From contig CAKKRK010000098.1 in the NCBI GenBank assembly GCA_919902665.1, forward strand, positions 1 through 64,000: DNA of 64,000 nucleotides. Reading direction: 5' to 3'. The DNA comes from Nitrospiraceae bacterium. Its GTDB lineage: Bacteria; Nitrospirota; Nitrospiria; Nitrospirales; Nitrospiraceae. Position 1 is the stretch's first letter, and every line of letters begins with the position of its first letter. This document shows positions 1-64,000 of this stretch, piece after piece. The notes beneath the pieces were generated by a model. That model made no database searches. It saw only the letters and a program-made list of their open reading frames with translations, and was not told where the DNA came from. Both the position numbers and the translations under genes were made by a program.

Positions 1-2678
1 GTACAACGGCGGGAATAGAGCTGTAAGAACGTCGGTGTTGTGACGAGGAAGGTGATGCGATATTTTCTGATCAGTTCGCCGATGGCCGCCGCGTCAAGCG
101 GCGACGGATGAAAGATCATCGGGGCGTTGTTGGACATCACGAACCAGAACACCATGTATCCGAACGAATGGAAGAAGGGCAAGATACCGAGGACTCGTTC
201 ATCTTGATACAGATGGAGCATCTGTGTCGCGCCCTGGCAATTGGAGTCGACACTGAAATGGGACAGCATCACGCCTTTGGGTTCGCCGGTGCTGCCACTG
301 CTAAAGATGATCGTGGCCAGGCTGTCTGGGGTGAGCGGGGTCGTCTGCCCGCAGGCTCGTTCGATAATGCGGCATGGAGCAAACAGTGCCAGCAGTGCGG
401 CCGTTACTTTTATGCCTGTCCCAATCGTCTTGGCTACGTCTTCGAGCCAGATCACCGATGGTCCGTCGGGTAATTCAAGTTTGGCTTTCTCGATGAACGT
501 ACGGCTGGTGACGATCGTGCGTAGGCCGGCAAGGCGTACCGCTGCCTCCAGACCTGATTTCCCCACGGTGTAATTCAAGTTCACGATGGTTTTGCCACAC
601 AACGGAGCAGCCACGTTCACCAGCGCACCAGCGACAGTCGGTGGCAGCAGCACGCCCACCCGGTCTTGCCCGTCCCAATGGGGTCGCAGGGTTCTGGCCA
701 AGACAATCGATCCGATCAGGGCCTGGAGGGCCGAGACTCGCGGACGGTTCTGGTCGGCCATAGCAAAGCGGAACGGATAGCGTCGCATCGAGCGAATGAA
801 TTCACGATGGAGCGGCAGGCGATGCGATTTCCGGAGTTGCCAGGCCGCCTCACCAAGCTCGCGGATCTTTCCCCGTAGGTCGTGGATGGTCGTGCTTGAG
901 GGCAGTGGTGTGCCGAACGAGACGGTGACGGGATAGGGGAGATGTTCCGGTATCTTCCAGAGGAAGCGGCCGTTATTGAAACTAAAAATGCTCCCCCATA
1001 CACGATCCAAGTGAACAGGAATAAGCGGAACGTTCCGTCCCTTGACGACGCGTTCAAAGCCCCGTCTGAACGGTAAGAGCGTTCCGGTGCGCGTGATCTG
1101 GCCTTCGGGAAAGATGCAGACGAGCTCTCCTCGGTCAACGGCTGCGCTGGCTTCTCGGAGTGCACGAAGGATGCCCCGCACTCCTCCATGCGTAGAAATC
1201 GGGATGACCCCAAGCGCCTTCATGAACGGCTTGAAGAGCGGTTGCTCGGCATAGTGTGAATCCACGACGAATCGCACTGGCCGATCCAGACTGGTGATCA
1301 GGAGAAACCCGTCGATAAACGACACGTGGTTGGGGACGAGCAGGGCGCCGCCGGATTGTGGGACATGGTGCTCGCCGACGATGCGAAGGCGATAGAGCGT
1401 ATGTGTCAGGAGCACGAGTAACAGCCGGATGAATGTATCAGGGAGAAACCAGAGCGCCCACAACATGCCGGTCATCGTCATGCCGGCTGTCGCCAAGAAA
1501 ATACCGGTGGTAGAAAGGCCCATGTTAGCCAGTGAACCGCCGGCAAGCGATCCCAGTAAGATTCCCGTGAAGACACAGGTGTTTGAAAAGGAAATGACGG
1601 AGCCGCGCCGGTCCGGCGGTGATTTCCATTGAAGGATGGCATTCAACGACACAAAGATGAAGGCACTGGAAATTCCAAGGCCCCCCAACAACAGAAACGT
1701 TCCGGGTAATGGCGGAGCGATCAGTCCGAGCAAGAGCAGGGCCAGAAACACACCGATGGCGCCCAAGGGAATCAACCCATACTCGACACGGTTGCGAGAA
1801 ATCTTTCCGACCAGAATGGCGCCGATGCCGATGCCGATCGACAAGAGCGTGAGCGGTAAGCCTGACATCGCGTCGGAGAGTAGGAGCACCGCTTTCGCAT
1901 AGACGATCACGTTTTGCATAAACAGACTGGCGATCGTCCAAAAACAGATTTCCATCGGAATGGCCATCCGCAGCATCGGCTCAGTCCGAATCGCCGCCCA
2001 TGCTCCGCGAACTGTTGCATCAATGCCACCGGTTGCACGGGCGGGTAACACCGGGGGGATGGAAAACGATGTGATAAGACCGACCACCGACAGCAGGGTT
2101 AACGCGAAGGGGGCCACCCAGGTCTGCTCTCCTGCTAGTTGCAAGAGAAAGCCTCCGGCAGCGGTTCCCATCAAAATGGCCGCAAAGGTCCAGAGTTCCA
2201 ATAGACCGTTGCCGGCTGCGAGTCGTTCATGGGGGATTAATTCCGGCAAGATTCCATACTTGGACGGACTGAACAACGCGCTATGGATGCCCATGCCACA
2301 GAGGACAATCAGGGGAAGCACTCCCCCAGCAGGGTTCAGCCAGAGTGCGATGGTTCCAGCTGCCATCAGGAGAACCTCGACAACTTTAATCGTAATGATG
2401 ACGGTCCGCTTGCTGAGACGATCGGCCAGAGTTCCACCGACGAGGGAGAGGAGCACCAATGGTAAGGTGAAAATGATGAAGGCCTTCGCCGTTTGTGTCT
2501 GAGCGACGGTTTCCAGCTCCGGGCCTGGTGCCATGCCTGATGTCGCTTGCCGGATGGCCAGTAAGGCGACCATCAGCTTCCAGGCGTTGTCGTTGAATGC
2601 CCCACAGAATTGGGCGATCAGGAGGCCGCGCAGAGGATGGGAGCAAGACTGGGGTTCAAGCCCGGCTGAGGTGATCAT
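1..2678 (-). CDS. Trifunctional MFS - acyltransferase - acyl-ACP/AMP ligase (Aas/LplT-type), 3' end outside window
   Basis: The reading frame is open from an ATG at 2678 to the left edge, at least 892 codons, so the gene is incomplete here. Residues about 10-420 are a hydrophobic MFS transporter (starts with an FCGAFNDNAWK motif typical of LplT). Residues about 440-640 are a PlsC-type acyltransferase with the HX4D motif NHVSFID near 449 and FPEGQITRTG near 524. From about 660 on is an AMP-forming ligase with P-loop FSSGSTGEPKG near 796. In the Aas/LplT pathway such proteins flip lysophospholipid inward and re-acylate it; that role is inferred from the domains. The ATG overlaps the stop of the MutS-like gene (ATGA) and has no good ribosome site of its own, pointing to translational coupling. 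Confidence 0.85.
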   Translation of the reverse strand, partial: MITSAGLEPQSCSHPLRGLLIAQFCGAFNDNAWKLMVALLAIRQATSGMAPGPELETVAQTQTAKAFIIFTLPLVLLSLVGGTLADRLSKRTVIITIKVVEVLLMAAGTIALWLNPAGGVLPLIVLCGMGIHSALFSPSKYGILPELIPHERLAAGNGLLELWTFAAILMGTAAGGFLLQLAGEQTWVAPFALTLLSVVGLITSFSIPPVLPARATGGIDATVRGAWAAIRTEPMLRMAIPMEICFWTIASLFMQNVIVYAKAVLLLSDAMSGLPLTLLSIGIGIGAILVGKISRNRVEYGLIPLGAIGVFLALLLLGLIAPPLPGTFLLLGGLGISSAFIFVSLNAILQWKSPPDRRGSVISFSNTCVFTGILLGSLAGGSLANMGLSTTGIFLATAGMTMTGMLWALWFLPDTFIRLLLVLLTHTLYRLRIVGEHHVPQSGGALLVPNHVSFIDGFLLITSLDRPVRFVVDSHYAEQPLFKPFMKALGVIPISTHGGVRGILRALREASAAVDRGELVCIFPEGQITRTGTLLPFRRGFERVVKGRNVPLIPVHLDRVWGSIFSFNNGRFLWKIPEHLPYPVTVSFGTPLPSSTTIHDLRGKIRELGEAAWQLRKSHRLPLHREFIRSMRRYPFRFAMADQNRPRVSALQALIGSIVLARTLRPHWDGQDRVGVLLPPTVAGALVNVAAPLCGKTIVNLNYTVGKSGLEAAVRLAGLRTIVTSRTFIEKAKLELPDGPSVIWLEDVAKTIGTGIKVTAALLALFAPCRIIERACGQTTPLTPDSLATIIFSSGSTGEPKGVMLSHFSVDSNCQGATQMLHLYQDERVLGILPFFHSFGYMVFWFVMSNNAPMIFHPSPLDAAAIGELIRKYRITFLVTTPTFLQLYSRRC

Positions 2679-4534
2679 CCGTAAGGGGCATTGTGCCTGA
2701 TTTGGGAGGCCGAGGAAATAGGCAGGCCTTCCAGCTCCATGATGCGCAGGGCGTTCGTCGTAGGGCAGGGGCCCGGTCTGAGTCGGTAATCGAACTCCAG
2801 TGCGCCGGCGGCGACGGTTTCTTGAAAATGGGCATTGATCAAGCCGGGAATCGCTTGCTCCAGATCCGCCAACTCCAGATCATGGGTGCTCACGAGGCCG
2901 AAGCCGTGTCCTTGCGACAGTGCGGTGATGTAGGCACGGCTGCCGATGAGCCGCTCTCGATTGTTGGTGCCTTTGAAGATCTCGTCGATCAGGAACAGCA
3001 CCGGTGGTAGGGTGCGCTCCTTAGTTGCATCGAGGATCGTCTTAAGCCGTTTGACCTCAGCGTAGAAGAAGGACAGCCCGGCATCGAGTGAATCATCGAC
3101 ACGGATGCAGCAGGCCAGGCGGCTCCAGGTCCATTCAAACGATTGTGCGCAGACCGGCCCTCCGGCTTGCGCCAGGCAGAGATTGATGCCGATCGTTCGC
3201 AGGAACGTACTCTTGCCCGACATATTCGAGCCCGTAATCAAGTGGATCGAGCCGAGCCCGGTTAGATCGACATCGTTCGCAATACGGCTCTTTGTAGGGA
3301 GGAGTGGATGGCCCAGTTGAGTGGCATGCAGAACGGCTATCGTGCCGTTCTGTTCACTGGTTGAGATGACGGGAGTTGGCCATGCGTAATGGGGATGGAG
3401 ATAGGCAAAGGTAGCCAGAGCCGATGCCGCTTCGACTTCTGCCAGGCAGTCCAGCCACTGAGGGAGAACATGCTTGATCTCGTGCTGGGTGTGAATCAGT
3501 TGTCGAGTGAACCAGAGGTCCCATGGGCACAAGGCGTTGACGGCCAGATGGACAAGGGGGTGTGCCTTGATGCTGATCGCGTGAAGTGTTCGTGCGGCCT
3601 GCTTGAGATGCAGTGTGGGACTGGCTCCTCCCATCAGATTCACACAGACCGAGGCGAGGGCGGTGCTTTGTCGCCGAGCCTGTTGCTCAAGGTAGCCGAG
3701 GACGATGGCAAGTCGTTCGGTTTCATGGTGCAGGCCGACCGCATGTTCCAGGAGCTCTTCCCCTTGATCGGTCATGAAATAGATTAGTGCGTACGCCGCG
3801 AATGAGAACATCCAATACCCAGGGAGCTGGCCTAACAATGTGGCCGATGCGAGGACGATCGTGGTGCAGGCTAAGAGGCTCTGGATGACCAACAGTGCAT
3901 TTAGATTGGGCAGACCGACTGGGTGTTCAAGCACCGCGGCCAGCCGCTTGCCGTTGATTTCCTGTTCTCCTGTCAGTCTGGCCTCAAGGGTCAAGCGATC
4001 TCGGAATAAAGAGCGAGGTGCCAGTTCCTTCACCAAGGACTGCCGTGTTTGCCACTGTGCCAGGGGAGGGGGTTGGTTCAGCAACCAGCTGTGCAAGCGC
4101 TCTCGGCCATGGTCCGATACGGTGGTGTCGAGAAGATGCGCCAAGGAATGAGCTCCAAAGAGATCAAGGTCGATGGCGTAGGGATGAGAGGTTGGAGCTT
4201 CACCGGGTTTTGGCGGAATGGCCGTCCAATCCAAGGCGATGCGTGCAAGCTGGGCCAGCTTGATCTGTTTCCACTGTCGAAGCCGATGAATCCCAGTTTC
4301 CACCCTGTTATGATACGCGGCCACGGCGATGAAGATGGCCAAGAAGAGGCCGAGGGCCAGATTACCGCTGTGGTACCAATCGAGCTTGTAGAGGGTCACG
4401 GTGCTGACGAGGCCGACGAGGAAAATAGCCAGTCGCCAGCGCGTGAAGGTCGCGCTGACCTGGGTGCCTTGAGTGATCAAGCGATCTGTTCGTCGGACCG
4501 CCGTTTCGAGCTGGACCGTGCGGGAGTGTGCCAT
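2675..4534 (-). CDS. MutS-related membrane ATPase
   Basis: About 619 residues from ATG 4534, which has AAGG nine bases upstream; an upstream in-frame TTG at 4579 would add 15 residues. The C-terminal third is a MutS ABC-type ATPase: Walker A SNMSGKST, Walker B VLFLIDEIFKGTN, and a STHD signature. The N-terminal part carries two pairs of hydrophobic segments (about residues 35-75 and 210-255) and lacks the mismatch-binding domain I of true MutS. So it belongs to the membrane-anchored MutS-like group of unknown function rather than canonical mismatch repair. It is the first gene of a two-gene unit with the downstream lipid acyltransferase fusion. Confidence 0.85.
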   Translation of the reverse strand: MAHSRTVQLETAVRRTDRLITQGTQVSATFTRWRLAIFLVGLVSTVTLYKLDWYHSGNLALGLFLAIFIAVAAYHNRVETGIHRLRQWKQIKLAQLARIALDWTAIPPKPGEAPTSHPYAIDLDLFGAHSLAHLLDTTVSDHGRERLHSWLLNQPPPLAQWQTRQSLVKELAPRSLFRDRLTLEARLTGEQEINGKRLAAVLEHPVGLPNLNALLVIQSLLACTTIVLASATLLGQLPGYWMFSFAAYALIYFMTDQGEELLEHAVGLHHETERLAIVLGYLEQQARRQSTALASVCVNLMGGASPTLHLKQAARTLHAISIKAHPLVHLAVNALCPWDLWFTRQLIHTQHEIKHVLPQWLDCLAEVEAASALATFAYLHPHYAWPTPVISTSEQNGTIAVLHATQLGHPLLPTKSRIANDVDLTGLGSIHLITGSNMSGKSTFLRTIGINLCLAQAGGPVCAQSFEWTWSRLACCIRVDDSLDAGLSFFYAEVKRLKTILDATKERTLPPVLFLIDEIFKGTNNRERLIGSRAYITALSQGHGFGLVSTHDLELADLEQAIPGLINAHFQETVAAGALEFDYRLRPGPCPTTNALRIMELEGLPISSASQIRHNAPYG

Positions 4535-4594
4535 AACAGGCGACCTTACTGGGAACGGACGGGGGACGTCAAATGACAATACTGAGGATCTGTC

Positions 4595-4655
4595 GATCTG
4601 TTGACCCGTTGATCTGTTGAATTCAGAAACTGCAAAAGGTCCAAGTCAACAGATC
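4595..4655. repeat. Intergenic inverted repeat between divergent genes
   Basis: An 11-bp arm GATCTGTTGAC at 4595-4605 is exactly complementary to GTCAACAGATC at 4645-4655. Further direct copies of the half-sites occur at 4611-4620 and 4661-4666. It lies between the divergent MutS-like gene and prmA, so it could act as an operator or a transcript hairpin. A related 20-bp sequence recurs at 15573-15592. Confidence 0.6.
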
Positions 4656-4686
4656 ATCAAGTCAACAAATTCCGTTACGGGGTCAC

Positions 4687-5562
4687 ATGCCCAACCATTG
4701 GATTGATATATGTATCCAGGAACGTCTCGATGCCGGCGAGTTATTGAGCCGGCTCGATGATGCTGCTGTTCAGGGCGCCTGGGAGGACGAGGGAGTGGTT
4801 CATCTCTATTGGGCGGAAGACCAATGGAATGACGAAAAGCTGTTGTCAGTACAGTCGATTCTTGCAGATCTCGTGCAGTCGAGTAGGGCGATCCCTCTCT
4901 CGGTGCAGCGAGTGCCCTCTCAGGACTGGAATGAGGCATGGACTCGTTCGGTGAAGCCGCTTCGCATCGGTCGCTTGGTGATCCGTCCGAGCTGGGAGCC
5001 GGTCCTGTTGGGTCCACAGGACATCGAGATCGTGCTGGACCCGAAGCAAGCCTTCGGCACCGGCCACCATGCGACGACGCGTATGTTGCTCGAGTGGCTG
5101 CAAACAGATATTCGAGGGGGTGAACATATTTTGGATGTGGGGACTGGGAGCGCGATTCTGGCGATGGCTGCGGTCAAGCTGGGCGCAGCCTCCGCCATTG
5201 GAGTCGAGATTGATTCCGTTGCGGTCGATTGCGCGAGAGAATATGTCGCGCTGAATGGCTTGGCGGATCGGATTGAAGTCTTGTGCGGTACGTTGGCTGA
5301 TTTACCACAAGAGAGACGGACAACGGCCGATCTGGTGCTTGCCAATCTTGATCGGCAGACGGTCTTGGACCTCGCCGATGATTTGGTTTGTTCTGCGCCG
5401 CGCGGGGCGAGCATCATGGTCTCCGGCATTCTGGTCGAACAACAAACTGAGATCATGGATCGGCTGTCCAGCCTTGGCCTCGCCTGTGTGGAACGGCGAG
5501 AAGAAGAGGGTTGGGTGGCGATGAAATTCCTCAGACCCGAGTCGTGCGAGGGAGAAGCCTAG
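4687..5562 (+). CDS. prmA: Ribosomal protein L11 methyltransferase
   Basis: 291 residues, normal PrmA length. It transfers methyl groups from SAM to lysines and the N-terminus of ribosomal protein L11 (known for the family). Visible marks are the substrate-adjacent FGTGHHATTRMLLEWL stretch (about residues 124-139), SAM motif I LDVGTGSAILAMAA (about 153-166), an acidic motif II GVEID, and ANLDRQTVLDLADDL in the catalytic loop, a variant of the usual NIL. The next gene begins 2 bases after its stop, so prmA and the MOSC gene are likely cotranscribed. Confidence 0.9.
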   Translation: MPNHWIDICIQERLDAGELLSRLDDAAVQGAWEDEGVVHLYWAEDQWNDEKLLSVQSILADLVQSSRAIPLSVQRVPSQDWNEAWTRSVKPLRIGRLVIRPSWEPVLLGPQDIEIVLDPKQAFGTGHHATTRMLLEWLQTDIRGGEHILDVGTGSAILAMAAVKLGAASAIGVEIDSVAVDCAREYVALNGLADRIEVLCGTLADLPQERRTTADLVLANLDRQTVLDLADDLVCSAPRGASIMVSGILVEQQTEIMDRLSSLGLACVERREEEGWVAMKFLRPESCEGEA

Positions 5563-5564
5563 CG

Positions 5565-6047
5565 ATGTCCACCAGGCCTTCCTATCCCCATGTGCATCAG
5601 ATTAGCGTGTCCGATGGTGGGGTTCCAAAGCTTCCAGTGTTGGAAGCGACGGTGAGTGACAAAGGCGTAGCTGGCGATCGCCAGCGGAACCTCAAGTTCC
5701 ACGGTGGCCCGGGCCGTGCCGTCTGCTTGTATTCTCTCGAACTGATTGAGCGGCTCCAGGATGAAGGCCACCCGATTGATCCCGGATCTTCTGGAGAAAA
5801 TCTTACTGTTTCAGGATTGGACTGGGACCAGGTGCGTCCCGGCGTCAGGTTAACCATCGGCCCGGAGGTCCAACTTGAGGTGACGAGCTATACGACACCC
5901 TGCAGCCATAATGGACGTTGGTTTCGCGATGAGGATTTCTCTCGCATGTCCCAGAAGGTGAACCCAGGGTGGAGTCGGGTCTACGCGAAAGTGCTGCGTG
6001 GTGGTGTGGTACGGCCAGGAGATGCTGTCACAATAGACAAAGGTTAA
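5565..6047 (+). CDS. MOSC domain protein
   Basis: 160 residues from ATG 5565, chosen over the upstream in-frame ATG at 5511 because it follows a GGGAGAAG ribosome site and avoids a 52-base overlap with prmA. MOSC (molybdenum cofactor sulfurase C-terminal) features include GDRQRNLKFHGGPGRAVCLY, the SSGENLTVSGLDW stretch, and TTPCSHNGRW with the conserved cysteine. Family members move sulfur or handle molybdenum cofactor-linked reactions such as N-hydroxylated base detoxification; the substrate here is unknown. It stands alone without N-terminal beta-barrel or ferredoxin parts, like small YiiM-type proteins. Confidence 0.85.
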   Translation: MSTRPSYPHVHQISVSDGGVPKLPVLEATVSDKGVAGDRQRNLKFHGGPGRAVCLYSLELIERLQDEGHPIDPGSSGENLTVSGLDWDQVRPGVRLTIGPEVQLEVTSYTTPCSHNGRWFRDEDFSRMSQKVNPGWSRVYAKVLRGGVVRPGDAVTIDKG

Positions 6048-6104
6048 GGTGGAGGCCGAGAGGGTTGCTTAGCTGCAGCCTCATCCTTACTAAGGGGAGT
6101 TCGC

Positions 6105-6764
6105 ATGGATCGAGTACTTGAGCCAGAACTCATGGACGACCCGAAGCAAGCAGATGCGTACGCGTCTGCCGATTTCGCGGAAGAGAATCAAGGATTCGTC
6201 GACCGATTCAAAGAATATTTTCCTGAGTTTTCGCAGGGGCGCGTTCTGGATCTGGGCTGCGGTCCAGGCGACATTCCGATTCGATTCGCCAATCTGTATC
6301 CAGCCTGTCAGGTTGTCGGCATCGATGCCTCGGCGCCGATGATTCAGTTGGGAGAACGGGCAGTAAAACAGGCCGGATTGGCAGACCGCATTACGTTGCG
6401 GTGCGAACGGTATGAAGGGGTTGCCGGCGCGAGAATCGTTGATGCCGCGATCTCTAACAGCCTGCTGCATCATCTGCCGAACCCGTTACAGTTCTGGCAG
6501 AAGCTTCGCCAGTTGGTGAAGCCTGGGGCACCAGTGTTGGTGATGGATCTGCTCCGCCCCGACTCGCCGGAAGCGGCGCAAGCCATTGTCGATCAGTACG
6601 CAGCCAATGAGCCGGACATTTTACGCCGGGACTTCTATAATTCTTTGCTTGCGGCCTTCACTGAGGATGAAATCGGCTCGCAGCTGGCCCGCATGAATCT
6701 CACACGATTATTGATTGATATCCCGGATGACCGGCATTGGGTGGTGGGCGGGATTATTTATTGA
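6105..6764 (+). CDS. Class I SAM-dependent methyltransferase
   Basis: 219 residues. A Rossmann methyltransferase core is clear: motif I VLDLGCGPGDIPIRFA (about residues 47-62), acidic end of strand 2 VVGIDASAPMI, then a SNSLLHHLPNP loop. The N-terminus (PELMDDPKQADAYASADF) resembles UbiE/tRNA-type methyltransferases, but the substrate cannot be read from the sequence. It sits 57 bases after the MOSC gene and 9 bases before a small lipoprotein gene, all on the same strand. Confidence 0.8.
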   Translation: MDRVLEPELMDDPKQADAYASADFAEENQGFVDRFKEYFPEFSQGRVLDLGCGPGDIPIRFANLYPACQVVGIDASAPMIQLGERAVKQAGLADRITLRCERYEGVAGARIVDAAISNSLLHHLPNPLQFWQKLRQLVKPGAPVLVMDLLRPDSPEAAQAIVDQYAANEPDILRRDFYNSLLAAFTEDEIGSQLARMNLTRLLIDIPDDRHWVVGGIIY

Positions 6765-6773
6765 AAGGAGCGT

Positions 6774-7130
6774 ATGCGGGAAAATATCGGGCTTAAAAAT
6801 GTCACAACTCGACTACTGAATTGCTGCACCCTGGCAGGGGTGGTCGTTTTAACTGCAGTTATTTCAGCCGGATGCGGTGAGCGAGAAAACTGGCTTGAGG
6901 CTGAGAGGCCGACGGAGGTTCGGCTTATCGAACAGTCGTCGCCTTCTCCTGGGTCTGCGAGTACCGGTGTAGAACCGGGAAAGGTTGTAGCGACTCTAAG
7001 GCCAGGCGAAACGGCACGAGTTGTCGCGGTGTATCACGGTCAGGATTCTGACGGTTTCAAGGTCCAGCTTGCCGATGGCACCGAGGGGCTCATCATGGCC
7101 AGCGATACTTTCAAAGTTGTGTCGCGGTGA
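6774..7130 (+). CDS. Small lipoprotein with SH3-like domain
   Basis: 118 residues with AAGGAG just upstream of the ATG. The N-terminus has a hydrophobic signal ending at VISAGC, a probable lipidation cysteine near residue 34. The rest (about 65-117) resembles a bacterial SH3 fold: PGETARVVAVYHG, then DGFKVQLADGTEGLI. Such domains often bind peptides or cell wall. The specific role is unknown. Confidence 0.65.
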   Translation: MRENIGLKNVTTRLLNCCTLAGVVVLTAVISAGCGERENWLEAERPTEVRLIEQSSPSPGSASTGVEPGKVVATLRPGETARVVAVYHGQDSDGFKVQLADGTEGLIMASDTFKVVSR

Positions 7131-7168
7131 GGCCTGTGAAGGGAAAGTATTTCCGATCCCTTCAGGCC
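7131..7168 (+). terminator. Hairpin after the SH3 lipoprotein gene
   Basis: GGCC plus TGAAGGGA pairs with TCCCTTCA plus GGCC around a 12-base loop, with a two-base bulge. It starts right at the gene's stop. There is no U-tract, so intrinsic termination is uncertain; it may be an attenuator or RNA end stabiliser. Confidence 0.45.
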
Positions 7169-7209
7169 CGATTCAGCGTGACCAAGTTCAATTGAACCGT
7201 GGGGTTGCA

Positions 7210-7269
7210 TTATTCGACGATCAGTTACGGAAAGCCACCCGAAGTCAAACCAGAAACTATGAGAGGTGA
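7210..7269 (+). pseudogene. Remnant of a BrnT-like toxin C-terminus
   Basis: In the frame ending at TGA 7267-7269 the last residues read LRKATRSQTRNYER. This resembles the conserved BrnT tail (ARKATxxExxxYE), and the stop lies three bases before the antitoxin ATG, the normal brnT-brnA spacing. Nothing upstream in any frame continues the toxin: the preceding bases are a hairpin and the end of another gene. I infer that the toxin gene was deleted except for its tail. The match is short, so confidence is moderate. Confidence 0.45.
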
Positions 7270-7272
7270 TAG

Positions 7273-7491
7273 ATGAGAGAACAATACGACTTTTCGGAGA
7301 TGAAGGGTGTTCGGAATCCCTACCGGAAATTGCTCAAGAAGCCCATTACGATTCGATTGGACGGCATAACAATATCTTATTTTAAAGGACTGGCCGATGA
7401 GCTTGGCATGCCGTATCAGCATCTTATCAACCTGTACCTGAGGGATTGTGCCATTAACCAGAAAAAGCTGGCGCTCAAGTGGGCATCCTGA
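7273..7491 (+). CDS. BrnA/CopG-like antitoxin, orphan
   Basis: 72 residues, the usual size for this antitoxin group. It has the opening MREQYDFSEMKGVRNPY and a ribbon-helix-helix-like core KKPITIRLDGITISYFKGLA followed by GMPYQHLINLYLRDCA. These proteins bind DNA and normally neutralise a BrnT RNase encoded just upstream. Here only a toxin tail is visible upstream, so it is probably an orphan regulator or solitary antitoxin. Confidence 0.75.
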   Translation: MREQYDFSEMKGVRNPYRKLLKKPITIRLDGITISYFKGLADELGMPYQHLINLYLRDCAINQKKLALKWAS

Positions 7492-7662
7492 TTTGTTTGC
7501 GACGTCAGGCCATTGTTTCAATGCCTCTTGTGCCGATCTATCACCTCGAATGGCAAAGAAGGTTCATCTCTTGTTCGGTTAAGCACTACGCTAACTGGGA
7601 GGCCATAACGGACTAGTTGTAAGCGAATCGCGTAGTGTTCTCTATGCCGGCGTGGCTCGAGT

Positions 7663-8742
7663 CTACTGCAGCGCATCCGGCGGGGTTTTGAGGAGCTTGG
7701 CGAAGCGATTCTTGTCGATACATTTCTCGTACGCCTCCTCGGGCGAAATCCACTTCTTCGTGAGGAGATCCTGGATCGCGTCATCCAAGGTCTGCATGCC
7801 GACGTTCTTGCCGGTCTGCATCTGCGAGGCGATCTGGACCGTTTTGGCGTCCCGGATGAGATTGCTGACGGCCGGGGTGCAGACCAAAATTTCCAGTGCG
7901 GCACATCGCCCTTTCTGATCGATTCGCTTGAAAAGATTCTGTGCGACCACGACGCGTAGAGCGGTGGAGAGAGTGTTGCGAATCTGCGGCTGCTCTGAGG
8001 CTGGAAAGACTTCGATGATGCGGTCGACGGTCTTGGCGGCATTTTCCGTATGCAGCGTCCCGAATACCAGATGCCCGGTTGCTGCTGCCTCCACCGCCAA
8101 CGCGATGGTTTCTAAATCTCGCATTTCGCCGACGAGAATAATATCCGGATCCTCCCGGAGGGCTCCGCGCAGAGCTGAACCGAATGTGACGGTGTGTAAG
8201 CCGATCTCTCGGTGGTTGACGATACAGTTCTTGCTTTGGTGGACGAACTCGATTGGATCTTCGATGGTCAGAATGTGGTCTTTCCGATGGCTATTCGCAT
8301 AGTCGACCATCGCCGCTAGCGTCGTTGATTTTCCGCTCCCGGTGGGGCCTGTGACGAGCACCAGCCCTTTCCGCAACATCGCGGCGCGTGTGAGCACGGG
8401 CGGAAGACCCAGCGCCTCGGCAGAGAGGATGGTGGTGGGAATTTTCCGAAACACCGCCCCCATCCCGTATTTGTGGTTGAAGAAATTGGAACGGAAACGG
8501 GCTATCCCGGGAATTTCATACCCAAAGTCCACATCGCCCGTCGCTTCGAATACCTCCTTCTTCGGGCTTGGTGTAATCTCGTAGAGCAGGTCATGGAGTC
8601 CCTGGTTGTCGAGAATCGCAGTCCCCGGCAGGCGTTCCAATTCACCGTTGATGCGAAAGGTCGGGACTTGTCCTGCAATCAGATGAAGGTCCGACGCCCC
8701 GTGGTCGATCATCGTGCGAAAGAGTTCATCGATCTTCGGCAT
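7663..8742 (-). CDS. pilT: Type IV pilus retraction ATPase PilT
   Basis: 359 residues, normal for PilT. It powers pilus retraction and twitching motility at the inner membrane (family knowledge). Landmarks: N-terminal GASDLHLIAGQVPTFRING, Walker A GPTGSGKSTTLAA (about residues 131-143), the Asp box ILTIEDPIEFVH, Walker B DIILVGEMRDLETIALA with the PilT-typical MRDLET, and HTENAAKTVDRIIEVF. No other pilus gene is adjacent, as is common for pilT. Confidence 0.93.
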   Translation of the reverse strand: MPKIDELFRTMIDHGASDLHLIAGQVPTFRINGELERLPGTAILDNQGLHDLLYEITPSPKKEVFEATGDVDFGYEIPGIARFRSNFFNHKYGMGAVFRKIPTTILSAEALGLPPVLTRAAMLRKGLVLVTGPTGSGKSTTLAAMVDYANSHRKDHILTIEDPIEFVHQSKNCIVNHREIGLHTVTFGSALRGALREDPDIILVGEMRDLETIALAVEAAATGHLVFGTLHTENAAKTVDRIIEVFPASEQPQIRNTLSTALRVVVAQNLFKRIDQKGRCAALEILVCTPAVSNLIRDAKTVQIASQMQTGKNVGMQTLDDAIQDLLTKKWISPEEAYEKCIDKNRFAKLLKTPPDALQ

Positions 8743-9063
8743 TGGTCACGAGTCTCCTTACCCTCTGTCCCTTCATGATACGTATGCTGGCAGACCACGA
8801 AGCAAAACGTAGATCCTGGGCTTCTCAGTGTGGTCTCGATTGTGCCAAGCGGGAGTCTCCATCCCATGACTCAAGACACAGCAGCACCGTTTCTGCCTGC
8901 GAGGCCAGAACGCAGCCCATCACCCGCAGAGCGATACAGCTCTTTCGGAAGGAATCAGTAAAAAGTTGAGGACCGCTTGCTTTGAGGGCATTGCTCATGC
9001 CCCCCATACCAGGCTGACTAGCCTCTTGTGTCTGCCTAGCGCATTCGATTACTGTCACCGTCC
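8743..9063. other. Intergenic region between divergent pilT and an unknown gene
   Basis: 321 bases. It must hold the pilT promoter (minus) and that of the next gene (plus), but I could not recognise a convincing -35/-10 pair, sigma-54 site, hairpin or small gene. Confidence 0.5.
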
Positions 9064-9756
9064 ATGGAAGAAGAAACCACAACATCTCCGACCACAGAGG
9101 AACAAGCCGACAAGGTGGTCATCTATTGGGAGCGGGAATACTCCACTGCCTTTCCGCCGGAGCGGCTGAAACTGGACTTTCATCCTCACCGGCCGATGTT
9201 GAGTCAGATGACGCTGGATGAGCAACGGGCTCTGGCTGCCAGTGGATACAAGGTGTTGCCGGACGACTGTGGGCCGGTCCGCACCGTGGGCAACTACGGC
9301 TGGCTTATTCGTTGTCCGGCCGATATCAAATTACGCCGCACCGCATCAGGGGTGCAGTGGCAATCGCCGCCGATCGCACAGGAAGAGCGTCTGCTTGGTT
9401 ACAAGACCTTCTCCGGCATGTACGTTGATTTGATTCTGAATAGCGGGTATCCCAAGCTCTGTTGTGGGGTCCGCCTGTACTACCCTAAACATGTCGGCTT
9501 GATGATGAAGGATCTGCCCAACCACTTCTATCATCACCCGGACCGGACGTTTACCGTTTGGGAGGGTATCAAGACGCAGGAGTACAAGCGCACGCCGAAT
9601 CAGTATGCCTGGTTGCCAGACTACGAAGCTTTCACCGCCAATTTTCTGTTACAGTTGCACAAGCCCACGACGATCAAGCGCGGCGATCCGATCGGTGTGA
9701 TTCTGCCCGTCCTGCTTCCGAAACAGTTTGTGCTCCAAGAAATTCAGCATCCCTGA
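9064..9756 (+). CDS. Conserved hypothetical protein (possible DUF6065-like)
   Basis: 230 residues, soluble, no signal peptide or membrane segment. It has an acidic/Thr-rich N-terminus, then many aromatic residues: GNYGWLIRCPADIKLRR, LNSGYPKLCCGVRLYYP, NHFYHHPDRTFTVWEGIKT, and a C-terminal RGDPIGVILPVLLP. The GWLIRCPADI and pairing of aromatic blocks recalls DUF6065 proteins, but that is a weak guess. Gene order gives no functional hint: it is single, converging on the hydrolase gene 9 bases downstream. Confidence 0.6.
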   Translation: MEEETTTSPTTEEQADKVVIYWEREYSTAFPPERLKLDFHPHRPMLSQMTLDEQRALAASGYKVLPDDCGPVRTVGNYGWLIRCPADIKLRRTASGVQWQSPPIAQEERLLGYKTFSGMYVDLILNSGYPKLCCGVRLYYPKHVGLMMKDLPNHFYHHPDRTFTVWEGIKTQEYKRTPNQYAWLPDYEAFTANFLLQLHKPTTIKRGDPIGVILPVLLPKQFVLQEIQHP

Positions 9757-9765
9757 GACGTCGCG

Positions 9766-10542
9766 TCAGGGCCGAGTCGTCGAGAGGTGCTGTGTCAGCC
9801 AATCCGCAAGGGTTTGAGTCATTCGCGTGAAGTCGGTCCCCTTCGTGAACTGATGGTCGGCACCGGGCAACAGCTCGAGATGTTTCTTGATCTGTAGTGC
9901 CTCATAGAGCCGCTGACTTTGATGGAGCGGGACATGCTCGTCTTGATCGCCTTGCACAATGACGGTCGGAGCCGTGATTGATCGTGCGGGGACGTAGGCG
10001 ATCTGTCGGAGCGCATCTTCATAAAAGGCATAGTGGAGGGCGATTCGGTCAGAGCCGCCCATAATGTTTGGAATCGTGTCAGTTGCTTTCCATTGCGCCA
10101 TTCCATTATCCCCGAATTCGAGCTGTAGCTCCTCGGCGAAGTCGACGACAGGACACTTCAGGGCGAGACAGGCCAAGTCCGTTCGTTGAGACGCAGTCAG
10201 CGTTGCAACCAGACCGCCGAAGCTTGATCCCATCAGGCCGCTGTGCCGATAACCACGCTCCCTCATGAGATCGACCGCGCGCTGTGCCTGTTCAACTGCC
10301 AAACTGACGGTAATCTGATCGAACGGGCCTTCGCTTTCTCCCTGGCCGAAGAAGTCGAAGCGAAAGGTGGCGATACCTCGGTCGATCAGCATGCGGGTCA
10401 GTGCATTGTTCGTTGAGCTGGTTTTTGATGAAAGAAACCCGTGACACAGGATGGCTATCTTGTCTGTTCCTCCGTCAGGGACGGTTAAGATGGCGGCGAC
10501 TCGATGACCCTGAGGATCGAGAAATGAGAACCGTTCTTCCAT
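9766..10542 (-). CDS. Alpha/beta hydrolase (serine aminopeptidase S33/esterase type)
   Basis: 258 residues. Catalytic triad positions are visible: nucleophile elbow GSSFGG (Ser near residue 105), Asp in VQGDQDEHVPL near 200, His in GADHQF near 230. The oxyanion region is ILCHGFLSSKTSSTN, and FRFDFFGQGESEG is typical of this fold. Relatives are feruloyl-esterase or cinnamoyl-ester hydrolases, but the substrate is undetermined. Cytoplasmic: no signal peptide. Confidence 0.85.
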   Translation of the reverse strand: MEERFSFLDPQGHRVAAILTVPDGGTDKIAILCHGFLSSKTSSTNNALTRMLIDRGIATFRFDFFGQGESEGPFDQITVSLAVEQAQRAVDLMRERGYRHSGLMGSSFGGLVATLTASQRTDLACLALKCPVVDFAEELQLEFGDNGMAQWKATDTIPNIMGGSDRIALHYAFYEDALRQIAYVPARSITAPTVIVQGDQDEHVPLHQSQRLYEALQIKKHLELLPGADHQFTKGTDFTRMTQTLADWLTQHLSTTRP

Positions 10543-10603
10543 GGGAGGGATTGTAGCAGAGTCGATGTCCGAGGTCAGGAACGGGGGATACCTGGCCGGA
10601 CGT

Positions 10604-11929
10604 TCAGGCCGTGAGTTTCAGTTCGTCGGTGGAGGTCTGTGCGGCCCGAAGTGTGTCCGGTTTCTTGGCGATGATTGAGGTCAGCTTGACTGAAAAGAGC
10701 ACCAAGCCGGTGATGAGGAGGCCGAGACTCGTCCAGGTTGCAATATGGATGTAGATGGAGGTCAGCGGCACATTCCACGTGAGTGCGGCCAAGAGGCCAA
10801 GCCCCATGGTTCCGAGCGAGAGAGTGGCGATCTGTACCGATTTCCAGCGGTTCATGATCCCGTTTAGCTGATGGAGATACGGCCCGCGCTTCTTGGTATT
10901 GGGGACACGATCAGCTGCTAGCGTGATGGGTATGAAGTAGGAACACGCGCCCATGATGGCATTCACGATGAAGCCGACGAACGTCATATGTGTATAGGCG
11001 ACGAGGTGGAGTGTGCCGTACGGCAGCCGCGGGGGACTGGAGAGGTGATTCGCTCCGACCAGCACGCCGAGGATGATGGTGAACAGGAGAAAGAAGGTAC
11101 TGACCAAAAGATGGTCCGAGGCGGCGCTGCCGCTGTGGGTCGAGGCGCGCCAAGTTCCCAGCAGATTGCCGGTCCAGAGAATTCCGCCTGTGAAGAGCAT
11201 GGCGCCAGCGGCCATTTCAACCGAGACCGATGAGTTCAAGAATCCGCCGATCAAAACAGCGACACCGAGGGGCATCAAGACTATCGCTGTCTGCGCGAGC
11301 TTGGGGCTTAAGAAAGGGCGGCTCCAGATTATCGGGAGGAGATAGTGCATCATGCCGATGATGGCCAGCACCACAAAGCCGAGCACCACCAGGTGAATGT
11401 GCGCAAGCCGCATATAGCCATAGGATTCCTGAACGAACCCGAGTGCCATAATTTCTCCGAAGGCCGACCCGCCCACGAGGCAGAAGAGAGAGAGCGCGTA
11501 ATACCAAGACTCTTTGATTGAGAACTTCCAGGCCCTGCTCGCAGGGATCCACACGGTGTAGATGACGGAGGAAAATGCGGCAATCACCACGAAGCCGGCG
11601 ACGCCTACGATCAGGGACTGATGCAGCCAGAACCCCACGAGCATTCCAACCAGCCCGCTGTTCAGCGCCCAGAATGTGAGGGGATGTGAGTCTGATTCTT
11701 TTCGGTCAGCCGCGTGAGGGGGGGAGATGAATAGGAGAAATCCACCAAGAATAATCTGGGCCACACCACCGACCAAGACGGCATGGACATGAAGCATTCG
11801 GACCCATGGCGGCAGCGGAGTGCCACGAATCAGCCCGATCAGGATCGCCAACCCGAGGATGGACGCCAGCACCAGCCAGCCAAGGCCTGTGAAGCAAAAT
11901 GAGAGGGGTGGATAGGGTCGTGTAAACAT
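10604..11929 (-). CDS. Haem-copper oxidase subunit I-like membrane protein
   Basis: 441 residues with about 12 predicted membrane segments. Three segments begin with a His-containing motif followed by a Gly-rich helix and Pro: MLHVHAVLVGG, RLAHIHLVVLGF ending HYLLP, and AYTHMTFVGF ending YFIP. This pattern resembles cbb3/NorB-type oxidase subunit I and, more distantly, NnrS. I do not see the canonical CuB histidine pair WxHH, so it may not be a full oxidase. No partner subunit gene is adjacent. Role is inferred only: redox or NO-related haem protein in the inner membrane. Confidence 0.6.
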   Translation of the reverse strand: MFTRPYPPLSFCFTGLGWLVLASILGLAILIGLIRGTPLPPWVRMLHVHAVLVGGVAQIILGGFLLFISPPHAADRKESDSHPLTFWALNSGLVGMLVGFWLHQSLIVGVAGFVVIAAFSSVIYTVWIPASRAWKFSIKESWYYALSLFCLVGGSAFGEIMALGFVQESYGYMRLAHIHLVVLGFVVLAIIGMMHYLLPIIWSRPFLSPKLAQTAIVLMPLGVAVLIGGFLNSSVSVEMAAGAMLFTGGILWTGNLLGTWRASTHSGSAASDHLLVSTFFLLFTIILGVLVGANHLSSPPRLPYGTLHLVAYTHMTFVGFIVNAIMGACSYFIPITLAADRVPNTKKRGPYLHQLNGIMNRWKSVQIATLSLGTMGLGLLAALTWNVPLTSIYIHIATWTSLGLLITGLVLFSVKLTSIIAKKPDTLRAAQTSTDELKLTA

Positions 11930-11939
11930 GGATATGCCG

Positions 11940-12740
11940 CTACCGTTCTAGGAAATAAAAATGATCCGTGGGGCCTTGTCCGTGGCCGATTGCCAGCCCA
12001 TGACGGATCGCTTCGGTGACGTAGGACTTGGCGGCTTGCGCCGCATCCAGGACGGATTGCCCTCGTGCCAGATGCGCTGCCAGCGCGGAGGCGAACGTAC
12101 AGCCGGTGCCATGCGTATGGCGGGTCTCGATAAACTCCCCCTTCAAGACATTAAAAAATCGTCCGTCGTAGAGCAGATCCGTCGCCCGTTCAGCGAGGAG
12201 ATGGCCGCCTTTGATCAGCACATACTTACATCCGAATCCATGAATGATCTTGGCGGCTCGCCGAGCATCAGCCAACGAGGCAACCTCAATACCCGACAAC
12301 TGCTGCGCCTCATGCACGTTCGGTGTCACGACCAATGCGAGCGGCAACAGCGTGGTCTTGACTGCTTCGACCGCGTCCGGTTGCAAGAGCGCATGACCGC
12401 TCTTGGAAATCATCACCGGATCCACGACCAGGTTGGTCACGTGCTGAGGGGTCAGCATTCTCACGACCACTTCGAGGATGGCCACTGAGGACAACATCCC
12501 GGTCTTCACGGCAGCGACGTCGAAATCATCGAAGATCGCGTCGAGTTGCGAGGCGATGATGGCCGGTGGCAATTCGAAGATATCCGTCACCTCTTCGGTA
12601 TTCTGGGCCGTGATCGCCGTGATGACAGACATGGCGAACACACCATTGGCGGACATGGCTTTGATATCGGCCTGGATACCCGCGCCTCCGCCTGAATCCG
12701 AGCCGGCGATCGTGAGCACTTGTTTCAAGGTTTTCGACAT
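11940..12740 (-). CDS. thiD: Hydroxymethylpyrimidine/phosphomethylpyrimidine kinase
   Basis: 266 residues, the usual ThiD length. It phosphorylates HMP and HMP-P in thiamine synthesis. Signature N-terminus [19 protein letters not shown] with the substrate pocket, then [29 protein letters not shown] and the catalytic [15 protein letters not shown] anion-hole motif near residues 212-226. It is 10 bases downstream of the FlgO-like gene and 10 bases upstream of the oxidase-like gene on the same strand, so cotranscription is likely though functional linkage is not obvious. Confidence 0.93.
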
Positions 12741-12750
12741 GTGTGATCCT

Positions 12751-13719
12751 TTACGGTGTCGTCAGCGTAGATTCCGACGGCGAGCCAATCTTTAGTCCAT
12801 CGATGACGAAGGAGGCGTCTCGCCGAGGTAATATTTCGCTGAAATGAAGTGTGAATTGCGTGGCGGCTGTCTCCGATGAGCCGGTGAAGGTCAGGACGGC
12901 CCGTTCCTTCCGGCGAGGGGAGAGTTCGATGCCATGGGTACACAGCCCTTCTCGATTGTCCCCAACGCCTTGAGGCCAAGCCGTTCCTTGTTCGTCCTTC
13001 AGGAGTGTCTCCTGTAAGCGACAGAGGACCTTCAGATCGCGTCGGGAAAGGTTTTCAATGGTGAGATCCACCTTGGCTCGGTTGGCCTGCAGTTCGATCG
13101 ATCGGATCACCATTTCGTAGTACTCGTTCCGGTAGCTCCCTAAACCGACCGGCGTCGAAGCCTCTTTAGGACTGTTGATGCTCATGATCGGTTGCGGAGT
13201 TTCCTCTTTCTTAAAGAACATATTCAAGGGGCCGGCTTTGGGCAGCATCCCTCGTATCGCACGGATCGGCTGGGCATTCGATGGGCTGATGAGTCGTAGG
13301 GTGACCTGCAGGCCATCGGGCGTGTCGAGGATGACGCCGTCCACAAACAGGTCGGCGCGTATCGCTTTGGCCGCCTGCTGTAGGGTCTTCGCGTGGGCCG
13401 AGTCGATGTGATCAACGTGTAACTTCTTCAGGGTCGAGTACGCAAGGGCGCGATCCACCACCGTCAATTCACCGGCCACCATGATCTGTGTCCCGAGTTC
13501 CTCGGCCAGGAACTGTCCCATCGGGGTCGATTCCCCTTTTCCATCGGTGAAGTCGAGAAACGCCAGGCGCTGCTTTTTTGCCTTGGCGGCTCCTTCAGCC
13601 ACCCCGTCAGCCAATTGCTTGAGGCCCTCCTCATACTTCGTCCCAGCCCACGACGAGGTTGGATGAGAGAAGAGTGGCAGAAGACCGACGAGTAGTACCA
13701 GAAGTCCAATCATAGGCAT
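12751..13719 (-). CDS. Exported FlgO/CsgG-like protein
   Basis: 322 residues. A signal peptide (about residues 1-25, cleavage after SSWA) leads into a domain that looks like FlgO or CsgG N-terminal regions: [20 protein letters not shown], a [17 protein letters not shown] stretch, and [23 protein letters not shown]. These domains bind outer-membrane or curli/flagellar structures. The C-terminal half (about 190-322) is a separate beta-rich domain with no match I recognise. A sharp function cannot be given. Confidence 0.6.
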
Positions 13720-14207
13720 GAATTTATGTCATTATACTCAGGGAAGTCCTGCTGTCTAGCGTGCTATAGAAAATGGAGCGCGCGCGAGGCCCGGTTTGAA
13801 CAGAGGGAGAAGAGTGATGCGCCCTTGAAAGTTGAGTAATCCGCGAGTGCCTCATCTGTAGTAATGTTACGAATAGCCGTCGCATGCCACCTTTGGAATT
13901 CGTCGCTCATTTCAGACAAGTAAACCGGTATCCTTTTCCCTAGGTCATGGCGGATACCGAGCCGGTGGCGGGAATAGCGAGTTTGGGGTGTGCGCCGCAG
14001 ATCTAGGCTGAGAAACCAGTACTTCGTTCGATGTATCGCCTACTTCCTCATTATTCTCTCGTTTCTGACTGACTGATTGACACTGGATGTGCAGTATTGG
14101 TCTCGCGACTAAACCTTTGGTGGGGTTTGACAAGAGCGCTCGCCAATGGGGTACACTGCTCTCCCTAATAGCCCCCCCTTTTACTCCTACTGTCCAAGGA
14201 GGACTCG
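13720..14207. other. Intergenic region upstream of the Rh channel gene
   Basis: 488 bases between divergent genes. It contains the predicted promoter at 14127-14157 and a strong AAGGAGGA ribosome site at 14199-14206 just before the Rh start. The left two-thirds show no gene or clear structure. Confidence 0.6.
14127..14157 (+). promoter_or_regulatory. Predicted sigma-70 promoter of the Rh channel gene
   Basis: TTGACA at 14127-14132 and TACACT at 14152-14157 with a 19-base spacer, slightly long. The spacer holds the 8-bp palindrome GAGCGCTC at 14134-14141, positioned where a regulator could act. The -10 is about 45 bases upstream of the ATG. Confidence 0.5.
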
Positions 14208-15479
14208 ATGCGGAACAGCTTCTGGTTGAAGGTGCTCAGCGCAGCAGGTCTGTTGCTCTTGTGCGTCACAAGTTGGGTCGGTGCCGAAGAGCCGGCTGGT
14301 GCCGTGAATGAGGCGCGCTTGGTCGCGCAATATAACTACTCGATTCACATCCTGGCCATGTTGGTCGTCGGGTTCGGCTTTCTTATGGTCTTCGTCCGAC
14401 GATATGGCTTCGGGGCTACGACCGGCACCTATCTCGTCGTCGCAACGGGGATACCTCTGTACATGTTGTTGCGCGCGAATGGAGTGGTGGGGCATTCGAT
14501 CCAGGCCCATTCGGTTGAAACGCTCATGCTGGCGGAATTTTCAGTGGCAACGGCGTTGATCGCGATGGGGGCGGTGCTTGGACGCTTGCGCGTGTTTCAG
14601 TACGCGTTACTCACGCTGTTGCTGGTGCCGCTCTATGCGCTGAACGAATATTTGGTGTTGGACAATGGTTCGGGGCTGACCAAAGGGTTTCAGGATTCAG
14701 CTGGATCGATCGTCATCCACGCATTCGGTGCCTATTTCGGATTGGCCGCGTCTCTGGTGCTGACGACGGCGCAGCAGCGGAGTCAGCCGATCGAATCCGA
14801 TCCGACGTCTGATCGGTTCGCGATGCTCGGGTCCATGGTGCTGTGGTTGTTTTGGCCGAGTTTTGCGACCGCAATTGTGCCGTTCGAGCAAATGCCCCAA
14901 ACGGTCGTGAATACGATCCTGGCTCTGAGCGGGGCCACGCTTGCCACCTACTTCCTCAGCACACGTTTTCATCATGGAAAGACCTCGATGGTGGATATGG
15001 CTAATGCCGCATTGGCGGGTGGAGTCTCCATTGGCTCGACCTGTAACCTCGTGAGCCCCACAGGTGCGTTTGGGATCGGATTGTTGGCCGGTGCTTTGTC
15101 GGTCATCGGGTATGTGTTTATTCAGCCCATGCTCGAATCGAAGATCAAGCTCGTCGATACGTGCGGCGTCCACAATCTGCATGGGATGCCTGGGTTATTG
15201 GGTGGACTGATCGCAATTGTTGTGGTGCCTGGTGTCGCTGGGGTTCAACTCGTGGGCATCGCGATGACGCTTGCCACCGCAATCGTTGGAGGGGTCATCG
15301 CCGGTATGATCATCAAAGCCACAGGTACGACTGAACAGGCGTATGAAGACTGCCATGAGTTTTCCCATGTGCCGGGGCCGGAGAGTGAACGACGGGTGGA
15401 GGAGCTGGCGCTTGGAGCCAAGGCCGATATCGACGCCCTGCAAAAGGAAGTGCTTGCCCGGGCGGCGGCGCGTAGTTAA
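14208..15479 (+). CDS. Rh-type ammonia/ammonium channel (Rh50-like)
   Basis: 423 residues with a cleavable-looking signal (about residues 1-26, ending VGA) and about 11 membrane segments. It belongs to the Rh branch rather than Amt: GSIVIHAFGAYFGLAASL (first pore His) and DTCGVHNLHGMPGLLGG (second pore His) are Rh hallmarks, as are SAGS near residue 166 and the acidic C-terminal tail. By recalled family comparison it closely resembles the Nitrosomonas europaea Rh50, in the LVAQYNYSIHILAM start and AYEDCHEFSHVPGPE tail. It should conduct NH3 across the inner membrane. No glnK gene follows, as expected for Rh channels. It sits near gltBD only loosely (24 kb). Confidence 0.93.
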   Translation: MRNSFWLKVLSAAGLLLLCVTSWVGAEEPAGAVNEARLVAQYNYSIHILAMLVVGFGFLMVFVRRYGFGATTGTYLVVATGIPLYMLLRANGVVGHSIQAHSVETLMLAEFSVATALIAMGAVLGRLRVFQYALLTLLLVPLYALNEYLVLDNGSGLTKGFQDSAGSIVIHAFGAYFGLAASLVLTTAQQRSQPIESDPTSDRFAMLGSMVLWLFWPSFATAIVPFEQMPQTVVNTILALSGATLATYFLSTRFHHGKTSMVDMANAALAGGVSIGSTCNLVSPTGAFGIGLLAGALSVIGYVFIQPMLESKIKLVDTCGVHNLHGMPGLLGGLIAIVVVPGVAGVQLVGIAMTLATAIVGGVIAGMIIKATGTTEQAYEDCHEFSHVPGPESERRVEELALGAKADIDALQKEVLARAAARS

Positions 15480-15558
15480 GTCGGAAGGGAAGCTCATATC
15501 GACCGTGTCGGTCAGCGTGTTATTTCCTAGCTCGTTCAGAGCCAGCGGTGCGGGATGC

Positions 15559-15572
15559 GTTCACGCGTGAAC
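15559..15572. repeat. Perfect 14-bp palindrome after the Rh gene
   Basis: GTTCACGCGTGAAC is fully self-complementary and lies 80 bases past the Rh stop. Lacking a loop it makes a poor terminator, so an operator-like protein site or accidental dyad is likelier. It abuts a 20-bp sequence (15573-15592) shared with 4602-4621 at 18 of 20 bases. Confidence 0.6.
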
Positions 15573-15719
15573 TGACCGGTTGATCTGTCGAAGACAAGGA
15601 AACGGCTAGACTGGATGAGCCTCCGGCACGAGCGATCTCTGGATGGAGCATCCAAATAGGACTGAATATGATATGGCCAGATCTGTTAGCGGGACAGTGA
15701 AGGAAGAAGGACCCTGGTG

Positions 15720-15795
15720 TGGTGCGCCCGACAGGACTTGAACCTGTAACCTTCTGATCCGTAGTCAGATGCTCTATCCATTGAGCTACGGGCGC
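15720..15795 (-). tRNA. tRNA-Arg (anticodon ACG)
   Basis: On the minus strand, acceptor GCGCCCG pairs with CGGGCGC, D arm AGCTCAATGGATAGAGC, anticodon stem TCTGA/TCAGA around loop CTACGGA giving anticodon ACG (read as ICG), T arm with GTTCAAGTC, discriminator A and encoded CCA (15720-15722). It decodes CGU/CGC/CGA. Confidence 0.97.
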
Positions 15796-15987
15796 ATCTG
15801 TATTTTCCGCTGAGGTATAGGTCCTGAGGTAAAGGGATCGCTTGACGACGAATAGGTAGAGGATGCTGTCTCGTCTCAGCGCTTTTGTCTCAGCACGTAC
15901 CGGTGTCAGTGGTTATACAGTTCTCAGTGAGAAGGGGTCAAGAGACGAACGCTAGAAAGTCTAGATTCGAGGTCCGGGGGCAGGTGG

Positions 15988-16332
15988 TTAGGGGATGGTC
16001 TTGCTCACTTCGCTTGAGAAGGGACTTTCAGCGCCGTTCGACTTATATGCGGTGACTGTGAAGAAATAGGTGGTGCCGGATGCAAGGCCAGGCACAGTAT
16101 AGCTCGTAACATTCATGGGGACGGTCGCTGTCGGCTCTCCATACGCACCTGGCGCTGTTGCCTGATAGATCTTGTATCCGGCAAGGTCTGATCCCTCACT
16201 AGCCTCCCACAAAAGCGTGGCTGTTCCACTGGGTACGGTCTGGTTGAATAAGGCGCACGCTGTTGTCACGAGTAAGAATGCACATAGCTGGAATGCAAGA
16301 TAATGACGGATCGTCGATCTGGTGAGGCTCAT
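15988..16332 (-). CDS. Small fibronectin type III lipoprotein
   Basis: 114 residues from ATG 16332; an upstream ATG at 16383 would add a charged 17-residue leader with no ribosome site, so I chose the inner start. The N-terminus is a lipoprotein signal (hydrophobic stretch, VTTAC with the likely lipidated Cys near 27). The rest is one FN3 repeat: ATLLWEASEGSDLAGYKIY, then TSYTVPGLASGTTYFFTVTA, ending SPFSSEVSKTIP. Such domains typically mediate surface or cell-wall contacts; no enzyme domain is attached. Confidence 0.75.
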   Translation of the reverse strand: MSLTRSTIRHYLAFQLCAFLLVTTACALFNQTVPSGTATLLWEASEGSDLAGYKIYQATAPGAYGEPTATVPMNVTSYTVPGLASGTTYFFTVTAYKSNGAESPFSSEVSKTIP

Positions 16333-16510
16333 AAGACGCCTACGTCCAACTCCTGTGCCGAGGGATTCAGTTTGGTGAGCCATGGGAGGAACATATTTGC
16401 ACGGATCTTGGCACCAGAAATATTCTTACAGAAGCGCATGGACATATCAAGAATGAAGGTTGACCGTCTGTGGCGATCAGCAGGAGGGTAGGGGATTCTG
16501 TTCCGGAGTA

Positions 16511-16553
16511 ATAAAAACACTGGGGGCTTTCTCCTCTTCGGTAGAAAGCCCCC
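16511..16553 (-). terminator. Rho-independent terminator of the Lys/His repeat gene
   Basis: Reading the minus strand, an 11-bp perfect stem (16522-16532 with 16543-16553, GGGGGCTTTCT) closes a 10-base loop and is followed by GTGTTTTTATT. It is 25 bases past the stop of the repeat peptide gene and gives a single-gene transcript. Confidence 0.93.
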
Positions 16554-16578
16554 TAGCGTAGCCTCAATAAGCTAGAAC

Positions 16579-16812
16579 TTACTTGCCGCCCTTTTCATCC
16601 TTCTTCTCGCCGAAGGTGTCGGCATGGCCGCCCTTCTTCTCTTCCTTCTTGTCGCCGTAGGTGTCCATGTGGCCACCCTTCTTCTCTTTCTTCTCTTCAG
16701 CCATCACCACATGGCCGCCCTTCTTCTCTTCTTTCTTCTCGCCGGCGAACGCTGGTGCGCTGAAGGTCACTGCCACTGCCACTGCCATGATTGCCATCAA
16801 CATGCTCTTCAT
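16579..16812 (-). CDS. Secreted Lys/Glu/Gly/His repeat peptide
   Basis: 77 residues. A clean signal peptide (about 1-23, cleavage after PAFA) leaves a 54-residue mature chain built from near-repeats of KKEEKKGGH followed by xDTYG or similar: three GGH units and a final KKDEKGGK. About half the residues are Lys or Glu, and no fold is predicted. The His spacing could bind metal or polyanions; this is speculative. It has its own sigma-54-type promoter and terminator and stands alone, so it is probably induced as a separate response gene. No family recognised. Confidence 0.8.
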   Translation of the reverse strand: MKSMLMAIMAVAVAVTFSAPAFAGEKKEEKKGGHVVMAEEKKEKKGGHMDTYGDKKEEKKGGHADTFGEKKDEKGGK

Positions 16813-17165
16813 TATAAGGACCCCCTAAAATAAGAAGTTAAAAAATATGTGTGCCACTCACTTGGCACTTACCTAGATGCTCAGCAAAGGTAGTGCCATT
16901 TCGTCCTATTAGTAAGATGAGACAAAGACCATCAGGTAATCAGCAGGTTACGAAATTCCTCTCATGAAGATGTGAATGGTTTATCCTGCAAGGTGCCGTA
17001 GCGGAATAGTTTGTGTACGACTAAACTGCCTCACTCCGCTCGCGAACATACATGATGGGCTGAGCGTTTCGCGAGTCCTCATCCTCAGAGGAGTAACTTG
17101 AGGAGGACGAGGTGTTCGAGGGGGACAGGTGTAAGAATTCGAGATTCAAGGAACAAGGTTGTCGA
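16813..17165. other. Intergenic region with sigma-54 promoter
   Basis: 353 bases between two minus-strand genes. Apart from the promoter site described and a short imperfect GTGCCACTCACTTGGCAC dyad near 16851-16868, I see no gene or terminator for the upstream cca gene. Confidence 0.5.
16883..16898 (-). promoter_or_regulatory. Sigma-54 promoter upstream of the repeat peptide gene
   Basis: On the minus strand TGGCAC (complement of 16893-16898) is followed after exactly five bases by TTGCT (complement of 16883-16887), fitting the TGGCAC-N5-TTGC -24/-12 consensus. The -12 element lies about 70 bases before the ATG, leaving a leader of about 55-60 bases with an AGGGGG ribosome site. A sigma-54 activator is encoded at 35432-36793, but its link to this site is not shown. 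Confidence 0.8.
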
Positions 17166-18548
17166 CTAACACAGCGCGGAGTGTCTGCTTTTCGCGTAGA
17201 TCAAGCCATCTTCGAGTGTTCCAAACTCTCCATCAAGCTGAGCCTCATAACAGTCATCAAGCAGTCGGCCCATGTGAGGACCAGGCTGGATCCCCAATTC
17301 CAACAAGTGACGGCCCATGATAATGGGAGAAGGCGTCTGACGGTCCACTTCCAGCTGGCGTGCTCGGGCCAACAGCCACTCACCGGCAGGAAATCCATCA
17401 AACTGTTTCGGTGGCCGGCCTGCATGATCGGCCCGCGCCACACGCACCAATCGGTCGATGCGCTGGACTTGCCTTGCCAATCGGCGGACTGCGCTGTCCG
17501 AAGCGTTGGCGTCATGGAGGGCACGAGGACGGAGATGGCACAATACCAGCGGGACCACCTCATCGATCAGGCTGTGCTGGTTGGTCAGTCGCTCAAGAAA
17601 ACGTTGTGTGGGGCCTGTCCCTTCCGATTCATGTCCTCGCGAGCTGACGTGTCCATATTCTTCTTTGGTCGTGGCCGGTTTGCCGAAGTCGTGGCAGAGG
17701 ACGCCCAACCCAACAGCCAGGTCGTCCGGCTCATCACCGGTGCGCTCCGCAGCGAACCAGTCCAGGCAGTGGAGTGTGTGGATCCAGACGTCGCCTTCTG
17801 GGTGCCAGATGGGATCTTGTGGACAGCCTTCAAGGGCTGCGAGCTCCGGATAGAAACGGAGCCAGCCGCAGTGACGTAAGAACTGCAACCCCAGCGATGG
17901 CTTGCGTCCTTGGAGGAGCAGCTTCTTCCATTCTTCCCACAGACGCTCGCTCGGTTGACCTTCCTGGGAGAGTGTCTGGCACAGGGCCACTGTTTCAGGC
18001 GCGACCGTGAGTTCAAAGCGGGCAGCCAGCTGCATGCCACGCAAGACGCGTAGAGGATCTTCGGCGAATCGGTTCGACGCGTGGCGTAAGATCCGTGCAT
18101 CAAGGTCGCCGCGACCGTTGAAGGGATCGCGAAGCTCCATGGTGTCCGGATCCCAGGCCATTGCGTTGATGGTGAAGTCTCGTCGTGCCAGCGCCTCATC
18201 AATCGGCATGTCGGGGTCGGCTTGCCTCAGCAAGCCAGGAAGAGAGGTGTCGTCAGTCCGCATGCGGGAGGGAATGGACACATCGATTGGCAGACCTTGT
18301 AACTTAAAGACCGCGAAGGTTTTTCCGACGAATTGCACAGAGAAGTGCTCAGTCAGTAGTGCATGGATTTGGCCGGGCGGCAGACCCGTCACTTCGAGGT
18401 CCAAATCCCGTGGCTGTTGGCCGAGCGCGAGATCACGGACCGAGCCGCCGACCAGCCATGTTCTTCCACCGGCGCGGCGAACCAGTTGCTCAATCTTGCG
18501 CAGGACTCCCGCAAGCGTGGGATTTTCGATGCGAAAGCGGGCCGGCAC
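17166..18548 (-). CDS. cca: CCA-adding tRNA nucleotidyltransferase / poly(A) polymerase-type
   Basis: 460 residues. Class II nucleotidyltransferase head: GRTWLVGGSVRDLALGQ and the catalytic RDLDLEV Asp pair near residues 52-54, then the ARRDFTINAMAWD motif and DPFNGRGDL. The middle has tRNA-binding helices with ERLWEEWKKLL; further on, VLCHDFGKPATT is an HD phosphohydrolase-like region (about 277-288). It adds or repairs the 3' CCA of tRNA. It begins one base after the galT stop, so it likely rides on the GH57-galT transcript. Confidence 0.88.
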   Translation of the reverse strand: MPARFRIENPTLAGVLRKIEQLVRRAGGRTWLVGGSVRDLALGQQPRDLDLEVTGLPPGQIHALLTEHFSVQFVGKTFAVFKLQGLPIDVSIPSRMRTDDTSLPGLLRQADPDMPIDEALARRDFTINAMAWDPDTMELRDPFNGRGDLDARILRHASNRFAEDPLRVLRGMQLAARFELTVAPETVALCQTLSQEGQPSERLWEEWKKLLLQGRKPSLGLQFLRHCGWLRFYPELAALEGCPQDPIWHPEGDVWIHTLHCLDWFAAERTGDEPDDLAVGLGVLCHDFGKPATTKEEYGHVSSRGHESEGTGPTQRFLERLTNQHSLIDEVVPLVLCHLRPRALHDANASDSAVRRLARQVQRIDRLVRVARADHAGRPPKQFDGFPAGEWLLARARQLEVDRQTPSPIIMGRHLLELGIQPGPHMGRLLDDCYEAQLDGEFGTLEDGLIYAKSRHSALC

Positions 18549-19553
18549 TTAGATTCCTGCTTCGCGGAGGAACGTCGCTGCTTCTTCCGGTGACACTGGA
18601 TTGATGTAGAAGCCGGTGCCCCATTCGAAGCCGGCGACTTGCGTCAGTTTAGGGATGATCTCCAGGTGCCAATGGTAGTAGTCGCCGGTTTTCTCATGCA
18701 GGGGAGAGCTATGGAGAATGAAGTTGTATGAGGGGCGAGCGAGCACTTTGTCCATACGGCGCAGCGACTCCGAAAGGATCGGGGCCAGAAACTCGAACTG
18801 TGACTTCTGGCTCTCCTCAAAATACGCCGCATGGCGCTTGGGGAGGATCCACATTTCGAACGGAAATCGTGGCGCGAAGGGTGTGACGCAGAGGAACTCC
18901 GGATTCTCGGCGACGATGCGATCTCCCTCCGAGAGATCCTGCCGGAGTATATCGCAGTAGATGCAACGCTCCTTCTGCTGATAGTGCGTGCGGCATCCGT
19001 CCAGCTCCTCCTGCACGTTGGTCGGGACGATCGGCAATGCGATGAGTTGAGAATGGCTGTGTTCCAGGGTGGCGCCGGCGGATGCGCCGTGGTTCTTGAA
19101 AATGAGAATGTAGCGGAATCGAATGTCTTTTCGGAGGTCGATCATTCGGTCTCGATAGGCCCACAGCACGTCCTCGATCTTCTTGATCTGAAGATCGGCA
19201 AGGCCTTCGACATGGGTGGGTGTTTCGATGATGACTTCGTGGGCACCCACGCCGTTCATGCGGTCGTAGAGTCCGATCCCCTCGCGACCCATGTCACCTT
19301 CAACTTGCAGCGCAGGAAATTTATTCGGGATGACGCGTACGGTCCAATTGGGAGAATTGGGTCCGCCCGGCTGCGGCCGATAGGCCATGATTTCTTTCGG
19401 CGTGAGCCGTTCCTGTCCCGGGCAAAACGGACAGAGGGTCGTTGAAACCGGTCGGGCAGGTTGGAGGTTGATAAAGTCATGTGGGCGGCCCCTGCGCTCA
19501 GTGGAAATAATCACCCAGCGGCCCACAACGGGGTCACGTCTTAGATCTGGCAT
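18549..19553 (-). CDS. galT: Galactose-1-phosphate uridylyltransferase (GalT family)
   Basis: 334 residues. Two Zn-type cysteine pairs CPFCPGQERL (about 40) and CIYCDIL (about 195), active-site HSHSQLIALP (a variant of the HPHGQ-type loop, catalytic His next to Ser), and YYHWHLEIIPK near the C-terminus mark GalT. The N-terminus MPDLRRDPVVGRWVIIS is typical. It would exchange UDP between glucose and galactose 1-phosphates, or a related sugar. Neighbouring GH57 suggests glucan/sugar-nucleotide metabolism. Ribosome site TAGGAGG lies just upstream. Confidence 0.88.
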   Translation of the reverse strand: MPDLRRDPVVGRWVIISTERRGRPHDFINLQPARPVSTTLCPFCPGQERLTPKEIMAYRPQPGGPNSPNWTVRVIPNKFPALQVEGDMGREGIGLYDRMNGVGAHEVIIETPTHVEGLADLQIKKIEDVLWAYRDRMIDLRKDIRFRYILIFKNHGASAGATLEHSHSQLIALPIVPTNVQEELDGCRTHYQQKERCIYCDILRQDLSEGDRIVAENPEFLCVTPFAPRFPFEMWILPKRHAAYFEESQKSQFEFLAPILSESLRRMDKVLARPSYNFILHSSPLHEKTGDYYHWHLEIIPKLTQVAGFEWGTGFYINPVSPEEAATFLREAGI

Positions 19554-19658
19554 CTCTTCTCCTCCTACAATATAGAGGTGAAGGGGAGGGGGTGAGGAGA
19601 AAGAAGACTCACCGTCACCGGCTTGGAAGCCGATCCCCTTCGCAACCCTTTAGGATGA

Positions 19659-21860
19659 TCACACTCTCCACAGTTCGGCCTCAAATTCCGGCCCAGGTAC
19701 GGTCAGGACGGCCGGATGATGGCCAGGATAGCGAGCGACTTCGAGGCCGTGTTCTCGCACGATGATCGACATCTGGATCGTATTTCCTTGTTCCAGGCAC
19801 AGCTCTTTCCAAGGGACGGCCAACTCCAGAATGGTGTGGGTCTTGATTGACCGATAGGAGCCGATCTCTTGCCAGGCATCTGCCTGGGTTTGGCGAGACA
19901 AGAGAAAAGCCTCCGGGCCTGGCGAGGCAAGCGCAAATGTCAGCCGAAAAGTACATTGAGGCGCTTGCAACCGAATATCAACGTCGAGGCCCTGTCGTGT
20001 CGTACTCGCTTCGTCTGGGTCGAATCTCATCACGAGCTGATTTGAGGTCCAACCGAATTGGATCGCCGTGAAGAGTCCATCAGCTTTCCACATGGCTCCA
20101 AGCGGTGGCTGGGTGTTGATGTTTCCGGCGCCACGCCATTCGAAAAAGTCGGTCACAATGCCGTCGATTGTGGGATTCAGCAGGACGAGCGGCTGTTGGA
20201 CTGAATCGGATTCTGAGGCGATGGCCCTCGTGCAGATCGGAGTATTCAGTTGATCGGGGGGCGGGATGCCCATATGCGTCCAGACATTCCGAAGATGGGT
20301 GCGGAAGAGGCGGTCGAATTCTGGTTTAAAATCGGTATCGAAATCATCGCCGTACCACCAGAACCAGTCGCTCCCTTCGGCGGCGTAGAGTTCTTGCCAG
20401 GCCGCTTGTGCACGGTCAGGCGGAAGACTCTGTGCGAGATTCACCAGTTGTGTACGAGTGTGACCGAGGAGATCCCACCCGCGATTGTCTTCGTAGTGCC
20501 CAATCCAGATCTTGTAGTCGGAATTGATCCAGGATCCTGAATGGAGGCAGGGGAGCTGTTGTGTGGGTTGCACCGCAGCCATCCCATCCGACATGGTCGA
20601 AGCCTGGACCAGGACCTGTCCGTCGTGATCCAGTTCGTGGTTGGTGAAGGCTTCGTACAGGAGAGACAGGAACTGCTCCCCGCCGTCGTGATAGTGTTCC
20701 CACGGATTTTCACCGTCCAGGATGATGGGTATGACGATCTTTTCTTGCGGTGCATCGTGGATAATGCTCCGCAGACGCCGCAGGACATCCTCGGCGGCGG
20801 ATTCGGGCGTCGTCTTGTGGTAGACGAATCCGAATGCGTCTGAGATCTCGCGGTCGCGGAACAGTACGGTCAACGCATGTTCGGGTTCACCGATGCGATA
20901 GGGTTGATAGAGCGCGGACTGCCGATGCCATGGGCGGCCGCACATTCCCAGGGAGCGTGCGAGGATGCCCTCGTCCGTGGCAAACCAGCGAAGGCCGGTC
21001 TGATGGATCAGCGGAAGCATCTCGGGACACACCGATCCCTCTGATGGCCACAAGCCGGTCGGAGCCCGCCCGAATGTGGACTGGTGAAATTCGACGGCTT
21101 GTTGAAGTTGTGCTGCCGCGTCCTCCGGAGCATGGAAACGAGCAGGCAAGGGAAGATCCGGCCTGGCTCTTCGGTTGATCTCGGTGTCGATCACCAGAGG
21201 CAGAATCGGATGGTAGAAGGGAGTCGTCGTGAGTTCAACCTGCTCCCGCTCCATGAGTCGTCGGTACAGCGGAATAATGTCTTGTATGGCCCTCCGCTGC
21301 AACTCCAATACTTCCTGCTTGTCCTCCTCGGTGAAGCTGCGATTTTTCTGGCGCAGCGCAGCCAGACGAGGATATTGTTGAACGGTGCCATATCCGAACC
21401 AGGCGAGGTTGTGCCAGACTTGGAGGTCTAGCAACTCTTGTGTGGAGAATTGACGGGCGACGCGGTGGAGATCATGCCCCGGGACATCCAGTCCGCGTTT
21501 CACCAGCAACTCATGGTATCGTGGATAGGGGCGCACCATGGTCGCCCAGTTGGCTGAAAAGAAATGACGGACCAGAAAGGCCTTTTCTTCAAGGGTGAGG
21601 CTGGCCGCTGGGCGTTGTGCATGTTCGAGAAACAGATCGAGGATCTTCCCGCTCCCGATCTCCTGTAACTGCAAGAGGAGAGACGGCGTAAAATTGAACG
21701 TGGCGCGTACACCGGGGAATTTCTCCAACAGATAGGCCATATCGTAATAGGCCTTGGTCGCATGCAGGCGCACCCATGGCATACTGGCTGATCCGGCCAC
21801 CGGATCGGTGTAATAGGGCTGGTGCATATGCCACAGAAAACACACGTGGACATGCTTCAT
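19659..21860 (-). CDS. Glycoside hydrolase family 57 protein (alpha-amylase/glucan type)
   Basis: 733 residues. N-terminus VHVCFLWHMHQPYY is the usual GH57 opening; TGLWPSEGSVCPEMLPL near residue 270 contains the nucleophile Glu, and IPIILDGENPWEHY near 385 the acid-base Asp region. A C-terminal domain of about 200 residues is beta-rich, like DUF1926/glucodextranase-type modules. It should act on alpha-glucans in the cytoplasm (no signal peptide). It leads a minus-strand run with galT and cca, consistent with glycogen/sugar turnover. Confidence 0.9.
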   Translation of the reverse strand: MKHVHVCFLWHMHQPYYTDPVAGSASMPWVRLHATKAYYDMAYLLEKFPGVRATFNFTPSLLLQLQEIGSGKILDLFLEHAQRPAASLTLEEKAFLVRHFFSANWATMVRPYPRYHELLVKRGLDVPGHDLHRVARQFSTQELLDLQVWHNLAWFGYGTVQQYPRLAALRQKNRSFTEEDKQEVLELQRRAIQDIIPLYRRLMEREQVELTTTPFYHPILPLVIDTEINRRARPDLPLPARFHAPEDAAAQLQQAVEFHQSTFGRAPTGLWPSEGSVCPEMLPLIHQTGLRWFATDEGILARSLGMCGRPWHRQSALYQPYRIGEPEHALTVLFRDREISDAFGFVYHKTTPESAAEDVLRRLRSIIHDAPQEKIVIPIILDGENPWEHYHDGGEQFLSLLYEAFTNHELDHDGQVLVQASTMSDGMAAVQPTQQLPCLHSGSWINSDYKIWIGHYEDNRGWDLLGHTRTQLVNLAQSLPPDRAQAAWQELYAAEGSDWFWWYGDDFDTDFKPEFDRLFRTHLRNVWTHMGIPPPDQLNTPICTRAIASESDSVQQPLVLLNPTIDGIVTDFFEWRGAGNINTQPPLGAMWKADGLFTAIQFGWTSNQLVMRFDPDEASTTRQGLDVDIRLQAPQCTFRLTFALASPGPEAFLLSRQTQADAWQEIGSYRSIKTHTILELAVPWKELCLEQGNTIQMSIIVREHGLEVARYPGHHPAVLTVPGPEFEAELWRV

Positions 21861-21959
21861 TGATGCCGATTTCCCTTCATCTTGGCGAGTATGTCATAGG
21901 GGGTATGAGCATGCAATCTGCAGGCGGGTTTGTGATGGAACATCGCACGAGGAGTTGAG

Positions 21960-22367
21960 ATGGTGACCTTTCTTCGGTATTGGGGGCCGGTGTGCGGCTA
22001 TGCCGGGCTCATTTTTTATTTATCCGCGCAGTCGCATCCGGAAGAGCATGTGCCGTTCGTCATGCATTTCAGTGATAAGGTTTTGCACGCCGTCGAGTAT
22101 GCGGTATTCGGTGCGTTGTGTTACCGGGCGCTTCGTGGAAGTGGGAATGATGCGTGGAGACAACAAGCGATTCCGGCAGCCCTCCTTCTGGCCTCGTTGT
22201 ATGGGCTGAGCGATGAGGTTCACCAAGCGTTCGTTCCGTTTCGAGATTCGAATTGGCTCGATTGGCTGGCGGATACGATTGGTGCGGCTGTCGGTGTGGT
22301 AGGCAGCCGATTTTTATCATGGGGTTCTCAGGAGACCGGCAAGAGAGCGATCATGAGAGTCGGTTGA
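21960..22367 (+). CDS. VanZ-like membrane protein
   Basis: 135 residues with four hydrophobic segments. VanZ features are SDKVLHAVEYAVFGALCY (about residues 40-57) and DEVHQAFVPFRDSNWLDWLADT (about 89-110). The VanZ family includes a teicoplanin-resistance protein, but most are uncharacterised small membrane proteins. It lies divergent from GH57 and has a GAGGAG ribosome site just upstream. Confidence 0.85.
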   Translation: MVTFLRYWGPVCGYAGLIFYLSAQSHPEEHVPFVMHFSDKVLHAVEYAVFGALCYRALRGSGNDAWRQQAIPAALLLASLYGLSDEVHQAFVPFRDSNWLDWLADTIGAAVGVVGSRFLSWGSQETGKRAIMRVG

Positions 22368-22459
22368 ACGCCGCGTGCATGCACCTAAAGATCAAAAGCA
22401 TAAAGCTTCATGGATAGCGTAGGCACGGTTTGGCAGCTGAATAGGCCTCTGATAAGGCC

Positions 22460-23236
22460 CTAAGTTTTGTAGGTTTGTTGAAGAAAAACAGACGTCGCAT
22501 GCGCACGGCGAGTGACCTGAAGTTTGAGGTAGATACTGTTCAAGTAATTCTTGACCGTCTTATCGCTGAGGCCTAGCGCACTAGTGATTTCTTTGTTGAT
22601 TCTTCCCTGCGCCACAAGTTCCATAATACGGTGCTCTTGGGCACAGAGCGTCCCCCGCATTTTCTCGCATATTGAAACATGTTGGTCCCGGATATAGGCC
22701 AGTACTCTGGATGAGACAGCCGGATCAAGGATCGATTGCCCTGCGGCGACTCTTTCAACGGCCCGGACTAGTTCTGGTCCGGTGACGGTCTTGGGCATGA
22801 AGCCTGCCGCTCCAGATCGTAGAGCTGAGATGATAGACCAGTCATCGGGGCTATGCGTCAGCACGAGTAAACGAATGTTGCGAGAGACTTCGTGGATGCG
22901 ACGCAATACATCGATTTCCCCTCCGCCAGGCAATCGTAACTCGATGAGCACGACATCGGGCCTGAGTCGATGAGCTTGTTCTACAGCGGCCGTCACCGTG
23001 CCTGCCTCGCCGATAATCTTGATGTGTTCGGCATGATCCAGCATCGTCCGCACGCCGGCCCGCGCAATTTCATGGCTATCGGCGATCAGCAGCCTGATCG
23101 ATGTGGCTGTTTTGGCCTGGACCGTACGATCGTGCGATGTGATCGAATGATCGCTAGGGTGACCGGTCAGCCTGGTTGCGTTTTGGTAAGGATTGCCTTG
23201 GATCCAGGCTGAATACCCCCTGCCCAGTATTCTCAT
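22460..23236 (-). CDS. LuxR-family response regulator with an atypical receiver
   Basis: 258 residues: about 45 unmatched N-terminal residues, a receiver (about 47-165) and a LuxR-type helix-turn-helix (about 190-250, RINKEITSALGLSDKTVKNYLNSIYLK). The receiver has IADSHEIARAG in place of the DD acidic pair and VVLIELRLPG, where Glu (codon GAG) replaces the phospho-accepting Asp; the PKTVTG Lys and LTHS Thr are kept. Receivers with this change are often phosphorylation-independent or constitutively active (family knowledge). A GAGAGAGA ribosome site precedes the ATG. Targets unknown. Confidence 0.85.
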   Translation of the reverse strand: MRILGRGYSAWIQGNPYQNATRLTGHPSDHSITSHDRTVQAKTATSIRLLIADSHEIARAGVRTMLDHAEHIKIIGEAGTVTAAVEQAHRLRPDVVLIELRLPGGGEIDVLRRIHEVSRNIRLLVLTHSPDDWSIISALRSGAAGFMPKTVTGPELVRAVERVAAGQSILDPAVSSRVLAYIRDQHVSICEKMRGTLCAQEHRIMELVAQGRINKEITSALGLSDKTVKNYLNSIYLKLQVTRRAHATSVFLQQTYKT

Positions 23237-23312
23237 CTCTCTCTCAAGCCCTCTGAATGTCTCTAAGATGATGAAGTGTCAGTAGGCAAAAGATGTTGTC
23301 GATGCATCACGA

Positions 23313-24047
23313 TTACCTGTCATGGTTGATTCGAATCGCCCATCGGATGAGTGCGCTTCGGGATTTCAAGCCGGTTTTTTCTCGAATTTTCGCAATGTGT
23401 CCCTCCGCAGTACGGACACTGAGTTTGAGGATGCCGGCAATTCCCTTGTCCGAGAGACCTTCCCCGATGAGCCTCACTATTTGCTGTTCTCGCGGGGTGA
23501 GTTGGGCGAACATCTCTATTTCTGGACCGACCGTAGGTACTTGTTTCTCCTCTGCGGGTGCGAGCGGAAAGGAAGGCCCTTCGACAATCATGCTCTGAGG
23601 GGTCCGTTCGAGATGGACGGTTAAGGAACACTCTTTCGGAGGCACGTCGGGCCCGCGACAAATCTCGACCTTGGCGAAGTTGAAATGGTGTCCGGCGATC
23701 CCTCCGAGCATGCCCGCTTCAATCTGACAGAGATGCGGATCATCTGCGGCAAGTTTCCCAAACGGGCAGTGCGGAATAGAAATGCTGACGAGGCCGTTCG
23801 TTTCCACCTTCACGTCATGATTCCACCCCCAGTGCGTCTTCATCCACTCCAGACAGCGAAGGTAGTCTTCCCGTTGGAACGGCGGTGCAGCTGGGTGAGA
23901 TTGTCGAACCTGGCTGACCACCTCCCGGCCAAGACGCATTCCGATCTCGCGAAGTGTGCGCTCATAGAATGAGGGGTGGAAGATGTTCTTCACAGCCTCC
24001 GAGAGGCCTTCGAGGACACGTTGTGGGAATGCTTTGGAATCATCCAT
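23313..24047 (-). CDS. LuxR-family regulator with Cys/His-containing sensor domain
   Basis: 244 residues. The C-terminal 65 residues are a LuxR HTH: LTPREQQIVRLIGEGLSDKG and SVRTAEGHIAKIREKTGLKS. The N-terminal domain (about 30-160) contains ISIPHCPFGKLAADDPHLC, a spaced Cys/His pattern, and VEICRGPDVPPKECSLTVHL, reminiscent of V4R/metanogen output-type sensors; that is a cautious guess. The ligand is unknown. It is the second of three LuxR-type genes in 2.5 kb. Confidence 0.75.
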   Translation of the reverse strand: MDDSKAFPQRVLEGLSEAVKNIFHPSFYERTLREIGMRLGREVVSQVRQSHPAAPPFQREDYLRCLEWMKTHWGWNHDVKVETNGLVSISIPHCPFGKLAADDPHLCQIEAGMLGGIAGHHFNFAKVEICRGPDVPPKECSLTVHLERTPQSMIVEGPSFPLAPAEEKQVPTVGPEIEMFAQLTPREQQIVRLIGEGLSDKGIAGILKLSVRTAEGHIAKIREKTGLKSRSALIRWAIRINHDR

Positions 24048-24265
24048 TAATTAACCAGGCCCCTTAAGCTTGTGGCGTTGAATCATGTAGAAGGCGTTGC
24101 CATATGAACCAGAGCTCTCTGTAGAGACTTTCCTTAGGAAACCAGTGTATAACGTCTTAACCGTAAGACAAGGTGGCTATATGGGCAGGGGCGATGCGTC
24201 GGCATCGGGGTGTCCGCATGGTCTCTCTTTTGGAGTTTGAACAGAAGCCGGTTGCGGTGCGATGA

Positions 24266-24970
24266 ATTGGGTCTGCCCACGCCTCACTCGATGCCATTCT
24301 CGGTCTCGCCAGGAAATGCCGAACTCCCAAACAATTTAAGCGGCTCCTCACCCTGGTACATTCCCTCATCCCCTATCGGTCTCTCGTCTGTGCGTGGGGC
24401 TATCCCCGCGCCTACCGACTCTGCAATATCTTGAGCATCGGCTAATCCAAACCGTTCCTTCGCTGGTATTTCACAGAGGGGATGCTCAGAAAGGATCCGG
24501 TCTTTGCGGAGTGGTTGCGGACAAGAGAGCCATTTGTCTGGAACGAGGTCGCGCGCCGATTCTCGAGACAGATTGATCCCGAGTTTGTGAGGAAGGTGCG
24601 GGAGTATCAACTGCAGTATTCGCTGTGCGGCGGCACCATTGAGACGGGAGATCATGAATTGGGGTGCTACATCGCGCTTGTCTTGGATTCTGAAGAGGAA
24701 TGCCGCCTCCATATGAAATATTTTTGTGATCTGCTGCCTTCTCTGACCCACGCTTTCGAGCGTTCCTACCCCAGGGGACGGTTGACCAAGCGGGAAGGTG
24801 CCGTTCTTGAACTGCGGGCGAAAGGCCATCAGGTCAAGGCCATTGCCGATCTCCTGGACATCTCGCCGCGAACAGTCAAAATGCATGTTGAAGCCATCAA
24901 GGAGAAGCTCTATACCGATGACCTTGTCAACGCGATCGTGATCGCCCTGAAGCTCGGCATGATCGAGTAG
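24266..24970 (+). pseudogene. Broken LuxR-type regulator (autoinducer-like domain plus HTH)
   Basis: One frame reads a LuxR-like protein from 24266: SLDAILGLARKCRTPKQFKR, then LVHSLIPYRSLVCAWG, and LRWYFTEG followed by MLRKDPVFAEWLRTREPFVW, ending in an HTH (about GRLTKREGAVLELRAKGHQV and SPRTVKMHVEAIKEKL). An in-frame TAA at 24443-24445 interrupts it, likely at a Tyr codon, and no usable start lies at the 5' end (a TGA is at 24263-24265; the nearest ATG 24262 is out of frame). The part from ATG 24482 (162 residues, the HTH plus a partial sensor) could still be made. Sequencing error is the alternative. Confidence 0.75.
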
Positions 24971-25273
24971 TGCCAACCATATCTTCCCTACCTTTTCCAC
25001 CCGCGCCGCAAGCCGGGCGAATGATGACATAAGTCTTTTCAGACAGCTAGCGTAGTTGTTCCTGCCACAGATGAGTATTCACGCGCATTAAGTCTCTGAA
25101 AAATAATCCGAAATTGAAAGAGAGGGACCTCCGTCCGCTCGCGACAGCAGGCGGAGATAGTGGGAGAAGCGTTGGGAAAGATCTCCATCCGCGAGGTTCT
25201 TGTATCAAGTGGATGGTGTGGAGGTATGAGGGGGAGAGAGGCTTGCTAGGCGCTGCGTAGGTCGAGAGAACGT
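24971..25273. other. Intergenic region upstream of hybrid kinase 1
   Basis: 303 bases. No gene, sigma-54 site or clear terminator seen; it must carry the kinase promoter. A GAGAGAAC stretch before 25274 could serve as ribosome site. Confidence 0.4.
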
Positions 25274-28200
25274 ATGGAGAGTAAACTGCCTGTGTATCGG
25301 TACTGGCCGACAGTTCGGCATTCCTCGCGAGCTGTACCCATCCTGATCCTCGCCCTTCTGGCGGGGAGCCTTGCAGTGGGTGCCATCACCTTGCACTACC
25401 TCGAGCGTCAATTGATAGCGGATGCAGGCCAGAGCCTCGCGTTGGCAGCGGGTGATATCGCGGGCAAGATGGATCTGCAGATGCGGGAACGGTACGGCGA
25501 CATCCAGATGCTGGCCCGGTCCGGGACCTTCCAGGAGCGCCACGTGGTGGCGATGACAGAGTATTTGAGATGGATGACTGACGCATACCCTGTCTATGAA
25601 AGTATCGCCGTCCTCAATGCAGTCGGTCGAATCATTGCCTCGACGAATTCCGAAGAGCTCGGTCTCGAGAGCGGATCTCGCCATTGGTTTCGGTCTGCGA
25701 GGGATTTTGAGGGAGTTGACGCTGTAGAGCCGAAACGCTCTGACGAGTCACATGGCGTCATGGCAGCGAGGCTGACGGCGCCCATCAAAGGAAAGTCGGG
25801 AGAATTTCTGGGGGTTGTCACTTCGCAAATCTCGTTTGCGGTCTTGGAAGACTCCATCGTACAGACCGTGGTCGCCTTACAGGCGCAATGGGGATCGGAT
25901 ATCAGGGTCGAGTACCAATTCATGAATCGCGCAGGTGAGGTTATTGCGGATTCGCATCTCCGACAGGAAGGGAAGGTCAACTTAATACGAATGGGGCTGC
26001 CATCGGCGCAGTTGTTTGATTCAGCTCCTCCGGGATTTATCGAAGAGCAGCACCTGCGCCGTCCGGTGGAAGTGGTGACAGGCTATGCCATGACGAAGGG
26101 AATCGAAGGGATTGGGGCGTTTCGGTGGGGTGTCCTCGTGCGGGTGGACCGCGGCGACATTCTGGCTCCCATCCGAAGGATTCTCGAAAATATCGGTCTT
26201 GGAGGGGCACTTGTCTTTCTGCCGTTGCTCGGAGGACTGCTCTGGACAATCACCCATCTCGAGCATGCACGAGCGATAGCCGATGAGGAGCGCAAACGTG
26301 CCGAAGCGGCGGAGGCGAAGTTCCACAACATCGTGGAATTGGCTCCCGATGCGATTGTGATGACGGATGTCGATGGCCGCATCGTGCTGTCCAACCGCCA
26401 GACCGAACGGCTGTTCGGTCTCGCAGTCGACGAGCTCCGAGGGAAGCTGGTCGAAGCCTTGGTGCCTGGGGACTGTTGGGACCGGCATCGGCGAGATTGC
26501 GCGCGGTTCACCGAGATGCCCGCTGCGGAATTGGTAGGCATCGATTTCGACCTGACAGGGCGTCGGCGAGATGGCACCGAATTTCCTGTGCAGATCAGTT
26601 TGAGTCATGTCGATTTAGAGGAAGGTCGATTGGTGATTGCGGCTATCCGGGATGTCACGCGGCAGAAAGCGCAAGACCTGGAGTTGCGCGCCGCGAAGGA
26701 GGAGGCGGAAGCCGGTGTCAAAGCCAAGAGCGAGTTTCTCGCGACAATGAGTCACGAGATCCGCACGCCGATGAACGGCATTATCGGTATGACAGGTCTG
26801 CTTCTGGATACGCCGCTCACTGCGGAGCAGCGTGAATATGCTGACACGGTTCGTGTGTCGGGGGAGGCCTTGCTCGATATCATCAATGACATTCTCGATT
26901 TCTCAAAGGCCGAAGCGGGGAAACTCGATTTGGAAACAGTGGATTTTGATCTCAGGGTCTTGTGCGAAGATGTGGTCATGCTCTTGGCGGAGCGGGCTCA
27001 CAGCAAGGGGCTGGAGCTTGCGAGCCTGGTGCAGGCCTCGGTTCCGACTGCAGTGCGGGGAGATCCGGGCCGCGTGCGCCAGATCCTGACCAATTTGGTT
27101 GCGAACGCCATCAAATTTACAGAAACAGGGGAAATCGTCGTCAATGTGAGCGTGGCCGACTCCATGCAAGGTCCCGGACCGGAGCACGTGAACATCCGAT
27201 TTGATGTGACCGACACGGGCATCGGAATGGTTCCGGAGCAATGTATTAGAATCTTTGAGCGGTTCACACAAGCCGATAGCTCAACGTCCCGCCGATACGG
27301 CGGGACAGGCCTAGGACTGGCGATTTGTAAGATGCTGACCCAATTGATGCAGGGCCATATCGGGGTGAAAAGCGCATTGGAACAGGGCAGTACATTCTGG
27401 TTCATCGTTCCCCTCCAGCGGCAGGCAGGGGTTCAACAGGCACAGGTCGTTCCGTCGAGATCACTCCGGGGGCATCGGGTGTTGATCGTTGATGACCATG
27501 CCGTGAATCGTCGTGTTCTTGAACACCAACTGGGCATCCATGGCATTCTGCACGAGAGCGCCAATGATGGCCTGCAAGCGCTCACCACGATGAAACGGTT
27601 CGCGGCGCAGGGCACGCCATTTGACGTGGCGATCCTCGATTTGCATATGTCTGGAATGGATGGATTTGAACTGGCCCGCAGGATTAAAGCGGACTCAGTA
27701 CTGAGCCGAATCCACCTGGTGTTGCTCACCTCGCTTGGCCGCCGAGGAGACGCGAAGATCGCACAGGAGGCCGGAATCCTCGCCTATCTTACGAAACCAG
27801 TCCGACAAAACCAATTGATCGAGTGTCTTACCCTTGCCATGGCAACGAGGGAGCGAACGGCTGTCCGGGCGGACAATCAACCGCCTCTCATGATTACCCG
27901 GCACAGCTTGTCTGAAGCTCAAGCGCAACGCAGTCCTCGCGTGCTTGTGGTCGAGGATAACCCTGTCAACCAGAAGGTTGCGGCCATGATGCTTGAAAAA
28001 CTCGGCTGCCGCGTGGACGTGGCTGCAAATGGGCGTGAGGCGGTGGAAGGATTGGCCAGAATTCAATACGCGCTGGTCTTCATGGATTGCCAGATGCCTG
28101 AAATGGATGGATTCGAGGCGACTCGCCTGATCCGGCAACAAGAGCGAGCATGGGGCCACATCCCGATCGTCGCCATCACCGCCAACGCTATGGCCGAAGA

Positions 28201-28345
28201 TCGTGCCTGTTGCCTGGCCATCGGCATGGATGATTTTCTCAGCAAGCCGGTGCAGTCGCAGGATTTGGCAGAGATTCTTCGTCGGTGGCTGCCACCGCAG
28301 GAAGGGGAAGCGCATCGAGAGGCAATATCTACTCGTGCTGCCTGA
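25274..28345 (+). CDS. Hybrid sensor histidine kinase with two receivers (kinase 1)
   Basis: 1023 residues. Membrane segments at about 20-40 and 310-330 flank a dCache-like periplasmic sensor ([22 protein letters not shown]). Then a PAS domain (about 345-465), HisKA with [16 protein letters not shown] (His near 494), HATPase with [12 protein letters not shown], and two receivers: [21 protein letters not shown] and VVEDNPVN/VFMDCQMPEMDG, both with phospho-Asp, Thr/Ser and Lys. No Hpt domain is attached. The sensor stimulus is unknown. It is a paralog of the kinase at 29520. Confidence 0.92.
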   Translation: MESKLPVYRYWPTVRHSSRAVPILILALLAGSLAVGAITLHYLERQLIADAGQSLALAAGDIAGKMDLQMRERYGDIQMLARSGTFQERHVVAMTEYLRWMTDAYPVYESIAVLNAVGRIIASTNSEELGLESGSRHWFRSARDFEGVDAVEPKRSDESHGVMAARLTAPIKGKSGEFLGVVTSQISFAVLEDSIVQTVVALQAQWGSDIRVEYQFMNRAGEVIADSHLRQEGKVNLIRMGLPSAQLFDSAPPGFIEEQHLRRPVEVVTGYAMTKGIEGIGAFRWGVLVRVDRGDILAPIRRILENIGLGGALVFLPLLGGLLWTITHLEHARAIADEERKRAEAAEAKFHNIVELAPDAIVMTDVDGRIVLSNRQTERLFGLAVDELRGKLVEALVPGDCWDRHRRDCARFTEMPAAELVGIDFDLTGRRRDGTEFPVQISLSHVDLEEGRLVIAAIRDVTRQKAQDLELRAAKEEAEAGVKAKSEFLATMSHEIRTPMNGIIGMTGLLLDTPLTAEQREYADTVRVSGEALLDIINDILDFSKAEAGKLDLETVDFDLRVLCEDVVMLLAERAHSKGLELASLVQASVPTAVRGDPGRVRQILTNLVANAIKFTETGEIVVNVSVADSMQGPGPEHVNIRFDVTDTGIGMVPEQCIRIFERFTQADSSTSRRYGGTGLGLAICKMLTQLMQGHIGVKSALEQGSTFWFIVPLQRQAGVQQAQVVPSRSLRGHRVLIVDDHAVNRRVLEHQLGIHGILHESANDGLQALTTMKRFAAQGTPFDVAILDLHMSGMDGFELARRIKADSVLSRIHLVLLTSLGRRGDAKIAQEAGILAYLTKPVRQNQLIECLTLAMATRERTAVRADNQPPLMITRHSLSEAQAQRSPRVLVVEDNPVNQKVAAMMLEKLGCRVDVAANGREAVEGLARIQYALVFMDCQMPEMDGFEATRLIRQQERAWGHIPIVAITANAMAEDRACCLAIGMDDFLSKPVQSQDLAEILRRWLPPQEGEAHREAISTRAA

Positions 28346-28889
28346 CGCGACAGGTAGCCGGCTCGTGCTGTCGAGGGGGAAGGGGAGATGGCTCGTCTGG
28401 CTGGCCCAGCGCGAATTGCTCCCTGCAACGAAGTCAAGCGGGGTTTCGGAAGGCCATGGCGACAACGAGGGGAGACCACAGTACGTCGACGACGACATTT
28501 GTCACGACCCACTGCATGACAATAAATTGGTCGCCGTATATGCCGCCGCTGTTTGGAAGGAGGGACGGGTGGACGGAACAATCATCGGCGTGCTGGGCGT
28601 CGTGTTTGATTGGGAAACCCAATCCCAAATCATTGTTCAGAACGAGGCCTTCATCTCCGAGGCCTCATGGAAGCGCACCAGAGTGATGTTGCTCGATAAC
28701 GATCTGCGGATTATCGCCGCCTCCGACAAGCAAGGACCTCTGCAGCCGTTCGCGCTCGATCACCAGGGACGACAACGAGGGTATACTGTCAATGGCGCTC
28801 ATGACGTGATTGCCTATGCTAGGACCATCGGATACCAAGAATACGACGGCCTAGGCTGGTATGGGGTCATCGTGCGAACGCCTCGGTAG
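28346..28889 (+). pseudogene. C-terminal remnant of a Cache-type sensor protein
   Basis: From about 28480 the frame reads VDDDICHDPLHDNKLVAVYA, GTIIGVLGVVFDWETQSQII, WKRTRVMLLDNDLRIIAASD and YARTIGYQEYDGLGWYGVIV, a complete-looking C-terminal half of a ligand-sensing module known from chemotaxis-type sensor proteins (recalled pattern). The N-terminal half is missing: the frame runs back only into the 3' end of kinase 1, with no start or ribosome site. So it is a truncated gene, likely a leftover of an older sensor gene between the two kinases. Not obviously expressed. Confidence 0.55.
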
Positions 28890-29519
28890 CCCAAGAGGCT
28901 CTCCATAGATTGGAGTGGGTAAATGAGAGATTGTCTCTCTCCAACCCCGCAGCCATTCTGCAGTTTGGCCTGATTGGTCGGCTCTCGAATCTCGTTCAAT
29001 GAGTGAGACAGGCTCCGGGCCGCGCATGGCATGAACAACCACGGAGCGTATCCAGACCCTCTCTGCCTTATTCTTGTTCCCAAGATTCCGTGCTTGTCGC
29101 CAATAGCAAGGGATCCATGGTGACGGCGAACACAATTTCTTCCCGAGCCCAGGTACTTCCCACTGATCACACACTCATGGCACAGGTCAGTGAGATGCAT
29201 GTTCCACTGGGCTTAGCTCCGAGAGGGGCAGGGGACCTATGGGCGATCAAACCGGAGGTTTACTCTATCGTGCAGTGGAATGAGCGGGTGGCGGGAACCT
29301 TCAGCGACCACCGAGTACACCTCTGCGCTGTCGTTAAGAATCACTCAATCTTGCCGATATGAGGTATAGGCAGAAAGGCGGAGTAGATTTGCGCCTTTTG
29401 CCTTTCTCTGCAGAGGCGGCATCGTTCCGACGGTTCAATGGGCAGCCGGCCACGCTTCATCGGGTTGCTTTCATGCGATGTTTAGGGGGCTGTTGAATCT
29501 CCTGTTAGGAGGCTTTCCC
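28890..29519 (+). other. Intergenic region between sensor remnant and hybrid kinase 2
   Basis: About 630 bases with no convincing gene; a short ORF at 29003-29362 has no recognisable homology or ribosome site. A hairpin near 29369-29402 is listed separately. It likely holds the promoter for kinase 2 close to 29450-29510. Confidence 0.45.
29369..29402 (+). terminator. Terminator-like hairpin before hybrid kinase 2
   Basis: GGCAGAAAGGCG pairs with CGCCTTTTGCC (one bulge) around an 11-base loop and is followed by TTTCTCTG. It may end transcription from the kinase 1/remnant side. The T-tract is weak. Confidence 0.5.
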
Positions 29520-32500
29520 ATGAGCGGTAGGACGGTATCAGGGCATAGGGCGTTACAGGCGGTGTTCCCCAGGGATGGGCAAATACAAGGGAGTGAGCTG
29601 GAGGGAGCGTCCGTGGCGCAGAAATATCTGTTACCGCTGCTTGTGGTCGTCTGTCTCGTGGTCACGTTGCTGGTCGGAGGTGTCATCCTCTCGTATCTCG
29701 AATCTCGATTCGTGGCGGCTGCCGGAGAAAGCCTGGCCTTGGCTGCGGTCGATATAGCGGACAAGCTGGATTACCAGATGATGGAGCGCTATAGCGACAT
29801 CCAGATGTTGGCCCGCTCTCAGACTTTGAGGGGGGGCGATGCCAAGAAGATGTCGGAGTATTTGCAATGGATGAGCGAAACCCACCATACGTACGAGTGG
29901 CTGGGCGTCACCGACGCGACAGGTCGAATCATCGCCGGGACTGATTCTGAGACCATTGGCCAGGATAGGAGCCGTCGCCTGTGGTTTCGATGGGCAAGGG
30001 ATTTCGGGACCATTGACCTCAGAGAGCCGATGATTGATCAGGATTCGCATGACGTCAGTTCGATTGCCCTGACTTCAGCGATCAGGGGGGCGTCGGGCGA
30101 ATTCCTGGGGGCGATTACAGCGAGGATTGCGGTGTCCAGGCTGGAGGACGCCTTTGTGCGGACTGTGGTCACGTTACAGGGGCAATGGGGAACGGATGCA
30201 CGGATCGAGTACCAATTTCTCAACCGTGCGGGCGAGGTCATCACCGATTCGATTCTACGCGAAGAACGACAGATCAATTTAAGACGGATGGGTCTGCCTT
30301 CGGCGCAGCTGGTTGAGAATGGCCCGCCCGGCTTTGTCGAGGAGCGACATGTACGCCGCCAGGTGGATGTGGTGACGGGCTATGCCACGACGAGAGGAAT
30401 CGAAGGACAGAGCGCGTTTCGCTGGGGCGTTCTGGTGCGCGTAGATCGTGACGACCTGATAAGACCGATCCGGGTCACTGTGGCAAAGATCGGCCTGGCT
30501 GGCATCGGCATGTTACTGCCGTTGGCGGGGGGGATTGTATGGAGCCGTCGCCGGGAGCGCAACGCGTTGGCGACAGCGATTGAGGCGCAAACGCAGGCGC
30601 AAGAGGCCGAACACAAGTTCCAATATCTCGTGGCGGCGGCCCCCGATGCCATCGTCATGACCGACAAAAACGGCCGGATCGTCTTGAGCAATCGGCGGGC
30701 CGAGGTGTTGTTCGGTTTTGCGTCGGATGAGTTGTTCGGACAGCCGATCGAGACCCTGGTGCCGGAACGATTTCGCGCAGGGCACCACGGCCATTGCACG
30801 CGCTTTACCGCGGTGCCGTCGGTCAGGCCGATGGGTCCCGGGCTCGATCTGACGGGACGCCGCCGCGATGGGAGCGAATTTCCGGTGGAGATTGCCCTCA
30901 GTCATATGGAAACGTCCGAGGGCCGGTTCGTGATCGCGGCCGTCCGCGACATCAGCGAGCGCCATGCGATTCAGCAGGAGCTGCGCGCTGCGAAAGAAGC
31001 GGCGGAAGTCAGCACACGGGTCAAGAGTGACTTTCTGGCGACAATGAGCCACGAAATCCGAACGCCGATCAACGGCGTCATCGGCACGACCGATCTCTTG
31101 ATGGAGACGGCGTTGACCCCGGAACAGCGCGAGTTCGGCGAAATGATCCGCTATTCAGGCAACGCGCTGCTCGACGTGATCAACGACATTCTCGATTTTT
31201 CGAAAATCGAAGCCCACAAGGTCAGCCTCGAAACGATCGACTTCAACCTTCATACGACGGTCGAAGAGGTTGTCTCGTTGCTGGCGGAGCGGGCCTATGC
31301 GAAAGGGCTGGAGCTGGCCTACCTCATTCATGCGAACGTGCCGACCCTTCTGTGCGGCGATCCCGGCCGATTGCGCCAGGTTTTGATCAATCTGATCGGC
31401 AACGCGATCAAATTCACTGAACATGGCGAGGTCGTCGTCACGGTGACGCTCGAGAATAAAGTGAGAGACAACGAGGCGGACGAGGTGGGCATTCGATGCG
31501 AGGTTGCCGACACGGGCATTGGAATGACGGCGGAGCAGCGCGCTCGCATTTTCAAGCCATTCACCCAGGCCGACAGTTCGACCACCAGGAAATACGGAGG
31601 GACGGGATTGGGTCTTACTATTTGCAAGGAGCTGGTCGGTTTGATGGGGGGAGAGATCGGAGTGGAGAGTGTGCCGGGGGAAGGCAGCCTGTTTTGGTTC
31701 ACCGTCCGCATGGCCGGACAGCCGAACAGCTCCCAGATTCAGCCCACGGTGGAAGCGGCGCTCCAGGGCCGTCGGTGTTTGATCGTCGACGAGAAGGCCA
31801 TCAATCGAAAAATTCTTGCGCATCAACTCGGCGCTCGGGGAATCTTGCACGAAAGCGTGGACGACGGGGTTCGCGCGCTCGATCGGCTTCGAACGGCTGC
31901 CGCTGGCGGCGCGCCCTTCGATTTGGCGATTCTCGATCTGCACATGTCGGTGATGGGCGGGCTGGAGTTGGCCCGCCGGATCAAGGAGGATGCGGCCATT
32001 TGTTCGGTGCGCTTGGTCCTCCTGGCTTCTCTCGGCCGCCGCGGCGATGCCAAAATGGCGCAGGAGGCTGGCATTGCCGCCTATCTCACCAAACCGATTC
32101 GGCAAGCGCAACTGACCGCCTGCCTCAGTGCGGTGATGGGGCAGGCCGCACCGCCGGGTCCGATCATTACCCGCCATAGTGTGGCGGAAGCCCAGGCCGG
32201 CCTGGGCGGGCGCGTGTTGATTGTGGACGACAATCCGATCAATCAGAAAGTAGCCGCCCGCATGGTGGAAGAACTCGGCTGTTCGGTGGATATCGCCGCC
32301 AATGGACGCGAAGCCCTCGAAGCCGTGGCGAGGACCAAGTACGATGCCGTTCTGATGGACTGCCAGATGCCGGAGATCAACGGATTCGAGGCGACGGCGG
32401 AAATTCGCCGACGGGAACAAGGAGGAAAGCGCCTGCCGATCATCGCGATGACGGCGAACACGGCGCAGGATGACCAGGCTCTTGGTTACGCAGCTGGCAT

Positions 32501-32624
32501 GGATGATTATTTGAGCAAGCCGTTTCAGGCGAAGGCCCTCGCCGAGGTGCTTGGGCGATGGGTTGTGGCCTCCGAGAAGAGCCACGGAGCGGTTCGCGAA
32601 AGTCTTCCGCGTACGGCGGCATAG
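29520..32624 (+). CDS. Hybrid sensor histidine kinase with two receivers (kinase 2)
   Basis: 1034 residues from ATG 29520, which follows TTAGGAGG at good spacing; the in-frame ATG 29478 lacks one. Architecture matches kinase 1 end to end: membrane segments, dCache-like sensor ([11 protein letters not shown]), PAS, His[18 protein letters not shown], HATPase [12 protein letters not shown], two receivers. The first receiver is altered: IVDEK where kinase 1 has IVDDH, and LASL in place of the Thr motif LTSL; its Asp (AILDLHM) is kept. The second receiver is intact. No Hpt. A neighbouring receiver protein (32670) is the likely partner. Confidence 0.93.
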
Positions 32625-32669
32625 AACAGGTTTCAACGAGGATCTGGCAAATCAGCAGGAGCGTAGGCC

Positions 32670-33395
32670 ATGTCGATCTTGATCGTCGAGGATAACCCGA
32701 TCAACGCCAAGCTCATCGAATTGGCACTGCACGCGAAGGGATACGAGACGCTGTCTGCAAAGAACGGAGCCGAAGCGCTGGCGATGCTGTGGAGCCCAAA
32801 TGATGTGGAATTGATCATTACGGATTACATGATGCCTGAAATGAACGGGTTGGAGTTCATCGCGAGGGTCAAGGAGCTGCCGAGCTGCAAGGCGATCCAC
32901 ATCATTATGGCCTCAGCCTACTCGAACCTCGAAACGGTCAAACGCGCGAAGGAGTTGGGATGCGCCGACTTTCTGGTCAAGCCGATTGATAAGGCGCAAT
33001 TGATCGAACGAGTCACGCATATGTTGAAGGGGGCACCGATCGTGTTGAAGGAGAAAGCGTTGGTGATGCGTACCTTGGATATCGGCTCGGAGGAATACGA
33101 CGATTTTGCGAAGATGTTTGCGGCGCAATTGGCCGTCGCCATGCCGCTCGTCGAGTCGGAACAGCAGGAGTCCGAGGAAACGATCTCAGAGCAAGTGGGT
33201 TACATGCTCAAAGAACTGGCGGAAAGCGCGGCATTTCTCGGTGGCGAGAAATTCGTAGGTCTGTATTCGAGATACAAAGTAGAGAATCAGTTAGTACGGT
33301 CGAAATGCACGGAGCTATTGCGGGCTCTGCAAGAATTGGCGGCTGCGCTGGCAACAGGTGGGCGGTCCTCGCCCGGAATGGGGGCCGTTGATTGA
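32670..33395 (+). CDS. Response regulator with a degenerate Hpt-like C-terminus
   Basis: 241 residues. Residues 1-122 are an intact receiver (LIVEDNPINAK, phospho-Asp in IITDYMMPEMNG, ASAY, VKPIDKAQL). The C-terminal 100 residues are helical with YMLKELAESAAFLGGEKF and LLRALQELAAAL, which aligns to Hpt phosphotransfer domains (AHxLKG...LG...) but has Tyr where the phospho-His would be. It starts 45 bases after kinase 2, so is likely cotranscribed. It may be a phospho-sink or signalling adaptor; the Hpt reading is inference. Confidence 0.75.
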   Translation: MSILIVEDNPINAKLIELALHAKGYETLSAKNGAEALAMLWSPNDVELIITDYMMPEMNGLEFIARVKELPSCKAIHIIMASAYSNLETVKRAKELGCADFLVKPIDKAQLIERVTHMLKGAPIVLKEKALVMRTLDIGSEEYDDFAKMFAAQLAVAMPLVESEQQESEETISEQVGYMLKELAESAAFLGGEKFVGLYSRYKVENQLVRSKCTELLRALQELAAALATGGRSSPGMGAVD

Positions 33396-33503
33396 AATGG
33401 CCACAGGAGCCTCTTACCGGTTCTCCGTTCGCGAAGTCGCTCTCTCCATCGATTCCGGCGGTCTTCGTGACAAGCGTGGACTTCGTGGGTATAATCCACA
33501 TGT

Positions 33504-34607
33504 ATGTCTACGGTGAATCCTGCTCCTCCCCTCGCTCCGCTGTCTCCTCCCGATCAAACCCTCATCGCGCAGGCCGTTGAGACTCGTTTTTCTCCCGGCC
33601 TCGTCTTGAAGGCGCTGACGCCATTGGCAGGCGATGCCTCCAATCGGCGCTACTATCGAGCTACCGTTGCCGGCGGGCCACCACATGCTGTGATCGTGAT
33701 GCAGCTCGCTGAGCCGGAAGGCTTCAAGCAATCTGAAGAGGCGGTCAGTGGGGGGATTCATCAGATCGTTGAACTGCCGTTCATCAACATCATGTCGCAT
33801 CTGGCCAAAGCGAATGTGCCGGTGCCTGCACTCCACTACTATGATCAATCCGCAGGGCTGCTCTATCTGGAAGATTTCGGAGATGTGACCTTGGCGGAGG
33901 CTGTTAGCCAGGCGGATGCGCCAAGCTTGGAGTCACGGTATAAGCAGGCCATCAATGTCTTGGTACAGATGCAGATCAACGCCACGACGCCGGCGGATCC
34001 TGGGTGCTTGGCGTTTCACCGCAGTTTCGATGTGCCGTTGCTGATGTGGGAGTTCGATCATTTTCTTGAGTATGGAATTGTGGCGCGTCGCGGCAACCCG
34101 TTGCCTGAAAAGGACGCCACGGCAATCAGACGGGAGTTCGAAGGAATCGCGGAACTCCTCGCCGGGCAACCACGCGTCTTTACGCATCGCGATTATCACT
34201 CTCGCAATTTGATGGTTGACGGGTTGCGGCTCGGCGTGATCGACTTTCAGGATGCGTTGATGGGACCGGCAACCTACGATTTGGCCTCACTCTTACGGGA
34301 TGCCTACATTCGACTTGACGAAGCCCTCGTTGACAATTTGGTGGGGTACTATCTTGATCAGCTGGCCGAACAGCGCTTCGTCTGGACCAATCGTGCCGCG
34401 TTTCGACGGCTGTTTGATCTGACAAGTATTCAGCGCAATCTGAAGGCGGCCGGCCGGTTTGTCTACATTGATCGGGTCAAAGGCAACTCGAAATTCTTAG
34501 CTGATATCCCTCGCGTCTTGAGCTACGTCAAGCGCAATCTTGAAAAACATCCGGAGCTGGATACACTCCGGAGGCACCTCACACCGTATGTGCCTGAATT
34601 GCAGTAG
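33504..34607 (+). CDS. amgK: Aminoglycoside phosphotransferase-family anomeric sugar kinase AmgK
   Basis: 367 residues. Phosphotransferase fold: GDASNRRYYRATV near residue 50 (nucleotide binding), then catalytic HRDYHSRNLMVDG near 230 and the metal-binding VIDFQDALMGPATYDL. It sits 12 bases before a murU-like gene; in Pseudomonas and relatives AmgK phosphorylates MurNAc/GlcNAc at C1 in peptidoglycan recycling, and MurU makes the UDP-sugar. The pairing makes this function likely. Confidence 0.85.
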   Translation: MSTVNPAPPLAPLSPPDQTLIAQAVETRFSPGLVLKALTPLAGDASNRRYYRATVAGGPPHAVIVMQLAEPEGFKQSEEAVSGGIHQIVELPFINIMSHLAKANVPVPALHYYDQSAGLLYLEDFGDVTLAEAVSQADAPSLESRYKQAINVLVQMQINATTPADPGCLAFHRSFDVPLLMWEFDHFLEYGIVARRGNPLPEKDATAIRREFEGIAELLAGQPRVFTHRDYHSRNLMVDGLRLGVIDFQDALMGPATYDLASLLRDAYIRLDEALVDNLVGYYLDQLAEQRFVWTNRAAFRRLFDLTSIQRNLKAAGRFVYIDRVKGNSKFLADIPRVLSYVKRNLEKHPELDTLRRHLTPYVPELQ

Positions 34608-34619
34608 AGGACTGATCGT

Positions 34620-35381
34620 GTGAAGGCCATGATTCTTGCGGCTGGTCTTGGCACTCGCCTGAGACCGCTGACGTACACCATTCCTAAGCCGTTGCTGCCG
34701 GTCGGCGGGGTGCCGCTCATCGTCTGGAACCTCCTGTTGCTGAGGCGGCATGGATTCCGTCAAGTCGTGATCAACCTGCATCATCTGGGGCCGATGATTG
34801 AACAGGCCTTGGGCACGGGTTCGAAATTTGGGATGCGGATCATCTATTCGCATGAGCCGGTCATTCTGGGCACCGGCGGTGGAATCAAACAAGCAGAATC
34901 TCATTTTTCGGGAGAGCCGGTGTTGATCCTCAATGGGGATACACTGGTGGAATTGGATCTTGAGGCGCTCTGTGATTTTCATCGCACCAGCCACGCGGCG
35001 GCAACGCTGGTGCTTCGAGAAGATTCGGACGCGGTCAGCTGGGGGCTCGTTGAGGTGGAAGAGAAGGAGAGGAAGATCCTGCGTATCACCGGAAAAGGGT
35101 TTGCGGATTCCGTTCCCACGATGTCACGTATGTTCGCCGGGATTCACATCTTGCACCCTCGGTTGCTCCGGCAGGTGCCGAAAGGAGTGGCCTCTTCGAT
35201 CATCGATCCTTATGTGAAGGCCATCGAGCGAGGAGAGCCGGTGCTTGGGTATGATCTTCAGGGCTACTGGTCGGATATTGGCACGGCCGAGCGCTACGCG
35301 CAGGCGGAACGGGATGTCCGAGCGGGACTGATTCGTTTGGAAGCCCGTCAGTCAGCCGCATCCCGCGTGCCGCTCTGCTAG
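34620..35381 (+). CDS. murU: Nucleotidyltransferase, MurNAc-1-phosphate uridylyltransferase MurU-like
   Basis: 253 residues from GTG 34620 (GTG AAG GCC ATG). Signature N-terminus MILAAGLGTRLRPLTYTIPK is the NTP-binding loop; the metal-binding LILNGDTLVELDL follows near residue 105. It belongs to the sugar-nucleotidyltransferase family and, following amgK, likely converts MurNAc-1-P with UTP to UDP-MurNAc in wall recycling. Alternative sugar substrates cannot be excluded from sequence. Confidence 0.85.
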   Translation: MKAMILAAGLGTRLRPLTYTIPKPLLPVGGVPLIVWNLLLLRRHGFRQVVINLHHLGPMIEQALGTGSKFGMRIIYSHEPVILGTGGGIKQAESHFSGEPVLILNGDTLVELDLEALCDFHRTSHAAATLVLREDSDAVSWGLVEVEEKERKILRITGKGFADSVPTMSRMFAGIHILHPRLLRQVPKGVASSIIDPYVKAIERGEPVLGYDLQGYWSDIGTAERYAQAERDVRAGLIRLEARQSAASRVPLC

Positions 35382-35431
35382 ACCGTCTTGCCCCAGTCGC
35401 AACCCTCCGTCGACCAGTCACCTCGTCTCGC

Positions 35432-36793
35432 CTATTTTTGCTGTTTGAGTAACCGAGCCAGATAGGTTCGCTGGAGCTTGAGCGATTCCGCGGCTTTTGT
35501 CTGATTGCCTTCGGCCAGTTCCATCGCACGCGCGATGATGTAGCGGCTGTGGTGTTCCATCGATTCATGGTAGGGCAGGTTCAGGTACGGGAGAAAAGGA
35601 TCTTCGTCTTGACAGGGGCCAGTGTCATCTGCTAGGAGCGCCAACATCTCCGGTTCAATGGTGTCTTTCGGGCTCAAGACGACGGCGCGCGCGATCACAT
35701 TATCCAATTCCCGAATATTCCCCGGCCAGGGATAGCCGGTCAAGGCCTCGATTGCCGCTATACTCAGCGCCATGCCTGGTCGTTTTGCATCTCTCGTATG
35801 CCGATCCAAAAAGAACTGGGCCAGGGCCGGGACATCCCCTGATCGTTCGCGAAGTGGCGGCAGCGTGAAGGTCACGACATTGAGTCGAAAGTAGAGATCT
35901 TCGCGGAACTGGCCTGCTCGCACGGCCTGCCGAAGGTCCTTGTTCGTGGCCGCAATGATACGAATGTTGACTGAGACGGTCTTGGAGCCGCCGACACGTT
36001 GAAACTCCCGGTCTTGCAGGACACGTAACAACTTTGCTTGCAACGGAAGGGACATGTCTCCGATCTCGTCCAGGAAGACGGTTCCCCCGTCGGCCATTTC
36101 CAGCTTGCCCTTCTGCTGTCGGTCGGCCCCGGTGAACGCTCCTCGCTCATGTCCGAATAGTTCATTCTCCAGCAACGTCTCCGTCAAGGCGACGCAGTTG
36201 ATGACGATGAGCGGCATGGCACCACGATGGCTCCACTGATGGATCGACCGAGCGAAGAGTTCCTTGCCGGTCCCGCTTTCGCCGAGGAGTAATACGCTCG
36301 CATCGGACTTGGCGGCCCGTTGTGCCGCTTCCACGACAGACTTGATGGATGGGCTGTTGCCGACGATGGAGGCGTAACGGCCGTCGACTTCAGACCGGAG
36401 ATAGGCGACCTGGCGTCGCAGCGCATCCCGCTCTAAGGCTTTGCGAATCACGATCAACAGATGGTCTTTATCGAGGGGTTTGGTCAGAAAGTCGTAGGCC
36501 CCTTCCTTCATGGCCTCCACCGCGGCTTCAACAGAGCCATGCGCGGTCATGACGATGACGGGAATATTTTCAGACGGTTTGATCTGGGACAGACGCTTGA
36601 GGACTTCAAGCCCTGACACTTTGGGCAATGTGAGGTCCAGGAGGATCAGCTGGGGAGACTCGTGAACGATCTGGTCAAGCGCCTGTTGCCCTTCGGTGGC
36701 CGCGACGGTCTCGTATCCGGAAGCATGGAGCCGGTCCTCAAGCATCATGACGATGTCGGGGTCATCGTCGACAATAAGAATTTTGGCGTTCAT
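35432..36793 (-). CDS. Sigma-54-dependent NtrC-type response regulator
   Basis: 453 residues from ATG 36793, chosen over the upstream 36856 because of the AGAGGA ribosome site and receiver start MNAKILIVDDDPDIV. Receiver (phospho-Asp in LILLDLTLPKVSG), AAA+ core with GESGTGKELFARSIH and the sigma-54-contacting GAFTGADRQQKG, and a C-terminal Fis-type helix (EGNQTKAAESLKLQRTYLARLL). No histidine kinase gene adjoins it, so its sensor is elsewhere. It activates sigma-54 RNA polymerase; targets are unknown, though one sigma-54 site is at 16883-16898. Confidence 0.93.
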   Translation of the reverse strand: MNAKILIVDDDPDIVMMLEDRLHASGYETVAATEGQQALDQIVHESPQLILLDLTLPKVSGLEVLKRLSQIKPSENIPVIVMTAHGSVEAAVEAMKEGAYDFLTKPLDKDHLLIVIRKALERDALRRQVAYLRSEVDGRYASIVGNSPSIKSVVEAAQRAAKSDASVLLLGESGTGKELFARSIHQWSHRGAMPLIVINCVALTETLLENELFGHERGAFTGADRQQKGKLEMADGGTVFLDEIGDMSLPLQAKLLRVLQDREFQRVGGSKTVSVNIRIIAATNKDLRQAVRAGQFREDLYFRLNVVTFTLPPLRERSGDVPALAQFFLDRHTRDAKRPGMALSIAAIEALTGYPWPGNIRELDNVIARAVVLSPKDTIEPEMLALLADDTGPCQDEDPFLPYLNLPYHESMEHHSRYIIARAMELAEGNQTKAAESLKLQRTYLARLLKQQK

Positions 36794-36887
36794 CGGAATA
36801 ATCCTCTGTCTTCGGTCACCCGCTAGGGCCGAATCGGCCAGGAAGTCGTTATCCATTGACGAGCGGCGAGGTGTGAGACATCTCCAC

Positions 36888-38210
36888 CTACCCGTTCATG
36901 ACGTTGATGACGAGTCCCGTCAACGGCTTCGGGTAAAAATACGTTGATTTGTGCGGCATCCGCTCCCCCGCAGCTGCGACCGCTTGCACTTCACTGACCT
37001 TCGTGGCGTTGAGCAGGAATGCGCCGGTCCCTGTTCCGTTGGCCACCCAGTCTAGGGCTTCATGGTCATCTTTGGTGTACAGAATGGCTTCTTGTTCCTG
37101 TTGTGTTGGACAGAGCTTGGTCACGATCAGCTGCTGCAGCAGTGAGACGTCGAGTTGGGCTCGAGGTGAGGCCTGAATGGAAGGTCGATGGGCCGGCTTC
37201 AGGGTGAGGGTGACGTAGCGGTTATCGCCTTGACGTATCAGCCCGAACACCGGGGCCTTCTTTCCTTCACTCCGCAAGCTGGCCAGGAATTGTGAGCGTG
37301 TGTGATCTTGAGTGGATGCGTTAAAGGGGTATTCTTGAAGCTCAAACACGTCGCCCAATACTGTCTTGATCTGGTCCGAAGACGGCAAGGGGGTGGTCGC
37401 AACGCGGTGCGTCGGTAAGACCGTCAATCCCGGATCTTCAAGTGGGGTAAGCAGCATGAGCACCGAGTCGAAGGGTTGCAGCCCAGTCTGATGGCTCATC
37501 TGCTGTCGCCGGAGCTTTTGATAGTTCAACGCCGTTTCATAGCGATGGTGACCGTCCGCGATGAACAACGGCTTGCTGTGCATCGCATCGGTCACCTGTT
37601 TCAGTACCGTCTCGTCGGTCACGGTCCACAAGCATTCTCGACATCCGGCATCGTCGTGAAAGTCGTAGCGCGCCGGCGTGCCCTTTGTTGCGGTTTCCAG
37701 AAGTTGGATGATGGCACCGAGCGGATCAGAGTAGAGGGACCAGATCGGGCTGAAGTTTGAACGACAGGCTTCGATCAGATTCAGGCGATCCGTCTTTGCC
37801 GCGGCACGTGTGTTCTCATGGGGGTAGATATGTCCGGAGTCGAGCGCCTCCAGCTTTGCCAGCGCCAGAAATCCACGAAGCACTTTCTTCGGAGCATCGG
37901 GAGCTGAATAGAGAGGGGTGTATTCAATCGTGTGATAGTAGACGGCTGGCTGCGCATCGCGCTTCAGGATCCCCTCGTTGAGCCAGGTCTGCAGTGTCGT
38001 GGCTGCGCGGGTGTACCGGTTATGGGCAGGGCTGTCCCCGGTCTGGTCGAGCCCTAATTCCATTCGGATAATGTTGTGGGGATGGCGATCGTGAAGTCGC
38101 TTCTGCCCATTCGTGTCGATAATGTCGTACGGCGGGGCGACCACATCCTTGATGGGACCCACGAGCGTTTGATCGTATAGCATGCCCTGGAATGGGAAAA
38201 TCTGTGACAT
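36888..38210 (-). CDS. DUF1015 family protein
   Basis: 440 residues from ATG 38210 with AAGGGG six bases upstream. DUF1015 features include QIFPFQGMLYDQ, VAPPYDIIDTNGQKRLHDRHPHNIIRMELG (quoted in two parts), LFIADGHHRYETALNY and KSTYFYPKPLTGLVIN. The function of the family is not established; these proteins are widespread and cytoplasmic. It lies upstream of the sigma-54 activator on the same strand. Confidence 0.85.
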   Translation of the reverse strand: MSQIFPFQGMLYDQTLVGPIKDVVAPPYDIIDTNGQKRLHDRHPHNIIRMELGLDQTGDSPAHNRYTRAATTLQTWLNEGILKRDAQPAVYYHTIEYTPLYSAPDAPKKVLRGFLALAKLEALDSGHIYPHENTRAAAKTDRLNLIEACRSNFSPIWSLYSDPLGAIIQLLETATKGTPARYDFHDDAGCRECLWTVTDETVLKQVTDAMHSKPLFIADGHHRYETALNYQKLRRQQMSHQTGLQPFDSVLMLLTPLEDPGLTVLPTHRVATTPLPSSDQIKTVLGDVFELQEYPFNASTQDHTRSQFLASLRSEGKKAPVFGLIRQGDNRYVTLTLKPAHRPSIQASPRAQLDVSLLQQLIVTKLCPTQQEQEAILYTKDDHEALDWVANGTGTGAFLLNATKVSEVQAVAAAGERMPHKSTYFYPKPLTGLVINVMNG

Positions 38211-38339
38211 GAACAACCCCTTGATTAATGTTGTGACAGCGCGACGACAGTTTGATGGTTACAGGAGAGAGTGGGATCCTTTCGCCCTACGCTGTGCCGC
38301 TTCTACGGTCCAGCGTTCTTCCAGCTGGTGGGAAGACAA

Positions 38340-39344
38340 CTATCGGTCGCGGGTAATCATATAATCAGCGGCGACCGAAAGCGCACGGCGTGCGGTACTA
38401 TCGTCGAAGCGTTCAAGCTCATGTTTGGCAGCGGCGATATAGGTATTCGCGCGATCCATGGCATAGGTGATTGAACCGAAATCGGCCATGAGGAATAGGA
38501 TGCGCTCAAGCTCGGACGTGCTGAGCGTCCGGGTTTCCATGCGGTCTTTGATCATTTGGCGGTCCTGCTCCGAGCAGTGCTGCAATAGATGCAGCAGCGG
38601 CAGCGTCGCTTTTCCCTGCCGGAGATCTTGCCCGATCGTTTTGCCGAGCGACTCGCCGTTTGCGATGTAGTCTAAGGTATCGTCGGCGACTTGAAAGGCG
38701 ATGCCGAGGTATTGTCCGAAGCGAAACAGCGCCTCCTGTTGGGTTTCAGATGCCTCGGCCAGAATGGCGCCCATGCGGCACGCTGCCGCAATGAGACCGG
38801 CGGTCTTATGCTCGACGATCTTGATATACTCAAGTTCCGGCATAGAGGGATTGCCGTTATAGTACAGCTGAAGGACTTCACCTTCCGCCATTTTGTTGCA
38901 GGCCTCGGCTAGGACTTCATTGATGCCTTGATTCTGGAACTCCACGACTTTGCACATGGCTTTTGTATAGAGGTAATCGCCAACGAGAATGCTGATTTGA
39001 TTTCCCCACACTTTACGTGCGGCTCTCCTGCCTCTTCGGAGATCGGCGTCATCGACGACATCGTCGTGTAACAGGGTTGCGGTGTGGATGAATTCCACGA
39101 TACTGCCGAGTTGATGATGGTCAGCGCCGGGATAACCGCAGAGGCGAGCCGACAGGAGGAGCAGGAGGGGTCTGATGCGTTTGCCGCCACCGCTCAGGAT
39201 ATGGGCAGCGACCGTATTGACTAGGGTTACGCTAGAGTCGAGATTTCCCCTGACTCGATCTTCGACTCCGTCCAGTTCACCACGGTAGGCATCCCACACA
39301 TCTGACATACTGTGCAGGGTTGCGATCGCTGGGCTTTGTGCCAT
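38340..39344 (-). CDS. ispB: Polyprenyl diphosphate synthase (trans, octaprenyl type)
   Basis: 334 residues from ATG 39344; the longer 395-residue ORF from 39527 adds an unlikely leader. First Asp-rich motif DDVVDDADLRRGRRA (about residue 88) and second QVADDTLDY (about 215) plus GGGKRIRPLLLLLSARL identify it. It makes the isoprenoid side chain of quinones from IPP and allyl diphosphates; chain length is inferred, not proven. Residues are typical, no lesion seen. Confidence 0.9.
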   Translation of the reverse strand: MAQSPAIATLHSMSDVWDAYRGELDGVEDRVRGNLDSSVTLVNTVAAHILSGGGKRIRPLLLLLSARLCGYPGADHHQLGSIVEFIHTATLLHDDVVDDADLRRGRRAARKVWGNQISILVGDYLYTKAMCKVVEFQNQGINEVLAEACNKMAEGEVLQLYYNGNPSMPELEYIKIVEHKTAGLIAAACRMGAILAEASETQQEALFRFGQYLGIAFQVADDTLDYIANGESLGKTIGQDLRQGKATLPLLHLLQHCSEQDRQMIKDRMETRTLSTSELERILFLMADFGSITYAMDRANTYIAAAKHELERFDDSTARRALSVAADYMITRDR

Positions 39345-39562
39345 GCGCGGATGGTATGGCAGCCGAGGAAATAAAGTCAAGCAAATGAAAGAGGTATAGA
39401 CTTTCCCAATCTTGACAGAGGAATGACCCATCCAGTAAGGTCCCATCGTAACATAGGGGTGATGGTCACCCTGAGCGCTAGAGAGGGTAACCCACCACAG
39501 GTTTCTCGCGTGCTTCATTCCATACATAGGAAAAACTCTCAGTCTTTTAACGAGATAGGTAC

Positions 39563-42500
39563 ATGAATATTCCTGGGTTTCCCCGCCAGCAAGGGCTCTA
39601 CGATCCTCGGCACGAGAAGGACTCCTGTGGGATCGGTTTTGTCGTCAATATTAAAGGGAAGAAATCCCATGACATTGTCCGCAAAGGGCTTCAAGTCTTA
39701 GAGAATTTGACCCATCGTGGAGCGCAAGGCGCTGATTCCTGTACGGGAGACGGAGCAGGCATTCTTTTGCAAGTCCCGCACACATTCTTGAAGCGGGTCG
39801 CGGGGGATGTCGGCGTGTCATTGCCGGATGTTGGTGAGTACGGAGTGGGCCAGCTCTTTCTCCCGCCGACTGCAGATGCTCGACGGCTGTGCGAGAAGCT
39901 GTTCACAGAGATTCTTGTGGAAGAAGGCTTGCGTTTGCTTGGTTGGCGCGATGTGCCGGTCAAGAGCGACCGAATCGGCGCGCAAGCGAGAACGACCGAG
40001 CCGTTCATGCGGCAGATCTTCATCGCGCGAGATGCCCTCAACGAAGCCCAATTTGAGCGAAAACTATATGTGACTCGCAAGCGGGTTGAAAAGGCCGTGG
40101 CGGAGTCGGCCATTCAAGGGCGGGAACACTTCTATGTCTCGAGCCTGTCGGCCCACACCATCGTCTATAAAGGGTTGCTGCTGCCGCATCAAATGGCGGC
40201 GTACTACCAAGACCTCACCGATGAACGGATGGTCAGCGCGCTGGCCTTGGTGCACTCACGCTTCAGTACAAATACCTTTCCCACCTGGCCGCGGGCCCAT
40301 CCCTATCGGTATGTGTGCCACAACGGAGAGATCAATACGCTGAAGGGGAACGTCAATTGGATGAAGGCTCGCCAGGGACGTCTTCATTCCGAGCTGTTCG
40401 GGAAGGACATGGAGAAGCTGTTCCCGATCGTCTCGGAGGATCAAAGTGACTCGGCTTGTCTCGATAATACCCTGGAATTTCTTTTGCTCGGGGGCCGTTC
40501 GCTTCCCCATGCCATGATGATGTTGATTCCAGAACCCTGGGTGGCGAATGCTCAGATGGATTTGGATCGTCGAGGCTTTTACCAGTATCACGCTGCGATG
40601 ATGGAGCCGTGGGATGGGCCGGCAGCTGTCTGTTTTACCGACGGCAAAATGATCGGTGCGACGTTGGACCGGAACGGGCTGCGTCCCTGCCGCTATCAAG
40701 TGACGACCGACGGTCTCGTGGTCCTGGCATCCGAGGCCGGGGTCTTGCCAGCTGACGCAAAAGAGATCCGCATGAAGGGCCGGCTCCAACCGGGCCGCAT
40801 GTTCCTCGTCGACACGGTGCAGGGCCGCATCATCGATGACGAAGAGATTAAGGCCGATATCGTGGGCCGCAAACCCTATCGCAATTGGGTGACGCAGTAC
40901 GGGGTCTCGTTGGATGAGTTGCCGGAGCCGCTGAATGTTCCGCAGCCCGACCACCCGACGATCCGCCAGCGGCAGCAAGCCTTCGGCTATACGGTCGAAG
41001 AACTCAAAATGGTCATCACGCCGATGATCATGACGGGCGAAGAAGCACTCTCGTCGATGGGCACCGATACCCCCTTGGCGGTGCTATCCGATCGGCCACA
41101 GCTGCTGTTCAAATATTTCAAACAGCTCTTTGCGCAGGTGACGAATCCCCCCATCGATCCGATCCGCGAACAGCTTGTCATGTCGCTCGTGACCAACATC
41201 GGCCCGAAGCCGAACTTGATGGACGAATCGCCCGAATCATGCCGCCGTATCAAGGTACAGCAGCCGATTCTTACGAACGCCGATCTGCAAAAAATCAGAG
41301 GCATTTCCGACCCGCACTTCAAAAGCAAGACCCTCCGTATGTTGTTCCGCGTCGCCGAAGGGCCGGATGGGCTTGGCGAGGCGGTCGACGACCTCTGCCG
41401 ACAAGCCTCGCAGGCGATTAAGGAAGGCTACAAGTTTCTCATTTTGAGTGATCGTGGCGTTGATGAACAGTGGGCCCCGATCCCAAGTTTGCTCGGTATC
41501 TCCGCCGTTCATCATCACCTGGTTCGGGAGTGTACGCGAACTGAAGTGGGCTTGATTCTCGAAACGGGGGAGCCTCGCGATGTGCATCAGTTTGCCTGTT
41601 TGCTCGGCTATGGTGCCGGGACCATCAACCCGTATCTGGTGTTCGAGTCGCTCGTTGACATGGAGCGCGACCACTATCTGCCGGAGGGGCTTGATGCGCA
41701 GACGGCGGAAGGGAAATTCATCAAGGCCATCAATAAGGGCCTGCTCAAGATCTTCTCGAAAATGGGGATTTCTACGGTGCAGTCCTACTGCGGGGCGCAG
41801 ATCTTTGAGGCGATCGGGTTGAGTCGCGAACTGATCGATCGTTACTTTACCGAGACCCCGTCGCGCGTGGAAGGGGTCGGCATTCGCGAGGTTGGTGAAG
41901 AAACGCTACGCCGACACCGAACTGCCTATGAGCCGGCGGCGATCCGCCAACTCGATTTCGGCGGCGAGATCCACTACCGCATCCAGGGTGAGCACCACAA
42001 CTGGAATCCGGAGACGATCTACAAGCTGCAGCATGCCAGCCGTTCGAACGATCCGAAGACCTACGCCGAGTTCGCGCAAATCGTGAACGACGAGAGCAAG
42101 CGGCGATCGAACCTGCGCGGCCTCCTTGATTTCAAGTTCGCGTCCCAGCCGATTCCGATTGAGGAAGTGGAGCCGGCCAAAGACATCGTGAAGCGCTTCA
42201 ACACCGGCGCGATGTCCTTCGGCTCGATCAGCAAGGAAGCGCATGAAACGCTGGCGATCGCGATGAACCGGCTCGGCGGCAAGAGCAATACCGGGGAAGG
42301 TGGCGAAGATCCCGAGCGGTTCAAACCTTTGCCGAACGGCGATTCAAAGAACAGCTATATCAAACAGGTGGCGTCGGCCCGATTCGGAGTCACGGCGCAT
42401 TATCTCGTGAACGCGCGGGAATTGCAGATCAAGATGGCACAGGGGGCTAAGCCCGGAGAAGGCGGTCAATTGCCGGGGCACAAGGTGGACGAAAGCATCG

Positions 42501-44080
42501 CGCGTTTCCGGTATGCCACGCCGGGAGTGCAACTGATTTCGCCTCCGCCACATCACGACATCTATTCGATCGAGGATTTAGCCCAGCTGATCTTCGACCT
42601 CAAGAATTCCAATCCAGATGCCGGGGTCTCCGTGAAACTGGTGGCGGAGGTCGGCGTTGGTACGGTCGCAGCCGGTGTTGCCAAGGCCCATGCGGACAAG
42701 GTGCTCATCAGCGGCGATTCGGGCGGCACGGGTGCGTCACCGTTGTCGTCGATCAAATATGCCGGAATTCCTTGGGAGCTGGGGCTAGCGGAAACTCATC
42801 AGACGCTGGTCCTCAATGATCTTCGTGGACGCATCCGTGTTGAAACGGACGGTCAGATAAAGACCGGTCGCGACGTGGTCATCGCTACGCTGCTCGGTGC
42901 GGAAGAATATGGGTTCGCGACCGCTCCCCTCATTGTCGAAGGCTGCATTATGATGCGCAAGTGCCATCTGAATACCTGCCCGGTCGGGATCGCGACACAA
43001 GATCCTGAATTGCGCAAGAGGTTCAACGGTAAGCCTGAACACATCGTCAACTACCTGTTCTTCGTGGCCGAAGAAGCCCGGCAGTTGATGGCGAAGCTCG
43101 GCTTCAGGACGATCAACGAGATGGTTGGCTGCGTCGACAGGCTCAAGGTCGCGACAGCTGTCGACCACTGGAAAGCCAAGGGGCTGGATCTCACGCCGCT
43201 ACTGACGGCTCCGGATGTGCCGGCGAATGTGCCGCGCTATTGCGTGCAGAAGCAGGACCATGGTCTTGCCGACATCCTCGACAACAAACTCGTCGAGCTC
43301 TGCAAGGTCGCCATTGAGAAGGGTGAGAAGGTCACACTCGATCTTCCAATCAGGAATATCAACCGGACGACCGGCACGGTGCTCTCCAGCAAGATCGCGA
43401 AGAGGTATGGGTCTGACGGGTTGCCAGAAGACACGATCTCAATCAAGTTCTCCGGCTCGGCAGGCCAATCGTTCGGAGCTTTCCTCGCGAAAGGCATCAC
43501 GCTGACGTTGGAAGGGGAGTCCAATGACTATATCGGCAAGGGATTGTCCGGTGGCAAGATCATTGTCTTCCCGCCCAAGAACATTTTGTACAATCCAGAA
43601 GAGACGATTTTGATCGGCAATACCTCGCTCTATGGGGCGACACAAGGTGAGGCCTATTTCTATGGGATGGCGGGGGAACGGTTTGCCGTGAGGAACAGCG
43701 GGGCACAGGCCGTCGTCGAAGGGACGGGCGATCACGGGTGTGAGTACATGACCGGCGGCGTGGTTGTGGTGCTCGGTGGGACCGGCCGTAATTTCGCGGC
43801 TGGCATGTCCGGGGGAGTGGCGTTCGTGCTGGATGATGCCGGGTCATTCCAGAGCCGTTGTAACACCGGGATGGTTGAATTGGAGCCGGTGACGACGAAG
43901 GAAGACAAGCAACTACTCCACGGGTTGATCACCAAGCATTTTATGTATACGGGGAGCCGTAAGGCCAAGCATGTGCTCGATGCGTTCGAGGCCACCTTGC
44001 CGAAGTTCGTCAAGGTCATGCCGGTCGATTACAAGCGTGTGATGGAAGAACGGAAGCGGAAGGCGAGTGCGGTACACTAG
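39563..44080 (+). CDS. gltB: Glutamate synthase large subunit
   Basis: 1505 residues, normal for GltB. Mature N-terminus begins near Cys22 (DSCGIGFVV), the glutaminase nucleophile; then [13 protein letters not shown]/synthase region [19 protein letters not shown], Fe-S cysteines in [16 protein letters not shown], and C-terminal beta-helix [20 protein letters not shown]. It transfers the glutamine amide to 2-oxoglutarate. gltD follows by 47 bases, forming a complete two-subunit enzyme, and so should assimilate ammonia delivered by the Rh channel. Confidence 0.96.
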
Positions 44081-44127
44081 TTGGTGAGGAGTGAAGGGTA
44101 AGGGGTAAAGAGGTTAGAAGAGAAAAG

Positions 44128-45564
44128 ATGGGAGACCCGAAAGGTTTCATAAAATACGCCCGTGAGGGCCCGAAGCGTAAGCCGATCGAACTGCGTGTGC
44201 TCGATTGGAAGGAGATGTACGAACCGATCTCCGAGGACAGGCTGAAGACCCAGGGTGCGCGCTGCATGGACTGTGGTGTGCCGTTTTGCCAAGGGAACAC
44301 CGGTTGTCCGGTTGTGAATTTGATTCCAGAATGGAACGATCTTGTCTATCGCGGCCGTTGGAACGATGCATTGAAAGCGCTGCACACGACGAACAACTTT
44401 CCCGAGTTTACGGGACGGCTCTGCCCGGCGCCCTGCGAAGGGGCCTGTGTGCTGGGTATCAACGAAGATCCGGTGTCCATCCGCATCCTCGAATGGAACA
44501 TCGTCGACCGTGGTTTCAACGAAGGTTTCGTGACACCGATCCTACCGGTCGTGCAAACTGGCAAGACCGTAGCGATCGTCGGTTCCGGTCCGGCGGGGTT
44601 GGCTGCTGCGCAGCAACTGGCTCGGGCCGGCCATGAGGTGACGGTCTTCGAAAAGTCCGATCGGATCGGGGGCCTGCTTCGCTACGGCATTCCCGACTTC
44701 AAAATGGAGAAGTGGGTCATCGACAGACGGTTGGAACAGATGAAGGCCGAAGGGGTGAAGTTTCAAACCAGCGTCGCCGTCGGTCAGGACATCACTGGCG
44801 AACAGTTACGCCAACAGTTCGATGCGGTGGGATTGACGATGGGCGCCGAGCAGGCCCGCGAGTTGCCGATCCCCGGACGTGAACTGAAGGGTGTGCATCT
44901 CGCGATGGAATATCTCACCCAGCAGAATAAGCGGACGGCAGGCATTCAGTTTAGTGATGAACCATTCACCGCAAAGGGCAAGCGGGTGGTCATCATCGGC
45001 GGCGGCGATACGGGGTCCGACTGTCTCGGCACCGCGCACCGCCAAGGCTGCGTCGAAGCCCATCAATTCGAGTTACTACCGGAACCGCCACCGCAGCGGG
45101 CTGCATCCACACCTTGGCCGCTCTGGCCGATGCAACTGCGTACGTCCCACGCCCATGAAGAGGGCTGCGACCGACAATGGAGCGTCTCTACGACGAAGTT
45201 CACCGGCCACGATGGCCACGTCACAAAACTCCATGCCAATCGGGTTAAGTTTGAAAACGGCAAGTTTGAGCCGATGCCTGGTACCGAATTCGAGATAAAC
45301 GCCGATCTGGTGCTGCTGGCTATGGGGTTCTCTGGTCCCGTCAAGAATGGCCTGCTCGACAACCTGGGCGTGAAATATGACGCCCGAGGAGCGGTATCAG
45401 TGGACGAGAACTTCATGAGCAACCTCGACGGCGTTTTTGCCGGCGGCGACACCAAACGCGGCGCCTCGCTCATCGTCTGGGCCATCGCCGAAGGGCGAAA
45501 AATGGCGGCAGGGATCAATAAGTATCTGCATGCCAATCGTTCTGCAAAGAAAGCCGTCTCGTGA
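44128..45564 (+). CDS. gltD: Glutamate synthase small subunit
   Basis: 478 residues. N-terminal Cys clusters CMDCGVPFCQGNTGCPV and LCPAPCEGACVL hold 4Fe-4S centres; FAD-binding IVGSGPAGLAAAQQLARAGH near residue 148, and NADPH site VIIGGGDTGSDCLGTAHRQG near 290. It supplies electrons from NAD(P)H to GltB. Start ATG follows GAAGAGAAAAG. No regulatory signal seen between gltB and gltD. Confidence 0.96.
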   Translation: MGDPKGFIKYAREGPKRKPIELRVLDWKEMYEPISEDRLKTQGARCMDCGVPFCQGNTGCPVVNLIPEWNDLVYRGRWNDALKALHTTNNFPEFTGRLCPAPCEGACVLGINEDPVSIRILEWNIVDRGFNEGFVTPILPVVQTGKTVAIVGSGPAGLAAAQQLARAGHEVTVFEKSDRIGGLLRYGIPDFKMEKWVIDRRLEQMKAEGVKFQTSVAVGQDITGEQLRQQFDAVGLTMGAEQARELPIPGRELKGVHLAMEYLTQQNKRTAGIQFSDEPFTAKGKRVVIIGGGDTGSDCLGTAHRQGCVEAHQFELLPEPPPQRAASTPWPLWPMQLRTSHAHEEGCDRQWSVSTTKFTGHDGHVTKLHANRVKFENGKFEPMPGTEFEINADLVLLAMGFSGPVKNGLLDNLGVKYDARGAVSVDENFMSNLDGVFAGGDTKRGASLIVWAIAEGRKMAAGINKYLHANRSAKKAVS

Positions 45565-45584
45565 ACTGACCTGACTCGTCAGTT
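45564..45584 (+). terminator. Weak hairpin after gltD
   Basis: AACTGAC (45564-45570) pairs with GTCAGTT (45578-45584) around a seven-base loop. No U-tract follows, so it is at best a weak terminator. Confidence 0.35.
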
Positions 45585-45793
45585 ATCAGCACAGCGACCA
45601 GGACTTACCTCGTCTTACCATCTTCCAGACTCAGCTAGGTGAAGAATATATCTTGGCTGACGAAGGGCGAGCAGCTTCAGCTTCACCATGATCCGATGTG
45701 TTCGTTCAGGCTTTGTCTCGTTGACAGCGTTCCATCCTGGAACGTAGCCTGTCTCCTGTCTGATCATCTTCAAAAATCTAGAGGAGGGTTGTC

Positions 45794-46282
45794 ATGGCGG
45801 CTGTTGACTATTTTCTGAAGATCGCCGGGATTGAGGGCGAGAGCAATGATTTGAAGCACAAGGGAGACATCCATCTGGGTTCGTGGTCGTTCGGAGGCAC
45901 ACAAACGGGAGGCGAGCATTTCGCCGGCGGTGGGGGCGGGGGAAAGTTTTCGGCGCAAGATTTTCATTTCACGACGAAGCTCAGCAAGGCCTCACCGAAA
46001 CTCTTCCAGGCCTGTGCCACTGGTGAACGGTTGAAGAATGCGACGCTCGTGGCGAGACAGGCAGGCGAGGGACAGCAGGAGTACTACAAAATCACGTTCA
46101 GCGACTGTTTAGTGTCTTCCTATCAGCAGGGCGGGGCTGTCGGATCGGACCTCATTCCAACGGATCAGGCGTCGTTGAGCTTCGGGAAGATTGAGATCGA
46201 GTACACGGAGCAAAAGGCAGATGGGTCGCTCGGAGCAATTGTGAAGGGTGGCTATGACTTGAAGCTCAATAAGACTGTGTAG
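45794..46282 (+). CDS. hcp: Hcp family protein (type VI secretion tube-like), orphan
   Basis: 162 residues. Hcp features: VDYFLKIAGIEGESNDLKHK start, SWSFGGTQTGG, FTTKLSKASPKLFQACATG, TFSDCLVSSYQQGG and IEIEYTEQKADGSLG. Hcp normally stacks as hexameric rings in the type VI tube. No VgrG, Tss or effector gene is near, so it is an orphan, perhaps used by a T6SS elsewhere or for another role. A strong GAGGAGGG ribosome site precedes it. The upstream 229 bases hold no gene. Confidence 0.88.
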   Translation: MAAVDYFLKIAGIEGESNDLKHKGDIHLGSWSFGGTQTGGEHFAGGGGGGKFSAQDFHFTTKLSKASPKLFQACATGERLKNATLVARQAGEGQQEYYKITFSDCLVSSYQQGGAVGSDLIPTDQASLSFGKIEIEYTEQKADGSLGAIVKGGYDLKLNKTV

Positions 46283-46316
46283 GGGACTGAAGGGGACAGA
46301 TCTAGGGAGACTGCGT

Positions 46317-46682
46317 TTAGACGGCGACCGGGCTGCGGGTCAGTTCCGCTTCATCGACTTGGTTGGAGATGACGGAGACTTCTCCGCCTTCGATCAGATC
46401 GGTGACTTGCTCTCGGACTCCCTGTGCGTACCGAAGAAACTCGATGCCAAACTGGTTGTCTTTGTGCCAACGCACGATTGAGATTTCGACGGCGAGCGGA
46501 GATTCTGTGTCAGGCGCCTCGATGTGCAATGCGAGATAGCTGCCTGGCGTCAGGGCGACATTACTCTGCATTCGACATCCCGTTGCAGAAAGATCGAAGA
46601 GGGTTCCTTCTCCTGCGCCATTGTCGGTCTGGACGCTGGCGGGGTACCGGACATATTTTCTCGAGCTGCATCGGGGCTGCAT
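46317..46682 (-). CDS. PilZ domain protein
   Basis: 121 residues. The N-terminal RKYVRYPASVQ supplies the c-di-GMP-binding arginines (RxxxR) and DLSATGCRM the D/N-x-S-x-x-G loop of PilZ. No other domain is attached. It likely binds c-di-GMP and acts on motility or surface functions; the partner is unknown. Convergent with hcp. Confidence 0.85.
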   Translation of the reverse strand: MQPRCSSRKYVRYPASVQTDNGAGEGTLFDLSATGCRMQSNVALTPGSYLALHIEAPDTESPLAVEISIVRWHKDNQFGIEFLRYAQGVREQVTDLIEGGEVSVISNQVDEAELTRSPVAV

Positions 46683-46832
46683 ATCAACCTCACTGTTAGT
46701 GCCTTTATCGGCGGTGCCGGGTAAAACTTAAATGTGCTGGCTATACAATTTCCTTCTCCTCTGGTTTCTGCTGGACCCAAATCCATTCATGCCTGTATCG
46801 TACGTGTTACTCTTAGTCTGGAGAACCGAGCA

Positions 46833-47270
46833 ATGACTCAACAACCCTATCCCAGAAGCCCCAAAGCTCTTCTTGGCGGTATTGCTCATCTCGCGCGGTT
46901 GATCGACAAGATTCGTCTTCGCCATGCCGGACAGATTCAGGACTATAACTACATCACGGTCGGGTTCGATAAATATCTGGTCGATTTCCTCGGGATCGAC
47001 GCGCAATCGTTCGAACAGCGAGTCCTAGCCGGTGGGATGGATGAAGAGCTGCTCGTCTGGGTGAAGAGCAATGGCCGCAAGCCATCTGAGCAGGAAATCG
47101 CGCAATGGACACAGGCTCTACTGGCTTCTGGACCAAAAGATGATGCAGCTCACCGGCGGTTTCAAGACCGCCTTCAAGGTATCGCAAACAAGCGTGGCGT
47201 GGCCGTGAGTTCCTTGCCAGCTGTGACGACCTGGGTGGATGTGATCGAACTTGATGAAGAGCGTCTCTGA
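46833..47270 (+). CDS. DUF5069 family protein
   Basis: 145 residues from ATG 46833; an ORF from 46734 adds a leader without ribosome site, and the preferred start follows GGAGAACCGAGC. Conserved: PRSPKALLGGIAHLARLIDK, DYNYITVGFDKYLVDFLGI and a C-terminal VTTWVDVIELDEERL. DUF5069 function is unknown. Its stop overlaps the start of the next membrane gene, suggesting translational coupling. Confidence 0.75.
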   Translation: MTQQPYPRSPKALLGGIAHLARLIDKIRLRHAGQIQDYNYITVGFDKYLVDFLGIDAQSFEQRVLAGGMDEELLVWVKSNGRKPSEQEIAQWTQALLASGPKDDAAHRRFQDRLQGIANKRGVAVSSLPAVTTWVDVIELDEERL

Positions 47271-47706
47271 GTATCGTGGCCTCTCCATGCCAGACCCTCG
47301 TCTCCTCCGGTTTCTCGGTCTTATTGCCATTCTGAACGTGCTGCATCTGGTCGACCATATCCTACGCGGTGACTTTCACTGGCCGATTGACGAGCAGTCG
47401 GTCGGGTTCATCGGCGTGGCAACCATTATTCTGAGTGGGATGGGACTTGGTGTGCGGTTCTATCAGTCAGGCCAGGTTGGACTACGGTTCTGGGTGATGG
47501 TCGGAGTGCTTGGTCTAGGACTTGGGTGGCTTTCACATTTCAGCCCGATGACTGACCAGCCGGTGGCGGTCATCTACCATACGTATACGGCTCCCTGGGC
47601 AGGGAGCGTGGCGGTAGGTTGCCTAGTTCTGCTCCTATTCTCTGTATTGGGTGCGACAGTCTTTGCCGGATATCTGTGGCAGCGAAATGCTTACCCTGAT
47701 CGGTGA
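47254..47706 (+). CDS. Small four-helix membrane protein
   Basis: 150 residues from ATG 47254, inside the end of the DUF5069 gene (17-base overlap); an internal ATG at 47287 is an alternative. Four hydrophobic segments and a HLVDHILRGDFHWPIDEQ segment. Function is unknown; no family recognised. Probably coupled to the upstream DUF5069 gene. Confidence 0.65.
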   Translation: MKSVSEYRGLSMPDPRLLRFLGLIAILNVLHLVDHILRGDFHWPIDEQSVGFIGVATIILSGMGLGVRFYQSGQVGLRFWVMVGVLGLGLGWLSHFSPMTDQPVAVIYHTYTAPWAGSVAVGCLVLLLFSVLGATVFAGYLWQRNAYPDR

Positions 47707-47719
47707 AACCGAATCGGTC

Positions 47720-48358
47720 CTATCTCAATTCTGTCCACCCGCCTGTTTGCGAGCGAAAGGCCAGTTGGCGCGTCGTGGTGCGAATCATAGTCACGTCGTT
47801 GGTCTGGTCGATGGATTGTATCTGTTCGTGCGCCGACCAGCGCATGGTAAAGAAACCTCCGGTGAATGCGGAAAACACCAGGGCTCGCTCAGAGGTAATC
47901 ACAACGATGACATGGCCGCGACCCTGCAGTTGTTTGACGGTTTCATTCGGCCCCAACGCATCGCTGAACCAATGGCCACGACTTTCTTGAAACCCATGGA
48001 CTCGCCGGTTGGTCTGCACCACAAGCAGGCGTGGCAGTACCTGATGCCGTTCAACCTGCTCTTCGACACCCAGCTGCACCTCTGTCCATCGACGTAAGCC
48101 AGAAGCGAAGCCCAACAGTCGGCGGGTGGTCTGGGCAAAGCCGGCTGGTCCCTGAGCCGCCGTGGTGACGAGTGTTTCATTGACCCCCAATGGTTCCTCG
48201 ACAGGACTGCCACCTCCTGGGAGCGCAACGACTCTGTCTTTGACGACCGTGACTAGGACATCGATCTGGCGAACTTGTGCGAAGGCAGGACTTGAACCCA
48301 GGGAAACTAGGATCACAAGCGCAAGCGTGACGTAACTGGTGGTGGAAAGCATCGGCAT
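47720..48358 (-). CDS. Exported protein of unknown function
   Basis: 212 residues from ATG 48358 (upstream 48418 adds a charged leader). Signal peptide ends near SPAFA, then QVRQIDVLVTVVKDRVVALP and LVVQTNRRVHGFQESRGHW, and a C-terminal FSAFTGGFFTMRWSAHEQI. It looks like one globular periplasmic beta-rich domain. No family recognised. It converges with the membrane protein gene 14 bases away. Confidence 0.65.
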   Translation of the reverse strand: MPMLSTTSYVTLALVILVSLGSSPAFAQVRQIDVLVTVVKDRVVALPGGGSPVEEPLGVNETLVTTAAQGPAGFAQTTRRLLGFASGLRRWTEVQLGVEEQVERHQVLPRLLVVQTNRRVHGFQESRGHWFSDALGPNETVKQLQGRGHVIVVITSERALVFSAFTGGFFTMRWSAHEQIQSIDQTNDVTMIRTTTRQLAFRSQTGGWTELR

Positions 48359-48515
48359 TCCGTTCGTAGGGCTGGTTGAGTGTCGCCTACCCATAAAGCA
48401 TCTTGCAACAGATCGCACCGGAGGTTCTCATGGAAAGCCTATGGTGGCAATAGAGCGCCATCGGCCCGTTAGGGCCGACGACCGGTACTCGCTTTCCGTC
48501 GAATGGCAATAGGTT

Positions 48516-48947
48516 CTACAGGGCGGGCAGGGTCAGTAACTTCTTCATTTCGCAGTGTGCAAGAACGACGTCTGGGGCACGCTGTAGTGCCTCATAGTAA
48601 CTCCGCTCATATCCATCACCGAGTTCCGAGGGGCGAATGAGTGATCGCACCTCGGTCAACAAGACCGCTACATCATCGACGCTCAGTTGGTCCTTGCCAT
48701 CGAGCAATTCATCGATACGGACAACCATGTTGGAAAGCGGATGCAGCCAGGTAAACCACGGGTCGTTCATCACCAACTGTAAGAGTTGGCCGGTGCTGTC
48801 CACTCGACCGTAAATGCGCTCATAGGTTAGCTGTTCGGCGACGATCAAGGCCTTATGCAATCCTAAGAGTCCATACCGAACATCCGCCAAGGTTTTCCTG
48901 AGCGGGTTGGTTTCTCGAATCTGTGTCTGTTTCGATGAAAGAGCCAT
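48516..48947 (-). CDS. Conserved hypothetical protein
   Basis: 143 residues, helical, no signal. Conserved-looking parts: PLRKTLADVRYGLLGLHKAL, NDPWFTWLHPLSNMVV and VLLTEVRSLIRPSELG. I recall similar proteins of unknown function in other Proteobacteria but can name no family. Upstream and downstream genes give no clue. Likely an isolated cytoplasmic protein. Confidence 0.7.
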   Translation of the reverse strand: MALSSKQTQIRETNPLRKTLADVRYGLLGLHKALIVAEQLTYERIYGRVDSTGQLLQLVMNDPWFTWLHPLSNMVVRIDELLDGKDQLSVDDVAVLLTEVRSLIRPSELGDGYERSYYEALQRAPDVVLAHCEMKKLLTLPAL

Positions 48948-49151
48948 ATAAATAATCCTAGGTCAATGAGAAAATAGGGACTCAGGGGCCTTCATGTGTG
49001 AAGAGTCAATCACGTTATATGCTCTTATCGGTGATCAGCGGTTTGTTCTGTAGTCGCAACGGGGGGCATGGCGATGGGTTGGTTGGGGGCAGATATTCAT
49101 CGCTATCATCCGAGCCGAGTTGGTTCTGTGGCGTGCCAGAAGTCAGCGTCA

Positions 49152-49979
49152 TTATTCGCGTAATTCTGAGGATAGGGAGACAGCAGCCTGCCGCCGGTTC
49201 GGATTCTGTGCACCCGTTCCTTCCGAAGACATATGTTTCTGTGGGCTGAGAAGGTTCCCATAGAAGGCAAATAGCTCACCGGTCAGACGGGTTGCGTTCT
49301 CCGGATCGGTTGGGTGTTTTCGCCGGATATAGTCGTTGAGCACCAGGCCTTGGGCGGTTTTATGGACATGCGGCTGGTCCAGGTTCATACGGTAGCGCTC
49401 GATGGCGTTGGCGACGCGACTGATGAAGATCACGGTACCATCTGGTTCCAGCCGCTCGACGATTCCCACATGGGTCAGAGGATCGTTCAACTTGCCGTCT
49501 CCGTTGAAATCCCATGTATTATCGAAAAACACGAGATCGCCTGGGTTGATATTCGACTCTCGATGAAGGGTGCCATGCTGACGCACATGATTGTGAATGA
49601 GTCTGACGCCGTTCCCTTTCGGATCATTGAACGCTCCACGATACAGATCGATCCCGTGCTCCAGGAAGATGGCACGTGTCACCCCCGCACAGTCGTAGGC
49701 GATCCGCTTGCCCTGGCTTGCAATGGCCCGTGCTCCGACGAGCCGTGCTGCAGACTCGACGATGGCTAATCGGCTGGGGAGAGATGTCATGAAGGATGTT
49801 GGGTGACTCCCTGGGCCTGATCTGGGAGCAGGCTGCGGCAATGCCGGTACGTCACGAGGCTCCATCTTGCTTGCTGAGAGTGGGGGCGCAATGATTGCTC
49901 GCTTCCGCGTCTGAGCCGGCTGGGTGCAGCCCACGAGAGTCGTGATCACAAGAACAACTATGATCAGGACGAAAGGCAT
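49152..49979 (-). CDS. NlpC/P60-like lipoprotein peptidase
   Basis: 275 residues. A lipoprotein signal (VITTLVGC) leads to a Pro/Ser-rich linker, then a Cys-peptidase core: catalytic Cys in RIAYDCAGVTRAIFLEHGID near residue 95 and His in LNDPLTHVGIVERL near 165, with VFFDNTW next to it. Such enzymes cleave peptidoglycan peptide bonds at the outer membrane inner face. The exact bond is unknown. It lies 6 bases after the AAA+ gene, same strand. Confidence 0.8.
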   Translation of the reverse strand: MPFVLIIVVLVITTLVGCTQPAQTRKRAIIAPPLSASKMEPRDVPALPQPAPRSGPGSHPTSFMTSLPSRLAIVESAARLVGARAIASQGKRIAYDCAGVTRAIFLEHGIDLYRGAFNDPKGNGVRLIHNHVRQHGTLHRESNINPGDLVFFDNTWDFNGDGKLNDPLTHVGIVERLEPDGTVIFISRVANAIERYRMNLDQPHVHKTAQGLVLNDYIRRKHPTDPENATRLTGELFAFYGNLLSPQKHMSSEGTGAQNPNRRQAAVSLSSELRE

Positions 49980-49985
49980 CGGTGG

Positions 49986-51545
49986 TTACCGCACGTTCAC
50001 AAATCGGCCTTGGGCTGTCTGCCGAAGCGCATCGATGTCTTCACGCCGGGTGACTGAAAGCGGAACCGTCTGGGTCAATTCTTCGATGAGCAGGTCGGTC
50101 GTGAGCGGAGTTTTTTGATGCAGCGCTCGATAGAGGGCCGTGACCACCGCCTGTTCGATTTCCGAGCCGCTGAAGCCATCGCTTGCGCTGACGATCGTGC
50201 TCAGATCGAACACCTTGCTGTCCTGCTTCCGGAGGCCGAGGTGAATCTTCCAGATGGATTCCCGTTCAGTATCGTCCGGCAGATCGACGAAAAAGATCTC
50301 ATCGAATCGCCCTTTGCGCAGGAGTTCGGGCGGCAATGACGACAGATTGTTGGCTGTGGCGACGACGAATACGTCCTGCTTTTTTTCCTGCAGCCACGTG
50401 AGAAAGGCACCGAAGAGTCGGCGACTCAACCCTGCGTCGGCGTCGCCGCTTCCTCCGCCGGCGACCATCGCTTTCTCGATTTCGTCGATCCAGAGGACAA
50501 TCGGGGACAAGGATTCCGCCATTTCAATCGCCTTGCGGAAATTCTTTTCCGATTCGCCAACAAACTTGTCAAATAACCGGCCGGCATCGAGTTTTAAAAG
50601 CGGAAGTGTCCATTCCCGTGCGATGGCCTTGGCGGCGAGCGACTTACCGCAACCTGGCACCCCCACCAGCATGATGCCGCGAGGCGGGGTGAGATTGAGC
50701 GCTTTGGCTTCGGCGGTAAACCCTACTTGGGCGCGATCCAGCCAGGACTTCAGATTGGTGAAGCCTCCCAACTCAAACCGATTGTCCTCCACGGGATAGT
50801 ATTCCAAGAGGCCGCCGTCCTTGATCGCCTGCACCTTACGTTGCAGGATAGTTTGGACATCCCTGGGAGAGAGAGAGCCTCGTTCCACGATGCATTGGGC
50901 GATGACCTGGCGAGCTTGGTGGAGCGTCATCCCCTGTAAGGCGCGGAGAATCGCATCGGACGCGTGGGTTGTGGGGCCGTTGTCGGCTACCTTGGTCTCG
51001 CTGATCGAGTTGAGCATACTGTGCACAAGAGTTGTCGAGCGTGGGCGAGCGGACGTTCGAGGTCCCAGCGATTGGAGCAGGCCCTGTAGCATGGATAGAA
51101 GTTCGTCTCGATCCGGCAGTTTCAGCTCGAGTCGCACCGCGATTTTGTCCAGGTCCATTGGTAGGGAAATCGGCTGACCGGTCAGCACGCAGGTGGCCCG
51201 TGATCGGCTGTAGATAGCTGCCACCTCTCGAAGCTGTCGGCAGACAGCGGGATCTTGCAGGTGCGGTCCAAGATCCTTGAGCCAAAACACCGCCTCTACA
51301 GTCAACCCATGAAGGTGCTGAAGGACCGCCAAGGGGGTCGCGGTCATCTTACTGAGGGTTGCGCTCTCGTCGGCGCGGGTGAGCCCTCTGGTGATGGACC
51401 ACTCGAAAAGCGGCATGCGCTCTTGTGCGGTCACCGATTGTAGTAAGGCCAGGACCCGCTCCTCCTCCACCGTTTCGATGACGACGAGAGGATGGGAGGA
51501 GCGAATGAGAGTACGGAGATCGTGCACGCTGGTCGACAGAGCCAT
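49986..51545 (-). CDS. Ycf46-like AAA+ ATPase
   Basis: 519 residues. N-terminal TSVHDLRTLIRSSHPLVVIE, then an AAA+ core with Walker A VGVPGCGKSLAAKAI near residue 285, Walker B PIVLWIDEIEKAM and LRKGRFDEIFFVDLPD. The order and N-terminal region match Ycf46 proteins of cyanobacteria and other bacteria, whose substrates are unknown. Likely cytoplasmic. The NlpC lipoprotein gene follows. Confidence 0.85.
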   Translation of the reverse strand: MALSTSVHDLRTLIRSSHPLVVIETVEEERVLALLQSVTAQERMPLFEWSITRGLTRADESATLSKMTATPLAVLQHLHGLTVEAVFWLKDLGPHLQDPAVCRQLREVAAIYSRSRATCVLTGQPISLPMDLDKIAVRLELKLPDRDELLSMLQGLLQSLGPRTSARPRSTTLVHSMLNSISETKVADNGPTTHASDAILRALQGMTLHQARQVIAQCIVERGSLSPRDVQTILQRKVQAIKDGGLLEYYPVEDNRFELGGFTNLKSWLDRAQVGFTAEAKALNLTPPRGIMLVGVPGCGKSLAAKAIAREWTLPLLKLDAGRLFDKFVGESEKNFRKAIEMAESLSPIVLWIDEIEKAMVAGGGSGDADAGLSRRLFGAFLTWLQEKKQDVFVVATANNLSSLPPELLRKGRFDEIFFVDLPDDTERESIWKIHLGLRKQDSKVFDLSTIVSASDGFSGSEIEQAVVTALYRALHQKTPLTTDLLIEELTQTVPLSVTRREDIDALRQTAQGRFVNVR

Positions 51546-51619
51546 CGGAGGGCAATGCTAGCACGAGGCCTCGGCTGGACCAAGAAAACCGGTGATTGTG
51601 AACGTCGCTTGTCGAGGGC

Positions 51620-52330
51620 TTATGTCTTGGCTGGACTTTCGAGTGCCTTATTGATTTCATTGATCAATCGGCGCTCGATTTCGCTCGTTTCTTCGTGGCT
51701 CACGGTTAAGATGCGCCCCCCCTGTGCGACTCGTTCGAATTCCGCCTTCACGCCGAGCTTGGTGAGACTATCAGGAAGCGCTTGAAGAGAAATGAGGTAT
51801 TGATTTCTCGAGCCCGTCACTTCGAGCGAGGCCGGGTTGGAGATCTTGCGCTCCGTCACATAGACGGCCCGTTGATCGGTTTTGACGCTGACTTTCAAGT
51901 GGTATCCGTTACGTGCCAGTGCGTCCTCAACGACTTTGGCCACGGTCGGCATAGGCCGAGGGAGTGTATCAGACTGGGCCCCTTTCTCCTCAACTTTGAG
52001 GGATTCCGTCATCTGCGTGGTAATCATTCGCTTAGTCTCAGCCATTTGCAGTTCTAGTTGTTCAAGTTGGTGTTTAGCGTCCGCCTTTGCGGCTTCCGTC
52101 GTGCTCTTGGCGTCCCGGAGTTCTTGATTGAGGAGATCGATTTGCTGCTGCATGACCTTGCTCCCATCCTGTAAAGAGCTCAGGAGGGACTCTTGTTTGA
52201 CGACCTGTCTCTTGAGTACTTCGTTTTCCGCGCGGAATGGGCTTTCATCCGGAGTACATCCAAAGACAGCCAAGATCAATAGAATTCCGACCTGTAATGA
52301 CCATCGAACAAGCAGCGTTTCGTTGTGCAC
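51620..52330 (-). CDS. Coiled-coil lipoprotein
   Basis: 236 residues. Signal with LAVFGC lipobox, then long coiled coil (about residues 35-105, SLLSSLQDGSKVMQQQIDLL) and a C-terminal globular beta domain (KAEFERVAQGGRILTVS). Function unknown; probably an outer-membrane lipoprotein. It lies 74 bases upstream of the Ycf46-like gene on the same strand. Confidence 0.7.
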   Translation of the reverse strand: MHNETLLVRWSLQVGILLILAVFGCTPDESPFRAENEVLKRQVVKQESLLSSLQDGSKVMQQQIDLLNQELRDAKSTTEAAKADAKHQLEQLELQMAETKRMITTQMTESLKVEEKGAQSDTLPRPMPTVAKVVEDALARNGYHLKVSVKTDQRAVYVTERKISNPASLEVTGSRNQYLISLQALPDSLTKLGVKAEFERVAQGGRILTVSHEETSEIERRLINEINKALESPAKT

Positions 52331-52707
52331 GCGAGAATCCTCCCAATTCAGTGGGTGGATTATCTACACTTCTGATGAACTTGTCCATGTGATATCCAAT
52401 ATGTGACCGTTCCAGCGATTCATCAATATGTCTTGTGGGTGAACGCCACGGTCGCACGCATCCTATCGTTGTTGCCCTTGCTTTTCATGCGGTTGTCGAC
52501 GGCCATGGAGAGAGAGCAGACTGTTCTGAGTCCTAATAGCGGGAGGACTATGGTCTGTCCGACAGGGTCATTGAGGGCAAATTCCCAACGTCTCAGATCC
52601 AATTGGTCCTACTGGAGCACAGGCGGTGTCTTGGCACGCTAACCATGGTGGATCTCTGGTCTGCTCGCTTGCGCTTCCTGCTCGTTGGACTGTAGCATGC
52701 TCGTATA
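52331..52707. other. Intergenic region before the MBL hydrolase gene
   Basis: 377 bases between divergent genes. No recognisable gene, terminator or promoter pair; a small ORF at 52403-52642 lacks homology and ribosome site. Confidence 0.5.
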
Positions 52708-53346
52708 ATGACTGCCTTGATTCGGAAGACCTTCTCGGTTCCGCCCCTCGGTTGTAACTGCTCTATCATTGGTGATCCGGTCACGAAGCAAGCGGTCGTC
52801 ATCGATCCAGGTGGTGCACCGGAACGAATTCTTCATGAGGTGGGAGCACTGGGGTTGACCGTCAGTTATATCCTTCACACGCACGCCCACCTCGACCACT
52901 TCTTGGCGTCCAGCGAAATAAAAAAGGCGACCGGAGCGGCAATTTGCCTGCATCGAGACGATTTGCAACTGTGGAATAACCTCGAACTGCAATGTCGTGT
53001 TTTTGGAGTGTCATATGTGCCGGCACTGGCTCCGGACCATTGGCTGACGGATGAAGAAAAGGTGATGCTGGGGCAGGTGCCGATAGTTGCACTCCATACA
53101 CCGGGCCATACGCCTGGATCGATGAGTTTCCATGTGCCGAATGACAAGCTCCTGTTGGCCGGGGATACGCTTTTTCGGGGAAGCATCGGCCGGACTGACT
53201 TATGGGGCGGCAACTTTGAGACCATCGAGGAGTCGATTCGTGAACGACTCTACACCCTCGATGAAACTACGACAGTTGTGACTGGTCATGGGCCGGATAC
53301 CGAAATCGGTCTCGAAAAAGAATCAAATCAGTTTGTTCGTGTATGA
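52708..53346 (+). CDS. MBL-fold metallo-hydrolase (glyoxalase II-like)
   Basis: 212 residues. Metal-binding HTHAHLDHF near residue 54, second His in LHTPGHTPGSMSF near 130, Asp in LLLAGDTLF and final His in VTGHGPDT complete the dinuclear Zn site. This small single-domain form usually is a thioester hydrolase (hydroxyacylglutathione-like) or unknown hydrolase; the substrate is undetermined. Confidence 0.88.
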   Translation: MTALIRKTFSVPPLGCNCSIIGDPVTKQAVVIDPGGAPERILHEVGALGLTVSYILHTHAHLDHFLASSEIKKATGAAICLHRDDLQLWNNLELQCRVFGVSYVPALAPDHWLTDEEKVMLGQVPIVALHTPGHTPGSMSFHVPNDKLLLAGDTLFRGSIGRTDLWGGNFETIEESIRERLYTLDETTTVVTGHGPDTEIGLEKESNQFVRV

Positions 53347-53349
53347 GCA

Positions 53350-53670
53350 CTACTCTCTGGTCATACGCTCTTTGAGGCGCTCGATTCGCTTGTCGGTGGA
53401 TTGCTTGATAAAGGTCATATTCTCGGCGAGATGTTGCTGGGCGTTGATCTTCCCTTCATCGCGACGCTTTTGCTGATCGAGCCCAAATTGGGCGATGATC
53501 GGTCCGTCTTCCTTGTAGAGCTCTTTCCAGATCTCAGTACATCGTGATTGTTTGGCGGTCGGATACTTGTCGCAGGGCGGATCGGCAGCCGCCAAAACTG
53601 AAGTGGTGAGGAGTGAACTGATGAGCAGAGCGGAAACACTCAACCAGTACTGACCTATGCGTGTCGTCAT
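53350..53670 (-). CDS. Small exported protein of unknown function
   Basis: 106 residues from ATG 53670. Signal peptide ends near TSVLA; the mature part has three Cys-containing/charged regions (DPPCDKYPTAKQSRCTEIW) then an amphipathic Lys/Arg/Glu-rich helix (KSTDKRIERLKE-type). No family recognised. Start shares DNA with the divergent methyltransferase gene. Confidence 0.65.
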   Translation of the reverse strand: MTTRIGQYWLSVSALLISSLLTTSVLAAADPPCDKYPTAKQSRCTEIWKELYKEDGPIIAQFGLDQQKRRDEGKINAQQHLAENMTFIKQSTDKRIERLKERMTRE

Positions 53671-53674
53671 CTGA

Positions 53675-54340
53675 ATGACCCTCCACAAACCTCAGCACCA
53701 TACCACAAGTCGGGATGTGACGCAGACCCTCCAAGCCTATGAAAAGGATGCCAAGATCTTTCTCAAACATTGGGGAAGAAAGAGATACAAGCGGCCGGCA
53801 CTACTCGTTCAGTGGCTGAAGCTCTTACCTGAACGTGCGGTTCTGCTCGATCTGGGCTGTGGGGCAGGACAAGATTCCCGCCATCTCGCGAAGCGTGGTC
53901 ATCACGTGATTGGACTGGATCGGACTATGCCGCTGCTGCAGTTTGCGAACGGGCGGATTCCGTCGGTGCCGCTTATTCTCGCCGATATCAGAGCGCTTCC
54001 TCTTCGAGCGGATAGCCTGGACGGAGTTTGGGCGGCGGCCTCGTTGATTCATCTACCGAAGAGAGTTGTGCAGAGCGTGTTGACCGAACTTCGTCACCTG
54101 GTGAAACCTCAAGGCTTTTTTGCCGCGACCGTTACCTACGGGAGCAACAGCCGCATCAAGCGGACAGGCTGGATGCCTGGCCGCTATTTTGCGAGATGGA
54201 GAAAAGACGAACTGGCACGGATGCTCCACCGAGCCGGATGGGAGGTGTCGTCATTACAGGTCGTGAGCAATCAGGAGCGTAAGGGAAGGTGGATCAATAT
54301 CGTCGCTGCGAGAGTGAGCGAACAGATGCGGCCTGCCTAA
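53675..54340 (+). CDS. Class I SAM-dependent methyltransferase
   Basis: 221 residues. Motif I VLLDLGCGAGQDSRHLAKRG (about residue 55), motif II HVIGLDRTM, then LILADIRALPL and SLIHLPKRVVQSVLTEL. Start alternatives are ATG 53675 or GTG 53717. It is divergent from the small exported protein. The substrate cannot be told from sequence; the hydrophobic SAM fold is of the generic type. Confidence 0.8.
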   Translation: MTLHKPQHHTTSRDVTQTLQAYEKDAKIFLKHWGRKRYKRPALLVQWLKLLPERAVLLDLGCGAGQDSRHLAKRGHHVIGLDRTMPLLQFANGRIPSVPLILADIRALPLRADSLDGVWAAASLIHLPKRVVQSVLTELRHLVKPQGFFAATVTYGSNSRIKRTGWMPGRYFARWRKDELARMLHRAGWEVSSLQVVSNQERKGRWINIVAARVSEQMRPA

Positions 54341-54539
54341 TCGCGAGGCAGCTCTCCACAGGATCCTCAGCATTCTACATGACTGGTCGATTGGCGTATT
54401 GCACCAACTCTTCTATTCTCCCTGAGAGCATCTGCAAGCGTTGAGGATCTTATCTCTCACCTCATCCAAGGAAATGGTTATAAGACTAAGTTGGAGGAGT
54501 AGGACTGTGGCCCCGCACTGTCTGCCCACAGGAGCTCGG

Positions 54540-54962
54540 TTACTTGTCGGAGGATGTCGGGCCTGATTTCAGCTCCAGTGTCACGTAGACCTTGTCTTCG
54601 AAGGTGTAGTAGCCACCGTTGTCTTTATCGGTGGAAATGCACGCAGGTGAGAAGATGATGGCGCAGCCAACGATATCCCCAAGCACCCACCAGGACCAAG
54701 TTCTGGTGATGGCCATGGTCTTTGGCTCATACCCGTCTTTGGTGATGACCGCCTGGTGGTCATCTTTTCGGTTGAGAGAGACGGTTCCCGGTGTCAGCAG
54801 CTGGACGCGGTCATCAACCACGACCTGAGCATCGAGTGGTGTCGTGAAGATGGTGACGGACTGATGGTTACCATGCCACCAGGTGCCACAGCCGGAGAGC
54901 GAGACCAGTCCCAAGAGCAGAGCGATACTTTCGAATCGTAATTGGCCGGCCCAGCGTGTCAT
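54540..54962 (-). CDS. Lipoprotein with PEGA-like domain
   Basis: 140 residues from ATG 54962 (ORF start at 55055 is unlikely). Signal ends LVSLSGC. The mature part has TTPLDAQVVVDDRVQLLTPG and DGYEPKTMAI, a PEGA-type surface-layer pattern, and a hydrophobic stretch WSWWVLGDIVGCAIIF that could be a helical hairpin. Function unknown. Confidence 0.7.
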   Translation of the reverse strand: MTRWAGQLRFESIALLLGLVSLSGCGTWWHGNHQSVTIFTTPLDAQVVVDDRVQLLTPGTVSLNRKDDHQAVITKDGYEPKTMAITRTWSWWVLGDIVGCAIIFSPACISTDKDNGGYYTFEDKVYVTLELKSGPTSSDK

Positions 54963-55074
54963 AGCGATGTCTCCTCGCTGATAGATTTCCTGCGAGGCAT
55001 TCTTCCACTGACCAGCTGGTTCTTCTAGCGGATTCGCCAATCTTGCAGGAAACACGTCAAGGGGAGAAATCGGG

Positions 55075-56067
55075 TTAGATCTTCATGGCTTCGTTTACTT
55101 CACGCAGCGTTGCACTGGCGACCGCAGCAGCTCGTTTGCTGCCGGCATCGACAATTTCATCGACGCGGGATGGCTCTTGCGTGAGTTTGGCGCGTTTGTC
55201 CCAGATCGGTGCCAACTGTTCCACCATGCGGTCCGCCACGAGTTTCTTGCAGTCGATACAGCCGATTGCAGCGGATCGGCAGTCAGTGTTGACCTGGTCT
55301 TTGACCTCTTGTGGGGAGTAGATGTTGTGGAATTCGTAGACGGGACAGAGGTCGGGATTGCCTGGGTCGGTCCGCCGCACACGGGCTGGGTCGGTGACCA
55401 TGGTCTTGAGCTTCTGCCGAACAACCGGTTCGGTATCAGAGAGGTTAATCGTATTGTTGTAACTCTTGCTCATCTTTCGGCCATCGGTGCCAAGCACCTT
55501 GGGAAACTTGGTCAGGTGTTCCTTCGGCTCAGGAAAGACTGCTGTTTTGTAGATATCATTGAATCGCCGGGCGAGCTCTCTCGTCAGTTCTAGATGGGGG
55601 AGTTGATCCTTGCCTACCGGAACAAAATCGGGTTTGTACAAGAGGATGTCGGCGGCTTGGAGGACTGGGTAGCCGAGAAAGCCGTAGGTCGTGAGGTCTT
55701 TTTCCTTGATCTCCTCCTGTTTCTCCTTGTAGGTCGGGTTGCGTTCCAGCCACGAGACAGGCGTCATCATCGAGAGTAAGAGATGCAGGATCGCATGTTC
55801 CGGAATCCGCGACTGGATAAAGATCGTAGACCGGTCCGGGTCGATACCGCCGGCCAGCCAATCGATCAGCATCTCCTGCACAAAGGTACGAATGCGACTG
55901 GTGTCGGCATAGTTCGTCGACAACGCATGCCAGTCGGCGACGAAGAAATAGCAGTCATACTGTTCTTGCAAGGCCTTCCAGTTTTCTAAGGCACCGAGAT
56001 AGTTGCCGAGATGCATGAGGCCGCTGGGCTGCATGCCGCTGAGGACTCGTCTGCGAGGTGTGGTCAT
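55075..56067 (-). CDS. trpS: Tryptophanyl-tRNA synthetase
   Basis: 330 residues, the usual TrpS length. SGMQPSGLMHLGNYLGALEN has the HIGH-type motif (LMHLGN), KMSKSYNN is the KMSKS loop; the core VGKDQLPHLELTRELARR binds tRNA/acceptor. It joins Trp to its tRNA. It overlaps the site-2 protease gene by 4 bases (ATGA), so it is translated from the same mRNA. Confidence 0.95.
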   Translation of the reverse strand: MTTPRRRVLSGMQPSGLMHLGNYLGALENWKALQEQYDCYFFVADWHALSTNYADTSRIRTFVQEMLIDWLAGGIDPDRSTIFIQSRIPEHAILHLLLSMMTPVSWLERNPTYKEKQEEIKEKDLTTYGFLGYPVLQAADILLYKPDFVPVGKDQLPHLELTRELARRFNDIYKTAVFPEPKEHLTKFPKVLGTDGRKMSKSYNNTINLSDTEPVVRQKLKTMVTDPARVRRTDPGNPDLCPVYEFHNIYSPQEVKDQVNTDCRSAAIGCIDCKKLVADRMVEQLAPIWDKRAKLTQEPSRVDEIVDAGSKRAAAVASATLREVNEAMKI

Positions 56068-56804
56068 TCTGCGACTCCTGGACGGAGACCGAGTGCTGTT
56101 GACAAGATTGTCCCGGACAGTCCCTTGGCAAAGGTTCCGGTGATCATGTGGATAATGCCGAGTTCTTTGTCGAATACGATGAGCCCCACCAGGATGAGCA
56201 TGCCATACGGCTCCAATCGCGCGAGTGTCATCGCTGGTTTTGGCGGCAGCAGCGCCGTGAGGATCCGGCCGCCGTCGAGCGGTGGGATGGGAAGCAGGTT
56301 GAACAGTGCGAGAAACACATTGATCATGACGGAATAGAGCGCCATGACGGCGATTGGGCGAAGAAACATGGTTGTGAGGAGGCCTGAAGACTCTTCAGCC
56401 TCGGTGGCGCTGCGAGGTGACAAGGTCGGTTCGAACGTCAGGATCAGCGCCAAGAGCAAGGCACTGACGACGGCGAGCAGCAGGTTCATCCCCGGTCCGG
56501 CCGCTGCCACAAGTGCCATGTCGCGTCGAGGTTGGTGCATATTCCGAGGGTCAATCGGAACCGGCTTGGCCCAGCCCAACAGAAAGCTCCCAGGCAATAT
56601 CAAACAGATAAGCGGCAAGATAATGGTACCGAACGGATCGATATGGGCCAGTGGATTGATGGTGAGCCGTCCTTCATGTTTTGCGGTCGAATCGCCGCAT
56701 TTCTCCGCCATCCACCCATGCGCATATTCATGGAGCACCATCGCGAACAACAGGGGGAGCCCCATATACGAGATTGTGTGGATGATCTGTGAGAGGGAGT
56801 TCAT
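56064..56804 (-). CDS. Site-2 protease-type (M50) membrane metallopeptidase
   Basis: 246 residues with six hydrophobic segments. HEYAHGW near residue 25 is the HExxH zinc site and NLLPIPPLDGGRIL near 165 supplies the Asp ligand. Such intramembrane proteases cleave membrane-bound regulators or small proteins; there is no PDZ domain, so this is a short (YwhC/FtsH-partner-like) type. Coupled to trpS. Confidence 0.9.
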   Translation of the reverse strand: MNSLSQIIHTISYMGLPLLFAMVLHEYAHGWMAEKCGDSTAKHEGRLTINPLAHIDPFGTIILPLICLILPGSFLLGWAKPVPIDPRNMHQPRRDMALVAAAGPGMNLLLAVVSALLLALILTFEPTLSPRSATEAEESSGLLTTMFLRPIAVMALYSVMINVFLALFNLLPIPPLDGGRILTALLPPKPAMTLARLEPYGMLILVGLIVFDKELGIIHMITGTFAKGLSGTILSTALGLRPGVAE

Positions 56805-56840
56805 GAGTAGTCAGTTCTCGCCCCAGTCCGAATAGCCTGG

Positions 56841-58817
56841 TTAATCCAATTGCACAAACTTACCCTGTTTCACCTGCAGAAGAAAGAGCGGGCGGTGCAG
56901 GGTGCCATCCGGTCCGAAACTGGCCGGTCCGGCAAGTGTCGGTAGGTTGCGCTGCGTCATGAGGAAGTCGTGGAGCGCTTCGCCGGAGGTTGCTCCGTGG
57001 CGGACGCCTTCAATGACGACTCTGGCGGCGTCATATCCCTGCATGGTGAAGAGCGAGGGGGTGGACTGAAAGCGCTTGTGGTACCGCTGAACAAACTCCT
57101 GTACGGCAGGATTCGGGCTATCGACGAAGAAGCCATCCACGAATGTTGCACCGTCGACTGTCCGATCGGCGGTGCGGGCAAAGTCCTGCGAGTTCCAGCC
57201 GTTGGTGCCCAGCAGTGGCGCTTTGATGTCATGAAACGCCAGCTGCGCGGCGAGGAGACCGATCTCGTGCGAGCGACTTGGGATGAAGATCGCGTCAAAC
57301 CCTGGCGTGTAGAGGACGCGCTTTTCGTTTCGACTGAGGGGCTTACCGGGCTGTCGTGGTATATCAACTGGAACTGCCAGCCCATACTTTTTCAGGTCTT
57401 CGGCTTTGAGCCGCTGGATCTGCGGACCAAAATCCGTTTCGCCTTCCTTGAAGGCTTCTATCGCAATAATTTCGCCGTCGAGTCGGCGCACCTCCTGCGC
57501 GAAGAGCCGTGCCAGTTCTCGCCCATAGACGGTGTCGGGGTGGAGAATGCAGAATCGTCGATAGTCCTGCTGTTTTGCGGCATAGGTCGCGATGCGTTCG
57601 GCTTGCATGGCGTAGGTCAACGACGTGCTGAAGAGGTAACTGCCCAACCGACGGACATTGGGGAGTGTGGCTGCCGGTGTAATTAAGGGGATCCTGGTTT
57701 TTTGCGCCATTTCGGCCATGACCGGAAGGTTTTTTGACAGCATTGGGCCAATGACGACGAGTGGACGGTCGTCATGAAGTAGCGTCGAGAGATCGTCCAA
57801 AAAGCCTTGCCGATCGGCATCATGATCCTTCACGATCAATCCAACAGATGGGGTGCCAGGCTGCTCATGAGACCGTTCCACCGCCAACTGAATGCCTTCT
57901 AGGACGTCATTGGCGAAGGCGGACAAGTGGCCCGACAACGGAAGGACGGCTGCGATAAAATATTGGTTGGCTTTCAACCTTGACTTGATGAGTTCCAGCG
58001 ATTCGCTGGCTTTCGGGACGGAGGGGTGAGCAGGAAACGCAGCGAGAAAATGCCGGGTCTCCCGTTCTGCCAAGTGGTCTTCGCCTCGCACAATGTAATA
58101 GTCGATCAGTCGGAGAGAGGCAAGGTCGCCGGGAAAGGAACGAAGATAGGCATCCCGCACGCGGGTCAACCCTTTTTTGTCCAGCTTTTCGGTGATGAAT
58201 TGACGAATCTGTTCCCGGGTCTCCGCCATCTGTGTGTCGGTGCTGCCGGCCATGCCTTCCAGTAAGGTATGGATGGCTCGGACATAGTCTTTCTTTTGGG
58301 CGAATGCCTCAGCAGTCAGCTGCTGCGCCTCGCGTTTAGTTGCGTCGTCGAGTGCCGTTGTCCGTACTTGTGTCAGCAACGGCAATGCCAAGTCGATATT
58401 GCCCATCGCGGCATGGATGCGGGCCAATATGAGCTTGCCTCGATCCACGAGGTTGGATTCGGGAAACTCCGTCTGAAGTTGGTTCAGAGAGCGGATCGCC
58501 TCTCCATAGTCCTTCATTCCATAGAGCGCGGCGCCCAGCAGTAGGTAGGTATCATCGAGATATTCAGCTGGTGGAGTGGTGGTCAAAAAGCGACGCAAGA
58601 CTGTGGCCGCGGATTCCGGATCGCCTTTTTCGATCAGGTGCTTGGCCTGGTTCAAGACCGGTGGGTTTGGAAGAATGACCTTGACGGGATCTGCTGCCAC
58701 TGCTCTGCCCGGTTGAGTCGACAGGAGGCCGATTCCAAGCGTCAGAGTAAGAGCCATAGCAACCAACAGTGGCGGCCATGCAGAGCTAGAAGAGGGGTGA
58801 TACGAGTAGGTGAGCAT
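56841..58817 (-). CDS. Periplasmic amino-acid-type binding protein with TPR (LpoA-like)
   Basis: 658 residues from ATG 58817. Signal peptide, then TPR-like helices (about 60-245: AATVLRRFLTTTPPAEY, EAIRSLNQLQTEFPESN), then a large Peripla_BP_6 type I fold (about 260-650, FAVLPLSGHLSAFANDVLEG-like, PLITPAATLPNVRRLGSYLF). This pattern matches LpoA, an outer-membrane activator of PBP1A, or a branched-chain amino-acid binding protein. No lipobox is obvious, so an LpoA assignment is uncertain. It lies 36 bases before the protease gene. Confidence 0.75.
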   Translation of the reverse strand: MLTYSYHPSSSSAWPPLLVAMALTLTLGIGLLSTQPGRAVAADPVKVILPNPPVLNQAKHLIEKGDPESAATVLRRFLTTTPPAEYLDDTYLLLGAALYGMKDYGEAIRSLNQLQTEFPESNLVDRGKLILARIHAAMGNIDLALPLLTQVRTTALDDATKREAQQLTAEAFAQKKDYVRAIHTLLEGMAGSTDTQMAETREQIRQFITEKLDKKGLTRVRDAYLRSFPGDLASLRLIDYYIVRGEDHLAERETRHFLAAFPAHPSVPKASESLELIKSRLKANQYFIAAVLPLSGHLSAFANDVLEGIQLAVERSHEQPGTPSVGLIVKDHDADRQGFLDDLSTLLHDDRPLVVIGPMLSKNLPVMAEMAQKTRIPLITPAATLPNVRRLGSYLFSTSLTYAMQAERIATYAAKQQDYRRFCILHPDTVYGRELARLFAQEVRRLDGEIIAIEAFKEGETDFGPQIQRLKAEDLKKYGLAVPVDIPRQPGKPLSRNEKRVLYTPGFDAIFIPSRSHEIGLLAAQLAFHDIKAPLLGTNGWNSQDFARTADRTVDGATFVDGFFVDSPNPAVQEFVQRYHKRFQSTPSLFTMQGYDAARVVIEGVRHGATSGEALHDFLMTQRNLPTLAGPASFGPDGTLHRPLFLLQVKQGKFVQLD

Positions 58818-58942
58818 TACGTTCGATCGGCGGTAGGCCGTAGGCAGACTAGTATCGGAAAGGGTGCGACCTGTCAAGGAGAACTACAGCGGCATCATTG
58901 TACTGGTAAAGTGAGTTGGCTATAGTCCATCCTCCGACCACC

Positions 58943-59899
58943 ATGGCTGAACCAACCGCACCATTACTGGACCCTCTACTTGAACGGTATCTCAGTGAGC
59001 TGCGGATTGAAGGTGGATTGGCCGTTAATACGCTGGAGTCCTACCGGCGAGACCTTTTACGTTTGCAGCGATACTTGCTGCAGCATCGACTCAGTATCGG
59101 AGACTCCGTTCCACCGCACACGATCCGGTCCTTTCTCGCAACCCTCAAACACGAGGCCCTCGCGGCTTCATCGATTGCTCGCCTCCTCTCGGCGATGCGA
59201 GGGTGGTATCGCTTTCTGGTTCGAGAACATCTCGTGAAGACCAGTCCTCTCCGTGATATGACGGCGGCGCATCGGCCGGTTCGATTACCGAAGACGCTGA
59301 CACACCAGGAAATAACGGCGCTGCTAGAGCTGCCGGCTCGCGGTCGTGTTGAGGATCAACGCGACCGCGTGATGCTGGAATTGCTGTATGCAGCGGGGCT
59401 GCGGGTGTCGGAGCTTGTCGGGCTCAGTCTGTCGCAGATCGATGTGAATCTGGGCTGTGTGCGAGTCGTAGGGAAAGGTGCCAAGGAACGAGTCGTCCCG
59501 ATTGGACAGACTGCGGTCAAGATGCTGGTTGATTACGTGGAACATGTGAGACCCGTTCTACTCAAAGGGCGATCGTCCCGTGTCTTGTTCATCAGCCGGC
59601 GAGGACGAGGACTGACGAGGCAGGCATTTTGGAAGCTGCTTCTGCAGCGAGCCCGACGCGCTGGTATTTCGAAATCGATTTCTCCGCACATGCTGAGGCA
59701 TTCTTTTGCCACGCATCTGCTGGAGGGGGGAGCCGATTTGCGAGTCGTGCAATCCTTGTTGGGGCATGCAGACATCGCGACGACTCAAATCTATACGCAT
59801 GTGGAAGGTAGCCGGTTACGGCACGTCCATCGCCAATACTTTCCGCGACAGCGCGGTCGACGACGGCCAGGTGTGGAAACTTCTACGAAGCGCAAATAG
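58943..59899 (+). CDS. xerD: Tyrosine recombinase XerD-type
   Basis: 318 residues from ATG 58943. SAM-like N-terminus LERYLSELRIEGGLAVNTLE, then catalytic residues: R in LYAAGLRVSELVGLSL near 150, K near GKGAKERVVPIG, HxxR in SPHMLRHSFATHLLEGG near 250, H in LLGHADIATTQIYTHV with nucleophile Tyr. It resolves chromosome dimers at dif. No XerC or dif site is visible in the window; one might be a distant element. Confidence 0.93.
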   Translation: MAEPTAPLLDPLLERYLSELRIEGGLAVNTLESYRRDLLRLQRYLLQHRLSIGDSVPPHTIRSFLATLKHEALAASSIARLLSAMRGWYRFLVREHLVKTSPLRDMTAAHRPVRLPKTLTHQEITALLELPARGRVEDQRDRVMLELLYAAGLRVSELVGLSLSQIDVNLGCVRVVGKGAKERVVPIGQTAVKMLVDYVEHVRPVLLKGRSSRVLFISRRGRGLTRQAFWKLLLQRARRAGISKSISPHMLRHSFATHLLEGGADLRVVQSLLGHADIATTQIYTHVEGSRLRHVHRQYFPRQRGRRRPGVETSTKRK

Positions 59900-59998
59900 C
59901 TAGGAATCAGCATCGTGTGAGGTTGAATGAATGGTAGGTGAACCCGTTGACAAGGAATCATGGACTTGATACCCTCCGCATCGGTTGCTAAGAAAATC

Positions 59999-60074
59999 GG
60001 GCGGATAGCTCAGTTGGGAGAGCGCTGCCCTTACAAGGCAGAGGTCACAGGTTCAATCCCTGTTCCGCCTACCA
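59999..60074 (+). tRNA. tRNA-Val (anticodon TAC)
   Basis: Acceptor GGGCGGA pairs with TCCGCCT (first pair G-U), D arm TAGCTCAGTTGGGAGAGC, anticodon stem CTGCC/GGCAG around CTTACAA with anticodon TAC, T arm ACAGG-TTCAATC-CCTGT, discriminator A and encoded CCA. Confidence 0.97.
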
Positions 60075-60205
60075 TGCAGGAGTGGTGGTGCGCAGAGCGA
60101 GGATGTGTGCTTGCTGGGCAGAGGATCTGTTTTTTGCTCAGGAATTGATCGGCGACCACCGATTTCGTCTTGTCATGCTGTTGTTCTGCCATCGATAGAC
60201 TTTGC

Positions 60206-60283
60206 GGGGCCGTCGTTCAGCCTGGTTAGGACGCCAGATTGTCAATCTGGAAGTCGCGGGTTCAAATCCCGTCGGCCCCGCCA
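60206..60283 (+). tRNA. tRNA-Asp (anticodon GTC)
   Basis: Acceptor GGGGCCG pairs with CGGCCCC, anticodon stem CCAGA/TCTGG around TTGTCAA giving anticodon GTC, T arm GCGGG-TTCAAAT-CCCGT, discriminator G, encoded CCA. Confidence 0.97.
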
Positions 60284-60356
60284 TTTTCTTCAGAGTTTGG
60301 TACAATCCACTTTGCCAAGAAATCGTGAGCGCTGAGGAGGGAGTGTAGAGACTCGT

Positions 60357-61055
60357 ATGTTTCAAACTGGACCACTGGGAGTTATTCTGTCGCTCGGGAT
60401 CGTATCCAAGGTGGTCCTCGTGCTCCTGGTCTGCTTTTCCGTTGCGTCCTGGGCCATCATCTTCTACAAGTTGGCCGTGTTTCGCACCGCTGATGCAAAG
60501 GATCGTCATTTTATGACCTTGTTGCTGCGGGCCAGAGATGTGGAGGACGTGACTCGGCATGCGCAACAGATGATAGGGAGTCCCTGCGCAAAGATCTTTC
60601 ATGCCGTGATTCAACGGATCGGCTACCTTCCCACCGAGATGAAGGGCAATGGTTCCGTTGCCTATGATCGACATGTGATGGAACGGACGGCGGGCCATCT
60701 TGCACAGGGGCAAATCGCCAAGTTGGAATCGTTTCTTCCGTTTCTTGCGACGACCGGAAATATCTGCCCGTTCGTGGGCCTCCTGGGAACGGTGATGGGA
60801 ATCATCGATTCATTCCGGGAAATTGGCACCCAAGGGACGGCCAGTATTGCGGCGGTGGCTCCCGGCGTTTCCGAAGCCTTGATCGCGACCGCAGCCGGAT
60901 TGTTTGCCGCCATTCCAGCCGTCATTGCCTATAATTATTTTCTCGTACGTATCAGACGTGCCGCCATGCATATGGATTCGGTTGTGGTGGAGCTCCTGGC
61001 TTTGATTCCAGCCCAAACGAGACCTGTCGATCCGTCCGTCGGAGCGAAGGGATGA
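60357..61055 (+). CDS. tolQ: TolQ-like proton channel subunit
   Basis: 232 residues, three membrane segments (about 15-35, 135-155, 170-195). MotA/TolQ/ExbB features include [19 protein letters not shown] (proton path) and [20 protein letters not shown]. It energises the Tol-Pal complex with TolR using proton flow. The next gene overlaps by 4 bases (ATGA). Confidence 0.93.
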
Positions 61056-61492
61056 TGTTTGAGACGAGGCAGCGACGATTCTTAGCCGAAATCAACGTGA
61101 TTCCGCTCGTGGACGTGGTATTGGTGCTTCTGGTGATCTTTATGGTCACGGCGCCGATGCTCTATCGAGGCATGGACATCAAGTTGCCGACTTCCGCGTC
61201 GAACACGATCAAGCCGGAGATCCGAGCGGTGCTGACGATCGAAAAGGATCAACGCCTGTATCTCGACAAGGATCCGGTGAGCGTCGCTCAGCTAGAGCGA
61301 AAGCTGCGCATGATGAAAGCCGAGCATGCCGATGTGTCCGTGTATTTACGCGCTGACCGGGATGTGCCATACGGAATTGTGGTTCAGGTGATGGATGGAG
61401 TCAAAAAAGCCGGTATCGAAAAGCTTGGCATGGTGACTGATCCCACCGGACCTGAACGTGTCAGTGAGGGTACACCATCCCAACCCAATTAA
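61052..61492 (+). CDS. tolR: TolR-like membrane subunit
   Basis: 146 residues. ExbD/TolR form: N-terminal [20 protein letters not shown] membrane helix with the essential Asp (about residue 23), then a periplasmic domain ([38 protein letters not shown]). It partners TolQ and links the proton channel to the periplasm. Confidence 0.93.
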
Positions 61493-61511
61493 TAGTAGGA
61501 TAAGGTCCACG

Positions 61512-62591
61512 GTGCAGGCTTGGGCATCAGCCGGCATGGTTTCGGATGATGAATGGCAGGCGACACTGACTCGTCGCTTGGGCTTTGCTGTCATCGTTTC
61601 TCTGGCCCTGCATATTGGCATCCTGGCAATGGTGGGTTGGGTTCGACTGCCACGACATGGCGAACGGCCTCTGACGTCGATGGAGATTTCCCTTGCGAGT
61701 CTGCCGACGCTTCAGGAGAAAGCCGTTGAACCTCAGAAAAGTCAGCCGATTAAGAAAGAGGTCGAACAGCCCAAGCCGGTACAGCAGACGAAGCCTATCG
61801 AGCAATCCAAAGCTCCTGAGCGTCCCAAACTCATTGAACAGCCTAAAACTGCTCCTCCCGTGAAAGCGGCACCCGTGCCCCTTCCGCCGGTGGCGGCAGC
61901 ACCTGTTCCTCTTCCGGTGGCTCCAGCCAAACCGTCGAATGATCTCATGCGCGATATTATGAAAGATATTGAGTTGCCTCCAGATGCTCCAAAGCACGGC
62001 GACATCAGCCCGGAGGACAAGCCGAGAAAATCACCGGTGATGAAGCTGCCAGATGTACCGGTTGTGACGGAAACAAAGGAGGCAACGCAAAAAAAGCTGG
62101 TTGCCTCTGCTCAGTCTTCATCCTTGACGGAAGATGTGGCGAAGGAATTGGACGAGGAATTGAAGAAGATCAAGACACTTGAGGTGCCCAAAGCAGCACC
62201 ACCAGTAGACGTGCTGTCAAAGCCTGTGCCTCAGCTTGAAGCGAAGATACAGAGCGCCAAAGCTGTCGACACCACATTGAAGGTTCCAGGGATGGCTCCG
62301 GGTTCCAATGCGTATCTTGCACTTGTGCGACAACGAATCAGCAATTCTTGGAATGCCCCGCCTATGGATCTGACCAGCCATGCGTACGTCGTGGTCGTAC
62401 AGTTCAGACTGCATAAGAACGGATCGGTCACCGGTGTGGCGATCGAGCAATCGTCGGGAAACGAGTACTATGATTTGGCCGGAAGACGGGCTGTTCTCAG
62501 TGCAAACCCATTGCCGGTGTTTCCAGCCGATATCACGGATCTATATTTTGATGCGCACTTCACCTTTACCGTCGGAGAGCCGCAAGGATAA
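61512..62591 (+). CDS. tolA: TolA/TonB-type periplasm-spanning protein
   Basis: 359 residues from GTG 61512 (AAGG six bases upstream); starts at GTG 61458 or ATG 61536 are also possible. One N-terminal membrane segment (LGFAVIVSLALHIGILAMVG) is followed by a long Lys/Pro/Ala-rich rod (about 60-240, PLPPVAAAPVPLPVAP) and a C-terminal TonB-C domain (VVVQFRLHKNGSVTGVAIEQ). It bridges TolQR to TolB/Pal at the outer membrane. Position between tolR and tolB makes TolA likelier than TonB. Confidence 0.88.
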   Translation: MQAWASAGMVSDDEWQATLTRRLGFAVIVSLALHIGILAMVGWVRLPRHGERPLTSMEISLASLPTLQEKAVEPQKSQPIKKEVEQPKPVQQTKPIEQSKAPERPKLIEQPKTAPPVKAAPVPLPPVAAAPVPLPVAPAKPSNDLMRDIMKDIELPPDAPKHGDISPEDKPRKSPVMKLPDVPVVTETKEATQKKLVASAQSSSLTEDVAKELDEELKKIKTLEVPKAAPPVDVLSKPVPQLEAKIQSAKAVDTTLKVPGMAPGSNAYLALVRQRISNSWNAPPMDLTSHAYVVVVQFRLHKNGSVTGVAIEQSSGNEYYDLAGRRAVLSANPLPVFPADITDLYFDAHFTFTVGEPQG

Positions 62592-62594
62592 ATC

Positions 62595-63935
62595 ATGGCG
62601 TTTCGAGTTGTTGTGTTCATCAGCCTGTGTGTATCGATCGGCGTGGGGTGGATCATTGAATCCGGTGCCGCCGACGTCTTTCTTGAAGCCACCAGACAGG
62701 ATTTCCAGAAGATTCCACTTGGAATCGCCGGGATTGAAAATCTGGGTGGATCGGAGTCACCTGAGGCACGTGTGAAGCTGGGCACGCGCATCGAAGACGT
62801 ACTGAAGGCGGACGTGCGGCGCTCGCTGGTCTTTGCGCTTGTCGATTTGCCGAGTCTTGGCATGAAGGTCAGTCATCTCGGGGCGGAGCCTGATCCCTCA
62901 TTCAAGCAAGCCGCCGAGAATGGAGTATCAGTCATTGTGTGGGGTCAGGCGGGGATGAAGAGTGGGAACAAGGATGCTGATCTCAGCATGGATGGCTATG
63001 TCTATGACGCCGGGAGCAATGAAGTCGTGGGGGGGAAACGCTATGTCGGTTCGGCGTCCGTCGCCCGCCTTATGGCCCATCGTTTTGCCGATGAGTTGGT
63101 CTTTCGCTATACGGGCGAGCCGGGAATCGCTCGGACGAAGATCGCCTATGTCTCGGAATTGGGGACGGCTCGTGAATTATTCGTGATGGATTACGATGGA
63201 TATGATCCGCGTCAGCTGACGGCCGATGGGTTCTTGAATCTGATGCCACGCTGGTCGCCGGATCGCCGATTTCTGGTCTTCACGACGTACCGTAATCGAA
63301 ATACGCAGGATATCGACATGATTGAGCTGGCCACGGGAAAGCGGTGGACACTCGTCGCGCAAGGGGGGCTGAACATCACTCCGGTTTTCTCTCCCGATGG
63401 GAATTCGCTGGCCTACTCATCAAGCCATGAAGGAAATGCCGAACTGTACCGTTTGGATATGAAGACGAAAGCTGTTCAACGACTGACGACGCATGCGGCC
63501 GGGGACTTGTCGCCCTCGTGGGCGCCCTCGGGCCGGGAGCTCGTATTTACGTCCGATCGGAGCGGTGGCCCACAAATTTTTCTCATGAGTGCGGATGGAT
63601 CCAATGTGCGTCGATTGACGTTCGAAGGAGACTATAATGCAGCGCCGGTCTGGTCTCCTCGAGGAAATTGGATTGCCTACGTGTGCCGGACTCCCAAAAA
63701 AGAGTACAAACTGTGTGTGATCACCCCCGATGGTCAGAAACGTCTGCAATTAACGACAGGACTGGGCGTGGATGATTCTCCGTCCTGGTCTCCAGATGGA
63801 CGGCATCTCGTGTTCAGCTCGACAGTGGAAGGGAAGAGTCAGATCTACATGATCGATGCGGACGGTAAAGACCTCGAGCGCATTACGTTCACAGGCACTC
63901 ATAATAGCGCGCCGTCCTGGTCCCCCGCCTCGTGA
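62595..63935 (+). CDS. tolB: Tol-Pal system beta-propeller protein TolB
   Basis: 446 residues. Signal peptide (cleavage near IIESGAADV), an N-terminal domain, then a beta-propeller of WD40-like PD40 repeats: LMPRWSPDRRFLVFTTYRN, SPSWAPSGRELVFTSDRSGG, APVWSPRGNWIAYV and DSPSWSPDGRHLVFSS. It contacts Pal and TolA in the periplasm. Starts 3 bases after the tolA stop. The 65 bases to the window end contain no pal start, so pal if present starts beyond. Confidence 0.95.
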   Translation: MAFRVVVFISLCVSIGVGWIIESGAADVFLEATRQDFQKIPLGIAGIENLGGSESPEARVKLGTRIEDVLKADVRRSLVFALVDLPSLGMKVSHLGAEPDPSFKQAAENGVSVIVWGQAGMKSGNKDADLSMDGYVYDAGSNEVVGGKRYVGSASVARLMAHRFADELVFRYTGEPGIARTKIAYVSELGTARELFVMDYDGYDPRQLTADGFLNLMPRWSPDRRFLVFTTYRNRNTQDIDMIELATGKRWTLVAQGGLNITPVFSPDGNSLAYSSSHEGNAELYRLDMKTKAVQRLTTHAAGDLSPSWAPSGRELVFTSDRSGGPQIFLMSADGSNVRRLTFEGDYNAAPVWSPRGNWIAYVCRTPKKEYKLCVITPDGQKRLQLTTGLGVDDSPSWSPDGRHLVFSSTVEGKSQIYMIDADGKDLERITFTGTHNSAPSWSPAS

Positions 63936-64000
63936 ATTTCCAGGAAGGCATTGACGGCAATCGTCCTAGGTTGTAAGAAAAAGGGACGGTATTTCACAGG

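Follow-up and report, generated by a model that had tools for sequence, protein, structure and literature searches.

Which kind of ammonium channel does this stretch of DNA encode, and what does the channel say about the organism that carries it? The window, that is, the whole stretch of 64,000 nucleotides analysed here, is part of contig C98 (CAKKRK010000098.1) of a Nitrospiraceae genome of 3.56 Mb in 240 contigs with 99.86% completeness. An earlier note took one of its genes for an Rh50-type ammonia channel and a marker of clade A complete ammonia oxidizers (comammox).

An Rh50-type channel

The gene is an intact, open reading frame (ORF) that runs from an ATG start to a TAA stop (Table 1), and its product matches Pfam PF00909 (Amt/Rh) with an E-value of 5.5e-56. 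The top PDB matches are structures of Nitrosomonas europaea Rh50 (NE0448; 3b9w, 3bhs, 3b9y and 3b9z; E ~1e-192), aligned without gaps over residues 31-417. Human RhAG (1e-68) and RhCG (1e-65) rank next, and true Amt chains reach 1e-11 to 1e-6 only. These E-values, together with conservation of the ORF in >50 relatives, exclude a chance match. Phylogeny with Rh50 and Amt sets, the check that had been proposed, places the protein inside the Rh clade and outside Amt; it is an Rh-type channel, far from Amt.

Table 1 Features of the window around the channel gene
Feature	Coordinates	Strand	Evidence
Rh50-type ammonia/ammonium channel, 423 aa	14208..15479	+	ORF, PDB match, Pfam PF00909, residue alignment
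Probable signal peptide, residues ~1-26 (...TSWVGA before EEPA)	14208..14285	+	Sequence reading; homologous leader in ammonia-oxidizing bacteria and Nitrospira relatives
tRNA-Arg(acg) gene	15720..15795	-	ARAGORN, Rfam; spacing in relatives
77-aa secreted-looking protein	16579..16812	-	KKEEKKGGH-type repeats after signal peptide
441-aa membrane protein next to thiD	10604..11929	-	Weak PF00115 (cytochrome oxidase subunit I) match

Over the full length, the window protein is 71% identical to N. europaea Rh50 and collinear with it, sharing pore residues, leader and C-terminal tail. Both pore motifs named in the earlier note, HAFGAYFG and HNLHGMPG, are present and align with HAFGAYFG and HNLHGLPG of N. 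europaea, and D163 and the twin histidines H171 and H325 correspond to D162, H170 and H324. The role of this aspartate and of the twin histidines is established from the N. europaea structures. The N-terminus (MRNSFWLKVLSAAGLLLLCVTSWVGA followed by EEPA) is homologous to the leaders of proteins from ammonia-oxidizing bacteria (AOB) and resembles a cleavable signal peptide with a putative cleavage site, in keeping with the signal peptide first proposed. The likeness of the helical tail to that of N. europaea was likewise borne out, although the tail sequence has diverged. Unlike N. europaea, the host belongs to the Nitrospirota and oxidizes nitrite besides ammonia.

Nitrification genes of the host and the role of the channel

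A search of the host genome for amoCAB, hao and nxrAB found all of them, amoA in part and HAO split. Contig C120 begins with a truncated amoA (its 3' part). A complete amoB comes next, whose product has subunit B of ammonia monooxygenase (AMO) as its best PDB match (E 1e-166); amoC lies on C95. HAO is present as two fragments at the ends of C230 and C182, which together cover positions 1-269 of the HAO profile, with aerobic HAO as best PDB match (E 8.5e-161). NxrB is encoded on C23 (PDB 7b04, E 1e-175), and the adjoining ORF is read, from its position and sequence, as the 3' part of nxrA. The amoA and hao breaks fall at contig ends of a 240-contig draft, and we infer assembly breaks and intact pathway genes. 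With amoA, amoB, amoC, HAO and nxrAB, the host thus has the gene content of a complete nitrifier, as the earlier note had suggested from the channel.

Nearly all compared AmoA of the same genus share 83-99% identity with the host AmoA fragment, one outlier (G071) sharing 81%; AmoA of the second amoA-bearing genus, g17, share 53-63%. The AmoA tree splits the two genera into separate clans with 100% support. The host-genus clan includes metagenome-assembled genomes (MAGs) published as clade A, namely RBC093 and RBC044 (PMC7305129) and JZ-3_Bin7 (PMC10284858). Judged by sequence, the host AmoA is of the clade A type, not clade B. The amoA-bearing g17 genomes carry Amt-type genes and no Rh50, the same state as published for clade B Nitrospira (PMC6311188; PMC10504367).

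The window gene is the sole PF00909 gene of this nearly complete genome. Its product is very probably the only ammonium channel of its host, a clade A comammox Nitrospira, and would mainly supply ammonia for assimilation, with trimeric state, NH3 conduction, direction and role assigned by homology. By analogy with N. europaea Rh50, the protein would assemble in the cytoplasmic membrane as a homotrimer whose subunits each have a hydrophobic pore with a twin-histidine centre, through which NH3 would pass passively, either way along its gradient. Such a low-affinity, high-capacity channel would most likely feed cytoplasmic ammonia assimilation at fairly high ammonium and would take the place that a high-affinity Amt has in canonical and clade B Nitrospira.

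Passive conduction in both directions is established for Rh50 proteins and would also suit a mainly outward role, in which cytoplasmic NH3 from urea hydrolysis and amino-acid turnover is vented to the periplasmic side for AMO and serves energy metabolism over assimilation. Full urea-utilization genes have been reported in related clade A comammox MAGs (PMC10284858), which adds to the appeal of this alternative; we consider it possible, if doubtful, and the sole-transporter state suggests that Rh50 is needed for assimilation too. With no other Amt/Rh gene in the genome, the channel most likely serves above all to import ammonia for assimilation. That the gene encodes an Amt/MEP transporter mistaken for Rh is scarcely credible despite the common superfamily PF00909, and was refuted by the PDB ranking (Rh50 chains ahead of Amt chains by >180 orders of magnitude in E-value), by NCBIfam Amt models far under cut-off (for example, TIGR00836, 116 bits versus 343) and by the tree, in which Amt sequences of the same genome family fall outside. 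The Amt/MEP proteins of canonical and clade B Nitrospira share ~26-36% identity with the window protein, over parts only, and likewise lie outside the Rh clade.

Neighbourhood and origin of the gene

Clade A comammox Rh50 proteins (for example, those of RBC093, RBC044, Ga0074138 and UBA2083) are ~91-98% identical to the window protein and 423-435 aa long; the window protein belongs among them and shows ordinary sequence variation only. Their frequent neighbourhood of ThiD, CsgG-like gene, Rh50, tRNA-Arg, cca and galT is also that of the window. The tRNA-Arg(acg) gene is convergent with Rh50 and lies 241 bp downstream of its stop, an adjacency that recurs in related loci: the gap is 131-554 bp in 12 Nitrospira loci, including the tail-less L037, and 3-4.7 kb in three further ones. 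Transporter-less relatives likewise have tRNA-Arg linked to cca, with no Rh50 at that site. Across clade A loci, two spacers, one from the CsgG-like gene to Rh50 and one from Rh50 to the tRNA gene, vary from ~0.2 to >4 kb, and this variable DNA is possibly an insertion hot spot. Promoter and terminator scans gave chance-level hits only.

Several other features of these loci were observed. The 77-aa repeat protein is kept near Rh50 in several relatives and perhaps binds metal, and the 441-aa membrane protein could be NnrS-like or else a divergent haem-copper relative. A subgroup of Nitrospira Rh50 proteins (L034, L035, L037-L040, L052 and L225) is ~77-83% identical, 395 aa long and devoid of the helical C-terminal tail, ending in GGH, and is encoded mostly at other genomic sites. 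G077 carries a partial second Rh50 ~1 kb upstream of the intact copy (L237, G077:C113), with the CsgG-like gene duplicated, and the two dissimilar Rh50 copies of G088 may reflect binning contamination (6%). L025 (CAADGK010000039.1), titled 'uncultured Nitrosospira sp. isolate CMX', has an Rh50 and a gene neighbourhood of the comammox Nitrospira type, and its organism name is probably mislabelled.

The Nitrospira Rh50 proteins form one clade (support 100/99) beside Nitrosomonadaceae. A topology with all AOB in one clade is worse by 0.12 log-likelihood units and was not rejected (p-AU 0.383); the tree has as its only outgroup an Rh50 with ~50% identity from a different genus in the family (G005), which sits on a very long branch. 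Acquisition from ammonia-oxidizing Betaproteobacteria, as suggested in the earlier note, is compatible with the tree, as is the alternative with a single AOB clade. The outgroup genome (genus g3) encodes this separate Rh50 plus an Amt (L222 and L236); the second pore segment of its Rh50 reads GVTNLHGWPG, and amoA, amoB, amoC and HAO were not detected in it. Among the AOB proteins found, Rh50 of Nitrosomonas nitrosa Nm90 comes nearest to the window protein with 77% identity, a value near the ~76% quoted for AOB (PMC6311188); its locus differs from the window in having none of the window's neighbour genes within the flank examined. More generally, the window's flanking genes were sought near AOB Rh50 and none was found, and a search for a compositional sign of recent transfer was negative (Rh50 GC 57.5%, window 56.2%). 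The linkage to tRNA-Arg fits a single ancestral insertion, after which the gene was lost or relocated; no integrase was noticed. We regard as improbable a more specific scenario, in which a tRNA-targeting mobile element would have brought Rh50 from an ammonia oxidizer once, into the clade A ancestor at the tRNA-Arg(acg) site by cca, with subsequent relocation or loss in certain lineages such as the hot-spring group.

Rh50 as a marker within the host genus

Rh50 was found in 53 of 79 genomes of the host genus, all 53 with amo and/or hao; among the 26 Rh50-less genomes, amo/hao genes were present in 10 and absent from 16. Fisher's exact test on this association gives p = 2.5e-10, a value that overstates the evidence because the genomes are related. 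In this 79-genome count, amoB and amoC were searched only in the amoA-negative Rh50-bearing genomes and in five canonical ones. Fourteen Rh50-bearing genomes were amoA-negative in the survey, four of them (G086, G104, G106 and G111) also HAO-negative, as would be expected if Rh50 had reached canonical nitrite-oxidizing Nitrospira and so said nothing about ammonia oxidation. This reading was rejected and has almost no likelihood left, since amoB, amoC or full-length HAO was found in all 14 and amo, hao and nxr genes are present in the genome from which the window comes; the amoA gaps are therefore probably assembly losses. Canonical genomes of the genus carry Amt, except two incomplete ones (G110, no match; G078, a weak match).

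Nine of the ten Rh50-less ammonia oxidizers (G079, G082, G090 and G096-G101) have no Amt/Rh match at all, and the tenth, G071, has weak matches only. Seven transporter-less, amoA-positive genomes group in the AmoA tree with the hot-spring clade A bin JZ-3_Bin7. G082 (2.0 Mb, 99% complete) and G079, both transporter-less, lie elsewhere in that tree, beside Rh50-bearing relatives. Transporter-less clade A genomes are not new: nearly all hot-spring comammox MAGs except JZ-3_Bin7 (G102 here) have been reported without Rh50 and amt (PMC10284858). Deep-sea clade A with Amt in place of Rh50 has also been published (PMC12903955).

The link between clade A comammox and Rh50 was reviewed in 2018 and is textbook knowledge (PMC6311188; PMC10504367; PMC7305129), and the window protein is an ordinary member. 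The proposed division of Rh for clade A and Amt for other lineages agrees with that published pattern, with the deep-sea genomes as an exception. As a marker, Rh50 held in one direction, with amo/hao in 53 of 53 Rh50-bearing genomes, and failed in the other: because ten amoA-positive genomes of the host genus are without it, Rh50 is a good, not universal clade A marker and is not obligatory. From the Rh50-less, transporter-less clade A genomes it follows that some lineages can grow as comammox without this channel. The published rule is thus checked quantitatively over 79 genomes of one genus, a result useful for annotation and unsurprising to specialists. Within the genus, the presence of Rh50 implies ammonia oxidation and its absence does not exclude it, and the Rh50 found here marks its source as a complete nitrifier.
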